Below, in pieces: positions 1 to 64,000 of a stretch of 64,000 bases of DNA. The notes below the pieces were generated by a model. The model had not been told where the DNA came from. It worked only from the letters and a program-made list of their open reading frames with translations, and did no database searches. The position numbers and the translations under genes were made by a program. How positions within the stretch are numbered: position 1 is the stretch's first letter; each line of letters opens with the position of its first letter. This DNA is from Phytohabitans rumicis (GTDB taxonomy: Bacteria; Actinomycetota; Actinomycetes; Mycobacteriales; Micromonosporaceae), in NCBI RefSeq assembly GCF_011764445.1, contig NZ_BLPG01000001.1, forward strand, positions 4,216,001-4,280,000, in the 5' to 3' direction.

Positions 1-559
1 GGCGAGCCTCAACCTGATCGGCGCCCTGGCCACCACGCCCGACCTGCCCGTGCTGCTGATCGTCGCGAGCCGGCCACCGGACACCGCGGTCGTGGCCCGT
101 ACGCTCGCCCGGCTCTCCGGCGCGCCCGGCGCGATCCGGCAGCACCTCGGCCCCTTGGACACCGCCGAGGTGGCCGCCATCCTCACCCAGGTCTACCCCG
201 AGTCGGCCGTGACCCCGGCCGTGGCCCGGATGGTGCGCGAACGTACCGGCGGCAACCCGTACTGGCTGACCGAACTGCTGGCCACGGCCCGGGACGGCGG
301 CCCCGAGGCGCTGGCCAACGAGCCCGTCCCGTCCCACGTACTGCTCTCCGCCGACGCCCCGCCCGAGCTGACCGCGCGCGAGCTCGAGGTGCTGGCGTGC
401 ATCGCCGCCGGGATGTCCAACAAACAGGTGGCCCGCTCGCTGGGCATCTCGGTTCGCACGGTGACCGTGCACGTGTCGAACCTGCTCCGCAAGACCGGCG
501 CAGCCTCCCGCACCGAGGCCGCCCTCTGGATGATCAAGGCGTCCCTCAAGTCGCCATAG
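1..559 (+). CDS. LuxR-family regulator with ATPase-type N-terminus (3' part only)
   Basis: The gene enters from the left edge; its frame is open from base 2 and ends in TAG at 557-559, leaving about 185 codons. The first part (LLIVASRPP, later GGNPYWLTELL) resembles the end of the AAA/STAND ATPase module of large MalT-like LuxR regulators. The last 65 residues form a GerE-type helix-turn-helix (ELTARELEVLACIAAG, then SVRTVTVHVSNLLRKTG). It is therefore probably a DNA-binding transcription activator; ligand and targets cannot be told because the sensory and Walker regions lie outside the window. Its last codons form one arm of a perfect 19-bp inverted repeat. Confidence 0.85.
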   Translation, partial: ASLNLIGALATTPDLPVLLIVASRPPDTAVVARTLARLSGAPGAIRQHLGPLDTAEVAAILTQVYPESAVTPAVARMVRERTGGNPYWLTELLATARDGGPEALANEPVPSHVLLSADAPPELTARELEVLACIAAGMSNKQVARSLGISVRTVTVHVSNLLRKTGAASRTEAALWMIKASLKSP

Positions 560-583
560 CAACATGAGGGACGCCTTGATCAT
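530..583. terminator. Bidirectional hairpin overlapping the LuxR gene end
   Basis: ATGATCAAGGCGTCCCTCA at 530-548 is perfectly complementary to 565-583, with a 16-nt loop that contains the LuxR stop codon. It lies between two convergent genes (LuxR ends 559, subtilisin ends 597), so it can terminate both. There is no U-tract, as is common in actinobacteria. The arm contains the GATCAAGG core seen in the other palindromes of this window. Confidence 0.7.
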
Positions 584-596
584 GGCAGGTTGGGGG

Positions 597-2294
597 CTAC
601 GGGCGAGCGCCCCAGATGGGGCGCTCGGTGACCGCGGCGTAGGCGTCGACCACGCCGTACCCGTAGAAGCCGTTGAAGTTCTTGCCGCCCTCGCAGAGCG
701 CGTTGAACTCGTCCGACCGGCCCTCGTTGGTGTACGTCTGCAGGCGCGGCTCGGGGCAGGCGTGCTCGGCCGCGGTGCGGTAGAGCTGGTTCTCCACCTT
801 CCACGGCTCCAGGCCGAGGCCGCCCCGGAACCAGTCCCGCTTGCCGTACTGGCTCACGATCAGCGAAGCCACGCCGGCCGCGTGCGGGGACGCCATCGAG
901 GTGCCCTGCAGGTACGTGTAGTAGCCACACGCGCCCGCCGCGGTGCAGTCCTTGAAGACGACGCCGGCGGCCTCCGGCACGACGTTGCCGTCCGCGTCGA
1001 CAGCACCCTCCTCCTGCAGCACCTTCTTGGGGTACGTCGAGAGGATCATGTTGGCGTCGGTGCGGTACGTCGGCGTGCCGAACCCGTCACGGAACCAGCC
1101 ACCCGGTGCCGAGATTGAGATCTGCTCGGTGCCGTAGTTGGAGTAGTCCGACTTCTTGCCCGACGGGCCGAGCGCCGACACGCCGATCACGAACGGGCCC
1201 TCGGCCGGGAGGTCCCAGCAGGTCGCGTTGTCGATCGGACGCGGGTACGCCGGGGCACCGTAGTCCGGGCTGGAGATGTCGGTGCGCGGGTTGCCCATGT
1301 CCTCGTGGTTGTTGCCGAGCGCGCCGACCAGCGTGACACCGCGCAGGTGGGCGTACGTCAGCGCCCGCGTCATCCCCTTGATGATCGCGCGCTGCTCCGC
1401 CTTCGACGCCGCCGAGTCGGCCGGGTTGTCGAGGCAGTTGTAGAGCCACGGGTCGACGTAGAACGACATGTTGACCACGTCGATGCCGGCGTCGCCGGCG
1501 TACGTGAGGGCGTTGACCACCGGCTCCAGGAAGAAGTAGCCGGAGTCCTGGCCGCCCTTGAGCTCGACGAGGGTCACGTTGGGCGCGACGCCGGACAGGC
1601 CGGAGCCGTTCGCCGCCGCACCGATCGTGCCGGCGACGTGCGTGCCGTGGCCGCCGTCATCGGTGCCGACCGGGTCGAGGCAGCTCGCCACCTCGCAGGG
1701 GCCGTCGATGTCGGTCTTGTCGGGCGCGAAGTTGCGGGACAGCTTGGCGCTGAAGTTCGGGGCCAGGTCGGGGTTGCTGGCGTCGAGGCCGGTGTCGAGG
1801 ATGCCGACCGTCACGCCCTTGTTGCCGGCCTGCTTGCGGCGCGCGTCGTCCGAGCGCACCATGTCCAGGCCCCACAGCTTGTCGTCGAGCGGGTCCAGGC
1901 CCGCGGTCGAGCCGCCGTGCTGGCCGCCGGCCGCGCCGGCCGCCCGGTGCTCCTGCTCGACCAGGTCGAACTTCTCCTGCTTCGGGGCGTACCCGACCGC
2001 GCGGTTCTGCGCCGCGCCGACCAGCGCATCGGCGGCCGCGACGCGGCTGGCGAAATCGGTGCGGCTGGACGACACCTTGTACACGCCGACGCTGTCGTTG
2101 CGGGCGACGACCGTACCGCCAGCCGCGCCGATCGCGGCGAGGGCCGCGTCCGCGGACACTCCGTCCTCGGCCACCACCGTGTAGTCGGTAGCCGTGGCGG
2201 GCGCCGCGCTTGACGGCCCCGCCGGAATCAGGGCCACGAGAGCCAGGGACGTCGCGGTGGCGACGGCACCGGCCATGAGGCGTCTACTCACCAT
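597..2294 (-). CDS. Secreted subtilisin-like serine peptidase (S8 family)
   Basis: 565 residues. The start at 2294 is preceded by AGAGGAAA and gives a Sec signal peptide (MVSRRLMAG, a hydrophobic stretch, then PSSAAPA). An inhibitor_I9-like propeptide follows (about residues 35-105). The catalytic triad motifs are all present: Asp in GVTVGILDTGLD, His in DGGHGTHVAGTIG, and Ser in GTSMASPHAAGVAS. It should act outside the cell as an endopeptidase after self-removal of the propeptide. The frame remains open far upstream of 2294, through the antisense of dgt, but the signal peptide fixes the real start. No transmembrane anchor is seen at the C-terminus. Confidence 0.93.
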   Translation of the reverse strand: MVSRRLMAGAVATATSLALVALIPAGPSSAAPATATDYTVVAEDGVSADAALAAIGAAGGTVVARNDSVGVYKVSSSRTDFASRVAAADALVGAAQNRAVGYAPKQEKFDLVEQEHRAAGAAGGQHGGSTAGLDPLDDKLWGLDMVRSDDARRKQAGNKGVTVGILDTGLDASNPDLAPNFSAKLSRNFAPDKTDIDGPCEVASCLDPVGTDDGGHGTHVAGTIGAAANGSGLSGVAPNVTLVELKGGQDSGYFFLEPVVNALTYAGDAGIDVVNMSFYVDPWLYNCLDNPADSAASKAEQRAIIKGMTRALTYAHLRGVTLVGALGNNHEDMGNPRTDISSPDYGAPAYPRPIDNATCWDLPAEGPFVIGVSALGPSGKKSDYSNYGTEQISISAPGGWFRDGFGTPTYRTDANMILSTYPKKVLQEEGAVDADGNVVPEAAGVVFKDCTAAGACGYYTYLQGTSMASPHAAGVASLIVSQYGKRDWFRGGLGLEPWKVENQLYRTAAEHACPEPRLQTYTNEGRSDEFNALCEGGKNFNGFYGYGVVDAYAAVTERPIWGARP

Positions 2295-2378
2295 TGGTTT
2301 CCTCTCATTGAGGGGTCGTTCAGCATCCAATCGGAAACGAGTGCCAATTACTAGATGGGCGTGCGTTAACGTCGGATC

Positions 2379-3893
2379 ATGGATACGGCGGATCCGCGCA
2401 GCCGGCGCCTGTTCGGCGGCACCGCCATCGCGCCCGGCGACTTGGCGGCGAGCCCGTTCCGGGTCGACCGGGACCGCATTGTCAGCTCGCCCTTCTTCAG
2501 CCGGCTCGGCGGCGTGACTCAGGTGATCAGCCCGGGCGGCTCGGGGTTGCTGGTGCACAACCGGCTCACGCACAGTCTCAAGGTCGCGCAGGTGGCGCGG
2601 GCGATCGCGGAGCGGCTCGTGGCCGATGAGCGTTACCGGGATCTGCTGGACAAGCTGGGCGGATGCGACCCGGACGTGGTCGAGGCGGCCGCGCTCGCGC
2701 ACGATCTGGGGCACCCGCCGTTCGGGCACCTGGGCGAGCAGGTGCTGGACCGGCTGGCGCGCCAGCGGCTCGGCCTGCCGGACGGGTTCGAGGGCAACGC
2801 GCAGTCGTACCGGATCGTGACCAGCACGGAGATCCGGCGCGAGACGACGATCGGCCTCGACCTGACGGCCGCCGTACGCGCCGCGATGCTCAAGTATCCG
2901 TGGACCCGGCACACCTATCCCGACCCGCATCCGCGGCACCTGGACCCGGCGCCGCGCGGGGCCAGCGCGCCGGCCGACGATCCGGCCAGCGGGTCGGCAA
3001 AGTTCGGCGCGTACAGCACCGAGGTCGCGGATCTCCGGCAGGCGCGGGAGCCGTTCGCCGGGCGGATCGACGACTGGCAGCAGACCGTGGAGGCGTCGGT
3101 GATGGACACCGCCGACGACATCGCGTACGCCATCCACGACGTCGAGGACTTTCACCGGGTGGGCGTGCTGCAGCAGGGTTCGGTGGCCACCGAGCTGATG
3201 GCCTGGCAGAACGAGCGCGCGGAGCTGCGGGCCTTGCCGGGTGAGGAGTTGGACGCGCAGTCGCGGCGGCCCGGCCGGGCGACCGAGCGCCTGCGCCGGC
3301 AACTGCACCGCAAGGACGGCTGGATCAGCGACGACGACGCGTTCGCCGCGGCGGTGGAGCACGTGCGCCACGAGCTGATCGACGGCCTGCTGGCGGCGCC
3401 GTTCGACGGGTCGGTGGAGGCCGAGCAGAACGTGGCCCGCTTCTCCGCCCGGTGGACCCGGCGGTTGATCGACGCGATCATGGTGGCGCCGCAGCCGCCG
3501 ATCCGGTCCGGCCACGTGATGCTCGCCCAGGTGCAGTGGCATGAGGTGCAGGTGCTCAAGTTCATTCATCAGGGGTTCGTGCTGGCCCGGCCGGATCTCG
3601 CGCTGCACCAGCGGGGTCAGGCCAGCCTGCTCACCACGCTCGTGACGGCGCTGCACGACTGGCTGCTGGACCCGGACGAGCAGGCCCGCCTGCCGCGCCG
3701 GCTGCACGACCTGGTTGAGCTGGCCGAGGCCGAGTTGGGGCGCACCTCGCAGGTCACGGAACGCGTGATCCAGGCCCGCGGGCGGGCCGTCATCGACTTC
3801 GTCGCGGCGCTGACGGACAGCCAGGCGGTCGCGCTCCTCGACGCCCTGTCCGGGCGGTCTCGTCAACTTTGGACGGACGCGTTCGTCCTCTGA
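2379..3893 (+). CDS. dgt: dGTPase-like deoxynucleoside triphosphate triphosphohydrolase
   Basis: 504 residues, HD-domain superfamily. It hydrolyses dNTPs to deoxynucleoside and triphosphate in the cytoplasm and helps set dNTP pools. The metal site is visible: His65 in RLTHSLKV, His108-Asp109 in ALAHDLGHPPFGH, and a downstream Asp in DTADDIAYAIHD. The length fits the bacterial dGTPase group. It diverges from the subtilisin gene with an 84-bp gap. The ATG at 2379 has only a weak GGA upstream, so the transcript may have a short leader. Substrate preference within the family cannot be read from the sequence. Confidence 0.9.
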   Translation: MDTADPRSRRLFGGTAIAPGDLAASPFRVDRDRIVSSPFFSRLGGVTQVISPGGSGLLVHNRLTHSLKVAQVARAIAERLVADERYRDLLDKLGGCDPDVVEAAALAHDLGHPPFGHLGEQVLDRLARQRLGLPDGFEGNAQSYRIVTSTEIRRETTIGLDLTAAVRAAMLKYPWTRHTYPDPHPRHLDPAPRGASAPADDPASGSAKFGAYSTEVADLRQAREPFAGRIDDWQQTVEASVMDTADDIAYAIHDVEDFHRVGVLQQGSVATELMAWQNERAELRALPGEELDAQSRRPGRATERLRRQLHRKDGWISDDDAFAAAVEHVRHELIDGLLAAPFDGSVEAEQNVARFSARWTRRLIDAIMVAPQPPIRSGHVMLAQVQWHEVQVLKFIHQGFVLARPDLALHQRGQASLLTTLVTALHDWLLDPDEQARLPRRLHDLVELAEAELGRTSQVTERVIQARGRAVIDFVAALTDSQAVALLDALSGRSRQLWTDAFVL

Positions 3894-3944
3894 GCCCTCG
3901 AACGGGGTCTACACGTACAGTGACGTAGCGCGTACCGTCGATAT

Positions 3945-5138
3945 ATGCGGTCGACGCTCGGCGCTCAGCTGTCCGCCTTGCGCCGCCGGCGGGCCATGTC
4001 ACAGCGCGATCTGGCCGAACGTGCCGGCGTCTCCGTCGACCTGGTCCGCAAGCTGGAGCAGGGTCAGCGGCACGCCACCCGCATCGCCAGCCTGACCGCG
4101 CTGGCCAACGCCCTCGATGTCAGCCCCGCCGACCTGCTCGGCAAGCCGCGCGGGCTGCCCGCCGGCCGGGTGAGCGGCGAGGTGGGTGCCATCCGGCGCG
4201 CGGTGCTGGGCGTACGCCGTACCAACGTGGAACCGCCCACGATGGACGCGCAGCGCGCGGCGGCCGCGGAAGTCTGGCGCCTGTATTGGGCCGGACGCTA
4301 CGCCGAGCTGGCGCGCGAGCTGCCCGACCACATCGCCGGCGCGCGAGCGGCGGTCGACGCGGCGGCGACCCACGGCCGGCCGGCGGCCTGGGCGGTGCTC
4401 GCGGAGCTGCTCCAGGTCACCGCTTCGCTGCTGGCCCACCTGGCCCACGAAGACCTGGCCCACCTGGCCCTCGCCGAGGCGCTGCGCGCGGCCGAGGCGT
4501 CCGGCGACGAGCTGCTGCACGCCGGCCAGCAGGCGACCCGCTCGTGGGTGCTGTCCCGGCAGGGTCTGTGGTCGGAGGCCGAGTACGTCGCGGTGACCGC
4601 CGCCGAGCAGGTGCGGCCGGCGCTGGCCCGCGCGTCCGTCGACCAGGTCGCCGTGTGGGGCGAGCTGCTGCGCTACGGCACGACCGCGGTCGCGCGCTCC
4701 GGGCGGCACTCCGAGGCCCAGGAGATGCTCGGCCTGGTCCGCGCCGCCGCGGCGCGGATGGGCGGCGACCACCGCAGCCGGTACGTCGGCATGGCGTTCG
4801 GACCGACCGTCGCCGCGATGAAGGCGGTCGACGTGGCCATCGCCGCCGACCGGCCGCGCCAGGCCATCAAGCTCGCCGAACGGGTCGAGCACCCCGAGTC
4901 GGCCCCCACCGCGATGCACGCCCGCTACCTGCTCAACGTCGCCTGGGCGCAGATGACCGACTGGCGTTCACAGGATGCGGTCGACACGCTGCGTACCGTC
5001 GAGGCTCTGGCCGCCGAGATGCTGCCGCACCAGACGATCGCCCGCACGATCGTCGCGGAGCTGCTACCGCGCCGCCGCAAGCAGCGGCTCCCTGGCCTCG
5101 TCGGCCTGGCCGAGCGGATCGGCGTCGCCGCGGCGTAG
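3945..5138 (+). CDS. XRE-family helix-turn-helix regulator with TPR-like C-terminus
   Basis: 397 residues. Residues 7-65 form a Cro/CI helix-turn-helix (MSQRDLAERAGVSVDLVRKL, then a second conserved helix with SLTALANALDVSPADLLG). The remaining 330 residues are Ala/Leu-rich amphipathic helices resembling the tetratricopeptide-like region of the actinobacterial regulator group that often sits beside secondary-metabolism or morphology genes. The ATG at 3945 follows TCGATAT closely, so a leaderless transcript is possible. Targets are unknown; nothing in the next gene identifies a partner. Confidence 0.85.
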   Translation: MRSTLGAQLSALRRRRAMSQRDLAERAGVSVDLVRKLEQGQRHATRIASLTALANALDVSPADLLGKPRGLPAGRVSGEVGAIRRAVLGVRRTNVEPPTMDAQRAAAAEVWRLYWAGRYAELARELPDHIAGARAAVDAAATHGRPAAWAVLAELLQVTASLLAHLAHEDLAHLALAEALRAAEASGDELLHAGQQATRSWVLSRQGLWSEAEYVAVTAAEQVRPALARASVDQVAVWGELLRYGTTAVARSGRHSEAQEMLGLVRAAAARMGGDHRSRYVGMAFGPTVAAMKAVDVAIAADRPRQAIKLAERVEHPESAPTAMHARYLLNVAWAQMTDWRSQDAVDTLRTVEALAAEMLPHQTIARTIVAELLPRRRKQRLPGLVGLAERIGVAAA

Positions 5139-5198
5139 TCAGCAAGGTAGGACGCCGTGCCTCACCCTCCGTGACTGCCCCTCTCATACCGTCGGGGC

Positions 5199-5426
5199 GT
5201 GACGGAGGGGGAACATACGCCGGCACGGCCGGCCTGGACCTGCGTGGCGTGCAGCCGGGACTGGCCGTGCGAGCCCGCGCGGGTCCAGCTCATTGGGGAG
5301 TACGGCGAACAGCGCGTGAACCTGGCCGTCTATATGGCGACCCAGTTGGGCCATGCCGCCGGTGAACTCACGCACGCCAGCCCGACCGAGTTGTACCAAC
5401 GCTTCATCGCCTGGACCCGCCCATAG
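5199..5426 (+). CDS. Small conserved-looking protein of unknown function
   Basis: 75 residues with a GTG start. The N-terminal part contains WTCVACSRDWPCEPAR, a CxxC...C pattern that could bind zinc; the rest is an amphipathic helix ending in LYQRFIAWTRP. Short proteins of this shape are frequent beside XRE regulators in actinobacteria (recalled, not searched). It lies in the same direction as the regulator upstream, 60 bp away. No function is assigned. Codon use fits the neighbours, which supports it being a real gene. Confidence 0.6.
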   Translation: MTEGEHTPARPAWTCVACSRDWPCEPARVQLIGEYGEQRVNLAVYMATQLGHAAGELTHASPTELYQRFIAWTRP

Positions 5427-5475
5427 CATAGGTACTATCGTTTGGAGGACTTCTTAGACGGGACGGGGGAGTTCT

Positions 5476-6444
5476 ATGACGGTCGTGAAGCAGTTGCGGG
5501 CGCCAAGTGTCGTGCCGCTCGATGACGCCGCCGCGATCGAGGTCAGCGACCTCCGGATGCGGTACGGGACCACCGACGTCCTCACCGGAGTGACGTTCAC
5601 CGCCCGGCGTGGCGAGGTGCTGGCCCTGCTGGGGCCCAACGGGGCTGGCAAGACCACCACGATCGAGATCCTGGAGGGCTTCCGGATGCGGTCGGCCGGC
5701 GAGGTGCGCGTGCTGGGCGTCGACCCCGGGCACGCCGACGAGCACTGGCGGGCCGGCATCGGCGTTGTCCTGCAATCGTGGCGCGACCACGGCAAGTGGC
5801 GGGTCCGCGAGCTGCTCGCCCACCTCGGTACGTACTACGCCAGCTACTCCACGGACCGGATCACCCGCCCGTGGGACATTGACGACCTCATCGACGCGGT
5901 GGGCCTCACCCTGCACGCCGCGAAGAAGGTGGGTCAGCTGTCCGGCGGCCAGCGGCGGCGGCTCGACGTGGCCATCGGCATCGTCGGGCGGCCCGAGCTG
6001 CTCTTCCTCGACGAGCCCACGGCCGGGTTCGACCCGGAGGCCCGGCGCGACTTCCACGACCTGGTGCACCGCCTCTCCGACATCGACGACACCACGATCC
6101 TGCTGACCACGCACGACCTGGACGAGGCGGAAAAGCTGGCCGACCGCATCCTGATCCTGGCCGGCGGCGCCATCATCGCGGACGGTTCGCCCGACGAGCT
6201 GTCCCGCCGCATCAAGACCGACGCGGAGGTGCGCTGGAGCCGCGACGGGGAGCGGTTCGTGCACTCGACCGCCGACGCCACGCGCTTCGTGCGCGAGCTC
6301 TTCCTGCAGTACGGCGACGCGATCGCCGACCTCGAGGTGCGCCGGGCCAACCTCGAAGACACGTACATGGCGCTGGTGCGCGAGTTCGAGTCGGGCCGCA
6401 GCGCGGCGGCGCTGCGCGCGTTCGAGGAGGTGGCTTCGCTGTGA
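5476..6444 (+). CDS. ABC transporter ATP-binding protein (DrrA/CcmA type)
   Basis: 322 residues. Nucleotide-binding domain of an exporter: Walker A LLGPNGAGKTTTIEIL, signature LSGGQRRRLDVA, Walker B LLFLDEPTAGFD, and H-loop TTHDLDEAEKLAD. The C-terminal 90 residues are the extension typical of the DrrA group. The next gene encodes its membrane partner and overlaps it by 4 nt (GTGA), so the two are translationally coupled. The exported substrate (drug, lipid or peptide) cannot be inferred. A GGGGGAG ribosome-binding site precedes the ATG. Confidence 0.92.
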   Translation: MTVVKQLRAPSVVPLDDAAAIEVSDLRMRYGTTDVLTGVTFTARRGEVLALLGPNGAGKTTTIEILEGFRMRSAGEVRVLGVDPGHADEHWRAGIGVVLQSWRDHGKWRVRELLAHLGTYYASYSTDRITRPWDIDDLIDAVGLTLHAAKKVGQLSGGQRRRLDVAIGIVGRPELLFLDEPTAGFDPEARRDFHDLVHRLSDIDDTTILLTTHDLDEAEKLADRILILAGGAIIADGSPDELSRRIKTDAEVRWSRDGERFVHSTADATRFVRELFLQYGDAIADLEVRRANLEDTYMALVREFESGRSAAALRAFEEVASL

Positions 6445-7292
6445 GTCCCATGGTGAGCGCGGCACGGGCCGGGCTGGCGCGCGGCTGGATCGAGCTGCGC
6501 CAGACCTTCACCAACGGCCAGGACCTGTGGAACTACCTCTTCCCCACGGTGATCCTGCTGGTCGTCATGGTCTTCATGCGCAACTCGACGGTGCCCGGCA
6601 CCAACTTCTCGCTCGGCTCCCGGACGCTGCCCAGCGCGTTGGGCATGGGGATAGCGTTCGGCGGTCTGATCACGACGGCGATGGCGCTCACCGTCGACCG
6701 CGAAGACGGCACGCTGCTGCGCGCCAAGGCCATCCCGAACGGCATGTTCGGCTACCTCATCGGCAAGATCGTGCTCGTCACCGGGATGGGCGTGGTGAGC
6801 ATGGTCCTGCAGTTGACGCCCGGCGTGTTCCTCCTCGACGGCCTGGCGATCGGCAGCCCAACCGGTTGGCTCACGCTGATCTGGGTCCTCCTGCTGGGCA
6901 TGGTCGCCACCATGCCGATCGGCGCCATCTTCGGCTCGCTGTTCAGCAACCCGCGCAGCATGGGCATCATGATGCTGCCGCTCATGGGCCTCATCGCCAC
7001 GTCCGGCATCTTCTACCCGATCACGAACTTCCCGGCGTGGCTGCAGTGGGTCGCGCAGGTGTTCCCGGTCTACTGGCTGGGACTCGGCATGCGGTCCGCC
7101 CTGCTGCCCGACAGCATGGCCGCGGTGGAGTTCGGCCACTCGTGGCGCCACCTGGAGACGGTGGGCGTCCTCGGCGCCTGGGCCATCCTCGGCCTCGTCA
7201 TGGCGCCGATCGTGCTGCGCCGGATGGCCCGCCGCGAGTCCGGGTCCAGCGTGGCCGCGCGCCGCGAGAAGGCCATGCAGCGGATCACGTGA
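6441..7292 (+). CDS. ABC-2 type transporter permease
   Basis: 283 residues, GTG start overlapping the stop of the ATPase gene. About six membrane segments are visible, beginning LWNYLFPTVILLVVMVFM, with the ABC-2 pattern of hydrophobic helices around the motif FYPITNFPAWLQWVAQVFPV near residues 190-210. It forms the channel of the exporter driven by the preceding ATPase. The small HTH gene starts 10 bp downstream, giving a three-gene operon of ATPase, permease and regulator. Confidence 0.9.
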   Translation: MSPMVSAARAGLARGWIELRQTFTNGQDLWNYLFPTVILLVVMVFMRNSTVPGTNFSLGSRTLPSALGMGIAFGGLITTAMALTVDREDGTLLRAKAIPNGMFGYLIGKIVLVTGMGVVSMVLQLTPGVFLLDGLAIGSPTGWLTLIWVLLLGMVATMPIGAIFGSLFSNPRSMGIMMLPLMGLIATSGIFYPITNFPAWLQWVAQVFPVYWLGLGMRSALLPDSMAAVEFGHSWRHLETVGVLGAWAILGLVMAPIVLRRMARRESGSSVAARREKAMQRIT

Positions 7293-7302
7293 GGAACAGC
7301 GG

Positions 7303-7560
7303 ATGAGCGAGGTCATCTACAACCGCATCGCCATGCTGCGCGCCGAGCGGGGCATCTCGCGGCGGCAGCTCGCCGACGCGCTCGGGGTCCACTACCAGAC
7401 GGTCGGCTACCTGGAACGCGGCGAGTTCAGCCCGAGCTTGCACCTCGCGCTGCGCATCTCGCAGTACTTCGAGGTACCGGTCGAGGTGATCTTCTCCATC
7501 GACCCGTTCCCGCGAATCGGCACCGCCCAAACACCCGCCGACGCCCAACGCTCCGCATAG
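7303..7560 (+). CDS. Small XRE-family helix-turn-helix regulator
   Basis: 85 residues, almost entirely one Cro/CI domain (MLRAERGISRRQLADALGVH, then YQTVGYLERGEFSPSL). It resembles the short YozG-like regulators commonly encoded at the end of ABC-2 exporter operons. It is likely cytoplasmic and may control its own operon. It is the last gene of the operon; a convergent repeat-rich gap follows. Confidence 0.85.
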   Translation: MSEVIYNRIAMLRAERGISRRQLADALGVHYQTVGYLERGEFSPSLHLALRISQYFEVPVEVIFSIDPFPRIGTAQTPADAQRSA

Positions 7561-7587
7561 CCCCCACCCCCTCGCTGCTCCCTCCCG

Positions 7588-7663
7588 CCGCAGCCTCCCG
7601 GGCCGCGGCCTCCCGCTGCGGCCTCCCGGGCCGCGGCCTCCCGCTGCGGCCTCCCGGGCCGCG
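7588..7663. repeat. 28-bp GC-rich tandem repeat, about 2.7 copies
   Basis: The unit starts GCCTCCCGCTGCGGCCTC and occurs at 7608-7635 and 7636-7663 with a partial copy at 7588-7607. The reverse complement of its inner part (GGCCCGGGAGGCCGCGG) reappears at about 7798-7816, on the other side of the palindrome at 7679-7800. The whole gap 7561-7861 is therefore one nested inverted structure with no gene in it. Confidence 0.8.
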
Positions 7664-7678
7664 CCCTCCCGCGCCGCG

Positions 7679-7800
7679 CCGATCAAGGACTTCCTCGCCG
7701 ATCAAGGACTTCCGCGTCGATCAAGGGCAAATGGTCGTGGATCGGAGATCAAAGCACGGCCGTTCGCCCTTGATCGGCGGAAAAGTCCTTGATCGGCGCG
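7679..7800. repeat. Family-1 palindromic repeat, copy A
   Basis: The core at 7718-7776 has arms CGATCAAGGGCAAATGGTCG and an imperfect complement around the loop GATCGGAGATCAAAG. GATCAAGGACTT tails flank it: two copies on the left (7681, 7700) and one inverted copy on the right (to 7797). It lies between convergent genes ending at 7560 and 7862, so bidirectional termination is a likely role. Related copies are at 17411, 17692, 50041 and 50278. Confidence 0.85.
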
Positions 7801-7861
7801 GCCCGGGAGGCCGCGGCGAGAGGCCGCGGCGCGCGGGAGCGGCGGGCGGGGGCGGGGCGGG

Positions 7862-8533
7862 TCACGCGGCGACGGTTAGGGCGATCAGGGCGCCGAGGAG
7901 GAGGAAGGGGCCGTGGGCGATGTGGTCCTTGCGGCCGGCCTTGCGCAGCACGAGCAGGGCGGCTGCGTACAGGCCGGCGAGGAGGAAGCCCGCGACGGCG
8001 GCGGCGAGCGCGACGCCCAAGCCGAACCAGCCGGCGACCAAGCCGACGCTGAGTGCCGCCTTGACGTCGCCGAGGCCCATGCCGGCGGGTGAGGCCACCG
8101 CCAGGATCAGATAGAACGCCGACACGGCAAGGGCGCAGACCACCGCGGACCAGAGCGGGCCGTACTCGCCATCGACCACAGCGGACAGTCCAAACAGGAC
8201 AAGACCGCCACCGAACGCGGTAAGGGTGAGCCGGTCGGGCAGGCGGTGCACCGCGAGGTCGACGAACGCCAGCACCACCCCGAAGACCGCGACCCAGGCC
8301 ACGGCGAGCAGCACGAGCGGCTCCGGGACGCGCCAGGCGACGAGAGCGAGCACCGCCGCCGCGACGGCCTCCACGACGCCGAGCCGAGGGCCGGTGCGAA
8401 ACGACCAAGCCCTGGACGCATCGCGCCACGGCTCGCCCACGGGCACGGCGTACCGGTGGATTTGCGCGCGCAACACCGGGCCGAGGAGGACGCCCAGCAC
8501 GACCGCGCCCACGACACGCAGTGTGACGCCCAC
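7862..8533 (-). CDS. Prepilin peptidase (A24 family, TadV/CpaA type)
   Basis: 223 residues when started at the GTG at 8533, which has GGGAGGG at a good distance; a TTG at 8551 would add six residues. It is a multi-pass inner-membrane aspartyl peptidase that removes leader peptides from pilins. The catalytic aspartates sit in FVDLAVHRLPDRL and in the GxGD motif GMGLGDVKAALS. It diverges from the pilus assembly genes that start at 8.7 kb and should process the pilin-like and TadE proteins encoded there. It lacks the N-terminal methyltransferase domain of type IV PilD. Confidence 0.88.
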   Translation of the reverse strand: MGVTLRVVGAVVLGVLLGPVLRAQIHRYAVPVGEPWRDASRAWSFRTGPRLGVVEAVAAAVLALVAWRVPEPLVLLAVAWVAVFGVVLAFVDLAVHRLPDRLTLTAFGGGLVLFGLSAVVDGEYGPLWSAVVCALAVSAFYLILAVASPAGMGLGDVKAALSVGLVAGWFGLGVALAAAVAGFLLAGLYAAALLVLRKAGRKDHIAHGPFLLLGALIALTVAA

Positions 8534-8686
8534 GTGGCACCCTCCCACCAATGATCATTACCGACCGTGATCGTTTGGATTGCCTCTGTTGCATCGGCCC
8601 GACTGAGCCTATGCTGCCCATCTGGGATGGTGCACCACCTGACTCATCCATCACATACACCACATCGCCTGGGGGGAAACGGGCCT

Positions 8687-9288
8687 ATGACCGGCTGGAG
8701 GCGCCGGACGCAAGCAAGGGGGAGGGTTTTCTGTTGCCCGCACAGCACCTGGGCCGAGCCTCGGCGGTCCTTGTCGCGCTGCTGATAGCCGGCCACGCCA
8801 CCGCCTGTTCCTCGTCCAGCAAGGCAACGCCCCCCGCCGCACCGGCTCCAGCCGCCTCCCCCGATCAGGATGAAGCGGCCGCGTCGAAGGCCGCACTCGC
8901 CGCGTACACCGGCTATCTGGCCGCCTCGCGCACGGCGTCGGCCGACCCCGATCCCGCGCATCCCGACCTGCCGAAGTATCTGGCCGATCCGTTGCTCACC
9001 CGGGTCCGCGACGCCGTGCGCGACCTGGACAGCCACGGCGCGATGCGTACGGGAAAGCTCGTGTCCGATCCGCGCGTCAGCACGCTCGACCTGACCGCCG
9101 ACCCGCCGACGGTGTCCATTCAGGACTGTCTCGACTCCACGGGATACAAAATGGTCTACGCCGACAGTAAAAAGCCCGTGCCCGGTGCCGCCGGTGGCCG
9201 ATACGTCGCGACCGCGGTCGCGACCCGCTATCCCGACGGCAGATGGCTGATCAGCGACGGCGCGACGCACCAGGACCAGCCATGCTGA
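8687..9288 (+). CDS. Lipoprotein at head of the Tad locus (start uncertain)
   Basis: The well-supported part begins at TTG 8734, where GGGGGAGGG precedes a signal sequence ending LIAGHATAC, a lipobox-like site. That gives 184 residues of exported, lipid-anchored protein with a proline/alanine linker and an unknown C-terminal domain. Alternatively ATG 8687 (MTGWRRRTQARG, with GGGGGGAA upstream) joins in frame if one G is missing near 8718-8726, as in several other genes here. The stop overlaps the next start. Its place suggests a pilus-associated or cell-envelope role; no family is recognised. Confidence 0.7.
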
Positions 9289-10187
9289 CCCGCCGGCTCC
9301 TAGGGCGTGTCCTAGCCCTCGCCGCCGCTCTCGTCGTCCTCGCCGCGCCGACCGCGGCGGTCGCCGACCCGCCGATCGGCGAGTGCCCGCCGGGCCAGGA
9401 CAGCTGCCACATCATCGACGATGACCCGGGCGATGGCGGCGACAACGGCGGCGGTGGCGGCGACGACAACGGCGGCGGTGGCGGCGAGCGGGAGTGCACC
9501 CGGGGCGGCGAGCCGATCGCCTGCTACGACCCCGTCTTCGGCTGGTTCAACCAGTCCGACGAGTGCTACTACCGCCTCACCGAGCCGCAACTGCCGCCCC
9601 CGCCGGGCGCCAGCGAGGACGGGGCCTGGTGGACGCCGACCTGCCTGGCCGGGACGCTGGAGCCGGACTGGTTCGACGACCCGCCGGTCGGTGCCGCACC
9701 GCCGGACCCGGAGACGCTCGCCCGCCGCGCACTCGCCGCGGTCACACTTCGCAAGCCCGACCTTCAGATCAAACCGGACCCGAACGGCGCCGGACTTGTC
9801 GGACTCCCGGTGTGGCTCTGGGCCAACAGGGCTCCCGAGACTTGGGGACCGATCTCCAACTCGGCGGAGGAAGCGGGTCTACAGGTGGACATCACGGCAA
9901 CGGTCACCAACCTGAGGTTCGACCTGGGTGACGGCAGTCCTCCGATCGACTGCCCGAGCGGCGGCACGCCGTACCCCAAGGGTGCGACCGGGCCGTCGCC
10001 GGACTGCGGTCACGTCTTCACCAAGTCCAGCCGCCAGCAGCCGGGCCAGAAGTTCACCATTACCGCCACCACCACGTGGACGGTGACCTGGGAGAGCAGC
10101 GGCGGCGAGAGCGGCACGATCGAGCCGCAGATCCGCGAGGCCGAGGTGGCCGTACGGATCAACGAGCTCCAGGTGGTGACCGAATGA
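9282..10187 (+). CDS. Secreted protein of the Tad locus, unknown function
   Basis: 301 residues. The ATG at 9282 overlaps the preceding stop (ATGCTGA) and gives a Sec signal peptide (MLTRRLLGR, hydrophobic core, cleavage near AVADP). A flexible Gly/Asp-rich stretch with GGGG runs lies at about residues 45-70. The remainder contains several cysteines (for example ECYYRL and PDCGHVF) and a PKD-like tail with TATTTWTVTWESSGG. The next gene overlaps its stop (ATGA), so it belongs to the operon. It may be an extracellular pilus component; this is inferred from position only. Confidence 0.8.
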   Translation: MLTRRLLGRVLALAAALVVLAAPTAAVADPPIGECPPGQDSCHIIDDDPGDGGDNGGGGGDDNGGGGGERECTRGGEPIACYDPVFGWFNQSDECYYRLTEPQLPPPPGASEDGAWWTPTCLAGTLEPDWFDDPPVGAAPPDPETLARRALAAVTLRKPDLQIKPDPNGAGLVGLPVWLWANRAPETWGPISNSAEEAGLQVDITATVTNLRFDLGDGSPPIDCPSGGTPYPKGATGPSPDCGHVFTKSSRQQPGQKFTITATTTWTVTWESSGGESGTIEPQIREAEVAVRINELQVVTE

Positions 10188-10870
10188 GCGTGGCAGCCAA
10201 CCACCGCGTGGCGGGTCCCGTCGACGCACCCGTCGAGCCGCCCCGGGTCGTACGCCAGCGGCGCATGCGCCCCGGGCTGCTCGGGCTCGCCGTCCTGCTG
10301 ATCGCGCTGGGCGGGCTGGGCGCGGCGTTCGCCGTGACCTCGGTACGCGCCACCGGCACGTACCTCGCCGTCTCGCGTGACGTGTCGGTCGGCACCGCGC
10401 TGACCGCCGACGACCTGCGCTCCGTACAGGTGGCCGGCGGGGTCGGGCTGTCGCCGGTGTCGGCGGGCGACATCGACAAGGTGATCGGCAAGCGGGCGGC
10501 GGTGACGCTGGTCCCGGGCACGCTCTTGACGATGGACCAGCTCACCGACAAGCCGCTGCTCGGCCCCGGCCAGCAGCAGGTGGCGATCGGCCTGAAGCCC
10601 AACCAGGTGCCGGCGAAGAAGCTCAAACCCGGTGACAAGGTGCTCCTGGTCAGCACGCCGCCGCAGAACAGCTCGGTGACCGGCGACGACCGCCCGGCCC
10701 AGACCACCCGGTACGACGCCGTCGTGGTCGACTGGGCCGAGCCGGACGAGAAGGGCCCCGACCGCAACACGATCGTCGTCTACCTGGCCCTGGCCAACCG
10801 CGACGCACCGGCGGTGGTGACCCTGGCCGCGCAGAACCGCTTGGCCGTCATCCTCACCGGGGCTGCCTGA
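10184..10870 (+). CDS. SAF-domain protein (CpaB/RcpC-like)
   Basis: 228 residues. A basic N-terminus (RQRRMRPG) is followed by one transmembrane helix (LLGLAVLLIALGGLGAAFAV, residues 36-60), then a SAF domain (VSVGTALTADDLRSVQVAGG, then GKRAAVTLVPGTLLTMDQL). CpaB/RcpC proteins act at the outer face of the membrane in Flp pilus assembly. In this Gram-positive locus no secretin is present, so the role is probably a membrane-bound assembly or wall-interacting factor. The ATG overlaps the stop of the upstream gene. Confidence 0.85.
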   Translation: MSVAANHRVAGPVDAPVEPPRVVRQRRMRPGLLGLAVLLIALGGLGAAFAVTSVRATGTYLAVSRDVSVGTALTADDLRSVQVAGGVGLSPVSAGDIDKVIGKRAAVTLVPGTLLTMDQLTDKPLLGPGQQQVAIGLKPNQVPAKKLKPGDKVLLVSTPPQNSSVTGDDRPAQTTRYDAVVVDWAEPDEKGPDRNTIVVYLALANRDAPAVVTLAAQNRLAVILTGAA

Positions 10871-10872
10871 CC

Positions 10873-11676
10873 ATGGCGATCGTCGCGCTGGTCTCGCCGA
10901 AGGGATCACCCGGGGTGACAACGACGGCGCTGGCCTGCGCGCTGTCCTGGCACCGGCGGCTCGTGCTCGCCGAGTGCGACCCCGCGGGCGGTTCGGTCAT
11001 GGCGGGCTACCTGGGTGGCGGGGTGCCCGGTCCACGCGGCCTCGGCGAGCTGGCCGTCGCCGAGCTGCGCGACGGCCGGTTGGACAAGGACTTCTGGTCA
11101 CAGCTCATCGACCTCGACGCGCCCCGCCGGGAGCGGCTGCTGCTGCCGGGCATCGTCGACCCGGCCCAGGCCGGCAGCGTCAGCCCGCTGTGGCAACGGT
11201 TCGCCGACTTCTTCGTCGGGCTGGAAAAGGGCGAGCCCGCGTACGACGTGATCGTCGACTGTGGACGGCTGCAGGTGGCCAACCCGCCGTGGCCGGTACT
11301 GCGCGCGGCCGCCGTGGTCCTGGTCGTGACCCGGGCCCACCTGCCCGACCTGTCGAGCGCGCGGGCCACGGTCGCCGCGATCCAGCGCGACTTCCGCGAG
11401 CACCGGGTGGTGCCGGGGTCGGTGCGGCTGCTGCTGGTCGGCGACGGCCACGGGCGCGGCGAAATCAGCAAGGCGCTGGAGCTGCCGGTCATCGCGCGGA
11501 TGCCGGACGACCCGCGTACGGCAGAGGTGCTGACCCTCGGCGGCACGGTCAAGGCGGCCCGCCCGCTCATGCGCGCCGCCAACGCGCTGGAGGTCCCGAT
11601 CACCGCCATCCTCGACCGCCGGCGCGCCCGGTTGGGCTGGCGTCCAGCGCTCGCGGAGGCGCCGAATGCGATTTGA
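10873..11676 (+). CDS. CpaE/TadZ-like P-loop protein with altered Walker A
   Basis: 267 residues with the MinD/ParA fold, comparable to the CpaE/TadZ localisation factor of Tad pili. The N-terminal loop reads VALVSPKGSPGVTTTALA: the ParA signature lysine is kept, but the lysine expected before the threonines is Val. A switch-like motif LAECDPAGGS and VIVDCGRL follow. Loss of the P-loop lysine suggests weak or no ATP hydrolysis, as known for some TadZ proteins. It overlaps the start of cpaF by 11 nt (ATGCGATTTGA). Confidence 0.83.
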   Translation: MAIVALVSPKGSPGVTTTALACALSWHRRLVLAECDPAGGSVMAGYLGGGVPGPRGLGELAVAELRDGRLDKDFWSQLIDLDAPRRERLLLPGIVDPAQAGSVSPLWQRFADFFVGLEKGEPAYDVIVDCGRLQVANPPWPVLRAAAVVLVVTRAHLPDLSSARATVAAIQRDFREHRVVPGSVRLLLVGDGHGRGEISKALELPVIARMPDDPRTAEVLTLGGTVKAARPLMRAANALEVPITAILDRRRARLGWRPALAEAPNAI

Positions 11677-13197
11677 GCCGGTCACCCACGACCCCCGCGT
11701 ACGCCAGCCGGCGGCGACCTCCACGGCGCCGCCGGTCCCGCCGCAGATCACCAACGGCCGTCACGCCGCCCTGCCCGCCGCGCCGCCGGCCGTCCCCCGC
11801 CGCCGGCCCAGCGGCAGGCCGACTTCGCCGTCGTACGCGAGCTGCGCCGGCAGCTCACCGAGCGGCTGACGCAGTGGCAGCGCGGGCGGGAGTTCACGCC
11901 CGACGAGGAAGACGTCGAGCGGGTACGCCTCGCGGTCGCGGTCGTCTCCGAGTACGCCGACACGGTGCGCCGCAGTGGCACGCCGATGCAGGCGGTCGAG
12001 GAGCGGATGCTGCTCGACCAGGTCACCGCCGAGCTGGTAGGGCTGGGCCGGCTACAGACCCTGCTGGTCGACGAGACGATCGAAGAGGTGCACATCCTCG
12101 GCTGCGACCACGTGCGCATCACCCGGCACGGCGGCGGTATCGAGTGGGCGCAGCCGATCGCCGACAGCGACGAGGAGCTGGTGGAGATCCTTCAGGCGGC
12201 CGCCCGCCGGGCCGGCGCCACCGAGCGCTCGCTGTCGACCTCGAAGCCCACGCTCGACCTACAGCTCCCGGACGGCAGCCGGCTCGCCGCCGTCTACCTG
12301 GTCAGCCACCGCCCGTACGCGGTGATCCGCAAGCACAACACGCTCGACATCTCGCTCGACGACATCGCCGGCGGCCGGCCGGACCTCGACGAGATGATGG
12401 ACACACTGATCCGCGACTTCCTGCGCGCCGCGCTGCGCGCCGGGCTGAACATCATGGTGGCCGGGCTGGCCGGCGCGGGTAAGACCACCGTGATCCGGGC
12501 CCTGATGAACGAGATCCCGGCCGACGAGCCGTACGTGCTGCTGGAGGAGAGCCGCGAGCTGCTCCCGGCGCGGCGCAGCCAGCGGCACCGGGCCGTGATG
12601 AGCTTCGAGTCCCGGGAGGGGCACGGCGAGCGCGGTGCCGACGGCCGCCCGGCCGGCGAGGTGGCGATCGCCGACCTGATCCCGGTGTCGTTGCGGATGG
12701 GCGCGCTGCGGATCATCGTCGGCGAGGTCCGGTCCCGGGAGATCGTGCCGATGCTCCAGGCGATGACCACGAGCCGCGGGTCGATGTGCACGATCCACGC
12801 CCGTTCGCCGGGCAGCGTGAGCGATCGCATCATCGAGCTGGCCCTCTCGCACGGCCGGGAGATGAGCGTCGAGCAGGCCCGCCGGATGGCCGGCAACGCG
12901 CTGGACCTCATCGTGTACGTGACGGTGGAGGACGAGACCGCGATCGGCGGGCGCAAGCACCGCTTCGTCTCGCACGTCGAGGAGATCATCGGGGTCGGCG
13001 ACGGTGCCCGGATCTCCACCACGACCGTTTTCGGACCGGGCGCGGACGGCCGCGCCGTACCCATGCATCTGCCCGAACGCGTCCGCGACGAGCTGTTGCG
13101 GGTGGGTTATGACGCGCGGATGCTCAGCCGGTACATCGAGGCCAAGACCGGGGCCTGGCGGCGCCCGCGAAGGAGCCAGCTGCGGAGGCGGTCGTGA
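11666..13197 (+). CDS. cpaF: CpaF/TadA secretion ATPase (apparent -1 frameshift near its start)
   Basis: The motor ATPase of the Tad system. The main body has Walker A MVAGLAGAGKTTVIRAL, the Asp/Glu-box RIIVGEVRSREIVPM and the His box CTIHARSPGS. The ATG at 11666, coupled to the CpaE-like stop, opens a frame that closes at 11867-11869. The typical N-terminal helix (QADFAVVRELRRQLTERLTQ) is encoded from about 11815 in another frame that has no ATG or GTG upstream of 11965. One extra C in the C5 run at 11794-11798 joins both into a 510-residue protein of normal length. The total, 1532 nt, is one short of a multiple of three. A sequence deletion is more likely than a dead gene. Confidence 0.88.
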
Positions 13198-14105
13198 CCG
13201 TACCCGCCAACATCGAGCTGGTCGCGGTCCTGTCCGGCGCCGCGTGCGTCGGCGGCCTGATCCTCGCGGTGGTCTCCCTGATCGGCACGCGGCGGCCGGA
13301 CCGGCCGCCGTCGCCGACGAGCCGCCGCCTGGACCGGCTGTGGAACGGCTCCGGGGTCACCGCAGGCGAACGCCGCCGGCACCGGACCGTGCTGATCGCG
13401 GCGATCGCGGCCGGGGCGCTGGCCTGGCTGGTCACCGGCCTGCCGATGATCGGCCTGCTGGTGGGCGTCGCCGTGCCGGGCGCGCCGTGGCTGCTCAGCG
13501 TCGGCCGGGCGGAGCAGCGCGCCATCGCCCGCATCGAGGCGGTGGGCGAGTGGACCCGCCGGCTGCGCGACGTCTCCAGCACCGGCCAGGGCCTGCAACA
13601 GGCCATCATCGCGACGGTCTCCACCGCGCCCGAGGAGATCGCCGACGAGGTCAGCCTGCTCGCCGCGCGCCTGCAGGCCGGCTGGAGCGCCAAGGACGCG
13701 CTGCTGTCGTTCGCGGGCCAGCTCGGCGACCCGATGTGCGACCAGGTGGTGGCCGCGCTGATCCTGCACCTCAGCGACCGCGGTGAGCGGCTCGGCGACG
13801 TACTCTCCTCGATCGCGACCGCCGCGGCGGCCGAGGTCGCGACGCGGCGCGAGGTCGAGGCCAAGCGGACCCAGCCGAGGTTCGCGGTCCGCTTCCTCAC
13901 CGGGATGACGCTCCTGACCCTCGGGTACGGCCTGCTGAACCCGCAGTACATGGAGCCGTACGGCACCGCGACCGGCCAGATCGTGCTGATTGTCCTCGGC
14001 AGCACCTTCGTCGCGCTGCTCGCCTGGACCCGGACGATGAGCATGCCTCCGCCGCCGGTCCGCTTCCTGGCCATCCCCGACGAACGCCGGGAGGTGGTCT
14101 CATGA
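13194..14105 (+). CDS. tadB: TadB-like pilus assembly membrane protein
   Basis: 303 residues, GTG overlapping the cpaF stop. It contains the T2SSF/GspF domain (about residues 115-245; EWTRRLRDVSSTGQGLQQAI, DQVVAALILHLSDRGERLG) flanked by membrane helices at both ends (IAAIAAGALAWLVTGLPMIG and GQIVLIVLGSTFVALLAW). TadB and TadC form the inner-membrane platform on which CpaF acts. It overlaps tadC by 4 nt. Confidence 0.9.
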   Translation: MTVPANIELVAVLSGAACVGGLILAVVSLIGTRRPDRPPSPTSRRLDRLWNGSGVTAGERRRHRTVLIAAIAAGALAWLVTGLPMIGLLVGVAVPGAPWLLSVGRAEQRAIARIEAVGEWTRRLRDVSSTGQGLQQAIIATVSTAPEEIADEVSLLAARLQAGWSAKDALLSFAGQLGDPMCDQVVAALILHLSDRGERLGDVLSSIATAAAAEVATRREVEAKRTQPRFAVRFLTGMTLLTLGYGLLNPQYMEPYGTATGQIVLIVLGSTFVALLAWTRTMSMPPPPVRFLAIPDERREVVS

Positions 14106-14965
14106 TCGTCAACCCGCTGCTCGTCATCGCCGTCGTGGCCGGATCGGCGGTCGGGTTGGGCATCTTCCTGGCGGTACGGGAGCTGCTGCCCGCGACGCCG
14201 GCGCTCGGCCCGGCGCTCAACCGGCTGCACCCGACCACGCTCGCCCCGGTGCGCGCGAGCCGGCAGTTGGACTGGCTGACCGGGCTGTCCCGGTGGGTCC
14301 GGCCGCCGACCAAGGAGCTGGCGCTGCTCGGCAAGACGCCCGAGCAGTACACGTTGTCGCTGATCCTGTCCGGGTTGATCGGCCTCGCCATCCCGGCCAT
14401 GCTGACGCTCGCCGCGGCGACCGTCGGCATGTCGCTGCCGTTTGTCGTCCCGACCGCGGCCGGGCTCGGGCTCGCTGTGGTGTTCGCGGTGGTGGCGCAC
14501 GCCGACGTGCTGAGCAAGGCGAAGGCGGCCCGGCGGGAGTTCACCCAGGCGGTCTGCACCTACCTCGACCTGGTGGCGCTCCAGCTCTCCGCGGCTCACG
14601 GGCCGGTGCAGTCGCTCGAACGCGCCGCCGAGGTGTGCGACGGCTGGGTATTCCAACGGCTCCGCGAGTCGCTGCGGATGGCCCAGATGCAGATGCAGTC
14701 GCCCTGGGACGAGCTGCGCATGCTCGCCGACAAGATCGGCGTACCCGAGCTGGGCGACGTCGGCGCGATCGTGCAGGCGTCCGGCACCGAGGGTGCACAG
14801 GTGCACGAGACGCTGCGGGTACGCGCCGACTCGCTGCGCGACCAGATCCGGACCGACAACCTGGCCCGGGCCGAAGCGATCACCAGCCGGCTCGACGTGC
14901 CGGGCGCGCTGCTGGTGTTCGTCCTCGTCGGCTTCGTCCTCTACCCGTTCCTGGCCCGAATCTGA
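14102..14965 (+). CDS. tadC: TadC-like pilus assembly membrane protein
   Basis: 287 residues with an ATG overlapping the tadB stop (ATGA). A membrane helix at the start, two in the middle (LILSGLIGLAIPAMLTLAAA, LGLAVVFAVVAHADVL) and one at the end (ALLVFVLVGFVLYPFLARI) surround a GspF-type domain. The domain includes FTQAVCTYLDLVALQLSAA and GVPELGDVGAIVQASGTEG. It is the second platform protein of the Tad machine and partners TadB and CpaF. Confidence 0.9.
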   Translation: MIVNPLLVIAVVAGSAVGLGIFLAVRELLPATPALGPALNRLHPTTLAPVRASRQLDWLTGLSRWVRPPTKELALLGKTPEQYTLSLILSGLIGLAIPAMLTLAAATVGMSLPFVVPTAAGLGLAVVFAVVAHADVLSKAKAARREFTQAVCTYLDLVALQLSAAHGPVQSLERAAEVCDGWVFQRLRESLRMAQMQMQSPWDELRMLADKIGVPELGDVGAIVQASGTEGAQVHETLRVRADSLRDQIRTDNLARAEAITSRLDVPGALLVFVLVGFVLYPFLARI

Positions 14966-14976
14966 AGGGAACCGCC

Positions 14977-15171
14977 ATGACCCCCGTCTACTACGTGCAC
15001 ACGTACCTCAAAACGCGGATCGACCACCTGCGTACCGCCGGCGAGCGGGACCGGGGCGACAGCCCGGTGCCGACCGCCATCATCATCGCCGGGCTCGCGG
15101 CGGCGGCCGGGGCCGTGGTCCTCGCCGCCACCACGCTGGCCAACGGCTGGATGGCCAAGATCGCACCGTGA
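14977..15171 (+). CDS. Small Flp-pilin-like membrane protein
   Basis: 64 residues. A basic N-terminal half (KTRIDHLRTAGERDRGD) precedes a hydrophobic helix (SPVPTAIIIAGLAAAAGAVV) and a short tail. Size, position between tadC and tadE, and the single helix suggest the major pilin. The glutamate normally found five residues after the prepilin cleavage site is not visible, so processing is uncertain. An AGGGA ribosome-binding site precedes the ATG. Confidence 0.75.
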   Translation: MTPVYYVHTYLKTRIDHLRTAGERDRGDSPVPTAIIIAGLAAAAGAVVLAATTLANGWMAKIAP

Positions 15172-15569
15172 TCCGTCGCTGGTTCGCACGACTGCGGTCC
15201 GACCGGGGTGCCACCCCGGTCGAGCTGGCCGTCGCGTTTCCGGCGATCCTGATCTTGACGTTCGCGTCCATCCAGGTCGGTGCCTGGTTCCTGGCCAGGG
15301 CGGTGGCGCTCAACGCGGCCCAGGTGGCGGTCAGCTCCACCCGTACCCTCAACGGCGCCTCCACCGGCGCGGGCGAAGAGCAGGCCAGCAGCTTCATCGC
15401 CGACACCGGCGGCTGGTTGGTCGGCTGGGACGTGCAGGTCACCCGCGACGACGAGCAGGTCAGCGCGACGGTGACCGGCAACGTGGTGTCCGTCATCCCG
15501 GGCGTCAGCTGGTCGGTCAGCCAGACGGCCCAGGGGCCGGTCGAGCGCTTCGTCCCGGAGGAACCATGA
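15168..15569 (+). CDS. TadE-like minor pseudopilin
   Basis: 133 residues, GTG overlapping the preceding stop by 4 nt. The N-terminus RSDRGATPVELAVAFPAILI is a class III prepilin-like leader: a charged n-region, Gly, then a helix with a conserved Glu. The globular part after residue 50 is exported. The prepilin peptidase at 7.9 kb is the likely processing enzyme. It overlaps the next gene by 4 nt. Confidence 0.85.
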   Translation: MIRRWFARLRSDRGATPVELAVAFPAILILTFASIQVGAWFLARAVALNAAQVAVSSTRTLNGASTGAGEEQASSFIADTGGWLVGWDVQVTRDDEQVSATVTGNVVSVIPGVSWSVSQTAQGPVERFVPEEP

Positions 15570-15991
15570 CGAAGCGGGACGCTGGCTCGGTTTCGGTGGA
15601 GATCGCGGTGCTCGCACCGGCGTTCCTGCTGCTTGTCGTGCTCGCCGCGGTGGCCGGGCGCACCGCCATCGCGCAGAACGCCGTCGACCTGGCCGCACAC
15701 GAGGCCGCCCGGACCGCGTCGCTGGCGCGTACGGCCGCCACCGCCGAGGTGCAGGGCGAGGCGGCGGCCAACGCCACCCTCGCCGAGCAGGGGCTCGACT
15801 GCGGCAACAGCCTCGTCGTGGAGGTGAACACGTCCGGGTTCGCCGCCGACCTGGGCGAGCCGGCCACCGTCACCGCGACGGTGACCTGCGACGTGTCGCT
15901 CGCCGACCTCGCCATGCCCGGGGTGCCCGGCAGCAAGACCGTGCAGGCGACGTACGTCTCGCCGCTGGACCGGTACCGGAGCCGCGGATGA
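15566..15991 (+). CDS. Second TadE/TadG-like pseudopilin
   Basis: 141 residues. The N-terminus DAGSVSVEIAVLAPAFLLLV again carries a cleavable-leader pattern with Glu in the helix. Two cysteines (LDCGNS and VTCDVS) could form a disulfide in the exported domain. It starts in overlap with the previous gene (ATGA) and ends in overlap with the next, so the whole block is one transcript. Confidence 0.85.
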   Translation: MTKRDAGSVSVEIAVLAPAFLLLVVLAAVAGRTAIAQNAVDLAAHEAARTASLARTAATAEVQGEAAANATLAEQGLDCGNSLVVEVNTSGFAADLGEPATVTATVTCDVSLADLAMPGVPGSKTVQATYVSPLDRYRSRG

Positions 15992-16422
15992 GGGCGCGCC
16001 TGGGTGACGACCGCGGCCGGGTCAGCATCTTCCTGGCCGTGGCCCTCGGCGGCATGCTGATCATCATCGGCCTGGCGTACGACGGCGCGGGGCACCTCGG
16101 CGCGTTGCAGCGCGCGCACAACCTGGCCGCCGAGGCCGCTCGGGCGGGCGGCCAGTCGATCGACCGGGCGCAAGCCATCGAGGGCGGTCCCACCGAGATC
16201 AACGAGGCCGAGGCGGTCGCCGCGGTCGACGCGTACCGGACGGCCGCCGGCGTGAGCGGGCCGCCGCCGACGTTCTCCACCGGCCCCAACGGCGAACCGC
16301 TCATCCAGGTGCAGGTCATCGTCACGTACGACAACAAGTTTCTCGACGTCTTCGGCTTCTCGGACACCACCACGGTGACCGGTACGGCCACGGCTGTGCT
16401 TCTCACCACCCCGGACGGATAG
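15988..16422 (+). CDS. TadG-like membrane-anchored pilus protein
   Basis: 144 residues. DDRGRVSIFLAVALGGMLII starts a single membrane helix resembling the Tad/TadG N-terminal region but without the Glu. Next comes AYDGAGHLGALQRAHNLAAE, matching the region in TadE/G proteins that follows the helix. It lacks the von Willebrand domain of long TadG proteins. It is coupled to the upstream gene by an ATGA overlap. Confidence 0.82.
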   Translation: MRARLGDDRGRVSIFLAVALGGMLIIIGLAYDGAGHLGALQRAHNLAAEAARAGGQSIDRAQAIEGGPTEINEAEAVAAVDAYRTAAGVSGPPPTFSTGPNGEPLIQVQVIVTYDNKFLDVFGFSDTTTVTGTATAVLLTTPDG

Positions 16423-16437
16423 GAAGGAGGCGGCGCC

Positions 16438-17394
16438 ATGCGTCTGCGGCAGATCATCGCCGGGCTGGGGTCGCTCGTCATCCTCATTGGACTCTTGGCC
16501 GGCGCACCCCTCGCGCTGGCCGTCTTCGCCGGCAACCCGCTGCCGGACCACGTGCCCGCGCTCGCCGAGATCGGCGACGCACTGACCAAGCCCGACGACG
16601 GGCAGCTCTTCCTCCGCACGCTGGCCGTGGTCGGGTGGCTGGGCTGGGCGACGTTCGCGCTGTCCGTACTCGTGGAGATCCCGGCGCGGGCACTGCGCAT
16701 CCCCGTACCCCGGCTGCCGGGCATGCGGCGGCAGCAGCGGATGGCGGCGGCGCTGGTGGGCGGGGTGGCCCTGATCATCGGGGCGAGCCCGGCGATGGCC
16801 TCGGCCACGACGTTGGCTCCGGCGCCCGCCGTGGTGGCGGCGCCCGCATACGCGCCCGCGCCGCTCGTCGCCTCATCCGCGGTGCGGGACGATCCCGGCG
16901 TGCCCGTCTACCGCGTGGAGAGGGGCGACTACCTGGGCCACATCGCCGACCGCTACCTGGGCGAGTTCGACCGCTATCCGGAGCTGGCCAAGCTCAACAA
17001 GATCCGCGATGCGGACGTGATCCGGCCCGGACAGATGCTGCACCTGCCCGATGGTGCGTCCGACAGCGGCGTACGCTCCCACGCCACCGGCTTGGTGTCC
17101 GCGCCCCCGCCGGCGACGGAACGCCCGGCATCGCCCCCGCGTACCGAGGCCCCGCCGACGCCGGTTGTCGAGGAGGAGCCCGAGGTCCCCTACGTTCCGC
17201 CACCGCCGACGGTGCAGGAGGAGTCGGTGAGCGGCGGGACTGGCGCCTCGGCGACCCGGCCCGACCAGAAGCAGGGCCTCAACCTGCCCTTGGCCGTGTC
17301 CGCCGTGCTCACCGCGGCCAGCCTGGTGGGCGCCCAGATCGGCGTGCTGCTGGGCATACGCGACAAGCGCCGCGCCGCCCGCCGCCCCCGCTAA
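16438..17394 (+). CDS. LysM-domain membrane protein ending the Tad operon
   Basis: 318 residues. Two or three membrane helices lie in the first 125 residues. A LysM domain follows at about residues 157-205 (YRVERGDYLGHIADRYLGEF, ending VIRPGQMLHLPDG), then a long Pro/Glu-rich linker and a final helix (LAVSAVLTAASLVGAQIGVL). LysM domains bind peptidoglycan, so this protein may anchor the pilus machine to the wall. It starts 15 bp after the previous stop behind AGGAAGGAGG and is the last gene before a convergent, repeat-filled gap. Confidence 0.85.
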   Translation: MRLRQIIAGLGSLVILIGLLAGAPLALAVFAGNPLPDHVPALAEIGDALTKPDDGQLFLRTLAVVGWLGWATFALSVLVEIPARALRIPVPRLPGMRRQQRMAAALVGGVALIIGASPAMASATTLAPAPAVVAAPAYAPAPLVASSAVRDDPGVPVYRVERGDYLGHIADRYLGEFDRYPELAKLNKIRDADVIRPGQMLHLPDGASDSGVRSHATGLVSAPPPATERPASPPRTEAPPTPVVEEEPEVPYVPPPPTVQEESVSGGTGASATRPDQKQGLNLPLAVSAVLTAASLVGAQIGVLLGIRDKRRAARRPR

Positions 17395-17410
17395 CCCCCT
17401 CTCTCTTTAC

Positions 17411-17493
17411 GCCGATCAAGGGCAAACGGTCGTGGTTTGATCTCTAATCCACGACCGTTTGCCCTTGATCGACGTCGAAGTCCTTGATCGGCG
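17411..17493. repeat. Family-1 palindromic repeat, copy B
   Basis: A perfect 22-bp inverted repeat at 17414-17435 and 17449-17470 (arm GATCAAGGGCAAACGGTCG plus TGG) with the 13-nt loop TTTGATCTCTAAT, then a tail with AAGTCCTTGATCGGCG. Its tail points right, toward copy C, whose tail points left. Together they flank a 198-bp spacer in the gap between convergent genes (LysM end 17394, sigma end 17809). Confidence 0.9.
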
Positions 17494-17529
17494 CAGGTGT
17501 GGATGCCCGGGGCGGCTTTCCATGATCGC

Positions 17530-17590
17530 GGTGATCAGGGACACGCTCCGGGGCGCGCCGAGGACACGCCAGAGCTACTCCCTGATCACC
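17530..17590. repeat. Family-2 palindromic repeat, copy 1
   Basis: Perfect 12-bp arms GGTGATCAGGGA (17530-17541) and TCCCTGATCACC (17579-17590) around a 37-nt loop containing ACACGCCAGAGCTAC. The loop matches copy 3 at 61763 (ACACGCCAGAGTTAC) and is related to the inverse of copy 2 at 27545. It sits inside the spacer between family-1 copies B and C. No gene is seen in 17395-17808. Confidence 0.85.
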
Positions 17591-17691
17591 GGGCGGAGAC
17601 GATCACCGGCAGAGAGGACGCCGCATGGCGCTCCCGGCGCAGGTCGCGGGCTCTTGCCTTGACCCAGGTCGCCACTCAATGCCGGCCGATC

Positions 17692-17773
17692 GTCGATCAA
17701 GGAAATCCCCGTCGATCAAGGGCGAAAGGTCGCGGATCGGAGATCCAACCACGGCCGTATGCCCTTGATCGAC
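17692..17773. repeat. Family-1 palindromic repeat, copy C
   Basis: The tail GTCGATCAAGGAAATCCCC (17692-17710) is followed by a core at 17711-17773 with arms GTCGATCAAGGGCGAAAGGT and ATGCCCTTGATCGAC around the loop GATCGGAGATCCAAC. It is in opposite orientation to copy B. The core arms have diverged more than in B. Confidence 0.85.
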
Positions 17774-17803
17774 GCAAAAACGCCGGGCGCAAAAACGCCG
17801 GGC
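17774..17803. repeat. 15-bp direct repeat, two copies
   Basis: GCAAAAACGCCGGGC occurs at 17774-17788 and again at 17789-17803, directly between palindrome C and the stop codon of the sigma factor gene at 17809. Probably a slippage duplication in the 3' flank. Confidence 0.85.
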
Positions 17804-17808
17804 GCTGC

Positions 17809-18672
17809 TCACAGCTGGGCCAGCCGCTCCGGGTCGGCGATGATGTCGATCTCCGCGATCTTGCCGTCGCGGATCGTGAACGTCATGAGCGCCACCGGCT
17901 TTCCGTCGGCCGTGTTGAGGACGCCGGCCGCCCCGTTCACCAGCACCGGCTGCGGCGAGTAGGCGAATCGGGCGAACGTGAGCGCCTGCTCCGCCACGGC
18001 CGCCGCGCCGTGCAGCTTCGACAGCCCGGCCACGGCGCCCCGGTCGGCGCGGAGCACCACGTCGGGGTCGAGCACGGCCACCAGCGCCTCGAAGTCGCCG
18101 CCCCGGGCCGCCGCGAGAAACGCGTCCACCACCTCGCGCTGCCGGTGCACATCAGGGTCGGGCGGTGCCGCGGCCCCCTGTACGCGCCGGCGGGCACGGC
18201 TCGCCAACTGCCGGGCGGCGGCGGGCGAACGCCCCACGATGGTGGCGATCTCCTCGAACGGCACCGCGAACGTGTCGTGCAGCACGAAGGCGAGCCGTTC
18301 GGCCGGCGCCAGCGAGTCCAGCACCACCAGCATCGCCAGCCCGACCGAGTCGGCGAGGAGCGCCTCCTGCTCCGGGTCGATCCCGTCCGCCGGGCTCACG
18401 ATCGGGTCGGGCAGGTGCTCCGCCATCGACACTTCGCGGCGGGCCGTACGCGTGCGGAGCATGTCCAGGCACACCCGCCCGACCACAGTGGTCAGCCAGC
18501 CGCCCAGGTTCAGCACGTCGGTGGTGTTTGAGCGGCTGAGCCGCAGCCACGCCTCCTGCACCGCGTCGTCGGCCTCGCTGAGCGAGCCGAGCATCCGGTA
18601 CGCAACGGCCTTCAGGTGGGGTCGGTGGGTCTCGAACCGCTCGACCAACCAGTCGTACTCGTCCACGGTCAC
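17809..18672 (-). CDS. sigJ: ECF41-type RNA polymerase sigma factor (SigJ-like)
   Basis: 287 residues, GTG start. Sigma region 2 is residues 10-75 (YDWLVERFETHRPHLKAVAY, SEADDAVQEAWLRLSR) and region 4 is about 105-165 (LDSLAPAERLAFVLHDTFAV, FEEIATIVGRSPAAARQLAS). The C-terminal 115 residues form a SnoaL-like domain (VVDAFLAAARGGDFEALVAV, LNTADGKPVALM). This layout defines ECF41, where the C-terminal domain takes the place of a separate anti-sigma factor. The divergent NAD(P)-binding gene at 18750 is a typical partner. Both genes have ECF41-like promoter motifs in the gap, indicating autoregulation. Confidence 0.92.
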   Translation of the reverse strand: MTVDEYDWLVERFETHRPHLKAVAYRMLGSLSEADDAVQEAWLRLSRSNTTDVLNLGGWLTTVVGRVCLDMLRTRTARREVSMAEHLPDPIVSPADGIDPEQEALLADSVGLAMLVVLDSLAPAERLAFVLHDTFAVPFEEIATIVGRSPAAARQLASRARRRVQGAAAPPDPDVHRQREVVDAFLAAARGGDFEALVAVLDPDVVLRADRGAVAGLSKLHGAAAVAEQALTFARFAYSPQPVLVNGAAGVLNTADGKPVALMTFTIRDGKIAEIDIIADPERLAQL

Positions 18673-18693
18673 ATCCTTCGCTCGCCTTCCGTC
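18667..18693 (+). promoter_or_regulatory. Putative ECF41 promoter for the oxidoreductase gene
   Basis: GGTCACA (18667-18673), 16 nt, then CGTC (18690-18693). The known ECF41 promoter pattern is TGTCACA followed at 16-17 nt by CGTC, so this differs in one base. A start site near 18700 would leave a 50-nt leader before the ATG at 18750. Confidence 0.6.
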
Positions 18694-18701
18694 ATAGCAC
18701 T

Positions 18702-18729
18702 GACGAAGCGAACCCAGTCGGGTGTGACA
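18702..18729 (-). promoter_or_regulatory. Putative ECF41 promoter for the sigma factor gene itself
   Basis: Read on the minus strand: TGTCACA (18729-18723), 17 nt, CGTC (18705-18702), an exact match to the ECF41 -35 and -10 elements. Transcription would start near 18695, about 23 nt before the sigma GTG at 18672, which implies positive autoregulation. Confidence 0.7.
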
Positions 18730-18749
18730 GAGGACAAAGAGGAGCAGTC

Positions 18750-19493
18750 ATGAAGATCGCGGTAGCCGGAGCGACCGGACGCGTTGGCCGGCACGTCGTC
18801 GACGTACTCAGCGAGGCCGGGCACGACGTGGTCCCGATGTCGCGTACCACCGGTGTGGACATCATCACCGGCGAAGGTCTGGCGGCGGCCCTGGCCGGCG
18901 TGGAGTGCGTCGTCGACGCGGCCACCGGCCCGTCGCCCGAGGAGCGGGCGGCCACGGAGTTCTTCACCACCGCGACCCGCAACCTGCAGGAGTACGGCGC
19001 GCGGGCCGGCGTCCAGCGGATCGTGGTGGTGTCCATCATCGGGCTCGAACGCCTGCCGCGGGTGGGCTACACCGCGGCGAAGCTCGCCCACGAGGAGGCG
19101 ATGCTGGCCGGCCCCATCCCGGTGCGGATCCTGCGGGCGGCCCAGTTCCACGAGTTCGTCGCGCAGCTCGTGGACTGGGGCCGCCAAGGCGACGTGGCCT
19201 ACGTACCCGTGATGCGCACGCAGTTGGTGGCCGCCCGCACCGTCGCCGAGGCGGCGGGCGAGTTGGCCACGGCCGCCGAGGCGGCGCCGCTCACCGAGGT
19301 GGCCGGTCCGCGCGAGGAGAACCTGGTCGACATGGCGACCCTGCTCGTGGCCCGGCGCCAGGACGGGCTGAAGGTCGAGGGCGTGCGCGACCCGGCAAAC
19401 CCGGACAGCGAGCCGCAGGCGAACGGCGCGCTCCTGCCGGGCGCCGGCGCCCGGCTCGCGGGCCCGACGTTCGAGCAGTGGCTGGCGGGCTAG
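18750..19493 (+). CDS. NAD(P)-binding oxidoreductase (NmrA/SDR-like)
   Basis: 247 residues. A Rossmann fold with the dinucleotide motif MKIAVAGATGRVGRHVVDVL at the N-terminus; later IVVVSIIGLERL and YTAAKLAHEEAML resemble the NmrA/atypical SDR group, with the YxxxK position kept (YTAAK). It starts behind AAAGAGGAG. It diverges from the ECF41 sigma factor and shares its intergenic promoter region, so it is the probable main target of that sigma factor. The substrate is unknown. The stop overlaps the convergent PAP2 stop by 3 nt. Confidence 0.88.
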   Translation: MKIAVAGATGRVGRHVVDVLSEAGHDVVPMSRTTGVDIITGEGLAAALAGVECVVDAATGPSPEERAATEFFTTATRNLQEYGARAGVQRIVVVSIIGLERLPRVGYTAAKLAHEEAMLAGPIPVRILRAAQFHEFVAQLVDWGRQGDVAYVPVMRTQLVAARTVAEAAGELATAAEAAPLTEVAGPREENLVDMATLLVARRQDGLKVEGVRDPANPDSEPQANGALLPGAGARLAGPTFEQWLAG

Positions 19494-20308
19494 AGCAGGA
19501 CGCGGGAGAAGCCCGGCAGCGGCTGACCTGGTACGCGCGAGGTGTACCTCGATCTCGCGCCTACCAGGCGCATCGCGGCGAGGAGCAGCACGGCGGCGAC
19601 GATCCCGTCCAGCCAGTAGTGGTTGGCCGTGATCACGACGACGCTGATCGTCAGGATCGGGTGCAGCAGGGCGAGCCAGCGCCACCGGCTGGTGGTGACC
19701 CGGATGAGCGCCACCGCCACCAGCAGTGCCCAGCCGACGTGCAGCGAGGGCATCGCGGCGAACTGGTTGGCCACGCCCGTGGTGGTGTTGTCCGGGTACG
19801 CCGAGGGCCCGGTGAGGATCATCGTGTCGACCATCCCGAAGCCGGTCACCAGCCGCGGGGGCGCCAGCGGAAAGAGCACGTGGAGGACGAGAGCAGCGCC
19901 GGTCAGGACGAACAGTTCGGTGCGCATCCGCAGGTACTCGGGCCGGTGCCGGATCCACAGCCAGACCATCGCGACGAGAGTGCCGGGAAAGTGCACGCCG
20001 ACGTAGTACAGGTTGGCCAGCCGAGCGGTGGATGGCCAGGACAACGCCCAGTCCTGAATCGCTGCCTCATTGGGCAGGCGTAGTGCCCGTTCGACCTCCC
20101 ACACCCAGTTCGCATGGCTAAATGCGAGACTGAGTTGACCGTCGGCGAGGTGGCGCACACCCCGGTAGACGATCATCATCGAGGCGATCAACAACACCTC
20201 GATGATGAGCTCGCGCAGGTGCGCCGCTTTAAAGCGGCTCGGCCTGGGCGCCTCAGGTGCATGCTGAGGGCCCGCGGCCGGCCGCGAGATCTGATCCGTG
20301 ACTGCCAT
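19490..20308 (-). CDS. PAP2-superfamily membrane phosphatase/transferase (Aur1-like)
   Basis: 272 residues from the ATG at 20308, which has GGGGGAC upstream; the frame stays open to 20353 but without a better start. About six membrane helices. The catalytic motifs of the PAP2_3 (inositol phosphotransferase-like) branch are visible: MPSLHVGWALL and ITANHYWLDGIVA, with the two His residues and the Asp. It likely dephosphorylates or transfers a lipid phosphate head group at the membrane. It converges on the NAD(P)-binding gene with overlapping stops. Confidence 0.87.
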   Translation of the reverse strand: MAVTDQISRPAAGPQHAPEAPRPSRFKAAHLRELIIEVLLIASMMIVYRGVRHLADGQLSLAFSHANWVWEVERALRLPNEAAIQDWALSWPSTARLANLYYVGVHFPGTLVAMVWLWIRHRPEYLRMRTELFVLTGAALVLHVLFPLAPPRLVTGFGMVDTMILTGPSAYPDNTTTGVANQFAAMPSLHVGWALLVAVALIRVTTSRWRWLALLHPILTISVVVITANHYWLDGIVAAVLLLAAMRLVGARSRYTSRVPGQPLPGFSRVLL

Positions 20309-20428
20309 CGCCGTCCCCCACCGAGATTTCATCCACGGTTTACTGCAATTCAACGCTAAATGAAATCTCTATACCAGAACAGCACTCAGCCGTGTGACTC
20401 GACGCACAAGTGTTGATCCAAATCATGA

Positions 20429-20464
20429 TGGAGGCGTCCCGCAACCCCTTGCAGGACGCCTCCA
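20429..20464. terminator. Strong hairpin terminator
   Basis: TGGAGGCGTCC plus CGCAA pairs with TTGCA plus GGACGCCTCCA around a CCCC loop: 16 bp with one mismatch. It lies 15 bp after the stop of the minus-strand ScyD-like gene (20480), which it should terminate. Confidence 0.75.
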
Positions 20465-20479
20465 CCTATATGCGATATG

Positions 20480-21616
20480 TCAGGCGCGGATGCGCAGCAC
20501 CTCGCCGGCACCCGGCAGCACCGACTTGTTCGTCACGTAGATCGAGCCGTCGTGCCCGATCGCGACGCCGCCGGGGAACGTCAGCTTGCCGGCGGCAAGT
20601 TCGGTCCGCTGGCCGCTCTTCAGGTCGACCCGGATGAGCGCACCGGTGGGGTCACCCGACGTGATGCCGTTCTTGGTGATCTGCAGGACGAGCAGGCGGC
20701 CCCAGCGGTCGAAGGCGATGTCGATGATGTTCGTGAAACCGCTCAGGAACACCTCCGGCTGCTGACCCGGCACGATCCGGTACACGTTCGCCGCGCCCAC
20801 GGGGAACGGGAAGCCGGTGAGCTGGCCGACGTACAGGGCGCCGTCCGGGCCGCGTGTCACCGTGGTCGGCACCGCCTGCATCGGGAAGTCCGGCGGCAGG
20901 TTGGGAACCGTGACGGGCCGGTCCGGGAAGATCGCGACCGTGGAGATGTTGCCGCGCTTGTCCACCCGCAGCAGGTCGTTGCCGCCCGCGTCGGTCGCGT
21001 AGGCGCCGAAGGGGGTGGCGAGCAGGCCGTACGGGTTCGAGTCGATCTCGCCGACCGGGTTGTTGGCCGCCTCGTACGCCGCCAGGTCGGCGATCGGCTT
21101 GACGTCGCTGCCGTGCCGCTTGAGCCGCATGCCCACCAGATGGCCCAGCAGGCGCGCGTTCGGACCGAGGCTGGCCCGCACCTCCGGGGTCCCGCCGAGA
21201 CCGATCGTGCCGAGCAGGAAGCCGGGGTGCACGGGCGCGATGTCGTGCAGGCCCAGGGCGAACGATCCGTCCGTCTCGGCCACCGACGGCAGGCCCTTGA
21301 CGACCCGCTTCTGCTTCCACTTCCCGCGGTGGTGCGGGGACAGCGCCGTCACGGCGCCGCTCAGGCCCAGGCACACCTGCGCCTCGGGGTCCTCCGGGGA
21401 CGAGACGCACGGCCCGGCGCCGCCCTTGCCGGCCTCGGCGACGTACAGCTGGCCGTGCCAGCCCACCGCGATGCCGCGCGGGTTGTCCAGCCTCTTGGCG
21501 ATGACGGTGACCGAAGGCTTGCCCTCGGCGCCAGTGGTCGCCGACGCGGCGGGCGCGCCGACCACCACCAGCGCCGCGGCCAAGAAGCCGACAGGGACAA
21601 TGCGACGAAGACTCAT
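20480..21616 (-). CDS. Secreted ScyD/ScyE-family beta-propeller protein
   Basis: 378 residues from ATG 21616; the signal peptide runs from MSLRRIVPV to ASATTG. The rest contains NHL/SMP-30-like blade motifs: LDNPRGIAVGWHGQLYVAEA, RGPDGALYVGQLTGFPFPVG, FPGGVAIGHDGSIYVTNKS. The family is named after cyanobacterial scytonemin-cluster proteins, but actinobacterial members are of unknown role. It is probably an extracellular six-bladed propeller. No operon partner: the gap to the divergent EamA gene is 126 bp. Confidence 0.88.
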   Translation of the reverse strand: MSLRRIVPVGFLAAALVVVGAPAASATTGAEGKPSVTVIAKRLDNPRGIAVGWHGQLYVAEAGKGGAGPCVSSPEDPEAQVCLGLSGAVTALSPHHRGKWKQKRVVKGLPSVAETDGSFALGLHDIAPVHPGFLLGTIGLGGTPEVRASLGPNARLLGHLVGMRLKRHGSDVKPIADLAAYEAANNPVGEIDSNPYGLLATPFGAYATDAGGNDLLRVDKRGNISTVAIFPDRPVTVPNLPPDFPMQAVPTTVTRGPDGALYVGQLTGFPFPVGAANVYRIVPGQQPEVFLSGFTNIIDIAFDRWGRLLVLQITKNGITSGDPTGALIRVDLKSGQRTELAAGKLTFPGGVAIGHDGSIYVTNKSVLPGAGEVLRIRA

Positions 21617-21742
21617 GAATCCCCCGTTCCTCGTGTAACCGAACAAGAGGAATCATGCTTCCCTGAACGCCCTGATGGGGGGAAAACGCCAGAATCGAAA
21701 ATCCGCTGGTGCGGCCAGGCGCACCACGGAGATCATCGTCGG

Positions 21743-22645
21743 ATGTACGCCCACGCCGCCCGTTCGTACGAGCCGCCGGCCGCAGCCGCCCGGCTCCGCG
21801 CGCTGGCCGGCCCCGACGCCGTGCCGCCGCCGCTGCTCATGCTGCTCGGCATGGTGTCCACCCAGGTCGGCGCGGCTGTCGCCAAGCAGCTCTTCGGCAC
21901 CGCCAGCGCCGGCGGGACGACCCTGCTGCGGCTCGGCTTCGGCGCGCTGGTCCTGCTCGCGCTCGCCCGCCCTACGCTGCGGCTCGGCTGGCGCACCGCC
22001 GGCATCGTGGCGGCCTTCGGCCTCGGCATGGCCGGCATGAACCTCGCCTTCTACGCCGCCATCCAGCGGGTGCCCCTGGGCGTGGCGGTCACCATCAGCT
22101 TCGCCGGCCCGCTCGTCGTGTCGCTCGCGGCCAGCCGCCGGCTGCGCGACGCCGCGTGGGCCGTGCTCGCCGCCGCCGGCGTGGTGCTGCTCGCCGGGCT
22201 TGGTGGCTCCACAGTGGATCCGATCGGCCTGTTGCTGTGCACCGCCTGCGGGTTGTGTTGGGCCGGCTATGTCGTGCTCGGCTCGGCGGTCAGCGCCCGC
22301 GCCCCGGGTGGGCGCGGGCTCGCGCTCGGCATGGCGGTGGGCGCCATCGCCGTACTGCCGCTGGGCGTCGCCACGAGCGGGCCCGAACTGGTGCAGACCT
22401 GGACGCTCGTGCTGGGCCTCGGCATCGCGCTGCTGTCGTCGGTGCTCCCGTACTCCGCCGAGATGGCCGCCCTGCGCCGCATGCCGGCGCGGGTGTTCGC
22501 CGTACTGCTGAGCCTGGAACCAGCCGTGGCCGCGCTCGTCGGCACCGTCCTCTTGGGAGAGTGGCTGGCCTGGCCGCAGCTGCTGGGCATCGCCTGTGTC
22601 GTCGGTGCCTCGCTCGGGGCGACCCGCTGGTCACGAAATCCGTAG
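21743..22645 (+). CDS. EamA-family (RhtA-like) membrane exporter
   Basis: 300 residues with ten predicted helices in two EamA repeats; visible segments include VAVTISFAGPLVVSLAASRR and FAVLLSLEPAVAALVGTVLL. The second repeat ends with the typical LGEWLAWPQLLGIACVVG. Members near RhtA export threonine, homoserine or other metabolites. Its last 15 bp overlap the end of the convergent glucosidase gene. The ATG at 21743 lies behind GATCATCGTCGG, a weak ribosome-binding site. Confidence 0.88.
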   Translation: MYAHAARSYEPPAAAARLRALAGPDAVPPPLLMLLGMVSTQVGAAVAKQLFGTASAGGTTLLRLGFGALVLLALARPTLRLGWRTAGIVAAFGLGMAGMNLAFYAAIQRVPLGVAVTISFAGPLVVSLAASRRLRDAAWAVLAAAGVVLLAGLGGSTVDPIGLLLCTACGLCWAGYVVLGSAVSARAPGGRGLALGMAVGAIAVLPLGVATSGPELVQTWTLVLGLGIALLSSVLPYSAEMAALRRMPARVFAVLLSLEPAVAALVGTVLLGEWLAWPQLLGIACVVGASLGATRWSRNP

Positions 22646-24211
22646 CCACGCCGCCGTGTCGGGCGGCAGGACCCCGCCGTCCAGCGGTCCGCTCGCCAGC
22701 AGCACCGCGTCGTGCGCCGGCAGCGGCACGGCCGCCGCCGACAGGTTCAGCACGCAGCCGAAGCCGGGCTCGCGCGCGAAGGACAACACGCCGTCGGGCG
22801 CGGGCAACCACCGCATGTCACCATCGCCGAGCGCCGGCTCAGCCCGCCGGATCCGCACGGCCGCGCGATAAAGCTCCAACATGGAGTACGGGTCACCCGA
22901 CTGAGCCTGGACGGTCCGATCCTTCCAGTCGGGTGGTTGCGGCAACCACGGTGCCGCCGAAGCGCCCACTGGGCTGAACCCGAATGGCGGCTCCATCCCG
23001 GACCACGGCAGCGGCACCCGGCAGCCGTCCCGGCCGGGGTCGGTGTGGCCGGAGCGATGCCACATCGGGTCCTGCCGCAGCTCGTAGGGGATGTCCTCGA
23101 CCTCCCACAGGCCCAGTTCCTCGCCCTGGTAGACGTACGCGGCGCCGGGCAGCGCGAGGGTGAGCAGCGCGGCCGCCCGGGCCCGTACGCCGCCCAACTC
23201 CAGGTCGGCCTCGATGCCCTCGCGCTTGCCGGCGAAGCTGAACGAGCTGTCCGTCCGCCCGTACCGGGTCACGTGCCGGGTGACGTCGTGATTGGACAGT
23301 ACCCAGGTGGCCGGTGCGCCGACGGGTGCGTGCGCGCGCAGCGTCTCGTCGACGCAGTCCCGCAGCGCGGCCGCCTCCCACGGGCAGCACAGGAAGTCGA
23401 AGTTGAAGGCGGTGTGCAGCTCGTCGGCGCGCAGATAGTTGGCGAACCGCTGCCGGTCGGGCAGCCACACCTCGCCGATCAGGATCCGCTGCCCCGGGTA
23501 GCCGTCGGAGATCCGGCGCCACGCCCGGTAGATCTCGTGCACGCCGTCCTGATCCGTGTACGCGTCGGGCCCGTCCAGCACCGGATCCTTCACCGGTACG
23601 GCCGCGGAGTCGATGCGGATGCCGTCCACGCCCCGGTCCAGCCAGAACCGCAGGATGTCCTCGAACTCCGCGCGCACCGCCGGATGGTCCCAGTTGAAGT
23701 CCGGCTGCTCCGGCGCGAACAGGTGCAGATACCACTGTCCATCGTCGACCCTCGTCCAGGCCGGGCCGCCGAAGATGGAGCGCAGGTCGGTGGGTGGCTC
23801 CGCGCCGTCCGGGCCACGGCCGGGCCGAAACCAGAAGCGTTCCCGCTCCTCGCCGCCGGCCAGCGCGGCCCGGAACCACGAGTGCTCGGTGGAGCAGTGG
23901 TTCGGGACGAGGTCGATGATGACCCGGATCCCCGCCGCGTGCGCCTCTTCGATCAGCGCCTCCGCGTCGGCGAGCGTGCCGAACACCGGGTCGATGTCGC
24001 GGAAGTCGGCGACGTCGTACCCGGCGTCGGCCATCGGCGAGGGATACCACGGGCTCAGCCAGACCGCGTCCACGCCGAGCTCGACCAGGTGGGGAAGGCG
24101 CGCCCGTACGCCGGACAGGTCACCGATGCCGTCGCCGTTACCATCGGCGAAGCTGCGCGGGTAGACCTGGTAGATGACGGCGCCTCGCCACCAGTTGTCT
24201 GCTGTGGACAT
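22631..24211 (-). CDS. GH13 alpha-glucosidase of the alpha-glucoside operon
   Basis: 526 residues. A (beta/alpha)8 barrel with the GH13 blocks: DAVWLSPWYPSP near the start, DLVPNHCSTEHSW, VDGIRIDSAAV carrying the nucleophile Asp, ILIGEVWLP with the acid/base Glu, and VLSNHDVTRH. It cleaves alpha-linked glucosyl units from small oligosaccharides. There is no signal peptide, so it acts in the cytoplasm on sugars brought in by the ABC transporter encoded just upstream (9-bp gap). AGGG precedes the ATG. It overlaps the EamA gene end by 15 bp. Confidence 0.92.
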   Translation of the reverse strand: MSTADNWWRGAVIYQVYPRSFADGNGDGIGDLSGVRARLPHLVELGVDAVWLSPWYPSPMADAGYDVADFRDIDPVFGTLADAEALIEEAHAAGIRVIIDLVPNHCSTEHSWFRAALAGGEERERFWFRPGRGPDGAEPPTDLRSIFGGPAWTRVDDGQWYLHLFAPEQPDFNWDHPAVRAEFEDILRFWLDRGVDGIRIDSAAVPVKDPVLDGPDAYTDQDGVHEIYRAWRRISDGYPGQRILIGEVWLPDRQRFANYLRADELHTAFNFDFLCCPWEAAALRDCVDETLRAHAPVGAPATWVLSNHDVTRHVTRYGRTDSSFSFAGKREGIEADLELGGVRARAAALLTLALPGAAYVYQGEELGLWEVEDIPYELRQDPMWHRSGHTDPGRDGCRVPLPWSGMEPPFGFSPVGASAAPWLPQPPDWKDRTVQAQSGDPYSMLELYRAAVRIRRAEPALGDGDMRWLPAPDGVLSFAREPGFGCVLNLSAAAVPLPAHDAVLLASGPLDGGVLPPDTAAWLRIS

Positions 24212-24220
24212 TCGTTCCCC

Positions 24221-25099
24221 TCAACCCTTCATTGCCCCGGCGGACAGCCCGCCGACGATGCTCCGCTGGAAGATCAGGAAGATGACGATCATCGGGATGC
24301 TGGCGATCACCAGACCGGCCATCATCTCGGTGGGCGGCACCTGACTCGTGTTGGACAGGCGGCTCAGCGCCACGCTCAGCGTCTGCTTCTCCGGGTCCTG
24401 CAGGACCAGCAGCGGCCAGAGGAAGTCCTTCCAGATGCCGATGATCGCGAAGATCGAGACGACGCCGAGCACCGGCCGGGACAGCGGCAGCACCACGCTC
24501 CAGAGGATGCGCAGCCGGCCCGCGCCGTCGATGCTGGCCGAGTCGAGCAGGTCGTCCGGGATCTGGTCGAAGAAGCGCTTGAGCACGTAGATGTTGAATG
24601 CGTTCGCGGCCGCCGGCAGCCACAGCGCCCACGGGGTGTTGAGCAGGTTGACCCCGACGATCGGCACGTCGCTGACCGTCAGGTACGCCGGCACGAGCAG
24701 CGCCGCCGCCGGCAGCATGAGGCTGGCCAGCATCAGCCCGAGGACCAGCCGGCCGAAGACCGGGCGGAGCTTCGACAGCGCGTACGCCACGGCCACGTCG
24801 ACCACGAGCTGGACCAGCCAGCCGCCCAGCGCGTAGAAGGCGGTGTTGGCGAAGTAGCGGGCGATCCGCATCTCGCTCCACGCGTCGGCGTAGTTGCCGG
24901 GCTCGAACGACTCGGGGATGAACGTGGGCGGGGAGAGCGCGAACTCCGACGGTGTCTTCAGCGCGCTCGACGCCATCCAGTAGAGCGGGAAGAAGAAAAC
25001 GAGTCCGAAGAGGACGGTCACGAGCGCGAGCACCGCGAAATAGGCGGCGCGGGTACGCGGCCGGCGCAGCTCGGCGTCCGAGATGAGGGTACGGGTCAC
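24221..25099 (-). CDS. Sugar ABC transporter permease (MalG type)
   Basis: 292 residues. The GTG at 25099 overlaps the stop of the first permease (GTGA). Six helices; the EAA-type cytoplasmic loop reads DLLDSASIDGAGRLRILWSV followed by VVLPLSRPVLGV. It is the second channel subunit for uptake of alpha-glucosides. The glucosidase gene follows after 9 bp. The frame stays open well upstream of 25099, but membrane topology and overlap fix the start. Confidence 0.92.
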   Translation of the reverse strand: MTRTLISDAELRRPRTRAAYFAVLALVTVLFGLVFFFPLYWMASSALKTPSEFALSPPTFIPESFEPGNYADAWSEMRIARYFANTAFYALGGWLVQLVVDVAVAYALSKLRPVFGRLVLGLMLASLMLPAAALLVPAYLTVSDVPIVGVNLLNTPWALWLPAAANAFNIYVLKRFFDQIPDDLLDSASIDGAGRLRILWSVVLPLSRPVLGVVSIFAIIGIWKDFLWPLLVLQDPEKQTLSVALSRLSNTSQVPPTEMMAGLVIASIPMIVIFLIFQRSIVGGLSAGAMKG

Positions 25100-26046
25100 C
25101 GCTCGCCTCCCCGGGTCAGGCGCAGGTAGATGGCGGAGAAGATGGCCAGCACCACGAAGAGCAGCACGCTCATCGCCGCCGCCAACCCGAAGTCGTGGTT
25201 GACGGTGAAGGCGTACCGGTAGATGAGCACCATCACGGTGATGGTGTCCGGGTTGGTGGTGCCGGTCAGCTGGTACGGCTCGATGAAGACCTGCATGGTC
25301 GCGATGATCTGAATGAGCAGCAGGACCAGCATGATGAAGCGCAGCTGCGGAAGCGTCACGTGCCGCAGCCGCTGCCACACGCTGGCGCCGTCCAGCTCGG
25401 CGGCCTCGTACAGCTCGCCCGGGATGCCCTGCAGCGCGGCCAGGTACATCAGCGTGGCGCCGCCGAGGTTGGCCCAGGTCGACACCAGGACCAGCGAGAT
25501 CATCGCGGTGCTGCCGGACTGGGTCCACTGTGACTCGGGCAGGTGCGCGCCGCGCAGGAGGGTGTTGAAAAGCCCGTTGCCCGGATCGTAGAAGTACTTC
25601 CACAGCAGCACGACGACGATCGGCGGCAGCATCACCGGCAAGTACACGGCCACCCGGAAGTACGCCTTGAAGTGCCGCAGCTCGTTGAGCAACACGGCGA
25701 TGCCGAGCGGCACGGCGTACCCGAAAATCAGCGCCAGACCGGTGAAGACGAGCGTGTTCTTCCAGGCCGTCCAGAAGAGCGGGTCGTCGAAGAGCGCCCG
25801 GAAGTTGTCCAGCCCCACCCAGTACGGGTCGGTGACGAAGTTGACCTGCTGGAAGCTGAGGATGACGCCACGCACCAGCGGATACCACGAGAAGAGCGCG
25901 AAGCACGCGATGCCGGCCGCCATGAAGGCGTACGCGAGCAGATTGTCCTTGACCTTGCGGCCGCGCCTTCCGGTCCGGACCGGCCGGGCGTGGTGCGGGC
26001 GCCCTGCCCGCGCCACACCCGGCTTCGCCGTAGTGCTGACGGCCAT
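25096..26046 (-). CDS. Sugar ABC transporter permease (MalF type)
   Basis: 316 residues. A basic N-terminal tail of about 30 residues, then six helices (LLAYAFMAAGIACFALFSWY first). The EAA loop is ELYEAAELDGASVWQRLRHV. It pairs with the MalG-type subunit; no ATPase gene is in the operon, so it probably uses a shared MsiK-like ATPase encoded elsewhere, as is usual in actinobacteria. The ATG follows directly on the binding protein stop, with no gap. Confidence 0.92.
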   Translation of the reverse strand: MAVSTTAKPGVARAGRPHHARPVRTGRRGRKVKDNLLAYAFMAAGIACFALFSWYPLVRGVILSFQQVNFVTDPYWVGLDNFRALFDDPLFWTAWKNTLVFTGLALIFGYAVPLGIAVLLNELRHFKAYFRVAVYLPVMLPPIVVVLLWKYFYDPGNGLFNTLLRGAHLPESQWTQSGSTAMISLVLVSTWANLGGATLMYLAALQGIPGELYEAAELDGASVWQRLRHVTLPQLRFIMLVLLLIQIIATMQVFIEPYQLTGTTNPDTITVMVLIYRYAFTVNHDFGLAAAMSVLLFVVLAIFSAIYLRLTRGGER

Positions 26047-27410
26047 CTACTTGACGGTCGCGAGGATGGTGTTGACCTGCTTCTCCGCGTCGGCGAGGAG
26101 CTGGTCGACGTTGGCGTTCTTGTCGGTCAGCACCTTCTGCATCGCGACGTCGAGCACCGCGTACACCTGCTGGGCGTTCGGCGGCTCCAGCTTGACCGGG
26201 ATGCTCGCGGCCGCGCTGACGAACGGCGCGTAGTTCTCCTGCGGCACGTTGGCGTACTTCTTGTCGGCCGCGGCCTGGGTGTCGGCCGCCGCGCCGGTGA
26301 AGATCTGCGGCTCGGGCAGGCCGACCGGCAGCTTGTTCTCCGCCGACCACTTGTTTTCCGCCTCGTACCGGTCCGCGCTGGTGAACCAGAACGTGAGCCA
26401 CTTCAGCCCGGCGCGGATCTTCTCGGGGCTGGCCTTCGCGTTGAACATGTAGCCCTCGCCGCCGCCCAGCGTGCCCTTGCCGTCCGGGATCGGGCCCAGG
26501 CCGTAGTCCGCGAAGGTGCCCTTGTACTGGTTGACGATCGTCGGGATGTTGTCGGCGGTGGCGACGTACATGCCGAGCTTGCCGGAGCCCATCAGCTGCA
26601 GCAGGTCGGCCCACTCCAGCAGCTGCCGGCTGCCCATCGAGTTGTCGGTCCAGCGCATGTCCTTGAGCTGCTGGAGGACCTGCTTGCCCTGGTCGTTGTT
26701 GAACGCGGCCTTCCAGGTGTCGCCGTCCTTGACCGCCACGTCGCCGCCGACCGAGTACAGCTCCGCGGTGAAGTGCCAGCCGCCCGTGTTGGACTTGCTG
26801 TAATCGCCGTACCCGATGTGGCCGTCGCCCAATGCGGTGATCTTCTTCGCGGCCTCGCGGACCTCGGCCCAGGTCTTCGGCGGGCTATTGGGGTCCAGGC
26901 CGGCCTTGGTGAAGAGCGTCCGGTTGTAGAGCAGGCCCAACGAGTAATTTTTGTACGGCAGGCCGTAGACCTTGCCATCGTTGCCCGAAAAAACCTTAAG
27001 GATCTCCGGCCGCACCTGACTCACAACCGGAAAGTCCTTGGTGTACGCCGTGATGTCGGCGACCTGCCGCTTGGCGATCAGGTTGGCCGGGTCGGTGAAG
27101 TAGACGTAGAAGACGTCTTCGAGCTGGCCGCCGGCGAGCTTGGCGGCGAACGTCTGCGGATCCATCTTGCCCTCGCGGGCGTCGATGTCGATGTTGGGAT
27201 TCTGCCGCTCGAACTCCGCGACATTGTCGAGGAACCGCTGGTGGTTGGCCGTCTCGGTGGCCGGGGGCAGACCGTTGACGGTGATCGTGACCTTGCCGTC
27301 CGCGCTGGACTTGTCGCCGCTGCCATCGTCGTCACCGCAGCCGGTGGCCATGCCCGCCACCCCGCGACCAGCAGCACCGAGAGAGCCCCGCGCAGCCTAG
27401 ATCTCATCAT
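26047..27410 (-). CDS. Sugar-binding lipoprotein of ABC transporter (one-base frameshift in signal peptide)
   Basis: The extracellular receptor for the alpha-glucoside importer, family 1 solute-binding protein. ATG 27410 (AGGAG upstream) encodes MMRSRLRGALSVLLVAG, then the frame breaks; the mature part resumes as GMATGCGDDDG with a lipobox Cys. One extra C in the C4 run at 27360-27363 gives a continuous 454-residue lipoprotein. Without it, the mature protein would have to start at an unsupported internal codon and could not be exported. First gene of the operon; a 25-bp box shared with the lacI promoter lies 79-103 bp upstream. Confidence 0.88.
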
Positions 27411-27488
27411 GGAGAACTCCTAAGAGCGTGCCTGCCATGTTTCGTGCCGATGACGATACGAACCCGGCCCCGTGAACGCAAGAACTGG

Positions 27489-27513
27489 ACTCCATCCCGC
27501 AAAAACCCGACCT
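27489..27513 (-). promoter_or_regulatory. Candidate operator shared with the lacI promoter (copy 1)
   Basis: On the minus strand GGTCGGGTTTTTGC, one variable base, GGATG, two variable bases, GTC. The same 25-bp pattern (22 identical positions) lies at 28656-28680 upstream of lacI. Position upstream of the transporter operon suggests binding of the LacI regulator or a common promoter element. Confidence 0.45.
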
Positions 27514-27544
27514 CCGTCTCCCCGCACACGCGCGCGCCGCCCCT

Positions 27545-27612
27545 CCCCGGTGATCAGGGAACGGCTCGGGCGTGTTGCGGCGTGGCGAGGGAGAAGGTCC
27601 CTGATCAACGCG
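27545..27612. repeat. Family-2 palindromic repeat, copy 2
   Basis: CCCCGGTGATCAGGGA at 27545-27560 and TCCCTGATCAACGCG at 27598-27612 form arms with a perfect TGATCAGGGA core; the loop contains CGTGTTGCGGCGTGGCG. Its reverse complement aligns with copy 3 at 61763. The stop codon of lacI (27605-27607) lies inside the right arm, so the element can end both translation and transcription. Confidence 0.85.
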
Positions 27613-28642
27613 ATCTTGACGACCGCGCGCGGGACTTGGGACTAGCGGGGGCGGGGGCGGTGGAGCCGCGGACGACGAGCTCAGGCTCGAAGAGCAACTC
27701 GTCCGGGGGTACGCCGACCCCCTCCATCTGCTGGACCAGCAGGTCGACCACCGACTGGCCCATCGCCTCGATCGGCTGGCGCACGGTGGTCAGCGGCGGA
27801 TCGGTGCAGGTCATGAACGCCGAGTCGTCGAACCCGATGACCGACACGTCCTCCGGCACCCGCCTGCCGAGCCGGCGTACGGCCCGGATCGCGCCCAGCG
27901 CCAGCACGTCGCTGGCACAGAGGATGCCGGTCACCCCGCGCTCGGCCAGCCGCGTGGCAGCAGCTCGGGCGCCCTCCATGGAGAAGCTCGTCCGCTCGAC
28001 CTCGGCGGTCACCCCCGGGCTCGCCTTGGCGGCGGCCTCGAACGCGTCGAGCTTGCGGCGCGACGGCACGTGGTCTTCCGGCCCGAGCAGCGCGCCCAAC
28101 CGGGTGTGCCCGAGCGAGGCCAGATGGGCGTACGCCTGCTCCACCGCCACCGCGTCGTCCGTCGACACGCTCGGAAAGCCCAGGCCGGCCACGCCCGCGT
28201 TCACCAGCACCACGGGGAGCCGCCGCTCGCGCAGCATGCGGTAGTGATCCTGGGTGGAGTCGGCCATCGCGTAGTTGCCACCCGCGAAGATCACCCCGGA
28301 GACCTGGTGCTCCAGCAGCATGTCGATGAAGTCGACCTCGGAGACGCCGCCGATCGTACGGGCGCACAGGATCGGGGAGAGGCTGCGCTGCACCAGCGCA
28401 CCGGTGACCGCTTCGGCGAGCGCCGGAAAGATCGGGTTCTGCAGCTCGGGGAGCACGAGGCCGACCAGTCGCGCCCGCTCGCCCCGCAGCTTCGACGGGC
28501 GCTCATAGCCGAGTACGTCGAGCGCGGTCAGCACCGCGGCGCGGGTGGCCTCGGACACGCCCTCGCGACCGTTCAGCACCCGGCTGACGGTCGCCTCGCT
28601 GACCCCCGCCTTCTTGGCGACCTCAGTAAGCCGTCGTGTCAC
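27605..28642 (-). CDS. LacI-family transcriptional regulator
   Basis: 345 residues. The N-terminal LacI helix-turn-helix reads LTEVAKKAGVSEATVSRVLN, followed by the hinge and a periplasmic-binding-like sensor domain (LVGLVLPELQNPIFPALAEA, VIGFDDSAFMTCTDPPLTTV). It should repress the alpha-glucoside operon just downstream until its sugar effector binds. TAGGAT at 28648-28653 ends six bases before the GTG start, so a leaderless transcript is likely. Its stop codon lies within a family-2 palindrome. Confidence 0.93.
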   Translation of the reverse strand: MTRRLTEVAKKAGVSEATVSRVLNGREGVSEATRAAVLTALDVLGYERPSKLRGERARLVGLVLPELQNPIFPALAEAVTGALVQRSLSPILCARTIGGVSEVDFIDMLLEHQVSGVIFAGGNYAMADSTQDHYRMLRERRLPVVLVNAGVAGLGFPSVSTDDAVAVEQAYAHLASLGHTRLGALLGPEDHVPSRRKLDAFEAAAKASPGVTAEVERTSFSMEGARAAATRLAERGVTGILCASDVLALGAIRAVRRLGRRVPEDVSVIGFDDSAFMTCTDPPLTTVRQPIEAMGQSVVDLLVQQMEGVGVPPDELLFEPELVVRGSTAPAPASPKSRARSSRSR

Positions 28643-28655
28643 CCTGAAATCCTAC

Positions 28656-28680
28656 GACAGCATCCTGCAAAAACCCGACC
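28656..28680 (-). promoter_or_regulatory. Candidate operator upstream of lacI (copy 2)
   Basis: Minus-strand GGTCGGGTTTTTGC, then A, GGATG, CT, GTC, ending 13 bp before the lacI start and overlapping the expected -35 region. It matches the box at 27489-27513, which suggests that lacI and the transporter operon share a regulator, possibly LacI itself. Confidence 0.45.
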
Positions 28681-30036
28681 CTAGAGGTCGGCGAGGGCGG
28701 CTTCGATCGCGCGGTGGAACGTCGGGTACGCGTAGATCATGTGGCGGAGCCGCTCGATCGGCACCTCGCCGTGTACGGCGACGGACAGCGCGCTCAGCAC
28801 CTCTCCGCCCGCGGGCCCGGCCGACGTCGCGCCCACCAGCACGCCTCGCCGGGCGTCGGCGACGAGCTTGATGAACCCGTCGTTGCCGACCTTGTGGATC
28901 CAACCGCGCGCCGAGCTGGGCAGCGGGGTGCTGCCGATGCGTACGTCGACGCCGGCGTCCCGGGCCTGCTGCTCGGTCTGCCCTACCGCGCCGATCTCCG
29001 GGTCGGTGAACGTCACCCGCGGCAGCGCGCGGTAGTCGGCGGGTGGGCCTTCCCGGCCGAGAATGTCCCGGACCGCGATCCCCGCCTGGTACATCGCCAT
29101 ATGGGTGAACGCGCCGTGCCCGGTCACGTCGCCCACCGCCCAGATCCGGTCGCCGGCGCGCATCCGGTCGTCGACCTCCAGCCAGCGCGCCTTGGGGTCG
29201 AGGCCGACGGTGTCCAGCCCCAGCTCGCCGAGCTGTGCCCGCCGGCCGGTGGCGACGAGCAGCTTTTCCCCGCTGGCGCTCTTGCCGCCGGACAGGTGCA
29301 CGGTGAACTCGCCGGCGTCGTACGTGACCCGCTCGGCCTTGACGCCCGTGCGGATGTCGATGCCGTCCGCCGTGAGCGCCTTGGCGGCCAGCTCCGACGA
29401 CTCGGGCTCTTCTACCGCGAGGATCCGGTCCAGCGCCTCGACGATCGTCACCCGTACGCCGAACCGGGCGAAAACCTGCGCCAACTCCAGGCCGATCGCC
29501 CCGCCACCGAGCACCACGAGGGAGGCGGGCAGCTCCTCGACCTCGATCGCCTCCCGGTTGGTCCAGTACGGCGTGCCGGCCAGGCCCTCGATCGGCGGGA
29601 TGCTCGCCGACGTGCCCGTGCCGATGACGATGGCGCGCCGGGCCTCGAAGGTCTCGCCGCCGACCTCGACACGCCCCGGGCCGACGAGCGTGCCGTAGCC
29701 GCGTACGAAGCGACCGCCCTTGCCGGTGAACCGATCGACGGCGACCTTGTCGTCCCAGGTGTCGGTGGCCTCTTCGCGGATCCGCTTGGCCACCGGCGTC
29801 CAGTCCGGCCGTACCTCCGCCCGGCCGGCGAGCGTCTCGACGCGGCGGGCCTCGGCCAGGGCGTTCGCCGCTCTGATCATCATTTTGCTCGGGACGCACC
29901 CCCAGTACGGGCACTCGCCGCCGACCAGGTTGTGCTCGATGCCGACGACCGCGAGACCCGCCTCGGCGAGCTTGCCGCCGACCTCCTCGCCGCCGACGCC
30001 GAGCCCGACCACGATCACGTCCACCTGCTCCGCCAT
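28681..30036 (-). CDS. Flavin disulfide reductase (dihydrolipoamide dehydrogenase-like)
   Basis: 451 residues from ATG 30036. FAD-binding VDVIVVGLGVGGEEVGGKLA, redox-active disulfide Cys42/Cys47 in GGECPYWGCVPSK, NAD(P) site VVLGGGAIGLELAQVFARFG, second FAD motif DRIWAVGDVTGHG, and a C-terminal dimerisation domain. The usual active-site HAHP of lipoamide dehydrogenases is replaced by YAYPTFHRAIE, so it belongs to a side branch of uncertain substrate (quinone, metal or disulfide). The frame extends upstream into the crtB antisense, but the FAD motif fixes the start. Confidence 0.9.
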   Translation of the reverse strand: MAEQVDVIVVGLGVGGEEVGGKLAEAGLAVVGIEHNLVGGECPYWGCVPSKMMIRAANALAEARRVETLAGRAEVRPDWTPVAKRIREEATDTWDDKVAVDRFTGKGGRFVRGYGTLVGPGRVEVGGETFEARRAIVIGTGTSASIPPIEGLAGTPYWTNREAIEVEELPASLVVLGGGAIGLELAQVFARFGVRVTIVEALDRILAVEEPESSELAAKALTADGIDIRTGVKAERVTYDAGEFTVHLSGGKSASGEKLLVATGRRAQLGELGLDTVGLDPKARWLEVDDRMRAGDRIWAVGDVTGHGAFTHMAMYQAGIAVRDILGREGPPADYRALPRVTFTDPEIGAVGQTEQQARDAGVDVRIGSTPLPSSARGWIHKVGNDGFIKLVADARRGVLVGATSAGPAGGEVLSALSVAVHGEVPIERLRHMIYAYPTFHRAIEAALADL

Positions 30037-30073
30037 GCCGCCAAGCATTCCACTTCCGCGGCGTGCCGGCAGC

Positions 30074-30955
30074 TCAGCCGAAGACCAACGTCCCGGCCAG
30101 AACGGCGGCTTTGCGCCAGCCCGGCACGACGGCGCGCCCCGCGAAGACGTCGAAGTCGGCGGCCGCGATCTCGTCGAGGATCCGCCGATAGAGCCGGAAC
30201 GCGGTGCGGATGCAGGCCCGCGACGTGGGTTCCAGCATGGCGAGCCCCGGCTCGGCCGCGGCGTAGTGCATCCGGGCACGCCGTACCTCGTACTCGATGA
30301 GCTTTTGGATGGGCGCGGTGGCCGCGCCCTGGACGGCGGCGGCGATGAGATCGGCGCGGGTGAGGCCGAAGCGCGCCATGTCCTCGTCGGGCAGGTACGT
30401 GCGGCCACGACCGAGGTCCTCGGCGACGTCGCGGATGAAGTTGGTGAGTTGGAAGGCGAGGCCGAGCTGGCGGGCCGGTTCGCGGGCGACGGCGCGGTCG
30501 TCGGCTCCCAAAATGGGAAGCATCATCGTGCCGATCGCCGCCGCCGAACCGTCCATGTAGGCGAGCAGATCGGTGTACGTGGGGTACGACGTGACGGTGA
30601 GGTCCATCGCCATGCTGCCCAGAAAGGTGGCGAAGTCGGCGCGGTCGAGGTCAAACGCCGCGATCGTGTGCAGCACCGCCGGTAACAGCGGGTCATCGAC
30701 GGGAGCACCGGCCAGGCCGGCGAGGAAGCGGTCGGACCAGGCCCGCAGCTGCTCGGCACGCTCGGCGGGCAACGACCGGTCGGTGCGGTCGACGATCTCG
30801 TCCGCATATCGGGTGAATCCGTACAGAGCGTGGACGTGCCGGCGCTTCCACCGCGGCAGCAGGCGGGTGGCCAGGTAGTACGTGCGACCGTGGCGTCGGT
30901 GCAGTTCACGGCAGCGTTCGTAGGCCGCCGCCAGGTCGGTGTCCACGGACCGCAA
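30074..30955 (-). CDS. crtB: Phytoene/squalene synthase
   Basis: 293 residues. It condenses two C20 (or C15) prenyl diphosphates head to head, the first step of carotenoid synthesis. The two Asp-rich motifs are YADEIVDRTD and DVAEDLGRGRTYLP; RTYYLATRLLP marks the N-terminus. A TTG at 30955 has GGGGAGGG five bases upstream; ATG 30973 (no ribosome-binding site) and GTG 30946 are alternatives. It diverges from crtI, whose start is only 16 bp away. Confidence 0.9.
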   Translation of the reverse strand: MRSVDTDLAAAYERCRELHRRHGRTYYLATRLLPRWKRRHVHALYGFTRYADEIVDRTDRSLPAERAEQLRAWSDRFLAGLAGAPVDDPLLPAVLHTIAAFDLDRADFATFLGSMAMDLTVTSYPTYTDLLAYMDGSAAAIGTMMLPILGADDRAVAREPARQLGLAFQLTNFIRDVAEDLGRGRTYLPDEDMARFGLTRADLIAAAVQGAATAPIQKLIEYEVRRARMHYAAAEPGLAMLEPTSRACIRTAFRLYRRILDEIAAADFDVFAGRAVVPGWRKAAVLAGTLVFG

Positions 30956-30971
30956 GGGTACCCTCCCCTGC

Positions 30972-32440
30972 ATGCGGAGAGTTACCGGCCGGACCGACCG
31001 GGTGGTGGTGGTCGGCGCCGGCCTGGGTGGTCTCGCCTGTGCGCTGCACCTCGCGGGCGCCGGGCGGGAGGTCACCGTGCTCGAACGCGAGGCCGTCCCG
31101 GGTGGGCGCGCCGGACGGTTGACTGTGGACGGTTACGACTTCGACACCGGGCCCACCGTGCTCACCATGCCCGACCTTGTCGCCGAGGCGCTGGCCGCGG
31201 TCGGCGAGCGGCTGCCCGACTGGCTGGAGCTGACCCCACTCGAACCCGCGTACCGGGCCCACTTTCCCGACGGATCCACATTGGACGTCATCGCCGACAC
31301 GGCCCGGATGGCCGGTGAGATCGGGCGGGTGTGCGGCCCGCGGGAGGCGGACGGCTACCTGCGCTTCGTCGACTACGCGCGGCGGCTGTGGCGGCTGGAG
31401 CGCGCCGACTTCATCGAGCGCAACCTCGACTCCCCCACCGACCTGCTCAACGCCAACCTGGTGCGGCTGCTGCTGATGGGCGGCTTCCGGCGGTTGCAGA
31501 CGAAGGTGGACCGGTTCTTCGCGGACCCGCGCACCCGCCGGATCTTTTCGTTCCAGGCGATGTACGCCGGCCTCGCCCCCGTGAGGCGCTCGCCATCTAC
31601 GCGGTCATCGCCTACCTCGACTCGGTGGCCGGTGTGTTTTTCCCGCACGGCGGCATCCACGCCGTACCGCGCGCGCTCGCCGGGGCCGCCGAAAAGCACG
31701 GTGTCCGGATCCGTTACGGCACAACGGTTACCCGCGTGGAGACGGCCGCTGGCCGGGCGGTCGCCGTACACACCGCGGGCGGGGAACGGATCCCCGCCGA
31801 CGCCGTCGTGCTCAATCCCGACCTGCCGGTCGCCCACCAACTCGTGGGATCCACGCCGCCAAGGCTGCGCTATTCGCCGTCCTGCGTCGTGCTGCACGTG
31901 GGCTCTTCCCAGGGGTACGCAAAGATCGCGCACCATAATCTCCACTTCGGACGGTCGTGGCGGGCTACTTTCGACGAGGTGATCCGGCGCGGAACCCTGA
32001 TGTCCGACCCGTCCTTGCTGGTGACCAACCCGAGCCGCACCGACCCGTCGCTCGCGCCGGCCGGGCGGCACGCGTACTACGTACTCGCGCCCGTCCCAAA
32101 TCTGATCCGCGGGTCAGGTCTGGACTGGCAGGGCGGCCTCGGCCGGCGCTACGCCGACGAGCTGATGGGTGTGTTGGAGGCTCGCGGCTACCGCGGTTTC
32201 GCGGCGGGCGTCGAGGTGTCCCGGGTGGTGACGCCGGCCGACTGGGCCGGCGCCGGGATGGCCGCCGGTACGCCGTTCGCCGCGGCCCACAACTTCCGGC
32301 AGACCGGACCGTTCCGGCCGAGCAACCTGCACCCTACGTTGGACAACGTGGTGTTCGTGGGATCCGGCACGCAGCCGGGCGTGGGCGTGCCGATGGTGCT
32401 CATCTCGGGCAAGCTGGCCGCTGGCCGGATCATCGGATGA
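30972..32440 (+). CDS. crtI: Phytoene desaturase family enzyme (one-base frameshift)
   Basis: An FAD-dependent carotenoid desaturase: N-terminal VVVVGAGLGGLACALHLA and GGRAGRLTVDGYDFDTGPT; C-terminal VVFVGSGTQPGVGVPMVLIS. The frame from ATG 30972 changes after MYAGLAP, and the rest (EALAIYAVIAYLDSVAGVFF onward) is read in another frame. One extra C in the C5 run at 31576-31580 restores 489 residues, the normal family length, with no loss of conserved sequence. It desaturates the product of CrtB. The next gene, idi, overlaps its stop (ATGA). Confidence 0.9.
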
Positions 32441-32982
32441 GTCCCCGGGAGTCCCACCTCGTCGAGCTGGTCGACGACACCGGGCACGCGATCGGCCAGT
32501 CCACCGTGGACGCGGCGCATCAGGCTCCGGGCCAGCTGCACCGGGCGTTCTCCGTGTTGCTCGTCGACGCCGGCGGGCGCCTCCTGTTGCAGCGCCGGGC
32601 CGCCGTCAAGACGCGCTTTCCACTGCGCTGGGCGAACGCCTGCTGCGGGCACCCTGAGCCGGGCCAGCCGGTGACCGAGGCGGCCGCCCGCCGGCTCACC
32701 GAGGAGCTGGGCCTGGCCGCCGGCCCCTTGACCGAGGTCGGCGTGTACGCCTACTCCGCCGCCGACCCGGCGACCGGCCGGGTCGAGGTCGAATACGACC
32801 ACGTCCTGCTCGGGCGGCACGACCATGACGTACCCATGAATCCGGATCCGGCGGAGGTGGCGGCGCTGCGGTGGGTGACCCCGGCGGAGCTTTCCGTTGA
32901 TATCAAGGCCCGACCCGACGAGTACGCGCCCTGGCTGGGTGGGGTGCTAGCGGTGACCCTCGATTCTCGGGAGCCACTCTAG
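32437..32982 (+). CDS. idi: Isopentenyl-diphosphate delta-isomerase (type I)
   Basis: 181 residues with a NUDIX fold. It interconverts IPP and DMAPP and so supplies prenyl units to the carotenoid pathway. The catalytic Cys is in NACCGHPEPGQP and the Glu in VEVEYDHVLLG; LLLQRRAAVKTRFPLRWAN is the family signature. The ATG overlaps the crtI stop by 4 nt, so the two are co-translated. Confidence 0.93.
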   Translation: MSPRESHLVELVDDTGHAIGQSTVDAAHQAPGQLHRAFSVLLVDAGGRLLLQRRAAVKTRFPLRWANACCGHPEPGQPVTEAAARRLTEELGLAAGPLTEVGVYAYSAADPATGRVEVEYDHVLLGRHDHDVPMNPDPAEVAALRWVTPAELSVDIKARPDEYAPWLGGVLAVTLDSREPL

Positions 32983-33028
32983 TAGTGTTTTGTCGCTCTG
33001 TTCCCGAACAGTCGGGAGTCCGCGACCC

Positions 33029-33858
33029 ATGTCCCACCGCTCCGCCGTCACCGCCGCCCTCGTTGTCTTGGCGCTGCTGGTTGGCGGGCGCTGGATGATG
33101 GGCCGGGATCCCGCCGAGACCGTCGCGCAGCAGCGCCTGGGCGTGGGGCCCGCGCCGGCGGCGTCCCCGGCGCCCCGCCTCCCGAGGCTTCGCCCACGCC
33201 CTCCTCGTCCCCGGCGCCCACCGTCACGCGCACGCCCAAGAAGCCCTCCGGCCCGCGCTCCACCATCGGCCCGCTCGGCACCAAGCGGACCACCGGCACG
33301 AAGCGCGTAGCGCTCACCTTCGACGACGGGCCGCACCCGGAGTGGACGCCGAAGATCCTGGACCAGCTGCGCGCCGCCCGGGTGCGGGCGACGTTCTGCC
33401 TGGTCGGCACCGAGGTACGCAAATACCCCGCGCTGGTCGCCCGGATCGTCCGCGAGGGGCACACCCTCTGTAACCACACCTGGCACCACGAGCTGGACCT
33501 GGGCACCAAGCCACCCGCCGAGATCAAGGCCAACCTCGAAGCCACCAACCGGGAGATCCGCAAGGCCGTACCCGGCGCGAAGATCAAGTTCTTCCGCCAC
33601 CCGGGTGGCAAGTGGACGCCCGCCGCCATCGCCGTCGCCCGCGACCTCGGCATGATCTCGCTGGACTGGGACGTCGACCCGCAAGACTGGGCCAAGCCCG
33701 GCGCCAAGGCGGTCCACGACCGGGTCATCGGCGCCGTCCGGCCCGGCTCGATCGTGCTGCTCCACGACGGCGGCGGCGACCGCTCCGGCACGCTGGGCGC
33801 CTGCCCCGCCGTGCTCCGCGACCTCAAGCGCCGGTACGGCATCACCCTGCTGCGCTAA
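33029..33858 (+). CDS. Secreted polysaccharide deacetylase (one-base frameshift)
   Basis: A carbohydrate esterase 4 (NodB) domain: VALTFDDGPHPEWTP, the His pair in LCNHTWHHE, and FFRHPGGKW. It removes acetyl groups from wall or extracellular polysaccharide. ATG 33029 (GGGAG upstream) encodes a membrane/signal helix (AVTAALVVLALLVGG) and a linker. The frame breaks in the Pro-rich linker; one extra C in the C4 run at 33173-33176 gives a continuous 276-residue protein reading ASPAPPPEASPTPSSSPAPT. It follows idi by 46 bp. Confidence 0.88.
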
Positions 33859-33897
33859 GCCGTGTTTGGGAGGGAATGCGGCGCGCCCCGAATCGGT

Positions 33898-33927
33898 TTG
33901 GAGGGAAGGTCCGGCGTCACGTATGCT
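33898..33927 (+). promoter_or_regulatory. Possible promoter of the tRNA cluster
   Basis: TTGGAG (33898-33903), an 18-nt spacer, TATGCT (33922-33927), about 70 bp before tRNA-Glu. The elements resemble vegetative sigma-70-type promoters. The stretch 33859-33996 holds no gene. Confidence 0.4.
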
Positions 33928-33996
33928 TTCGGAGCCTCCGGCGGGGCCGGATGGGAGCACAGCTGTCAGCATTGCGTGTGCAATGATGGCGGGGCC

Positions 33997-34069
33997 GCCC
34001 TCATCGTCTAGCGGCCCAGGACGCCGCCCTTTCAAGGCGGTAGCACGGGTTCGAATCCCGTTGGGGGCA
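33997..34069 (+). tRNA. tRNA-Glu (UUC)
   Basis: 73 nt. The acceptor stem GCCCTCA pairs with TGGGGGC, the anticodon loop CCTTTCAAG carries TTC, and the T-loop is GGTTCGAATCC. The CCA end is not encoded. First of three clustered tRNA genes. Confidence 0.96.
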
Positions 34070-34091
34070 CGGACCGGCCTAGCCGGAGCAA

Positions 34092-34165
34092 GGTCCTGTG
34101 GAGCAGTTGGAGTGCTCGCCGCCCTGTCAAGGCGGAGGTCGCGGGTTCAAGTCCCGTCAGGACCG
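34092..34165 (+). tRNA. tRNA-Asp (GUC)
   Basis: 74 nt. The acceptor GGTCCTG pairs perfectly with CAGGACC, the anticodon loop CCTGTCAAG carries GTC, and the T-loop is GGTTCAAGTCC. CCA is not encoded. Confidence 0.96.
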
Positions 34166-34200
34166 CTTCTTGCCGTACGGGTAGTATGTGCGGTGCACCC

Positions 34201-34274
34201 GGCCAGGTAGCTCAGTTGGTACGAGCGTCCGACTGAAAATCGGAAGGTCGGCGGTTCGACCCCGCCCCTGGCCA
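34201..34274 (+). tRNA. tRNA-Phe (GAA)
   Basis: 74 nt. The acceptor GGCCAGG pairs with CCTGGCC, the anticodon loop ACTGAAAAT carries GAA, and the T-loop is GGTTCGACCCC. CCA is not encoded. A hairpin terminator follows at 34297. Confidence 0.96.
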
Positions 34275-34296
34275 CATAGCCTTTCGCCGGGCTATT

Positions 34297-34333
34297 GAAC
34301 GCCTACCAGCGGAAACGCCGGTGGGCGTTCTTC
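34297..34333 (+). terminator. Terminator of the tRNA cluster
   Basis: GAACGCCTACC (34297-34307) pairs with GGTGGGCGTTC (34320-34330), one G-T pair, 12-nt loop, followed by TTC. It lies 22 bp after tRNA-Phe. Confidence 0.75.
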
Positions 34334-34373
34334 ATGTCTGCGAGGCTGTCCCAGCGCCGTTACGGTTGCGACC

Positions 34374-34849
34374 GTGGCAGGCCGCATCGACTACTTCGAC
34401 GACCCCGGGCGCCGAAGGCGAACAGCGTCGTCCCCTCCGTCAACGTCGTCGTGGCCGACGACCGGGGGCGGATCCTGCTGATCCGCCGGACGGACAACGA
34501 CAATTGGGCGCTGCCCGGCGGCGCGATGGACCTCGGCGAGTCGCTGCCGCAGGCGGCCGTCCGGGAGACGCTGGAGGAGACCGGGGTACGGGTCGAGGTC
34601 ACCGGGCTCGTCGGCATCTACACCGACCCGCGGCATGTGATTCTCTACACCAGCAACGGTGAGGCCCGGCAGGAGTTCTCGGTCGTCTTCACGGCCCGGC
34701 CCCTCGGCGGCACGCCGACGCCCAGCGACGAGTCCCGTGAGGTTCGCTGGGTGGCTCGGGACGCCGTCGGATCGCTCCGGATGGACCGGTCGATGCGGCT
34801 CAGGGTCGACCGCTATCTGTCCGGTGTTGAGCAGCCGCATCTTGGGTAG
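34374..34849 (+). CDS. NUDIX hydrolase (one-base frameshift near start)
   Basis: The NUDIX box is complete (GGAMDLGESLPQAAVRETL then EETG), in a fold starting NSVVPSVNVVVADDRGRIL. It probably hydrolyses a nucleoside diphosphate derivative. The family N-terminus (AGRIDYFDDPG) is encoded from GTG 34374 in a different frame. One extra C or G in the CCCCGGG tract at 34403-34409 joins it as DDPGAPKANSVV, giving 158 residues. Using the downstream frame alone would need a start inside the tRNA terminator. It stands alone, downstream of the tRNA cluster. Confidence 0.85.
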
Positions 34850-34892
34850 CGGCGAGGGTGTATCCCCGCCGTACTCCGTCGCCTCTTAGGCG

Positions 34893-34909
34893 TAGCGGGA
34901 CTCCCGCTA
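34893..34909. terminator. Short hairpin after the NUDIX gene
   Basis: TAGCGGG and CCCGCTA form a perfect 7-bp stem with a 3-nt loop, 44 bp after the NUDIX stop and 23 bp before the next start. It may be a weak terminator or a leader structure. Confidence 0.35.
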
Positions 34910-34931
34910 TCAGCGAGCTAGGAGGTGCTCC

Positions 34932-35189
34932 ATGACACAGGAAACGATCGCGCCCACGCAGACGCAGCACCCGTGGCGGGCCACCGCCCGTACGATCTTC
35001 GCCGCCGTCGTCGGCGCGCTCACCCTGATTCCGGTGGTGGCGGCCACCGCCGGCATCGACACGGTTCCCGCGATCGCGCAGGTCATCGTCGTCACGACCG
35101 CGATCACTCGGGTCCTCGCGCTGCCCGGCGTCGACGCCTGGCTGCGCACCCACCTTCCATGGCTGGCAGCGACGCCCGCCACGAAGTGA
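34932..35189 (+). CDS. Small two-helix membrane protein
   Basis: 85 residues. The ATG at 34932 follows AGGAGG closely. Two hydrophobic segments (TIFAAVVGALTLIPVVAA and AIAQVIVVTTAITRVLALPG) lie between a polar N-terminus and a short tail with WLRTHLPWLA. The size and layout resemble phage holins or small actinobacterial membrane proteins, but no lysis genes are near. Function unknown. The stop lies 2 bp from the convergent stop of the next gene. Confidence 0.7.
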   Translation: MTQETIAPTQTQHPWRATARTIFAAVVGALTLIPVVAATAGIDTVPAIAQVIVVTTAITRVLALPGVDAWLRTHLPWLAATPATK

Positions 35190-35191
35190 CG

Positions 35192-35608
35192 TCAGGCGGC
35201 GCGGCGCTTCAGGGTGGCCACGGCCGAACCGGCGAGCGTCAGCAGGCACTCGGGGAGCTGGCCGTCGGCCAGTGCGGCGCCGAAGAGGGCCTCGCCGGTC
35301 GGTATGTCGGCGTTGGCGTAGGCGCTCACGAACCGGGCCACCCAACGCGCGTCGTACCCCGCCTCGTCGATGCCGGGGAAGTCGAGGGTCCAGCGGCCAC
35401 GCTGGACGTTGTCGCCGACCATCGTGGCGGCGATGCACCAGGCCACGTCGTACGCCCCGGCGACCCCGGAGCGGTCGACCACCGCGTCGAACGTCCCTAC
35501 GACTGCGTCGCTGTCGCCGGCCAACGCACTGCGGAGCACTTGGGCGGCATCGTCGAACGCCTCGGGCGGAACATCCGTCACGAGCCGAAGGGTATGCCGC
35601 CGGGTCAA
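35192..35608 (-). CDS. Conserved-looking protein of unknown function
   Basis: 138 residues, no signal peptide. Helical, with VPPEAFDDAAQVLRSALAGD near the start, a middle YDVAWCIAATMVGDN, and ARWVARFVSAYANADIPTGE. The composition is normal and the gene is codirectional with the thioesterase 42 bp upstream. I do not recognise the family. Confidence 0.65.
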   Translation of the reverse strand: MTRRHTLRLVTDVPPEAFDDAAQVLRSALAGDSDAVVGTFDAVVDRSGVAGAYDVAWCIAATMVGDNVQRGRWTLDFPGIDEAGYDARWVARFVSAYANADIPTGEALFGAALADGQLPECLLTLAGSAVATLKRRAA

Positions 35609-35650
35609 GCCGCGCCCGGTGAATCCCTATCTACGCAGCACGCAAAGGAG

Positions 35651-36064
35651 CTAGGCGGACCGCAGGAGACAGGTCAGGCGCGCGGTACAGACCCGGTCGC
35701 CCTTTTCGTCGGTGATGACCACGTCGTACGTCGCGACGGTGCCGCCGCGGTGCGCGGGGGTGGCCACCCCGGTGACGGTGCCGTGGCGTACCCCCTTGTG
35801 GTGGGTCGCGTTGAGATCCACCCCGACCGCGAACGGGCGCCCGATCGTATACCCGTGCATGGAGGCACCGTACGAGGCGAGGGTCTCGGCCAGCACCCCG
35901 GACGCACCGCCGTGCAGCAGGCCCAGGGGCTGCGTGTTGCCCTCGACCGGCATGGTGCCGACCACCCGCTCGGCCGACACCTCCAGGATGGTGATGCCCA
36001 TACGCTGGGCGAGTGCCCCGGGATCGGGAGAGACCGCGGTCACGCTATCCGTCTCAGGTTCCAC
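35651..36064 (-). CDS. PaaI-type hotdog thioesterase
   Basis: 137 residues with the hotdog fold. The signature LGLLHGGASGVLAETLASYG contains the HGG motif and the catalytic acidic residue of PaaI-like acyl-CoA thioesterases; VGVDLNATHHKGV and VATYDVVITDEKGDRVCTAR complete the domain. It hydrolyses an acyl- or aroyl-CoA in the cytoplasm, substrate unknown. It diverges from the binding protein gene at 36184. Confidence 0.9.
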   Translation of the reverse strand: MEPETDSVTAVSPDPGALAQRMGITILEVSAERVVGTMPVEGNTQPLGLLHGGASGVLAETLASYGASMHGYTIGRPFAVGVDLNATHHKGVRHGTVTGVATPAHRGGTVATYDVVITDEKGDRVCTARLTCLLRSA

Positions 36065-36183
36065 GCTGCGCAGGTTACCGGTCCGTAAGAGAATGGCCTG
36101 CGACCGCAGTCACACTGCGTACGGATGGCACGCTAGTGTGCCCAGCGGACCCCCGCCGACCCCCGGGGAGGGAGGACGACCCT

Positions 36184-37521
36184 ATGTACGGCTTGCGCGG
36201 CACATCCATCGCCGCCTGCACCGCACTCCTGCTCGCCATCGCCGGCTGCAGTTCGAGCAGCGGCGAATCGGACAGCACGACGGCCGGCCCGGTCCGGCTG
36301 TACGGATCCGACGGCAACATGATCAACTCCTTTGGTGAGGAGTTCAAGGATCAGGCGGGCTTGCTGGCCGGCATGAAGGGCACCACGCCCCTCACCCCGC
36401 TCTCCGACGACTTCAAGGAGCGTCTCCTGTCGGTCGACCCCGATCTGGGCGACTACCTGTACTCGGGAGAGACGTACGACGCGATCGTGATCAGCGCGAT
36501 CGCGGCCGAACTGGCTGGCACCACGACCCCCAGCGAGATCGCGAAGTACGTCAACGGCGTGACCACCAGCGGCACCCGGTGCGACACCCCGCGTGCCTGC
36601 CTCCAGTTGGCGCGGGCCGGGCGGGACCTCGAGTACCGGGGCATCTCGCTCAAGCGGGGCGGCTTCACTGACGCCGGTGAGCCGTCGACCGCAAGCTACG
36701 CGACGCTGCACTTCGACACCAGCGACAAGCTGGACGACGGCAAGACCGAGTTCGTGGGCGCCGGCGACGAGTCGGCCACGACCACGAAGGCGTCTCCGAC
36801 GCCGCGCGGCGAGGGGGCCGAGACCGAGACCGGGGCGCCACTCAAGATCGGCGGCCTGCTGCCGAAGACGGGCGACCTGGCGCTGGCCTTCCCGCCCATG
36901 GGTGCCGGCGCGGCACTCGCCATCAGGGAGATCAACGCCGCGGGCGGCGTGCTCGGCGAGCCGGTCGAATGGGTCGACGGTGACGACGGCACCAACCCGG
37001 ACAAAGCCAAGCAGACGGTCGCGTCCCACATCGACGCCGGCGTACACGTCATCATCGGCGCCGGTGCCTCGGGCATCTCGGCCGCCGTGCTGCCGGAGAT
37101 CGTCGCGGCCGGGGTGATCCTCTTCTCGCCGTGCAACACCGCCGCCGTGCTCAGCGAGGCGGATGACAAGGGGTTGTACTTCCGTACCGCGCCGTCGGAC
37201 ATCTTGCAGGGCAAGGCGCTCGCGGACGTCATCATGCGGGACGGGCCGCAGCAGGTCGCGATCGTCGCGCGCAAGGACGCGTACGGCGAGGGCTTGCAGG
37301 GCAACGTCCGCACCGAGTTGGAGAAGGCCGGCATCAGCGCCGACAACCTCAAGCTCCTGACGTACGACCCGCCGGCCGACGCCGCGACGAAGCTGGACTT
37401 CTCGCAGGGCGCCAAGCAGATCAAGGAGTTCGCGCCGGACGCGGTTCTGGTGATCGGTTTCGGCGAGTCCGCGAACGTCATCAAGGCGCTCGACGCGGCG
37501 GGAGTGGAGTTGCGACACTAG
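36184..37521 (+). CDS. ABC-type substrate-binding lipoprotein with apparently permuted lobes
   Basis: 445 residues. The signal peptide ends in IAGC (Cys22), so it is a lipoprotein. Residues 37-180 (RLYGSDGNMINSFGEEF, ETYDAIVISAIAAELAG, DLEYRGISLKRGGF) look like the C-terminal lobe of a branched-chain amino acid binding protein. A 38-residue linker follows. Residues 219-445 (LKIGGLLPKTGDLALAFPPM to GFGESANVIKALDAAGVELR) look like the N-terminal lobe, ending exactly where the first module would continue. The normal order of Peripla_BP_6 proteins is therefore reversed. No permease or ATPase gene is adjacent, so the role may be sensing rather than import. Confidence 0.88.
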   Translation: MYGLRGTSIAACTALLLAIAGCSSSSGESDSTTAGPVRLYGSDGNMINSFGEEFKDQAGLLAGMKGTTPLTPLSDDFKERLLSVDPDLGDYLYSGETYDAIVISAIAAELAGTTTPSEIAKYVNGVTTSGTRCDTPRACLQLARAGRDLEYRGISLKRGGFTDAGEPSTASYATLHFDTSDKLDDGKTEFVGAGDESATTTKASPTPRGEGAETETGAPLKIGGLLPKTGDLALAFPPMGAGAALAIREINAAGGVLGEPVEWVDGDDGTNPDKAKQTVASHIDAGVHVIIGAGASGISAAVLPEIVAAGVILFSPCNTAAVLSEADDKGLYFRTAPSDILQGKALADVIMRDGPQQVAIVARKDAYGEGLQGNVRTELEKAGISADNLKLLTYDPPADAATKLDFSQGAKQIKEFAPDAVLVIGFGESANVIKALDAAGVELRH

Positions 37522-37619
37522 ACCTAGTCGTTCTGTGTGGCACGTTTCCGGGATCCCTGGGGTGGTCTGGTGGCCTTACGGTTTCCAGCATCAAGGCAGC
37601 GAACGAAACGGAGCCCACG

Positions 37620-38252
37620 ATGAGCGAGTTCGACGACCCGACCCTGACCGAAGACACCGGCACTGGGCACGACGGCTTCGGCCCGAGCGACCCTGGGCAC
37701 GAGCCCGGCTATGAGCCCGGTTACGAGCCCGGTCACGAGCCTGGCTACGAGCCCGGTCACGACCCGCACTACACCGAGCCGCACTACGGCGAGCCCGACT
37801 CGATCGTGCAGCACAACCTCGACGGCTCGACCGAGGTCGTCACGGACGTCGACGGTGACGGGTACGCCGACGTGGTTCAGCACGACCGCGACAGCGACGG
37901 GTACGCCGAAACGACCTACGTGGACAGTGACCACGACGGCCAGCTCGACACGATCCTGAAGGACTACGACGACGACGGCCAGATCGACGCCGCGCTGGCC
38001 GACACGAACGCCGACGGCCGGATCGACTACGTCGCCACCGACCACAACAACGACGGCCAGGTCGACCACCTGACGCTGGACACGAACTACGACGGCCGGC
38101 CGGACACCTGGGTCGCCGACACCAACTACGACGGCGAGCCCGACGTCGTGCGGCTCGACACCAACGGCGACGGTGCACCGGACGCGGTCGTGTACGGCAC
38201 GGAGGGTGACGGTCCGACCGAGGAGAAGGTCAACCCGTACGCCGCGAGCTGA
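37620..38252 (+). CDS. Calcium-loop (DxDxDG) repeat protein
   Basis: 210 residues with no signal peptide or membrane helix. An N-terminal tract repeats EPG[YH] five times (residues 28-48). Then nine loops of the form DxDxDGxxD follow at about 14-residue spacing (DVDGDGYAD, DRDSDGYAE, DSDHDGQLD, DYDDDGQID, DTNADGRID, DHNNDGQVD, DTNYDGRPD, DTNYDGEPD, DTNGDGAPD). Such loops bind calcium in EF-hand, dockerin and thrombospondin type 3 repeats. The protein is strongly acidic. A shorter relative follows at 38351. It could be a calcium buffer or calcium-dependent scaffold; cellular location is unclear. Confidence 0.85.
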   Translation: MSEFDDPTLTEDTGTGHDGFGPSDPGHEPGYEPGYEPGHEPGYEPGHDPHYTEPHYGEPDSIVQHNLDGSTEVVTDVDGDGYADVVQHDRDSDGYAETTYVDSDHDGQLDTILKDYDDDGQIDAALADTNADGRIDYVATDHNNDGQVDHLTLDTNYDGRPDTWVADTNYDGEPDVVRLDTNGDGAPDAVVYGTEGDGPTEEKVNPYAAS

Positions 38253-38269
38253 TCCCATAGCCAACGCGG

Positions 38270-38298
38270 AGGCGCCTCACCAGCAAGGTGGGGCGCCT
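38270..38298 (+). terminator. Hairpin terminator after the first calcium-loop gene
   Basis: AGGCGCCTCACC (38270-38281) pairs with GGTGGGGCGCCT (38287-38298) with one mismatch and a 5-nt loop, followed by TGCTTTATGG. It separates the two calcium-loop genes, which suggests that the second has its own promoter. Confidence 0.7.
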
Positions 38299-38350
38299 TG
38301 CTTTATGGTGCCGTAGGACTGGCACCAGACCACATCGAAGGGATGGCGGC

Positions 38351-38599
38351 ATGAGCGAGGCTCAGGAGACTGTCGAGACGCGCGGCGACGAGCGCGTTGA
38401 CCTGATCAAGGTAGACACCAACAACGACGGCAAGCCGGACGTCTGGGCCGCCGACACGGACGGCGACGGCAAGGCGGACCTCTTCCAGTTCGACACCGAC
38501 CAGGACGGCAAGGTCAACGTCACGATGACCGACCTAGACGAGGACGGCACGCCGGACCAGGTGGTAGACGGCGACGGCGGCCACCCCCCGGCGGCCTAG
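38351..38599 (+). CDS. Short calcium-loop (DxDxDG) repeat protein
   Basis: 82 residues with no export signal. After MSEAQETVETRGDERVDLIK come four DxDxDG loops (DTNNDGKPD, DTDGDGKAD, DTDQDGKVN, DLDEDGTPD) and a short tail. It looks like a partial duplicate of the protein at 37620-38252. Very acidic and probably calcium-binding. A strong hairpin follows directly. Confidence 0.82.
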   Translation: MSEAQETVETRGDERVDLIKVDTNNDGKPDVWAADTDGDGKADLFQFDTDQDGKVNVTMTDLDEDGTPDQVVDGDGGHPPAA

Positions 38600-38607
38600 C
38601 CATAAAA

Positions 38608-38675
38608 CCCGTCGATCTTGAGGTTGTCAGGTTCCATTTCCGACATTTGGGCATGACAACTTCAAGATCGACGGG
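38608..38675. terminator. 22-bp stem hairpin between convergent genes
   Basis: 38608-38629 (CCCGTCGATCTTGAGGTTGT plus CA) pairs with 38654-38675, one G-T pair, 24-nt loop. It lies between the calcium-loop gene (end 38599) and the stop of the minus-strand PrsW gene (38676), so it can end both transcripts. Confidence 0.75.
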
Positions 38676-39994
38676 CTAGAGGGAGAGTGCGGCGCAGAGC
38701 GCGGCGACTACTACGAGGGCCACAGCTAGGAGCAGGGCGCGGCGGCGCATGGAGCCGCGGCGTTCGTCCGGGGACACGGCTTCGGGGTGGGCTAGGGTGC
38801 GTAGGCGGGCGCGGTGTTGCAGGAGTTCTTGGCGCCAGTGGGCTATTAGGGGGCGTCGTCCCTCGAGATGGCCACGGCTAGCCTCGCCTGGGCGCGTTGG
38901 AGACGGCGGACAGCGCGGCGGCCGAGCAGGCCGGCCCGGGCGTACGCGTACCGGCGGGCGTTGGCGCGCAGGTGGCCCATGCTCAGCACGTGCAGCTCGG
39001 CCGGGGTGGCGATGTCCGGATCGTGGAGCGCCGCCAGCTGCGCGGTGTAGTAGTCGGCCTCCCGGTGCCGCGCGGCGCGTACCAGCAGCAGGATCACGAG
39101 CAGCGGCGGGATCCCCTTGGCCAGCAGCACGGCGATCAGGGCGTACCCGTTGTCGCCGACGTCCACGGCCAGCAGCGGCGAGTTCCAGACGAAGTGGCAG
39201 GCCCAGGCGCCGAAGAAGCACAGCGCGGCGACGCCCAGCCGGAAGCGGAGCGTGCGGTCGGTGCGTACCACGACGGAGGCCACGCCCGCGCCGGCGAGCG
39301 CGCTGAAGAGCGTGTGGCTCCACAGCCCGGCGAGGAAGCCGCGGACGAAGAACGTCGCCACCACCGGCCCCACGTCGTCACCCCGGCCGGCGGCGGCGAC
39401 GGCGTTCACCGCGTACACGATGTCCTCGACCACCTGAAAGCCGAGCCCGACCAGCGAGCCGTAGATGACCCCGTCGAGGACGCTGTTGATCTGGGCCCGC
39501 GCGACCAGGACGATCGCGACGATGCCCAGCGTCTTGACGACCTCCTCGATGGTCGGTCCGGCGATCGCGGGACCCCAGGCCGTGGCGACCGCCGGCGAGT
39601 ACGCCTTGGCGAGCAGGTTCTGGACCGCGGCGTTGCCAGGCACGGACAGCGTGGTGGCGACCAGGCCACCCCAGGCGAACGCGGTGGCGAGCAGCAGCGG
39701 CGGCTCCCGCTCCAGGTAGTCGAGCGCGGCGACGAAGAACCAGAACGGCACCGCGTACGCGGCGAAGAGCGCCAGCGCGACGGCGGTGGCCACCGGGTAC
39801 TCGATGAGGGCGTCCCGCACGAACAGGCCCATCCGCGCGGCACCGACCGCCAGCAGCCCGGTGACCAGCCAGAACGCGGGCAGCAGCAGCGACTTGCGGG
39901 CCACCGCCCAGGTCGGCGTGGGGTGTACGGGGGCGCTGCGGGCGCTGCGTGGCGGCACCCCGTGCCCGCCGGGGCACCCGGCCGCGGCCGTCAC
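38676..39994 (-). CDS. PrsW-family intramembrane metalloprotease (apparent premature stop by frameshift)
   Basis: A polytopic membrane protease. Motifs of the CPBP-like PrsW family are present: TIEEVVKTLG (EExxK), GLGFQVVED and GLWSHTLFSALAGAG. PrsW enzymes cleave membrane anti-sigma factors. The frame from GTG 39994 stops at 38846 after SRDDAP. One extra base in the G5 run at 38849-38853 lets it continue as PLIAHWRQELLQHRARL and end in a further helix (RRRALLLAVALVVVAALCAA), total 439 residues. That tail has no usable start codon of its own, which supports the joined gene. A sigma factor with a membrane partner is encoded next door. Confidence 0.87.
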
Positions 39995-40536
39995 TCCCGC
40001 CCCCGATAGGCGATGGAGCGGATGCTGGCCTCGATCGGGGCCGGGAGAGGAACGCTCCCGCTGACCGTCACCTCGATGGACAGCCGCGGGGCGAGGAAGA
40101 CCGCATACCGGCCGGTCCGGTCCGGCGTGGCGTAGGCGCCCTGCTGGCCGGGCAGCCCGCTGCCGGTGGCGGTGGCGAGGCCGGCGTCGAGTCGCCCCTG
40201 GGCGTTCACGACCTTGCGGCGCAGGCGGCCGACGGCCCCATCCAGGTCACCGTCGAAGGGTGCGACGACGATGACGTACCGGATGGGGCCGAGGACGAAG
40301 AGCACGGTGCCCTGCTGGGCGCTGGGCCGGGTGCGCGTCACGTCGAGCTGTGCGCCGGGCGGCGGCAGTACGGTGACCCCGCCGCCCACCTCGTACGGCT
40401 CGTGCGTGGGGATCGGCCGGATGGCCGGCACGGCCCGGTCGACCGCCGGGAGCCCGATGGCGATCACGGCAAGGGTCACCAGGATGCCCAGGCTGCCGGC
40501 GGCGTTCCGGAGCAGCCGGCCCCGTGCGACCCTCAT
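39991..40536 (-). CDS. Membrane-anchored protein of unknown function
   Basis: 181 residues. A basic N-terminus and one membrane helix (AAGSLGILVTLAVIAIGLPA, residues 12-32) are followed by an exported domain with GGGVTVLPPPGAQLDVTRTR and IRYVIVVAPFDGDLDGAVGR. It overlaps the PrsW start by 4 nt, so the two are coupled; it could be a PrsW partner or substrate. No family is recognised. Confidence 0.75.
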   Translation of the reverse strand: MRVARGRLLRNAAGSLGILVTLAVIAIGLPAVDRAVPAIRPIPTHEPYEVGGGVTVLPPPGAQLDVTRTRPSAQQGTVLFVLGPIRYVIVVAPFDGDLDGAVGRLRRKVVNAQGRLDAGLATATGSGLPGQQGAYATPDRTGRYAVFLAPRLSIEVTVSGSVPLPAPIEASIRSIAYRGRE

Positions 40537-40577
40537 GTTTCGACGCTAACCGCCTCCAACCACTCCTCGCGGACGTT

Positions 40578-41923
40578 TCACCAGTTGGAGATCGCTCCAC
40601 GCCTCGGGCCGGCGCCGACCATGCCCACCTCGAGGATCTGGCCCTGGGCGTCCAGCGCCTCCACCCCGATGCCGGGCTCGGCGGGCATCGACAGCAGCGC
40701 GAGGTTGCCGTGCACGTCCGCCCGGCTGAGCTCCCGCCCGCCCCGCATCGCCCGCGCCGTAACCGCCCCGTCGGGGACGATCGCGTACGCCAGGTCGTCG
40801 ACGAGGGGGATGACCGCGACCCCCTGGCCCGCGGTTCGGACTCGGTGAAGAAATTCAGCCCGGTGACAACGATGCGCGGGTTCGCGTTGGGCCTGTCGGA
40901 CGTGACGGTCAGATCGCCCATCCAGCCCCCGCCCACGATCGGCGCGGCGAGCACGATCGCCTTCCCGGCGTACCCGTCCGGCTCGGTCAGGGTCCCACCC
41001 CAGACCACGGCTGGCCGCTCGGTGAGCTGGTACCCGTGGGTAAGCATGCTGGCCTCCACCGCTTCGCGGGCCCGCTCGCGGTCCACCGTGCCGCGCGTCC
41101 CGGACAACGCCTGGTCGAGCTCGGCCTCGGAGATCGTCTGGCTACCCGCGACCGGTGCCGGCTGCTCGGCCCGCACCACACCGTCGCAGGTCACCCGCCA
41201 CCACTCGGCCCGGTGGTCCGCGGGGCCGCGCACGACGTACGAGCCGGTCGGCTCGACCTTCCACGCGGTGGCCGACGGGAGGTCGGCGGCGGAGACCTGG
41301 CAGCCGGCGGGTGCGATGCCGATCGAGATCGAGCCCATGGCCGCGTTCGTGCTGGACAGGCTCAGGTTGGCCAGCACGAACGGCTCCATGCCGCCGGACG
41401 ACATCTTGTAGTTGGCGTCGGGCTGCGGGGGCGCCGCGGTCAGGGCACTCGCGAGAACCAATGCCGTGGCCCCGCGCGGCGCCACCATCCACGCCGTACC
41501 GGTCCCGCTGCCGTCCCCCCGCACGAACGCCACGACCGCCACCCGCGAGTCACCCACGTCGTCGGCGTACAGCAGGCGCACCGTGCCCTGCCGGGTCGTC
41601 AGGGCGACGATCTGCATCAGCTCCCGCCGGAACGCCGCGTCGGCCCCGACCGCCCCGCGAGGCGGCGAGGCGATCAGCTGCCGCACCCACTCCGCCGGGC
41701 CGGACGGCGGTTGTGCCACGTCGGGCGCCGGGCTGCCACCAGGACCGCCGGTGGTCACCGCGACGCCGGCCACCGCCACCATCGCGGTGGCACATGCCGC
41801 GATCGTCCGGGTACGCCGGGCGCGCCGCCGCCGCGCCTGCAGCCGGCCCAGCGGATCGGGCTCGGGCAGCACGTCCTCCACCATCGCGGACAGCTCTCGC
41901 CGTACCAGCTCGTCCAGCGTCAT
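40578..41923 (-). CDS. Membrane partner of the SigE-type sigma factor, putative anti-sigma role (one-base frameshift)
   Basis: The ATG at 41923 overlaps the sigma factor stop. An N-terminal cytoplasmic segment (TLDELVRRELSAMVEDVLPE), basic residues, one helix (TIAACATAMVAVAGVAVTTG) and a long exported domain follow. The layout fits an anti-sigma-type partner, though no zinc-binding motif is seen. The frame breaks after FFTESEPRA. One extra base in the CCC at 40828-40830 continues it as GQGVAVIPLVDDLAYAIVPD to the stop at 40578, total 448 residues. The unrepaired frame runs on as low-complexity Arg/Ser sequence, which supports the repair. Confidence 0.8.
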
Positions 41924-42438
41924 CAGGCCCTCCTTGGAACGAAATCCGCCGCGACGGGCGTGGAATCCAGCACTTCACGAAGCCGGTCCAGGCCACGCGA
42001 GGCGCGGCTCTTGACCGTCCCGACCGAACAGCCGAGCAGGTCGGCGATCTCCGCCTCGGGCAGGTCAGCCCAGTACCGGAGCACGATCACCGCCCGGGTA
42101 CGCGGCGTGAGCCGGCGCATCGCCCCGTACAGGGCCTGCCGGTCGCTCACCAGGTCGGCCGGGTCCCGCACCGGCCGGTCCGGCACCATCGAGGTCAGCA
42201 GCTCGCGGGCGCCCTGCCGCCGCCACACGCTGATGTGCTGGTTGATCATGGTGCGCCGCACGTACGCGATCGGTTCGTCGACCCGCTTCCACCGCCGCAT
42301 CACCTTCAGCAGCGAGGTCTGCAACAGGTCCTCGGCGGCGTGGGCCGAGCCGGTCAACAGGTACGCGATCCGTAAGAGCTCGCCGTACCGCAGCTCGACG
42401 AACTCCCGAAACCCCTCATCGACGGTCACACCTGACAC
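41923..42438 (-). CDS. SigE-family ECF RNA polymerase sigma factor
   Basis: 171 residues. Region 2: FREFVELRYGELLRIAYLLT, SAHAAEDLLQTSLLKVMRRW. Region 4: MRRLTPRTRAVIVLRYWADL, EIADLLGCSVGTVKSRASRG. This is the compact actinobacterial SigE70-like group, often paired with a membrane protein encoded directly downstream, as here (1-nt overlap). It diverges from the large ABC system at 42550 and may control it. Confidence 0.92.
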   Translation of the reverse strand: MSGVTVDEGFREFVELRYGELLRIAYLLTGSAHAAEDLLQTSLLKVMRRWKRVDEPIAYVRRTMINQHISVWRRQGARELLTSMVPDRPVRDPADLVSDRQALYGAMRRLTPRTRAVIVLRYWADLPEAEIADLLGCSVGTVKSRASRGLDRLREVLDSTPVAADFVPRRA

Positions 42439-42549
42439 GACGCCGCAGCGGGCGGGAAGGTTGAAGCATTACGTTCCGGTAACCGAGCGAACCTTCTTTC
42501 TCCGCCAGCCCCTCAACATCGAGACAAGGCGCCGAGGAGACGGGTACGC

Positions 42550-45500
42550 ATGAGGTTGGTGTTTCGTCGCGCCGGTGGAGTGAAGAGCCTGCTCCTCGCG
42601 GCGACCGGGGCGACGTTGATCGCCACTGTCCTGCTCACCGGCCTGGCAGACTACAGCCGCGAGGTGGTCGACGCCGGCACCCGGAGCGCGATCGCCGCCG
42701 CCGCGCCCGACGAGCGTTCGGTCCTGGTCCAGGGCCCGGCCGGCGGCTCACCCGCCGAGCAGGCCAAGCGGGACGGCGCGGTACGCCAGCGGTACGACGG
42801 CGAGTTCGCCGGGCTGGACGCGAGCGTCTTCACCGCCGGGTACGCGGTCGGCCGCCAGCTCACCGGCGACACCGGCGACGCCCGGCCGGACCAGGAAGGC
42901 GTGGTCTACGCCTCCGTCGTCTTCCTCGACGGGCTGACCGAGCGCGCCGAGCTCACCGCGGGCGCGTGGCCCCGGGCCGGATCGACGCCGGTGCAGACCG
43001 TGCTGGCCGAGGCGGCGGCCCATACGCTGCGGGCCGCCGTCGGCGACCGCGTCCGGATCTTCGACCGGCTCACCCGCAAGACGTCCGAGATCGAGGTGGT
43101 CGGCGTCTGGCGCCCGCGCGACCCGGCCGACGCGTACTGGCGGCTGGCGCCGGGCGTGGCCGAGGGCGTCGCACCGCAGTCCGCGACGTACGGGCCGTTC
43201 GTGGTGACCCGGGACGACTTCCAGGCCGGCTACGCGGCGAGCGCCTCGGCGGCCTGGTTGATCGAGCCGGACCTCGCGGTGTCCAACCTGGCGCAGCTCG
43301 ACAAGGTGCCCGGCGAAACCAGGACCGCCCTCGACTCGCTGGCCGACGAGGTCGGGCTCGGCTCCTCCGGGCTGGTCACGTCGCGGCTCGACCAGCTCGT
43401 CGGGCGACTCCGGCAGGCCGATCTCGTCGGTCGGTCGGCACTGGTCACGCCGATGCTGCTCATGGTCGTACTCGGTGGGTATGCGCTCGCGCTCGTGGCC
43501 GTACTCCTGACCGAACAACGCCGCGGGGAGACGGCGCTGCTGCGTGCGCGCGGCGCCGCACGGCTGCAGATCGCGGGCCTGGCCGCGCGGGAGGCCGCCC
43601 TGGTCGTCGTGCCGGCGGCGGCGCTGGCGCCGCTGCTGGCCACGCAGGTCCTCCGGTACGCGGCCGACGTGCCGATGCTGACCTCGGCGGCTATCCGGCT
43701 GAGCCCTCGCTTCGACGCGCTCACCTGGCTGGTCGCCGGCCTGGCCGCGGCGGGCTGCGCGGTGGCGATGCTCGGCCCGGCGCTGCGCCGCGGCGGCACC
43801 TACGTCGCCGAGATGGCGGCCCGGTCCCGGCCCAGCCGGCGGGCGGCCGCGCAGCGGGCCAGTCTCGACCTCGCGCTGGTGGGGCTGGCCGTGCTCGGCT
43901 GGTTCCAGCTCCGGCAGTACTCCTCGCCGCTGACCGGCGGCGACCTCGGCATCGACCCCCTGCTGGCGGCGAGCCCGACCCTCGGCGTGCTGGCCGGCGC
44001 GGTCCTCGCGCTGCGGGTGCTGCCGCCGCTGACCCGCCTCGCCGAGCGGGCCGTCGACCGCAAGCCGTGGACCGCGACCATCCTCGGCATGTGGCAGGCG
44101 GGGCGGCGCCCGCAGGCCGGTCCGGTGCTGCTGCTCGCGCTGGCCGTGGCGGTCAGCACGCTCGCCTGGTGCCTGGCCAGCACGTCCGAAAGCTCACTGG
44201 TCGACCAGACCAACCACCGTGTCGGCGCCGACCTGCGGCTGCTCGAAGCGACCCGCTACGCACCCGACAGCCGGGCGGCCGAGATCGCCGACCTGCCCGG
44301 CGTCGAGGCGGCACTGCCGGCCTGGCGGGACGACCTGCGGCTGGGCGCGGAAGGGGTGAGCGCGTCGGTGGTCGCGCTCGACGCCGCGGCCGCCGGCGGC
44401 GTGGTGCGGATGCGGGACGACCTGGCCGGCGGGTCCCCCAGCCGCCTCTTCGCCGGCATGGCGGCCACCCCGCCGGACGCGCCGGTCGTCGAGCTGCCCG
44501 CCGGCACCCGCCGGCTGACCGGCGAGGTGGTCACGAAGGTCACCGGGTGGATCGTCGGGCCGTTCACCCGGCCCGACCCGCCGGTGCGGACATCGGCCGT
44601 GTTCGCCGTGACCGGCGGCTACCGCCGGTTGCCGCTCGGCACGAGCTACAACGGTCAGCCGCTGCGCTTCGCCATCGACCTGCCCGACGACCTGCGCTCG
44701 ACCCGGCTGGCCGGGTTCCTCGTCGCCACCTCCGGCCCGCCCGACATGACCCTGCGCTGGGACGTCACGTCGTTGCGCGCCGGGGACCAGCCGGTCGACC
44801 TCGCCGGCGCCGGGCCGTGGCAAGGGCACGACCGGGCCGGCGAGCGCGTCGCGGGCGGCCCGGCCCCGTCGGCCACCTACACCGTCGAAAGACCCGGCGG
44901 GATCTGGAGCCTCGACGCCGCGGTCAACCTGGTCGTCACCCGTGCGCGCGAGGCGGCCCCGGTGCCGGTCGTCGCCACCCCGGCGGCGCTGTCCGCGCTC
45001 CGCGTCGGCACCGGCGCGGAAACGCGCATGTCGCTCGGCCAGAGCGAGGTCGGCGTCCGGATCGCCGGCACAGCCACCGCCATACCCGGGACGACCGAGA
45101 CCGCCGCGCTGCTCGTCGACCTTCCATCCCTGGCCGCGGAGGTCTTCTACGGGTACGGCGAGGTGCCGGGACCGCAGGAGTGGTGGCTGGCGACCGGCGA
45201 CGACCCGGCGGCCACGGCCGCCGCCGCGGCGAAGCTCAACGGGATCGCGGTGCTGGACCGGCGGGCGGCCGGCAGCGACCCGTACGGCGTCGGCGCCCGC
45301 GCCGCCCTCTTCGCGGCCGCCCTGGGCGCGGTGCTGATCGCCATGATGGGCATCGGCGTGGACATGCGGGCCACCGCCCGCCGCCGGGTCACCGAGCTGG
45401 CCGTGCTGCACACGCTCGGCGCCAGCCCGCGGCTGCTGAGGCGCTCGCTGGTCGCCGAGCAGACGTTCCTCGCCGGCGTCGGCGTGCTGGCCGGTCTGGT

Positions 45501-45720
45501 GGTCGGGATCGGCGTCGCCGCCACCATGGCGCCGCTGGTCATCCTCACTCCCGCCGCCGGCCGGCCGGTGCCCGAGCCGCTGCTGACCGTGGACTGGTCC
45601 CCGGTCGCCGCCACCGCCGCCGGGCTGCTGATCTTCACGCTCGCCCTGAGCGCGACGGTCGCCACGGCCGCCCGACAACGCGTGCTCGCGGCCCAGCTCC
45701 GCATCGGGGGCGACACATGA
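42550..45720 (+). CDS. MacB/FtsX-type ABC transporter permease (large)
   Basis: 1056 residues. One N-terminal helix, a large extracytoplasmic domain, a group of helices with an FtsX core around residues 300-420 (LMVVLGGYALALVAVLLTEQ, ETALLRARGAARLQIAGLAA), a second external domain, and a final FtsX core (VTELAVLHTLGASPRLLRRS). Such proteins couple ATP use in the cytoplasm to conformational change outside, in export or wall-enzyme control. The stop overlaps the next start (ATGA). Four overlapping genes form one operon. Confidence 0.9.
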   Translation: MRLVFRRAGGVKSLLLAATGATLIATVLLTGLADYSREVVDAGTRSAIAAAAPDERSVLVQGPAGGSPAEQAKRDGAVRQRYDGEFAGLDASVFTAGYAVGRQLTGDTGDARPDQEGVVYASVVFLDGLTERAELTAGAWPRAGSTPVQTVLAEAAAHTLRAAVGDRVRIFDRLTRKTSEIEVVGVWRPRDPADAYWRLAPGVAEGVAPQSATYGPFVVTRDDFQAGYAASASAAWLIEPDLAVSNLAQLDKVPGETRTALDSLADEVGLGSSGLVTSRLDQLVGRLRQADLVGRSALVTPMLLMVVLGGYALALVAVLLTEQRRGETALLRARGAARLQIAGLAAREAALVVVPAAALAPLLATQVLRYAADVPMLTSAAIRLSPRFDALTWLVAGLAAAGCAVAMLGPALRRGGTYVAEMAARSRPSRRAAAQRASLDLALVGLAVLGWFQLRQYSSPLTGGDLGIDPLLAASPTLGVLAGAVLALRVLPPLTRLAERAVDRKPWTATILGMWQAGRRPQAGPVLLLALAVAVSTLAWCLASTSESSLVDQTNHRVGADLRLLEATRYAPDSRAAEIADLPGVEAALPAWRDDLRLGAEGVSASVVALDAAAAGGVVRMRDDLAGGSPSRLFAGMAATPPDAPVVELPAGTRRLTGEVVTKVTGWIVGPFTRPDPPVRTSAVFAVTGGYRRLPLGTSYNGQPLRFAIDLPDDLRSTRLAGFLVATSGPPDMTLRWDVTSLRAGDQPVDLAGAGPWQGHDRAGERVAGGPAPSATYTVERPGGIWSLDAAVNLVVTRAREAAPVPVVATPAALSALRVGTGAETRMSLGQSEVGVRIAGTATAIPGTTETAALLVDLPSLAAEVFYGYGEVPGPQEWWLATGDDPAATAAAAAKLNGIAVLDRRAAGSDPYGVGARAALFAAALGAVLIAMMGIGVDMRATARRRVTELAVLHTLGASPRLLRRSLVAEQTFLAGVGVLAGLVVGIGVAATMAPLVILTPAAGRPVPEPLLTVDWSPVAATAAGLLIFTLALSATVATAARQRVLAAQLRIGGDT

Positions 45721-48332
45721 TCGCGGTGCTTCGCCGGGTGCGCGTGTTCGCCGGCCAGCTCGGGCTGCTCGCCGCGCTCTCGCTCGTCGCCGCGCTGCTG
45801 GTCACCGCCGCGCCGCGGGTGGCCAACGAGCTTTCCGACCAGGCGCTGCGGGAAGACGTCGAGCGGCTGCCGTACAGCGCGCGGGACATCACATTCGAGC
45901 GGCAGCCGGTCGCCCAGTACGCCGAGGGCGAGGTGCGCAACGGCTTGGGCTCGGTCGACCCGTACCGGCACGGGATGCGGGAGCCGCTGCCCGGGCTGGT
46001 GCAGGACGGCTGGTTCACCGCCGCGGTGGCGGGCCGGACGATGGCGCCGACGGGCCCGCGCACCACGTTCGGCCTGCGCGCCCAGAGCGGGCTGCAAGAA
46101 GCCGTCCGGGTGACGGCCGGGCGCTGGCCGCGGAACGAGCCGGCCGCCAGGCCGGTGGAGATCGCGGTCTCGACCGCGGTCGCCAAGCAGATGGAACTGG
46201 CACTCGGCACCACCCTCGCGATCCGGCCGACGAGCCAGGTGCCGGTCCAGGTCCAGGTCGTGGTGACCGGGATCTACGAGCCGGTGGACCCGTCGGCGCA
46301 CCGCTGGGAGGGGATGCGGCTGGCGCTGGAGCCCTTCCCGGGGCTCCCGCCGGACGTGCCGGCGTCCGTGTTGGCCGTGACCGACCCGCAGGGCATCACC
46401 GCCGCCGGGGTCGGGCTCAGCTCGCTGACCTTGTCGTGGCGGTACCGGATCGACGCGCAGCGGCTGGACGCCGGGATGGTCGAGCCGATCGCCACCGCGC
46501 TCGCCGGGACCAAGCGCACCCCGCCCGGCGGCGGACTCGTCATGTCCACGGCGCTGGACGACACGCTGCTCCGGTTCCAGGGGCAGCTGCGCGCGGTCCA
46601 GGCGCTGCTCGCCGTCGTACAGGCCGGCCTGGTGGCCACCCTGCTCGGGCTGATCGCGCTGGCGGCCGCGCTCGCGGTGGAGCGGCGGCGGGAGGAATTC
46701 GCCCTGCTCCGGGCCAGGGGCAGCGCGATCACGGCGATCGCCGGCCGGTCGCTCGCCGAGTCGCTGGTGGTGCTGCCCGCCGCGACGCTCGCCGGCTGGG
46801 CCATCGGCACGTACGCCCCGGGGCGCCCGGCGGACACCGTCTGGCTGGTGGTGACGGCGGGCGCGGCGGCCACCCTCGCCGTACCGGTCCTGGCCGCGGC
46901 GACCCAGCGCCGGCTCGCGTTCACCGCCCGCCGGCAGGACCTCGTACGCCACCGGCCGTCCCGGCGCCGGCTGACCGCCGAGCTGTTCTTCCTCGTGGTC
47001 GCCGGGCTCGGCGCGTACCTGCTGCGGCGGCGCGGGTTGAGCACGGACGCGGGGGTCGACCCGTACCTGGCGTCGGTGCCGGTGCTGCTCGCGGTCGGCG
47101 CGGCGATCGTCGCCCTGCGCCTCTTCCCGTGGCCGTTGCGTCAGGTGAGCCGGCTCGCCTCCCGGGCCCGCGGCGCGGTCGCGTTCCTCGGCCTGGCGCG
47201 CGCCGGCCGGGGCGCCCCGGTCACGATCGGCCCACTCGCGGTGCTGGTCGTCGCGATCGCCACCGGCATCTTCAGCAGCGTCGTGATGACGTCCGTCGCC
47301 GAAGCCCGGGACCGGGCCAGCGACATCGCGGTGCCGGCCGACGCGCGGCTCAGCGGGCCCGGCCTGACATCGGCCACCGCCGACCGGATCGCCGGGCTGC
47401 CCGGCGTCACCGCCGTCGCCCGGTACGCCGACGACCCGGCCACGATGGTCAACTCCGACGCGGGCGGCATCGGGCAGGCGCGGGTGCTCATCGTCGACGT
47501 GGCCGCCCTAGCCCGGGTGGTGGCGGACAGCGGCGTCGACGTACGACTCCCGGCGGCCCTGGTGGACGCGAAGCCCGGCAGCGGCCCGGTGCCGGCGCTC
47601 GTCTCCCCGGCCCTGGCCGCCGAGGTCGGATCCGGCGGCGTGGCGACCATGAACAGCCGCCCGTACGAGTTCTCGGTCGCGGCGGTGGCGGACATCTTCC
47701 CCGGCCTCGGGGCGAGCAGCCTCGGCCGGTTCATCGTGCTGCCGTGGCAGGCGCTGCCCGCGCCCGAGGTCATCGCGCCCAGCGCGCTGCTGATCGCCGG
47801 GGACGGGTTCGACCCGCTCAAGCTGCAGGCCGCCGCGGGTCCGGAGACCACCGTGACCACCTGGGCCGCGCATCGGCAGACCCTGGACCGCACCGGGGCG
47901 AACGAGGTGCTGACCTTCACGTTCACCACCGGCGCGGCGGGCGCCACCGTGCTGGCCCTCCTCGCGGTCGGCTTCGCCGTGCTGGCCGGCGCCCGCGTAC
48001 GCGGCCAGGTGCTCTCCCGGCTGCGCACGCTGGGCCTGTCCGGCCGCCAGGGACGCGGGCTCCTCGTGTACGAGCTGGTGCCGCTCGTCGGCATCGCCGT
48101 GGTCGCCGGCGGGCTGGTGGGCGTGTTCCTGCCCCGCCTCCTCGGGCCGGCGCTCGGCCTGTCCAGCTTCACGAGCGGGGCGGCCGTACGGACGTACCTC
48201 GATCCGATTTTGGTGGGCGCGGTGCTGATGCTGGTGGTCGCGGCCCTGATCGCGGCGATGCTGGTCGAAAATGTGATCAACCGGCGGTTGCGCCTCGGCG
48301 AGGTGCTCCGCGTGGGTGAGGAGGGGCGATGA
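45717..48332 (+). CDS. Second MacB/FtsX-type ABC transporter permease
   Basis: 871 residues. N-terminal helix (LGLLAALSLVAALLVTAAPR), external domain, FtsX-like cores near residues 295-370 (EEFALLRARGSAITAIAGRS) and at the C-terminus (LSRLRTLGLSGRQGRGLLVY). It forms a heterodimer candidate with the preceding permease. ATG 45717 overlaps the upstream stop. The same frame stays open far upstream inside the first permease, but this is GC-rich shadow sequence. Confidence 0.9.
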   Translation: MIAVLRRVRVFAGQLGLLAALSLVAALLVTAAPRVANELSDQALREDVERLPYSARDITFERQPVAQYAEGEVRNGLGSVDPYRHGMREPLPGLVQDGWFTAAVAGRTMAPTGPRTTFGLRAQSGLQEAVRVTAGRWPRNEPAARPVEIAVSTAVAKQMELALGTTLAIRPTSQVPVQVQVVVTGIYEPVDPSAHRWEGMRLALEPFPGLPPDVPASVLAVTDPQGITAAGVGLSSLTLSWRYRIDAQRLDAGMVEPIATALAGTKRTPPGGGLVMSTALDDTLLRFQGQLRAVQALLAVVQAGLVATLLGLIALAAALAVERRREEFALLRARGSAITAIAGRSLAESLVVLPAATLAGWAIGTYAPGRPADTVWLVVTAGAAATLAVPVLAAATQRRLAFTARRQDLVRHRPSRRRLTAELFFLVVAGLGAYLLRRRGLSTDAGVDPYLASVPVLLAVGAAIVALRLFPWPLRQVSRLASRARGAVAFLGLARAGRGAPVTIGPLAVLVVAIATGIFSSVVMTSVAEARDRASDIAVPADARLSGPGLTSATADRIAGLPGVTAVARYADDPATMVNSDAGGIGQARVLIVDVAALARVVADSGVDVRLPAALVDAKPGSGPVPALVSPALAAEVGSGGVATMNSRPYEFSVAAVADIFPGLGASSLGRFIVLPWQALPAPEVIAPSALLIAGDGFDPLKLQAAAGPETTVTTWAAHRQTLDRTGANEVLTFTFTTGAAGATVLALLAVGFAVLAGARVRGQVLSRLRTLGLSGRQGRGLLVYELVPLVGIAVVAGGLVGVFLPRLLGPALGLSSFTSGAAVRTYLDPILVGAVLMLVVAALIAAMLVENVINRRLRLGEVLRVGEEGR

Positions 48333-49282
48333 CCGCGACGACCGACGTGCCGGACCTGGCCGAGCTGGAGCGGCGGGCGGCCGAGCGGGCCGCGGCCCGG
48401 GCCGGCGGCACCGACCGGCTGGGCGGGCACATCGTGTGCGACGGCCTCGTACGGATCTTCAAGACCGACGGGATCGAGGTCGTCGCGCTGCAAGGGCTCG
48501 ACCTGGTGGTGGACCGCGGCGAGCTGCTCGCGATCGTCGGCGCGTCCGGCTCCGGCAAGTCCACCCTGCTCAACATCCTCTCCGGGCTCGACGTGCCGAC
48601 CGCCGGGATCGCCCGGGTGGCCGGCGTCGACCTGCTCGCCATGTCCGCCAAGAGCCGGCTGCGGTACCGCCGGCACACCGTCGGCTTCGTCTGGCAGCAG
48701 ACCGCGCGCAACCTGCTGCCGTACCTGACCGCCCGGGAAAACGTCGAGCTGCCGCTCCGGCTGGCTCGCCAGCGGGTTGATGGCCGCGCGGGCGAGCTGT
48801 TGGAGATGGTCGGCGTCGGGTACTGCGCCGACCGGCGACCCGCCGAGATGAGCGGCGGCGAGCAGCAGCGCTGCGCGGTCGCCGTCGCGGTCGCCAACAA
48901 CCCCGAGGTCCTCTTCGCCGACGAGCCCACCGGCGAACTGGACGAGGCGACCGCGGCCGACGTCTTCGGCGCGCTGCGCACCATCAACGCCGAACTGGGT
49001 GTCACCATCGTCGTCGTCACCCACGACCCGCAGGTCGCGACCCAGGTCCGCCGGACCGTCGCGATCCGCGACGGCCGGACCGCCTCCGAGGTACGCCGCT
49101 CGGCGCGGATCGCCGACGACGGCTCGCACGAGCTGCACACCGAGGAGTACGCGCTGCTGGACCGCGCCGGCCGGATGCAACTGCCCGCGTCCTTCGTCAA
49201 CACGCTGGAGCTGCGCGAACGCGTGAAGCTGAACCTGGAGCCCGACCACATCGAGATCCGCCCCGGGAGTGATGGCAAGTGA
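48329..49282 (+). CDS. ABC transporter ATP-binding protein (MacB/LolD type)
   Basis: 317 residues. Walker A IVGASGSGKSTLLNILSG, signature MSGGEQQRCAVAVAV, Walker B VLFADEPTGELD, H-loop VVVTHDPQVA. The N-terminal 35 residues and the C-terminal extension of about 80 residues (ELHTEEYALLDRAGRMQLPA) are longer than usual. It powers the two FtsX permeases. It overlaps genes on both sides by 4 nt. Confidence 0.92.
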   Translation: MTATTDVPDLAELERRAAERAAARAGGTDRLGGHIVCDGLVRIFKTDGIEVVALQGLDLVVDRGELLAIVGASGSGKSTLLNILSGLDVPTAGIARVAGVDLLAMSAKSRLRYRRHTVGFVWQQTARNLLPYLTARENVELPLRLARQRVDGRAGELLEMVGVGYCADRRPAEMSGGEQQRCAVAVAVANNPEVLFADEPTGELDEATAADVFGALRTINAELGVTIVVVTHDPQVATQVRRTVAIRDGRTASEVRRSARIADDGSHELHTEEYALLDRAGRMQLPASFVNTLELRERVKLNLEPDHIEIRPGSDGK

Positions 49283-50070
49283 ACCTTGTACGGGTCGAAG
49301 GACTCAGCCGGGACTTCGGCAGCGGCGACCGGGTCGTGCACGCCGTACGGGACGTCAACCTCACCGCCGACCGCGGCGAGCTACTGGCCATCCGGGGCCG
49401 CTCCGGCGCGGGCAAGACCACGCTCCTCAACCTGGTCGGCGGCCTCGACCGCCCCACCGCCGGCACGGTGTACGTCGCCGGACACGAAGTCACCGCGGCC
49501 GGCGAGCAGGAGCTACTGTCACTGCGGCGCGACACGATCGGGTTTGTTTTCCAGTCGTTCGGGCTGATCCCGATCCTGTCCGCGGCCGAAAACGTGGGCG
49601 TACCGCTGCGACTGGCCAAGGTGCCCGCCGCGGAACGCGAGGAGCGGGTCGCCATGCTGCTCGAGCTGGTCGGGTTGGGCGCCCACGCGGCCCAGCGCCC
49701 GTACGAGCTCTCCGGCGGGCAGCAACAGCGAGTGGCCGTGGCGCGGGCCCTGGCGAACGACCCTCAGCTGCTCATCGCCGACGAGCCCACCGGCCAACTG
49801 GACTCCGAGACCGGCCGGTCCATCATGGAGCTGCTCCGGGCCCTGGTGAAGGCGCGCGGCATGACCGCCCTGGTAGCCACCCACGACCCCGCCCTGGTCG
49901 AGGTAGCCGACCGCGTCCTCCACCTCCGAGACGGCGCCCTAGCCACCCCACCCCCGCCTGACCCACCCTCCTCCCGCGCCCGCCGCGCCGCCCGCTCTCT
50001 CCTCGTCGCGCTCCCCGCGCGGCGCGCGCCCTCTCTCCTCGTCGATCAAGGGCATATGGTCGTGCTTTGA
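49279..50070 (+). CDS. ABC transporter ATP-binding protein, last gene of the MacB-type operon
   Basis: 263 residues. Walker A IRGRSGAGKTTLLNLVGG, signature LSGGQQQRVAVARAL, Walker B LLIADEPTGQLD, H-loop VATHDPALVEVADR. The conserved domain ends at about residue 225 (RVLHLRDGALA). The remaining Pro/Arg/Ala tail runs into palindromic repeat D, which supplies the last residues (VDQGHMVVL) and the TGA at 50068. The tail probably has no function. Each permease may have its own ATPase in this system. Confidence 0.9.
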   Translation: MNLVRVEGLSRDFGSGDRVVHAVRDVNLTADRGELLAIRGRSGAGKTTLLNLVGGLDRPTAGTVYVAGHEVTAAGEQELLSLRRDTIGFVFQSFGLIPILSAAENVGVPLRLAKVPAAEREERVAMLLELVGLGAHAAQRPYELSGGQQQRVAVARALANDPQLLIADEPTGQLDSETGRSIMELLRALVKARGMTALVATHDPALVEVADRVLHLRDGALATPPPPDPPSSRARRAARSLLVALPARRAPSLLVDQGHMVVL

Positions 50071-50123
50071 TCTCCAATCCACGACCGTTTGCCCTTGATC
50101 GGCGGGAAAATCCTTGATCGGCG
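50041..50123. repeat. Family-1 palindromic repeat, copy D
   Basis: The arms GTCGATCAAGGGCATATGGT and ACGACCGTTTGCCCTTGATC surround the loop CTTTGATCTCCAATC; the tail AAAATCCTTGATCGGCG points right. It overlaps the 3' end of the ABC ATPase gene and provides its stop. It is paired with copy E in inverted orientation across a 154-bp spacer. Confidence 0.88.
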
Positions 50124-50277
50124 CGGCCGACCGCTGCCGGCAGACACCAGCATGCGGTGATCGGCCTTGGGCGCCCGCTCATGCCGTACCGCCGCGTGAG
50201 TACGCGACGCCGCCCTTTGAGAGCTAGAGGTCGTACGGACGCTCGCCCGGTGGGTGTCCATCCCGGGAGCCGGCACC

Positions 50278-50360
50278 GTCGATCAAGGAATTCCGCGTCG
50301 ATCAAGGGCAAACGGTCGTGGATCGGAGATCAAAGCACGACCATATGCCCTTGATCGACG
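50278..50360. repeat. Family-1 palindromic repeat, copy E
   Basis: The tail GTCGATCAAGGAATTCCG (50278-50295) precedes a core with arms TCGATCAAGGGCAAACGGTC and GACCATATGCCCTTGATCGA and loop GATCGGAGATCAAAG, the same loop as copy A. Its arms are those of copy D inverted. No gene is visible in 50071-50457. Confidence 0.88.
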
Positions 50361-50386
50361 GGAAAACGGAGAGGGGCGGAGACAGA

Positions 50387-50430
50387 GTTAGGGGCGGGTT
50401 GCCCGGGTGCCCGGGTGGCCCGCCCCTAAC
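50387..50430. terminator. Terminator downstream of bldC
   Basis: GTTAGGGGCGGG (50387-50398) pairs perfectly with CCCGCCCCTAAC (50419-50430); the loop contains two GCCCGGGT copies that can pair further. It lies 27 bp after the bldC stop. Confidence 0.8.
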
Positions 50431-50457
50431 TGAAGGGCTTGACTGGAGAGCGGCTCG

Positions 50458-50667
50458 TCAGTCGCCCTGGCGCTGCTGGGGAATCTGCCCCTGCAGCAGG
50501 GCGCGAACCTCCGACTCGCGGTAACGCCGGTGGCCGCCCAGCGTCCGAATTGCGCTGAGCTTGCCCGCCTTCGCCCACCGGGTCACGGTCTTCGGGTCAA
50601 CACGGAACATCGACGCCACCTCGGCCGGCGTGAGTAGCGGCTCTGGTTCATGCGTACGCGATGCCAT
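50458..50667 (-). CDS. bldC: BldC developmental regulator (MerR-like)
   Basis: 69 residues, a single winged helix-turn-helix (LLTPAEVASMFRVDPKTVTR, WAKAGKLSAIRTLGGHRRYR). BldC binds DNA cooperatively as head-to-tail oligomers and controls the onset of development in Streptomyces; homologues occur in most morphologically complex actinobacteria. The sequence matches the BldC core very closely. It lies beside the amino acid dehydrogenase and purine genes, as in Streptomyces. Confidence 0.96.
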   Translation of the reverse strand: MASRTHEPEPLLTPAEVASMFRVDPKTVTRWAKAGKLSAIRTLGGHRRYRESEVRALLQGQIPQQRQGD

Positions 50668-50922
50668 CGGTCACTCCTCCACATACCTATAGACATCGGC
50701 CGGGGTCCCGCCGGCCGACGCGTCTCCCATGGTCCGGCTAGTCCCCGATGTCCGACATGGGCCGAACGGCCGAACGTCCCTGGATGGACGGATGAGCAAT
50801 GACCGATTTATGGCGTTTTTATACGCCAGAAACCGTCATATTTGGACGCTCTGTCACGCTTCGTGATGGGCCAACTACGAGGTTGGCTCGCGTTGGGAGC
50901 GCGACCACTATGACGAAAACAC

Positions 50923-51762
50923 CTAATTGCAGCGCTCAAGCAACTGGACCGCACGCCACCGTGACACCAGCTTCTCGTACGCCTCGGTGGCCGCCTCGGC
51001 GTCGCCACGGGACAGCCCGGCCAGCCCGGCTGCGACCAGCTTGGGCGAATCGTCCTCTTCCAGTACGTGATCCGGAAGCAGGTCGACGAGCCCTCCGTAG
51101 TCGAGTTCGACGACCGACCGTGGGTGGAATTCCTCCAGCCACCGAGCGCCCTCTTCAACCGCCTCGGTGATCGGCGCGTCCCCCACCGACTTGCGGAGCA
51201 CCGAGACGCCCCGGTGCGCCCGCCGGCGGGCCTTGGAGATCTCGGTGCGGTAGCGCAGCGCCCGCCGGCCACGCCGGGTGACCAGCTCCCGCTCCTCGGC
51301 GTCCACGAACACGAACCACCGCAGCGGTACGCCCCACGTGGCGATCTGCTCGTGCACCCGCGGGACCCCGTGCTCCAGCACCCGGGCGCCGCTGCGCCAG
51401 TCCTCCACGATCGCCTTGGCCTGCCCGGCCAGGATCGGCGGCACGAACGCGTCGGCGAGCACCGACGGCACCCCGTCGCGGGCACTCAGAGCCGCCTCGG
51501 CGACCCGTACGCGCAGGTTCCAGGGACAGACCAGGAGGGTGTCGTCGGCCTCCAGGACGTACGCCTCGTCGGGCAGGTCGGGCAACCGTGTCCAGCCCGC
51601 ACCGAGGGCTTCCAGCACCGCCGTGCGCTGCCGTCCCGGCCCCTCCAGCGGCGCCACCGCGCGGCCCTCGCGGACATACCGCCGCCAGAAGAGCTGGCGG
51701 TCGCGGTCGAAGGCGGTCAACGGTTCATACACCCGCAGGTACGAAGCGAACAGCGACGGCAC
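50923..51762 (-). CDS. Conserved actinobacterial protein of unknown function
   Basis: 279 residues, no signal peptide or helix. The N-terminus [20 protein letters not shown] and the motif [19 protein letters not shown] are notable; the middle is rich in Arg and Glu ([20 protein letters not shown]), and the end reads [20 protein letters not shown]. Proteins of this length next to bldC and the dehydrogenase are widespread in actinobacteria (recalled), but no function is known to me. It diverges from the dehydrogenase gene. Confidence 0.82.
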
Positions 51763-51933
51763 GGCGCGATCCTCCCACGAAACCGTACGCAGACAACGTT
51801 GGCGTCACCAATCCGGCGGTACACCGGCAGGGCGGGGACCGCACTAGGCTCGGTTCAGGCCGACGCCACCCTGCCGGCCCCCGAAAGGCGCCGCACCCCA
51901 CAAGGGTGCACACCAATCACCCAGGAGCAGCCA

Positions 51934-53016
51934 GTGAACGTGTTCACCAGCACCGAAGGCCAAGACTCACCCGCGCACGAGCAGGTCGTCTTCTGCCAGG
52001 ACCAGAAGACCGGCCTCAAGGCCATCATCGGCATCTACTCCACCGCGCTCGGTCCGGCGCTCGGCGGCACCCGCTTCTACCCGTACGCGAGCGAAGAAGA
52101 CGCCCTGCGGGACGTGCTGGATCTGGCCCGCAGCATGGCGTACAAGAACGCGCTCGCCGGTCTCGACCACGGCGGCGGCAAGGCCGTCATCTGGGGCGAC
52201 CCCGAGCGGATCAAGTCCGAGGCGCTGCTGCGGGCGTACGGCCGCTTCGTGCAGTCCCTGAACGGCCGCTACTACACCGCTTGCGACGTCGGCACCTACG
52301 TGGCCGACATGGACGTCATCGCGCGCGAGACGCGCTTCGTGACGGGGCGCAGCGCCGAGCATGGCGGCGCGGGCGACTCGTCGGTCCTGACCGCCTGGGG
52401 TCTCTTCCAGGGCATGCGGGCGGCGGCCGAGCACACCTGGGGCGCGCCCACGCTCGCCGGCCGCCGGGTCGGCGTCGCCGGCCTGGGCAAGGTGGGCAAA
52501 TTCCTGGTCGGCCACCTCATCGACGACGGCGCCGAGGTGGTCGCCACCGACGTGAGCGCCAAGGCCACCGCGTGGACGCGCGAAAAGTACCCCCAGGTCG
52601 ATCTCGTCACGGACACCGCGGCCTTGATCACTTCCGACATCGACGTGTACGCGCCGTGCGCGCTGGGCGGGGCGTTGAACGACGACACCGTGCCGGTGCT
52701 GCGCGCGAAGGTCGTCGTCGGCGGGGCGAACAACCAGCTGGCCCACCCCGGCATCGAGAAGCTGCTCGCCGACCGCGGCGTCCTCTACGCGCCCGATTAC
52801 GTGGTCAACGCCGGCGGTGTGATCCAGGTCGCCGACGAGATCGAGGGTTTCAACTTCGAGCGGGCGAAGCTGCGGGCCAGCCGGATCTACGAGACCACCC
52901 GGGACATTCTGCGGCTGGCGGACGCCGACGGCGTACCGCCCGTGGCGGCGGCGGATCAGCTCGCCGAGCGTCGCATGGCGGAGGTCGGCCGGCTCCGAGC
53001 GATCCATCTTCGGTGA
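51934..53016 (+). CDS. vdh: Valine/leucine dehydrogenase-like Glu/Leu/Phe/Val dehydrogenase
   Basis: 360 residues, GTG start behind AGGAG. It oxidatively deaminates branched-chain amino acids to keto acids with NAD. The catalytic lysine regions are [20 protein letters not shown], the NAD site is [20 protein letters not shown], and [20 protein letters not shown] follows. In Streptomyces the same position beside bldC is held by valine dehydrogenase. It supplies precursors for fatty acids and polyketides. Confidence 0.9.
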
Positions 53017-53218
53017 TGTCTGCTACCCGTCACGACCGGGTGAGCGAAACGACCCTTACTCCGGCCGAGGGCGCCCGGCGCGACGCGCGGAGGTGGCGCG
53101 GGTAACCCGAGGTGCCGAACCGTGGCATCCCCATGTACCGTAAGAGCCACGAGAGATGCCTGACGTCATCGGGGCCCGCCTTCGGGCTGCCCCGAATTCT
53201 GTGCGAGGGGGTCGAGCC

Positions 53219-53434
53219 ATGGGGCGCGGCCGTGCTAAGGCCAAGCAGACGAAGGTGGCCCGGGAGTTGAAATATCACTCTCCGAACACCGACCTCGCCG
53301 CCTTGCAGCGAGAACTCACCGGCAGCGGCAAGTTGGACCACGAATTCGACGACGACTACAAGGACCACGTCGACGACGATGACGAGGACGACGACGCAGA
53401 CGAACCGGACAACTGGGCGCCCCGCGCCCGTTGA
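53219..53434 (+). CDS. DUF3073 small acidic protein
   Basis: 71 residues. A basic head (MGRGRAKAKQTKVARELKYH) is followed by DLAALQRELTGSG and an extremely acidic tail with DDDDEDDDAD. It matches the DUF3073 family that is almost always adjacent to purM in actinobacteria. Function unknown. AGGGGG lies upstream of the ATG. A hairpin terminator follows at 53450. Confidence 0.93.
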   Translation: MGRGRAKAKQTKVARELKYHSPNTDLAALQRELTGSGKLDHEFDDDYKDHVDDDDEDDDADEPDNWAPRAR

Positions 53435-53449
53435 CCGTTAGTCACACCT

Positions 53450-53475
53450 GAGCACGCGGTGACCCCCGCGTGCTC
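53450..53475 (+). terminator. Terminator of the DUF3073 gene
   Basis: GAGCACGCGG and CCGCGTGCTC form a perfect 10-bp stem with loop TGACCC, 15 bp after the DUF3073 stop. Confidence 0.8.
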
Positions 53476-53489
53476 CTGCGTGCCCACAC

Positions 53490-53527
53490 GATCAGGGCAT
53501 CCCGCAGCGACGCAGGGTGCCCTGATC
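53490..53527 (-). terminator. Terminator of the radical SAM/RiPP operon
   Basis: GATCAGGGCA plus TCCC pairs with GGGTGCCCTGATC (one bulged base). It lies 18 bp after the stop of the small precursor gene on the minus strand. The arm resembles the family-2 arm TGATCAGGGA. Confidence 0.65.
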
Positions 53528-53545
53528 ACGGGGACTAGCGGCTCG

Positions 53546-53764
53546 TCAGCGGGGGCGGTTGTTCCAGTTGTAGAACGTCGGGATGTTCTCAAAGTGGTTC
53601 CAGGCGCAGACCGCACCGGAGTCGGTGGCGGTCGCGGCTTCCGCACGCGTACGCCGGGCCGTCTCGGCCTCGCAGAGCAGCGCGGTCAGCCCCGCCCGGG
53701 CCGCGAGGACTCGTTCGGCCACCGGGTCGAGCACACCGTCAGGCCGGCTCGTGGTCTCGGGCAT
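53546..53764 (-). CDS. Putative cyclophane RiPP precursor peptide
   Basis: 72 residues. The ATG at 53764 (GAGGGAG upstream) overlaps the end of the radical SAM gene by 26 nt. The first 50 residues form an Ala/Arg/Glu-rich leader-like helix (LDPVAERVLAARAGLTALLC). The C-terminal 20 residues are quite different: CAW then NHFENIPTFYNWNNRPR, with three aromatic-X-Asn triplets (FEN, FYN, WNN) plus WNH. Such triplets are the cross-link sites in three-residue cyclophane peptides (triceptides), where a radical SAM/SPASM enzyme links the ring carbon to the third residue. It may correspond to the actinobacterial AmcA-like group (recalled name, not searched). Confidence 0.75.
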   Translation of the reverse strand: MPETTSRPDGVLDPVAERVLAARAGLTALLCEAETARRTRAEAATATDSGAVCAWNHFENIPTFYNWNNRPR

Positions 53765-54851
53765 GGTCCAACACTCCCTCTAGTAGACGCATCTTGCTGT
53801 TGCGGCAGTGGTCGGTCTCCGTACCGTCAAAACGCCCGTGCTCGAAGTACCGGTTGGCGGCGTGAGCACCGCCACAAAAACCGAAGTACGGGCAGGTCGC
53901 CCGGCATGCCTCCACGCCGGCGAGAAACTCGGCCACCCACGGCGTGCCGGACATCGCGCCCGTGATGATCTCGGGCAGCGGGGTGGACAGGACGTTTCCG
54001 CTCGTGAAGTCGGCGTATCGCGGGTCGGAAAAGCCGGCCAGTTCGGGCGACAGGAGGACGACCGACCCGTCGTACCCGATGGTGGGGATGGGATCGAGCT
54101 GTCGCGGCAGGACATCGTCCGCGGTGCCGTCGAGCACGGCCGACGCGTAGCGCAACGACCACTCGACCTCGCGCACGTGGATGCTCGGCCGGCGCCGCCA
54201 GGCGCCGACGAGCTCGGACCAGAACGCCGCCACGGCCGCCGGATCGCGCGCGTTCGACCGCGCGTTGACGCCCTCCAGCTCCTCGATGTTGATGCCGAGC
54301 ACGTCGCAGCCCAGGTCGAGGAAGTAGTCGTACAGCTCGGTGGCGAGGCCGGGCTCCGGCCGGCCGACGACGCAGAGCGCGGAGAAGCCGATGCCGTGCC
54401 GGCGCAGCGCTTCCACCCCGCGCATGATCCGGTCGTACGACAGGCCGCCGCCGCGGGTGACCCGCTCGGCGTTGCGCTCCCGCGGCCCGTCGACGCTGAC
54501 GCTCACCCGGATCTCGTGCTCGGCGAAGAATTCGCACCACCGGTCGTCGATCAGGGTCGCGTTGGTCTGCACGTGGTGCTCGACCGCGGGGTCGAACGGC
54601 GCCAGCAGCTTCGCCAGGTGCTCGCGCCCGGCCGCGAGCGGCTCCCCGCCGTGCCAAACGACCGAGAACCGACCGGCGGCGGCCCACGCGTTGACGGGGC
54701 CGGCCACCGCCGCCGCGACCGCCACCGGCATCTTGCGGTCCGTGGAGCGCAAGGGCAGATAGCAGTACGCGCAATCGAGGTTGCACAGCGTCGTGGGCTG
54801 CATGACGACGTACGTCGGAACCGATGCGATGCCCCGCATCCCGGTGAACAC
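53739..54851 (-). CDS. Radical SAM/SPASM peptide maturase
   Basis: 370 residues from GTG 54851, preceded by GGGGAGGAG; longer frames would start inside a palindrome. The [4Fe-4S] motif is Cys23/Cys27/Cys30 in TTLCNLDCAYCYLPL; VVWHGGEPLAAG and the C-terminal SPASM cysteines (ACRATCPYFGFCGGAHAANR, then DHC) follow. The architecture matches cyclophane-forming maturases of the GrrM/AmcB type. The overlapping downstream gene is its likely substrate. No protease, transporter or immunity gene adjoins. It sits directly after purM, in the same direction. Confidence 0.9.
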   Translation of the reverse strand: MFTGMRGIASVPTYVVMQPTTLCNLDCAYCYLPLRSTDRKMPVAVAAAVAGPVNAWAAAGRFSVVWHGGEPLAAGREHLAKLLAPFDPAVEHHVQTNATLIDDRWCEFFAEHEIRVSVSVDGPRERNAERVTRGGGLSYDRIMRGVEALRRHGIGFSALCVVGRPEPGLATELYDYFLDLGCDVLGINIEELEGVNARSNARDPAAVAAFWSELVGAWRRRPSIHVREVEWSLRYASAVLDGTADDVLPRQLDPIPTIGYDGSVVLLSPELAGFSDPRYADFTSGNVLSTPLPEIITGAMSGTPWVAEFLAGVEACRATCPYFGFCGGAHAANRYFEHGRFDGTETDHCRNSKMRLLEGVLDHARDHEPA

Positions 54852-54864
54852 AGGATCTCCTCCC

Positions 54865-54931
54865 CGTCGATCTAGGGTATATCCGCGCGAGCAAAGATTC
54901 ACCTGCGCCGATTTGCCCTAGATCAACGACG
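54865..54931. repeat. Palindrome between purM and the radical SAM gene
   Basis: CGTCGATCTAGGGTAT and ATTTGCCCTAGATCAACGAC form imperfect arms (GATCTAGGG core, 2-nt bulge) with a loop of about 30 nt. It looks like a diverged relative of the GATCAAGGG repeats. It lies 8 bp after the purM stop and just before the ribosome-binding site of the radical SAM gene, so it may end the purM transcript or set read-through. Confidence 0.6.
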
Positions 54932-54938
54932 AGGTCGG

Positions 54939-56087
54939 TCAGCCGCGCGTGTGCTGGCCGATCATCTGCACCATGCCGGTGCCCTCGATGACCTCACCGG
55001 CCTGCCACGCCGCCAGGCCGCGACCGGCGAGGAACGCCAGCGTGCGGTCGGCGTCCGCGGCGGACACGATCGCGAACATGCCCACGCCCATGTTGAACGT
55101 CGACTCCATCTCCGCGTCGTCGATGCGGCCCTTGCCCTGGATCAGGTCGAAGATCGGCTGAGGCTTCCAGGTCGAGCGGTTGACGACGGCGTCGACGTGC
55201 TCGGGCAGGATCCGGACCAGGTTGCCCGGGATGCCGCCGCCGGTCACGTGGGCCAGCGCCCGGACCTCGCACTCCTCGATCAGCTTGAGGCAGTCGCGCG
55301 CGTAGATCTTCGTCGGCGTGAGCAGCTCCTCGCCCAGCGTCCGCTGCCGGCCGAAGTCGTCCACCACCGTGTCCAGCCGCATCCGGCCCGCGCCCAGCAG
55401 CACGTGCCGGACCAGCGAGAAGCCGTTCGAGTGCAGACCGGACGAGCCCATCGCGATCACGACGTCGCCGACCTCGACCCGCTCGCGACCCAGGATGTCG
55501 CTCTCCTCGACCACGCCCACGCCGGTGGCCGACACGTCGTACTCGTCGGGGCGCAGCACGCCGGGGTGCTCTGCCGTCTCGCCGCCCAGCAGGGCGCAGC
55601 CGGCGTACCGGCAGCCGTCCGCGATGCCGGCGCCGATCTCGGCCACCTTGTCGGGCACGACCTCGCCGCAGGCGATGTAGTCGAGCAGGAACAGCGGCTC
55701 GGCCCCGCACGCCACCAGGTCGTCGACGACCATCGCCACCAGGTCGATTCCGACCGTGTCATGGATGTCGAGCTGCTGCGCGATGACCAGCTTAGTGCCC
55801 ACCCCGTCGGTCGACGAGGCGAGGATCGGGTTCTTGTACTTCTTGACGTCAAGCTTGAAGAGCCCGGCAAAGCCGCCCAGGTCGCCCATGACCTCTGGCC
55901 GCAGCGTCCGATGCACCTTGGACTTCAGCAGCTCCACCGCCCGCTCTCCGGCGTGGATGGACACCCCGGCGTCCGCGTACGTCACGGTGCGCTTGCGGGA
56001 CCGGCTCGATCCTGCGCTCCATGGCTGGCGGTTGTTTCCGGCTCCGTTGGTGCCCGCGCTGCTGCCGCGCTCGGTCACGTGCGTCAC
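54939..56087 (-). CDS. purM: Phosphoribosylformylglycinamidine cyclo-ligase
   Basis: 382 residues. It makes aminoimidazole ribotide (AIR) from FGAM with ATP, a step of purine synthesis. Signatures: VTYADAGVSIHAGERAVELL, ILASSTDGVGTKLVIAQQLD, LLGGETAEHPGVL and HVTGGGIPGNLVRILPEHVD. The first 32 residues are a poorly conserved Ser/Arg extension, so a start closer to VTYADAGV is possible. It follows purF with a 69-bp gap on the same strand. Confidence 0.95.
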   Translation of the reverse strand: MTHVTERGSSAGTNGAGNNRQPWSAGSSRSRKRTVTYADAGVSIHAGERAVELLKSKVHRTLRPEVMGDLGGFAGLFKLDVKKYKNPILASSTDGVGTKLVIAQQLDIHDTVGIDLVAMVVDDLVACGAEPLFLLDYIACGEVVPDKVAEIGAGIADGCRYAGCALLGGETAEHPGVLRPDEYDVSATGVGVVEESDILGRERVEVGDVVIAMGSSGLHSNGFSLVRHVLLGAGRMRLDTVVDDFGRQRTLGEELLTPTKIYARDCLKLIEECEVRALAHVTGGGIPGNLVRILPEHVDAVVNRSTWKPQPIFDLIQGKGRIDDAEMESTFNMGVGMFAIVSAADADRTLAFLAGRGLAAWQAGEVIEGTGMVQMIGQHTRG

Positions 56088-56156
56088 GGTTCTCCCCTTT
56101 GTGCATTCGCGGCGGGCCGCGTCGGGTAGCTGTCGAGGATCTCTCGACGTCTTTGG

Positions 56157-57763
56157 CTACGGGCGGTGCAGCGCGTCACTGCCGCCAGGACTGGCGACGA
56201 GTGGTAGAGCGCCAGGCGCGGAACGGTCGGCCCCGGCCTCGTTGTCGTGCTCCTGCCCCGTGGTGCCGCTGTCAGCGACCCGCTTGTCGACACCCTCGAG
56301 CACGTGCTTGCCGATCAGGTTGCCGGCTGGCAACTCGATCGGATATTCGCCGTCGAAGCAGGCGCGGCACAAGCGCGTCTTCGGCTGCTCCGTGGCAGAA
56401 ATCAAGGCGGCGAGCGACACGTAGCCGAGCGTGTCGGCGCCGATGGAGCGGCGGATGCCCTCGTTGTCCAGGCCGTTCGCGAGGAGCTCGGCCCGGGTGG
56501 CGAAGTCGATGCCGTAGAAACAAGGCCAGGTGACCGGCGGCGACGAGATGCGCACATGCACCTCCAGCGCGCCGGCCTCGCGCAGCATCCGGACGATCGC
56601 GCGCTGGGTGTTGCCGCGGACGATCGAGTCGTCGACGACCACCACCCGCTTGCCGCGAACGTTTTCCCGCAACGGGTTGAGCTTGAGCCGGATGCCGAGC
56701 TGGCGCAATGTCTGCGACGGCTGGATGAAGGTGCGCCCGACGTACGGGTTCTTCATCAGGCCGGCGCCGTAGGTGATTCCAGAGCCCTCCGCGTATCCGA
56801 TCGCGGCGGGCGTGCCCGACTCCGGCACCGGGATCACCAGGTCGGCCTCGACCGGGTGCTCCTTGGCGAGCAGCCGGCCGATCTGCACCCGCGTCGCGTA
56901 GACGTTGCGGCCGGAGATCGTGGTGTCGGGACGGGCGATGTAGACGTACTCGAAAAGGCAGCCCTTGGGCTCGGGCACGGCGAAGCGTGCGGAACGGAGG
57001 CCATGCTCGTCGACGGCGATCAGCTCGCCCGGCTCAACCTCGCGCACGACGCTGGCCCCGACGATGTCGAGCGCGGCGGTCTCGCTGGCCACCACCCAGC
57101 CGCGCTCGAGCCGGCCGAGCACCAGCGGGCGCACGCCGTGTGCGTCGCGTGCGGCGTAGAGCGTGGTCTCATCCATGAACACGAAGCTGAACGCGCCGCG
57201 CAGGGTGGGCAGCACCTCCATGGCCGCCGCCTCGACGGACAGGTCCGGGCGGCTGGCCAACAGCGTGGTGACCAGAGCGGTGTCGGAGGTGGCGCCGTCG
57301 GAGTTCAGGCCGCGGACGGTGACCTCGCGCGCGAGTTGGGCGGTGTTGACCAGGTTGCCGTTGTGCGCCAAGGCGATGGTCGTGCCCGCTGGCGTGGCCC
57401 GGATCGTCGGCTGGGCGTTTTCCCAGGTGGAACCGCCGGTGGTGGAGTAGCGCGTGTGGCCGATCGCAAGATGGCCGCGCAGGCTCGCCAGCGTGGGCTC
57501 GTCGAAGACCTGGGCCACCAGGCCGAGATCCTTGTAGACCACAACGCCGGAGCCGTCGCTTACCGCAATGCCCGCTGCCTCTTGGCCGCGATGTTGTAGG
57601 GCGTACATACCGAAGTAGGTGAGCTTCGCCACCTCTTCCCCGGCGCCCAGACACCGAACACGCCGCAAGCATCTTGCGGGCCGGGCCGTTGGGGGTCGAG
57701 GTCGTGGCTCAACCGGCCGTCGCCTCGGGGCACCTGCCGCTCCTCAGTGCTGATCCGGGACAT
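56157..57763 (-). CDS. purF: Amidophosphoribosyltransferase (one-base frameshift near N-terminus)
   Basis: It catalyses the first committed step of purine synthesis, PRPP plus glutamine to phosphoribosylamine. ATG 57763 gives a propeptide and the N-terminal nucleophile Cys33 (QDACGVFGVWAPG); then the frame breaks, and the rest is in another frame from EEVAKLTYFGMYALQHRGQE. One extra base in the C4 run at 57638-57641 restores GVWAPGEEVAKLTYFG and a 535-residue protein. The PRPP loop (VVVVDDSIVRGNTQRAIVRM) is intact. Because the downstream frame alone lacks the catalytic Cys, an assembly error is far more likely than a real defect. Confidence 0.93.
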
Positions 57764-57835
57764 CCTGTCGCCACAGTGTACGCGAGCCGACGCCGATAAC
57801 AGAGAGCCACCTTTTGGCTTCCTCTCGTTACCGAT

Positions 57836-57851
57836 GTAGTCAAATGACTAC
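57836..57851. promoter_or_regulatory. Palindromic site upstream of purF
   Basis: GTAGTCAAATGACTAC is a perfect 7-bp inverted repeat with a 2-bp centre, 73 bp before the purF start and 5 bp after the end of the next gene. A near copy (GTAGTCGAATGACT) lies at 58298-58311. Possible operator. Confidence 0.4.
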
Positions 57852-57855
57852 GGTG

Positions 57856-58209
57856 TTACATAGGTATGTAGTCGGATATGTCGGCGCGGGTGCCGCTGGC
57901 ACTGACGCGCCCCTGCGTAACCGCTTCGTCCCATCTGAGTCGTCCGGTCGCCAAGAGCACCCAAGTGGTCGGATCCATCTCCACGACATTTGATGGCGTG
58001 CCCCGGGTGTGTCGCGGCCCGGCTACTACCTGTACCGCCCCGTAGGGTGGGACACGAACCTCCACCGACCTGCCCGGAGCGCGGCGCGCCAGCTCCTTCA
58101 GCAACTCCCGGACCGCCTCTCTGAGGGCGGCGGGATCGGGGGTACGGCCGGCGTCGAGGTCGCTCAGAACCGCCCCTAGGACGACGGACTTATTGTGCGC
58201 AGGGGACAC
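57856..58209 (-). CDS. Small conserved protein, sterol-carrier-family-like
   Basis: 117 residues from GTG 58209. A helical start (NKSVVLGAVLSDLDAGRTPD, ALREAVRELLKELARRAPGR), then beta strands (SVEVRVPPYGAVQVVAGPRH) and a final VEMDPTTWVLLATGRLRWDE that resembles the SCP2-like domain end. In Micromonosporaceae the gene upstream of purF is often annotated as sterol carrier family (recalled). Exact function unknown; the link to purine genes may be positional only. Confidence 0.75.
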   Translation of the reverse strand: MSPAHNKSVVLGAVLSDLDAGRTPDPAALREAVRELLKELARRAPGRSVEVRVPPYGAVQVVAGPRHTRGTPSNVVEMDPTTWVLLATGRLRWDEAVTQGRVSASGTRADISDYIPM

Positions 58210-58297
58210 GTCGGGACGATACGACCCTGGGAATAGCCACAACCTCGCGGCCCTGGGTCGCGCTTGTACCCCTAAACAAGGCATAGTGGCCGACGGT

Positions 58298-58311
58298 GTA
58301 GTCGAATGACT
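58298..58311. promoter_or_regulatory. Second GTAGTC-type palindromic site
   Basis: GTAGTCGAATGACT lies 15 bp before the GTG of the large membrane protein gene at 58326 and 89 bp before the divergent small gene. It shares 13 of 14 positions with the purF-upstream site at 57836. Confidence 0.4.
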
Positions 58312-58325
58312 GGAAGGCGGTGGAC

Positions 58326-60578
58326 GTGACTACGCACCGACGGGCCTGGATGCTACGCGCCGGTGTAGTCGGGGCGCTGGCTGTCGGCGCTCTCGTCGCC
58401 GTCCCCACACCAGCTCTGGCTGATGACCCCACAGTTCAGATCACCAATCTGTCGTCTGGCTCGCTGAGCTCTGGGCAGCAGGCGACCCTCCAGTTCACCG
58501 TCAAGAACAATGACGACACGCCAGGGTCCTTTCAGATCAACGTAGAGACCTTTGACGGACTGTCATGCAACGGTGACTGCGACCTGCAGCGCTTAATCGG
58601 CGTAGATCAGACTCAGACCTTCACCGCGACCCTGGTCGGCGGCAACGTGGGTGCTGGTCAAACCAAGTCGGGCACGCTCCGCATCAGGGCGCAGGGTCCC
58701 GACGGTAACGGCCAGGCCGAGCGAGGCATGACCGTCAAGGGCGCGGAGCAGCAGCAGGCTGTTAAGCAGGTGTCCGGGAAGGTGAAGGACACCGCGACCG
58801 GCGACGCGATCGAGGGCGCATCGGTCGCCCTGCTCGACTCGCAGCGGCACAACTGCACGACGACGACCAACAGCAGCGGTAGCTACAAGTTCACGTCGTG
58901 TGAGGGCCAGCCCATCGCGCCCGGCGAGATCCTGGTCGGGGTGTCGCACGAGGACTACGCCCAGGTCGACGAGAAGCAGGTCAACGGCGTCGCCGGCCAG
59001 TCTGTGACGGTTGGCACGTTCGCGTTGAAGTCCGCGAAGGCGGCGACCCCCTCCGCGACCGCGGCCGCCTCGCCTTCTGAGGAGCCGGCGGCCACCGAGG
59101 AAGAGGAGACGGCGGGACCCACGGGCGTCGCCGTCGACAACGCCTCCAGTGAGGACTCCGGCGGCGGCATGGGTTCGTGGCTGCTCATCATCGTGGGTGG
59201 TCTGCTCGTCGCGCTCGGTGTCGGCGCGATCGTCCTGCTCGTCATACGGCGCAAGCAGGACGACGGCGATCCCGAGGACGAGCCCGAGCCGGCGCGCGGC
59301 GGTCCGCGTGCCCCGGTGCCCGGCTCGCAGGGCGTCTACCATCCGGCCCCCGACGCCACTCGCGTGGCCGGTGCGGGCATGGGCCCCGGCCCGGGGATGG
59401 GCGGACGGCCCTCGCTGGCCGACGCGCCGACGATGATGCACAGCCCGGTGCCGCCGGTCGACGAGTTCCCCGACCCGTACGGCGCCCCGATGCCTCCTCA
59501 GGGCCCTGGCTACGGCGGTCAGGGCGCTGGTGGCTACGCACCGACCCAGGCCGGCTACGGCGCCCCTGCAGGCGCGGCGGGTGCGTACGGCGCCCCCCAG
59601 GGCGGCCCCAACGGCTACGGCGGCCCGGCCGCCGGTCCCACGAGCGGCGCCGGCACGTATGGCCGCCCGACGAGCAGTGGCGGGGCGTACGGCGGTCCGC
59701 CGCCCGGCGGCCCCACGAGCGGCAGCGGCTACGGCCCGCCCGCCGGCCAGACCAGCGGTGGCGGCTACGGCCCGCCGGCCAGCCCGAACGGCGCCGGCTA
59801 CGGTCCGCCCCCCGGCCAGGGCGGCGGATACGGCGGCGGTCCTGCCAACGGATACGGCGGTCCGGCCGCGCCGGCCAACGGCTATGGCGGTCCGGCCGCG
59901 CCCGGCGGCGGATACGGCAGCCCGGCGGCACCGGCCGGCCCGTACGCGGGTCCCGGCGCGGGCCGGCAGGACGACGGGTACGGCGGCGGTCGCGGTGACT
60001 ACGGCGCTCCCGGCGGTGGCGGAGACTACGGCGCTCCCGCGGGCGGCTATGGCGCCCCCGCGCAGAACGGTGGCTACGGCGGCGGCGACCGGTACGACGA
60101 GCCGACCGGCCGCTGGGACGGCAACAGCGCCGGCGGAGCGGGCGGCTACGGCCAGGCTCCCGCCGCGCCCTACGAGTCCGGCCAGTACGGCGGCGGTGGC
60201 GGCTACCAGCCCGAGCCGGACCGGGGTGGCTACGCTCCCGCCGGCGGGTACGACCAGCAGGGCGGCTACGGCCAGCAGGACGCCGGCCAGTACGGCCAGC
60301 CGAGCGCCGGCACCGGCTACGAGCCGCAGCAGCCCGGCGGTTACGGCGGCGCGGGTGGCTACGGCGGCTACGAGCAGCAGCAGCCCGGTGGTTACGACCA
60401 GCGCGGCGGGTACGTGCCGGAGCAGCGTGGCGGCTACGACCAGCACGGGTACGACCAGAGCGGTCAGGGCGGCTACTACGACGACCAGGCGAACGGCCAG
60501 CAGCCGCCCCGCCACGGCGGACCGCAGCAGCCGGCCGGGCGTGCCGAGCGCCGTTCCCTCGACTGGCTGGACGACTAG
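58326..60578 (+). CDS. Membrane protein with external Ig/CnaB-like domains and long Gly/Tyr/Pro/Gln-rich tail
   Basis: 750 residues. Signal peptide (MTTHRRAWMLRAG to PALADDP), a CARDB-like Ig domain (about 35-130), a carboxypeptidase-regulatory/CnaB-like domain (about 145-235; VKDTATGDAIEGASVALLDS), a Ser/Glu linker and a transmembrane helix (SWLLIIVGGLLVALGVGAIV) near residue 290. About 440 low-complexity residues follow, dominated by GYG, GGY, PAG and QQPGGY units, and the protein ends SLDWLDD. The tail should be cytoplasmic and intrinsically disordered. GTG 58326 is favoured over 58320 because GGAAGG is at a better distance. Role unknown. Confidence 0.88.
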   Translation: MTTHRRAWMLRAGVVGALAVGALVAVPTPALADDPTVQITNLSSGSLSSGQQATLQFTVKNNDDTPGSFQINVETFDGLSCNGDCDLQRLIGVDQTQTFTATLVGGNVGAGQTKSGTLRIRAQGPDGNGQAERGMTVKGAEQQQAVKQVSGKVKDTATGDAIEGASVALLDSQRHNCTTTTNSSGSYKFTSCEGQPIAPGEILVGVSHEDYAQVDEKQVNGVAGQSVTVGTFALKSAKAATPSATAAASPSEEPAATEEEETAGPTGVAVDNASSEDSGGGMGSWLLIIVGGLLVALGVGAIVLLVIRRKQDDGDPEDEPEPARGGPRAPVPGSQGVYHPAPDATRVAGAGMGPGPGMGGRPSLADAPTMMHSPVPPVDEFPDPYGAPMPPQGPGYGGQGAGGYAPTQAGYGAPAGAAGAYGAPQGGPNGYGGPAAGPTSGAGTYGRPTSSGGAYGGPPPGGPTSGSGYGPPAGQTSGGGYGPPASPNGAGYGPPPGQGGGYGGGPANGYGGPAAPANGYGGPAAPGGGYGSPAAPAGPYAGPGAGRQDDGYGGGRGDYGAPGGGGDYGAPAGGYGAPAQNGGYGGGDRYDEPTGRWDGNSAGGAGGYGQAPAAPYESGQYGGGGGYQPEPDRGGYAPAGGYDQQGGYGQQDAGQYGQPSAGTGYEPQQPGGYGGAGGYGGYEQQQPGGYDQRGGYVPEQRGGYDQHGYDQSGQGGYYDDQANGQQPPRHGGPQQPAGRAERRSLDWLDD

Positions 60579-60585
60579 CCACTAG

Positions 60586-61746
60586 CTAGCGGACGAGAGC
60601 CCGGCCGCCCTTGATGACCAAGGCGCGCGCCGGGTGCGTCACCACCGCCTCGGCGGGTGTGCGCGCGTCCACCACCACGAGGTCGGCCGGCGCACCCACG
60701 GTCAGGCCGTACGCGGCCAGCCCGAGCACCCGCGCCCCGCCGTACGTGGCGGCCTCCAGCGCCAGCTCGATGTCCTCATCGCGGCGGAACGTGCTGCGAT
60801 ACGCCACGTGCATGGCCCGCTCCAGCATGTCACCGCTGCCGTACGGGCCCCACAGGTCGCGGATGCCGTCGTGTCCACACGCGACGGTGACGCCGGCCGC
60901 GCGCAGCTTCTTGATCGGCGGTACCGGGAAGTTGTAGACCGCCCCCGTCACGATCGCCACGCCGGCCTCGGCCAGCCGTACGGCGATCCGGTCCTGGGTC
61001 GCCTCGTCCGCCTGGCCCAACCCGTACGCGTGACTGACAGTGACCCGCCCGCCGAGCCCGGTGGCCGCCGTGCGCTCGGCGATCAGCTCCAGCTGCCAGG
61101 TGCCGAGTGTGCCGGCGTCGTGCAGGTGGATGTCGATCCCGGCGCCGTACCGCTCGGCGAGCCCGAACACCACGTCGAGGTGCCGCACCGGATCCCGGTC
61201 GAACCCGGCCGGATCGAGGCCGCCGATCGTGCCGACGCCACTCTTGAGGGCCTCTTCGAGCAGCTCGGCGGTGCCCGGGTTGGCGAGGATGCCGTACTGC
61301 GGGAAGGCCACCTGCTCGACGGTGATCCGGCCGGCCATCCGCTCGGCCGCCGCGCATACGGCGTCCACACCGGACAGACCGAGGGCCGGGTCGATGTCGG
61401 TGTGGCTACGCACATACGACGTGCCGGCGGCGACCATCCGCTCCAGCAGGGCGACGATGTTGTCCACATTGGGCAGACCCAGCTCGCCCCGGCGCCGGCG
61501 CTCGGTGTCGATCCGGTCGGTCAGCGCGTCGCCGGCGGTGTGCGGCACCCACTCCCCGCCGAAGTGCGTCTTGTCCAGATGGCAGTGCGCCTCGACCATG
61601 CCGGGCAGCACGAGCTTGCCGGCGAGTTCGATGACCTCCACGCCCTCGGGCGGTTCAATGCCCGCCGCAACCCGCGAGATCTCCCCGCCGCGAACGAGAA
61701 CGTCCACCGCCCCGTGCTTCCACACCCGCCCGCCCCGCAGCAACAT
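60586..61746 (-). CDS. Cytosine-deaminase-like amidohydrolase
   Basis: 386 residues. Metal-dependent TIM-barrel hydrolase of the CodA/isocytosine group: metal ligands in VEAHCHLDKTHFG, the motif RSHTDIDPALG, HLHDAGTLGTWQLE, VTVSHAYGLGQ and ACGHDGIRDLWGPYGSGD. It deaminates or hydrolyses a cyclic amide such as cytosine or a related ring; exact substrate open. It converges on the preceding gene with a 7-bp gap, and the stretch upstream of its start carries a family-2 palindrome. A link to nucleobase salvage would fit the purine genes nearby. Confidence 0.9.
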   Translation of the reverse strand: MLLRGGRVWKHGAVDVLVRGGEISRVAAGIEPPEGVEVIELAGKLVLPGMVEAHCHLDKTHFGGEWVPHTAGDALTDRIDTERRRRGELGLPNVDNIVALLERMVAAGTSYVRSHTDIDPALGLSGVDAVCAAAERMAGRITVEQVAFPQYGILANPGTAELLEEALKSGVGTIGGLDPAGFDRDPVRHLDVVFGLAERYGAGIDIHLHDAGTLGTWQLELIAERTAATGLGGRVTVSHAYGLGQADEATQDRIAVRLAEAGVAIVTGAVYNFPVPPIKKLRAAGVTVACGHDGIRDLWGPYGSGDMLERAMHVAYRSTFRRDEDIELALEAATYGGARVLGLAAYGLTVGAPADLVVVDARTPAEAVVTHPARALVIKGGRALVR

Positions 61747-61762
61747 GTGACCAAAATAGCCG

Positions 61763-61830
61763 CGCGTTGATCAGGGACTAACCCTTCCGGCGCGCCGCAA
61801 CACGCCAGAGTTACTCCCTGATCACCGGGG
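61763..61830. repeat. Family-2 palindromic repeat, copy 3
   Basis: CGCGTTGATCAGGGA and TCCCTGATCACCGGGG arms enclose a loop with GCCGCAACACGCCAGAG. The loop and arms match copy 1 (17530) and the reverse of copy 2 (27545). The stop codon of the comB-like gene (61822-61824) is inside the right arm. Confidence 0.85.
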
Positions 61831-62583
61831 GATGGGGGTGAAGACGCCGTTACGCAGGACGGGGACTCCCTCGGAGGTGGCGACCGCGACTGCCAGGTCT
61901 ACGTCGGCGGTGAAGCCGCGTTCGGTCAGCTCGCGGCCGGAGGCGGAGCCGCGGACGGCCGCCGGGACGTCCGGGACGCTGGCCAGCGCGGCAAGCGCGA
62001 CGGCCGCTTCCACGGAGAGGCCGCCGGGGGCGTCGATCAGGCCGTCGAGGATCGCGGCCGCGCCGAGCAGGTCCTCCACGCACGGGCGCAGCGTGCCGTC
62101 GGGCCACTGCTCCCCGGACGCGATCACGCCGATGGGGGCGTCCAAACTTCCGTACCCCTGGCTGAGGAGCCAGCGCGCGACGGCGGGTGCGTTGCGGAGG
62201 CAGCCGGCGAGGACCGGATGGCCGGTGGCACTGGCCGCGGCCGAGATGGCCGAGCCGTTCGGCGAGGGCAGCACCAGGTCGGGGACGACCGGCGCGGACC
62301 GCAGGCTGGCCGGCGACAGCGACCACGGCCGGTCGGCGGTCACCGCTCCGCGACCGACGGCCGCGACCGCGCCCACCCGGCGGGCGTAGTCGTCGGCCTG
62401 GGCGCCCCACGGAAACGGGTGGACCCGCATGCCGCGCCCGGCCGCGACGTCGACCGAGGTGGTGAAGGAGAGCACGTCGACCACGACGAGTACGGCGCAG
62501 ACCCGGCCCAGCTCAGCCGCGCCGGCCAGACCCCACTCGAACCGGACCCCTGCCCCGGACTGGGCGTAGACCGACTCAGCCAC
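61822..62583 (-). CDS. 2-phosphosulfolactate phosphatase (ComB) family protein
   Basis: 253 residues, GTG 62583 overlapping the purL stop by 8 nt. ComB-fold signatures: [59 protein letters not shown] and [15 protein letters not shown]. ComB removes phosphate from 2-phosphosulfolactate in coenzyme M synthesis; actinobacterial homologues have no established substrate. Its stop codon falls within a palindromic repeat. Confidence 0.88.
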
Positions 62584-64000
62584 CGGCGCCGAAGAGCTTC
62601 GGCAGGGTTGCCGTGTGCGCCTCACGCAGCTCTTCGAGGCCGATCGTGAACTGGTCGCGCACCTCGAGCACGCCACCGCTCTCGTCGGTCACGCCGAGCG
62701 CGGTCCACGCCACGCCGTGCTCGGTGCACAGCGCCGTGAACGCCTTCTCCTGCCCGTGCGGCACCGCGACCATGGCACGGCCGGCCGACTCGCTGAAGAG
62801 GTAGACGAACGGCATCGAGCCGCTCGCGAACTCCTCCGGCAACGCGACCCGGGCGCCGACCCCGCGGCGCAGGCTGGCCTCGACCAGCACCTGGATCAGG
62901 CCGCCGTCGGAGAGGTCGTGCGCCGCGGACAGGTGACCGACGCGCGCAGCCTCGGCCAGCAGCCCGGCGAGGGCGCGCTCACGGCCCAGGTCGACCCGCG
63001 GGGGCACGCCACCGAGGTGCTCGTGCGTCACCCAGGCCCACTCCGAGCCGGACAGCTCCAGCCGGGTCTCGCCGAGCAGGAAGATGATGTCGCCCTCGGG
63101 GTGGGCCGGCTTGGGGAAGCCCATCGGCACCCGCTTGGCGACGTCGTCGAGCACGCCGAGCACGCCCACGACCGGCGTCGGGTGGATCGCCGCCGCGCCG
63201 GTCTGGTTGTAGAAGCTGACGTTGCCGCCGGTGACCGGGATGCCCAGCTCGGCACAGCCGTCGGCCAGGCCGCGCACCGCCTCGGCGAACTGCCACATCA
63301 CGCTCGGGTCTTCGGGCGAGCCGAAGTTGAGGCAGTTGGTCACCGCGAGCGGCAGGGCGCCGGTCACGGCCACGTTCCGGTACGCCTCGGCCAGCGCGAG
63401 CTTGGCGCCCTCGTACGGGTCGAGCCGGGCGTACCGGCCGTTGCCGTCGACGGACAGCGCCACGCCCAGGCCGGTGCGCTCGTCGACCCGGAGCACGCCG
63501 GCGTCCTCGGGCTGGGCCAGGACGGTGTTGCCAAGCACGTAGCGGTCGTACTGCTCGGTGACCCAGGTCTTGTCGCACAGGTTCGGCGAGGCGATCATGC
63601 GCAGCACGGTCTCGCGCAGGTCGTCGGGGGTCGACGGGCGCGGCAGCGTCTCGGCGCGGTCGGCCTGCAGCAGGATCCGGTCGGCGGGCTCGCGCACCGG
63701 GCGGGCGTACACCGGGCCGTCGTCGGCCAGCGAGCCCGGCGGCACGTCGACCACCGTGTACCCCTGCCAGGTGATCGTGAGGCGCCCCGGCAGGCCGTCC
63801 GGCCCGGGCGGGGTGACCTCGCCGATCGCGGTGGCCTGCACGCCCCAGCGCGCGGCGGTCTTCAGCACCGTCTCAAGCTGATCCGGCGTCACGATCAGGA
63901 GCATCCGCTCCTGCGACTCGCTGGCCAGGATCTCCTGCGGCACCATCGACGGCTCGCGCAGCGGCACCCGGTCCAGCTCCACCCGCATGCCGGTGCCGGC
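62576..64000 (-). CDS. purL: Phosphoribosylformylglycinamidine synthase subunit PurL (3' part)
   Basis: The C-terminal 474 residues; the frame is open to the right edge, so the start is outside the window. It converts FGAR to FGAM with ATP and glutamine-derived ammonia, one step before PurM. Visible: [53 protein letters not shown] and [20 protein letters not shown]. It uses the small-subunit (PurS/PurQ) type architecture. It is separated from purF by five other genes. Confidence 0.95.

Follow-up and report, generated by a model that had tools for sequence, protein, structure and literature searches.

Known cyclophane-forming systems and the Amc family

OscB and XncB are known to connect C7 of Trp or C4 of Phe with the C-beta of Asn, and the links described in the OscB product are Trp-Asn/Asp and Phe-Asn (PMC11002830). 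Triceptide enzymes work by hydrogen abstraction followed by addition to the ring; according to the same 2025 paper, the biological activities of triceptides are still to be elucidated (PMC12257519). Related radical SAM enzymes also make the antibiotics darobactin and dynobactin. The main text of a survey covering 779 Micromonosporaceae gene clusters contains neither 'radical' nor 'ranthipeptide' (PMC10868606); as far as that main text goes, two-gene loci of the amc kind may be missed by usual mining.

The AmcB/AmcA_3a cassette itself is already known, since its enzyme is covered by the NCBIfam equivalog NF041718, named 'cyclophane-forming radical SAM peptide maturase', and its precursor by NF041722, named 'multiple cyclophane-containing RiPP AmcA'. 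Therefore the suggestion in the preliminary description of this DNA that the precursor might be new does not hold. The Amc family was reportedly defined by Phan and Morinaka in 2022. The near-invariance of the peptide core, its fixed chromosomal site and its single-gain pattern are measured here; no report of the fixed site or of core invariance was found in the literature searched, and the likely defining paper lies outside the coverage of that search.

The maturase AmcB

The window is the whole stretch of 64,000 nt from Phytohabitans rumicis that was analysed, and all coordinates refer to it. The enzyme gene has the following features.

53739..54851, minus strand: amcB, radical SAM peptide maturase, 370 aa, GTG start (NF041718; PF04055; start from the match starts of relatives)
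54762..54785, minus strand: CNLDCAYC, the CxxxCxxC motif (Cys23, 27 and 30, invariant in 26/26 aligned AmcB)
53805..53906, minus strand: four C-terminal Cys (316, 320, 326 and 349), candidate auxiliary-cluster ligands (invariant in 26/26)

Profile search placed AmcB well above the NF041718 cut-off of 425, with 513.3 bits (E 3.3e-154). Among the GrrM, XyeB, FxsB and AmcB families, named earlier for a profile check, only AmcB exceeded its cut-off. The next-best enzyme model was GrrM/OscB (TIGR04261, 228.5 bits, cut-off 310), and scores of 102.6 for the anaerobic sulfatase maturase (TIGR03942, cut-off 349), 88.5 for FxsB (TIGR04269, cut-off 370) and 52.3 for XyeB (TIGR04496, cut-off 450) were obtained, together with weak similarity to the DynA, DarE and DarW models. 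Assignments of AmcB to the sulfatase maturases, GrrM, XyeB, FxsB or the Dar/Dyn enzymes were rejected because these scores lie under the cut-offs. Among named genomes, its closest relatives come from three Phytohabitans (85-88%) and one strain carrying the label Micromonospora sp. (86%), followed by Plantactinospora, Actinoplanes, Asanoa, Micromonospora and others, all among the best 80 of 444 matches, which places the window in Micromonosporaceae. Most tblastn matches in this set begin at query residues 18-21, which is at the GTG or just after it, so a longer frame of 387 aa starting at 54902 is unlikely to be the one used.

The CxxxCxxC motif of the radical SAM family binds the [4Fe-4S] cluster that in turn binds SAM. 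This motif and the four C-terminal Cys, both pointed out in the preliminary description, are real and fixed, for Cys 23, 27, 30, 106, 316, 320, 326 and 349 show no variation in 26/26 aligned AmcB. The consensus of the SPASM domain has seven Cys. Above its cut-offs Pfam recognised only Radical_SAM in AmcB, with no SPASM model at E <= 0.1, and the C-terminal half of the AlphaFold model (mean pLDDT 67.6, mediocre) is too weak for placing the four Cys, which are considered candidate ligands of an auxiliary cluster. The nearest solved relatives, by both sequence and fold, were anSMEcpe, and the fold comparison also returned ChlB with leader (9gm3).

The precursor AmcA and its proposed coupling to the enzyme

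53546..53764, minus strand: amcA, precursor peptide of 72 aa, 72 codons (NF041722 AmcA_3a)
53739..53764, minus strand: overlap of the amcB end and the amcA start, 26 nt (direct observation)
53615..53764, minus strand: AmcA leader, residues 1-50, variable (43.8% mean pairwise identity in 23 genera, over at most 45 pre-core residues)
53549..53614, minus strand: AmcA core, residues 51-72, AVCAWNHFENIPTFYNWNNRPR (identical in 80/80 loci; 20/22 positions invariant in 100 genomes)
53594..53602, minus strand: WNH, possible but doubtful fourth ring (invariant in type 3a, 100/100; missing from 3b and the g24 type)
53585..53593, minus strand: FEN triplet, predicted cyclophane 1, Phe ring to Asn C-beta (OscB/XncB analogy)
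53567..53575, minus strand: FYN triplet, predicted cyclophane 2 (position conserved across types)
53558..53566, minus strand: WNN triplet, predicted cyclophane 3, Trp ring to Asn C-beta (position conserved across types)

AmcA matches AmcA_3a far beyond chance (111.9 bits, E 1.6e-32, cut-off 65) and reaches 36.8 bits with the sibling model AmcA_3b (NF041723, cut-off 65). With both equivalog cut-offs exceeded, the cyclophane-type RiPP cassette proposed earlier is borne out. All four triplets that had been read at the end of AmcA are present; only FEN, FYN and WNN are aromatic-X-Asn, and WNH is not.

The overlap of exactly 26 nt between the maturase gene and the 72-codon precursor gene, both on the minus strand, was correctly observed. 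With starts picked by a script, an in-frame ATG or GTG of amcA precedes the amcB stop in 81/81 sequences, the commonest overlap being 32 nt (42/81), and a loosely defined Shine-Dalgarno string precedes amcA in 50/81, a raw count without a shuffled control. In one draft genome (G033, genus g33), amcB and amcA form one open frame (L092:5546-6793, plus strand) that ends CESTGTYYNWNNRSR, with a shortened AmcA core closing on YYN and WNN; in G059, the sole other g33 genome examined, the sequence breaks inside amcB. This natural fusion supports the view that the peptide would be the partner of the enzyme.

Three further features flank the two genes.

54852..54938, minus strand: purM-amcB gap, probable own promoter of amcB (upstream motif counts)
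53490..53527: second inverted repeat between DUF3073 and amcA, 16-nt arms, 88% complementary, without a terminator score
53443..53482: inverted repeat between the convergent DUF3073 and amcA, 17-nt arms, 82% complementary, without a terminator score

Among the best 80 of 444 loci, and counted without a shuffled control, the 170 nt upstream of amcB contain CCTAGCCT in 71/80, and TT[CG]AC precedes a TAGCCT-like box in 59/80; the variant of the box in the window is CCCTAGATC. These frequencies suggest that the gap probably holds a promoter of amcB's own. No consensus promoter or intrinsic terminator was scored between 53300 and 55100.

A nearly invariant core beneath a drifting leader

A nearly invariant core and a fixed chromosomal site were missed in the preliminary description. 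The 80 loci used here are the best 80 of 444 matches to the AmcB of the window and are therefore biased towards type 3a. Within them amcA is present in 80/80, so that homologues lacking the small gene were not seen, and the 22-residue core shows no difference in 80/80. Across 100 AmcA_3a genomes, variation is confined to two of the 22 core positions, namely position 15 (Tyr in 85, Phe in 15) and position 22 (Arg in 95, Pro in 4, Ser in 1).

Mean pairwise identities were calculated with one locus per genus for 23 AmcA_3a genera (21 loci for PurM and PurF). The core reached 98.3% and the leader 43.8%, confirming the expectation that the leader drifts while the C-terminal triplets are kept. AmcB stood at 74.9%, PurM at 82.2%, PurF at 84.5%, DUF3073 at 72.0%, the neighbouring dehydrogenase at 81.2%, orf279 at 76.7% and BldC at 98.5%; the AmcA core is thus conserved to the same degree as the neighbouring regulator BldC.

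When all pairs among the best 80 of 444 loci were compared, pS of the core was 0.286 and pN 0.0002 (pN/pS 0.0007), with pN/pS 0.27 for AmcB; the value of 0.76 for the last 25 leader codons is an overestimate, obtained from ungapped tails that were not aligned. The single core peptide is encoded by 58 distinct DNA versions in these 80 loci. Given these versions and the core pN/pS, selection acts on the core peptide. The codons of core Asn10, Asn16 and Asn18 are AAC in 100/100 AmcA_3a genomes, which could follow from high G+C usage.

A fixed chromosomal site and a pattern of single gain

54939..56087, minus strand: purM, upstream neighbour on the same strand (TIGR00878, 436 bits, cut-off 236; conserved neighbour)
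53219..53434, plus strand: DUF3073 gene, convergent neighbour marking the site (PF11273 on the frame from 53156; adjoins amcA in 80/80 of the best 80 of 444 loci)

In the window the cassette is surrounded by purM, purF, DUF3073, an amino-acid-dehydrogenase-like gene (presumably Vdh), orf279 and bldC. PurM, PurF and BldC exceed their NCBIfam cut-offs, the dehydrogenase matches ScyB under the cut-off, and orf279 has no match in NCBIfam or Pfam profile searches. The order purF, purM, amcB, amcA, DUF3073, dehydrogenase recurs in 80/80 loci (best 80 of 444), with orf279 in 79 and bldC in 78. A precursor downstream of its enzyme, earlier regarded as an unusual layout, is hence the rule.

The same holds for a set of 32 loci (L064-L095), in which amcB lies by purM/purF with amcA or a candidate frame downstream, and bldC, orf279, dehydrogenase and DUF3073 lie on the far side. 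This far-side block is inverted in L093-L095, purF and purM are inverted and more distant from amcB in L071-L072, a dehydrogenase match is missing from the fusion locus L092, and L074, L086, L088 and L089 are cut by short contigs.

Besides, 17 purM-region stretches were taken from genomes without a full amcB. DUF3073 adjoins purM with no AmcB match in five of them (L212, L216, L218, L219 and L220). Other genes lie between purM and DUF3073 in L206-L208, about 5 kb separates the two in L214, no DUF3073 gene turned up in the stretch examined of L205, L209, L210, L211, L213, L215 and L217, and the amcB start is at the contig end in L204. In one of these stretches (L206:6396-7645, plus strand; G012, genus g13) a graspetide-type cassette replaces amc at the purM-DUF3073 site, consisting of a TIGR04186 precursor (28 bits, cut-off 25) followed by a TIGR04187 ATP-grasp maturase (413 bits, cut-off 350). 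This site may be open to repeated entry of RiPP cassettes.

A PurM tree was drawn from 45 rows, namely 29 with amcB, 11 from the family lacking it and 5 outgroups. The 29 amcB rows are grouped in a single clade (100/99), and both the 11 lacking rows and the 5 outgroups fall outside it. For the genera sampled, this topology is consistent with a single gain without loss, the tree being that of a neighbour gene with several weak inner forks. Genera with AmcA_3a and AmcA_3b are intermixed in it, so the precursor type at the same site seems to have been changed or exchanged more than once.

Distribution across genomes

AmcB exceeds the NF041718 cut-off in 115/150 Micromonosporaceae genomes, a figure that is not a count of the purM-site locus alone since the model also catches AmcB paralogues elsewhere. 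AmcA_3a exceeds its cut-off in 100/150. A pattern search of the loci revealed an Amc-type core in 115/150 genomes, comprising 100 of type 3a, 11 of type 3b, three of the g24 type and one fusion. Nine genera without AmcB over the cut-off (g5, g8, g12, g13, g14, g15, g27, g35 and g40) account for 31/150 genomes, and with these set aside a precursor core is found in 115/119. The four exceptions are drafts of 630-830 contigs: G041 has a paralogue only, G059 and G094 have a contig end inside amcB, and G089 has nothing. Apart from these fragmented drafts, no loss of amc was seen among the 119 genomes.

The AmcA_3b model matched 296/354 Micromonosporaceae genomes at E <= 0.001, with many 3a peptides caught as well, and exceeded its cut-off in 11. 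In the wider order AmcA_3a was over the cut-off in 68/397 genomes, all 68 of them Micromonosporaceae, and in the phylum AmcB was over the cut-off in 2/296, both again Micromonosporaceae. One genome (G926) carries two AmcA matches 149 kb apart (C1:209686 and C1:359020), and the other genomes have one among the matches listed. In addition, the genus g24 (G023, G054 and G074; L091 is the first) has an AmcA with WTD, FTE and FSN triplets; the one peptide scanned, from L091, is under both the AmcA_3a and the AmcA_3b cut-offs.

Predicted product and number of rings

The main reading, to which a probability of roughly 0.8 is given, is that the locus is an AmcBA triceptide cassette whose product would carry three cyclophanes and, nearly invariant as it is, would be a conserved physiological molecule. 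AmcB would recognise the drifting AmcA leader and, with SAM and its [4Fe-4S] cluster, generate a 5'-deoxyadenosyl radical. In each triplet this radical would abstract a hydrogen from C-beta of the third residue, and the C-beta radical so formed would then add to the aromatic ring two residues earlier, closing a cyclophane. By analogy with OscB and XncB, three small cyclophanes at FEN, FYN and WNN are expected, with a loss of 2 Da each. The gene overlap would couple the synthesis of precursor and enzyme, and release of the product, if any, may proceed via general proteases.

The number of rings is predicted from the variation among precursor types. The FEN position is occupied by FEN, FED, FSD or WTD, the FYN position by FYN, FFN, FYQ, FYE, FWE or FTE (YYN in the amcB-amcA fusion), and the WNN position by WNN, FTN or FSN. 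All types thus keep, at three positions, an aromatic residue followed two residues later by N, D, Q or E, and WNH is not among these positions, for which reason three rings are the best prediction for the AmcA_3a product. Across types Asn, Asp, Gln and Glu all occur as the third residue, which makes the Asn rule a loose one. Non-conserved triplets, an outcome that would have spoken against the preliminary description, were not observed as such, but AmcA_3b (FED or FSD; FYQ, FYE or FWE; FTN or FSN) has Asp, Gln or Glu as third residue at two of three.

The preliminary description had allowed up to four rings, and the same cassette could cross-link WNH too, from Trp to His or Asn. WNH is as invariant in the 100/100 AmcA_3a cores as the other three triplets. 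Nevertheless, its third residue is His, AmcA_3b has WRP, WRA or PRP at this place and the g24 type has no equivalent, whereas the other three positions are kept; a fourth ring is possible but unlikely.

Role of the product

From its conservation, a physiological role of the three-ring product is favoured. The nearly invariant peptide, encoded at one chromosomal site, may act as a signal, a regulator or a cofactor-like molecule. In its fullest form, the proposal describes a housekeeping triceptide, that is, a fixed, multiply cross-linked peptide gained once at the purM-DUF3073 site by an ancestor of most Micromonosporaceae and acting in such a capacity within the producer or among kin; this form is put forward tentatively and falls somewhat short of probable. 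A single site, a single gain with no loss seen beyond the fragmented drafts, an invariant core and the lack of any known protease or immunity gene beside it are not what the evolution of a diversifying antibiotic would give.

A secreted antibiotic or bacteriocin-like triceptide directed against other bacteria, exported by an ABC pair or by general machinery, has precedents in darobactin and dynobactin, and AmcB is weakly similar to the DynA, DarE and DarW models. As had been described, profile searches of the window place no transporter, protease or immunity gene directly next to amcBA; that statement has to be widened by two ABC-transporter ATPase genes beyond bldC (48329-49282 and 49279-50070), 3.5 kb from amcA, whose best models (LolD, MacB, DevA and also DarD, all under cut-off) are of the exporter type. 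Such a pair lies beside bldC in 7/32 loci (L064, L069, L071, L074, where it is about 3 kb off, L075, L082 and L086), which adds slight weight to an antibiotic; it was not found in the available stretch, short in some cases, of the other 25/32 and so does not travel with amc, making it a candidate exporter in some genera and not a constant partner. Nor does the site have a known protease or immunity gene. Moreover, the AmcA core is not diversifying, whereas the cores at five paralogue loci (L096-L100) all differ between genomes. Invariance gives nothing direct on role, and an antibiotic with an unchanging target could be invariant too, yet on this evidence an antibiotic is improbable.

Constraint on DNA or RNA rather than on the peptide, to which the fixed AAC codons could be attributed, is very improbable: high G+C usage could account for these codons, and there are 58 DNA versions among the best 80 of 444 loci (pS 0.286). 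An RNA element at the locus was rejected, with no Rfam match between 50000 and 58500. Finally, a sulfatase maturase or other non-RiPP SPASM enzyme with an incidental small gene can hardly be credited, even with anSMEcpe as the nearest solved relative in sequence and fold, because the sulfatase maturase score stays far under its cut-off while that of AmcB exceeds its own, and the small gene is co-conserved with the enzyme and once fused to it.

A nearly invariant triceptide in 115/119 genomes of a culturable clade would make the question of triceptide bioactivity addressable by gene removal in a laboratory strain, and nearly the same product is expected across most of the clade.

Comparison with known systems

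The window genes exceed both the AmcB and the AmcA_3a cut-offs (NF041718 and NF041722), their core and gene order are those of Micromonosporaceae relatives, and no structural difference from this known system was found in the cassette. AmcA_3b resembles it in the site, the enzyme type, three triplets at matching places and an RPR-like tail; unlike the AmcA of the window, its core is FEDAFPTFYQFTNRPR-like and lacks WNH. The AmcB-paralogue loci L096-L100, compared here with AmcA_1 (NF041721), share an enzyme over the cut-off of the same model and a precursor directly downstream, and the peptides from L096 and L099, the two of five scanned, scored 64.6 and 66.9 bits with AmcA_1 (cut-off 40). In contrast, these AmcB paralogues are 41-42% identical to the enzyme of the window, lie at other sites and are accompanied by cores of the FDN/WDN type that differ between genomes. 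GrrM/OscB (TIGR04261) is the next-best model for AmcB, yet under its cut-off.

The precursors of PQQ and mycofactocin are conserved RiPP precursors of core physiology. If the physiological reading is true, the AmcA product would be a further RiPP of core physiology, akin in conservation to these two precursors and unlike antibiotics.
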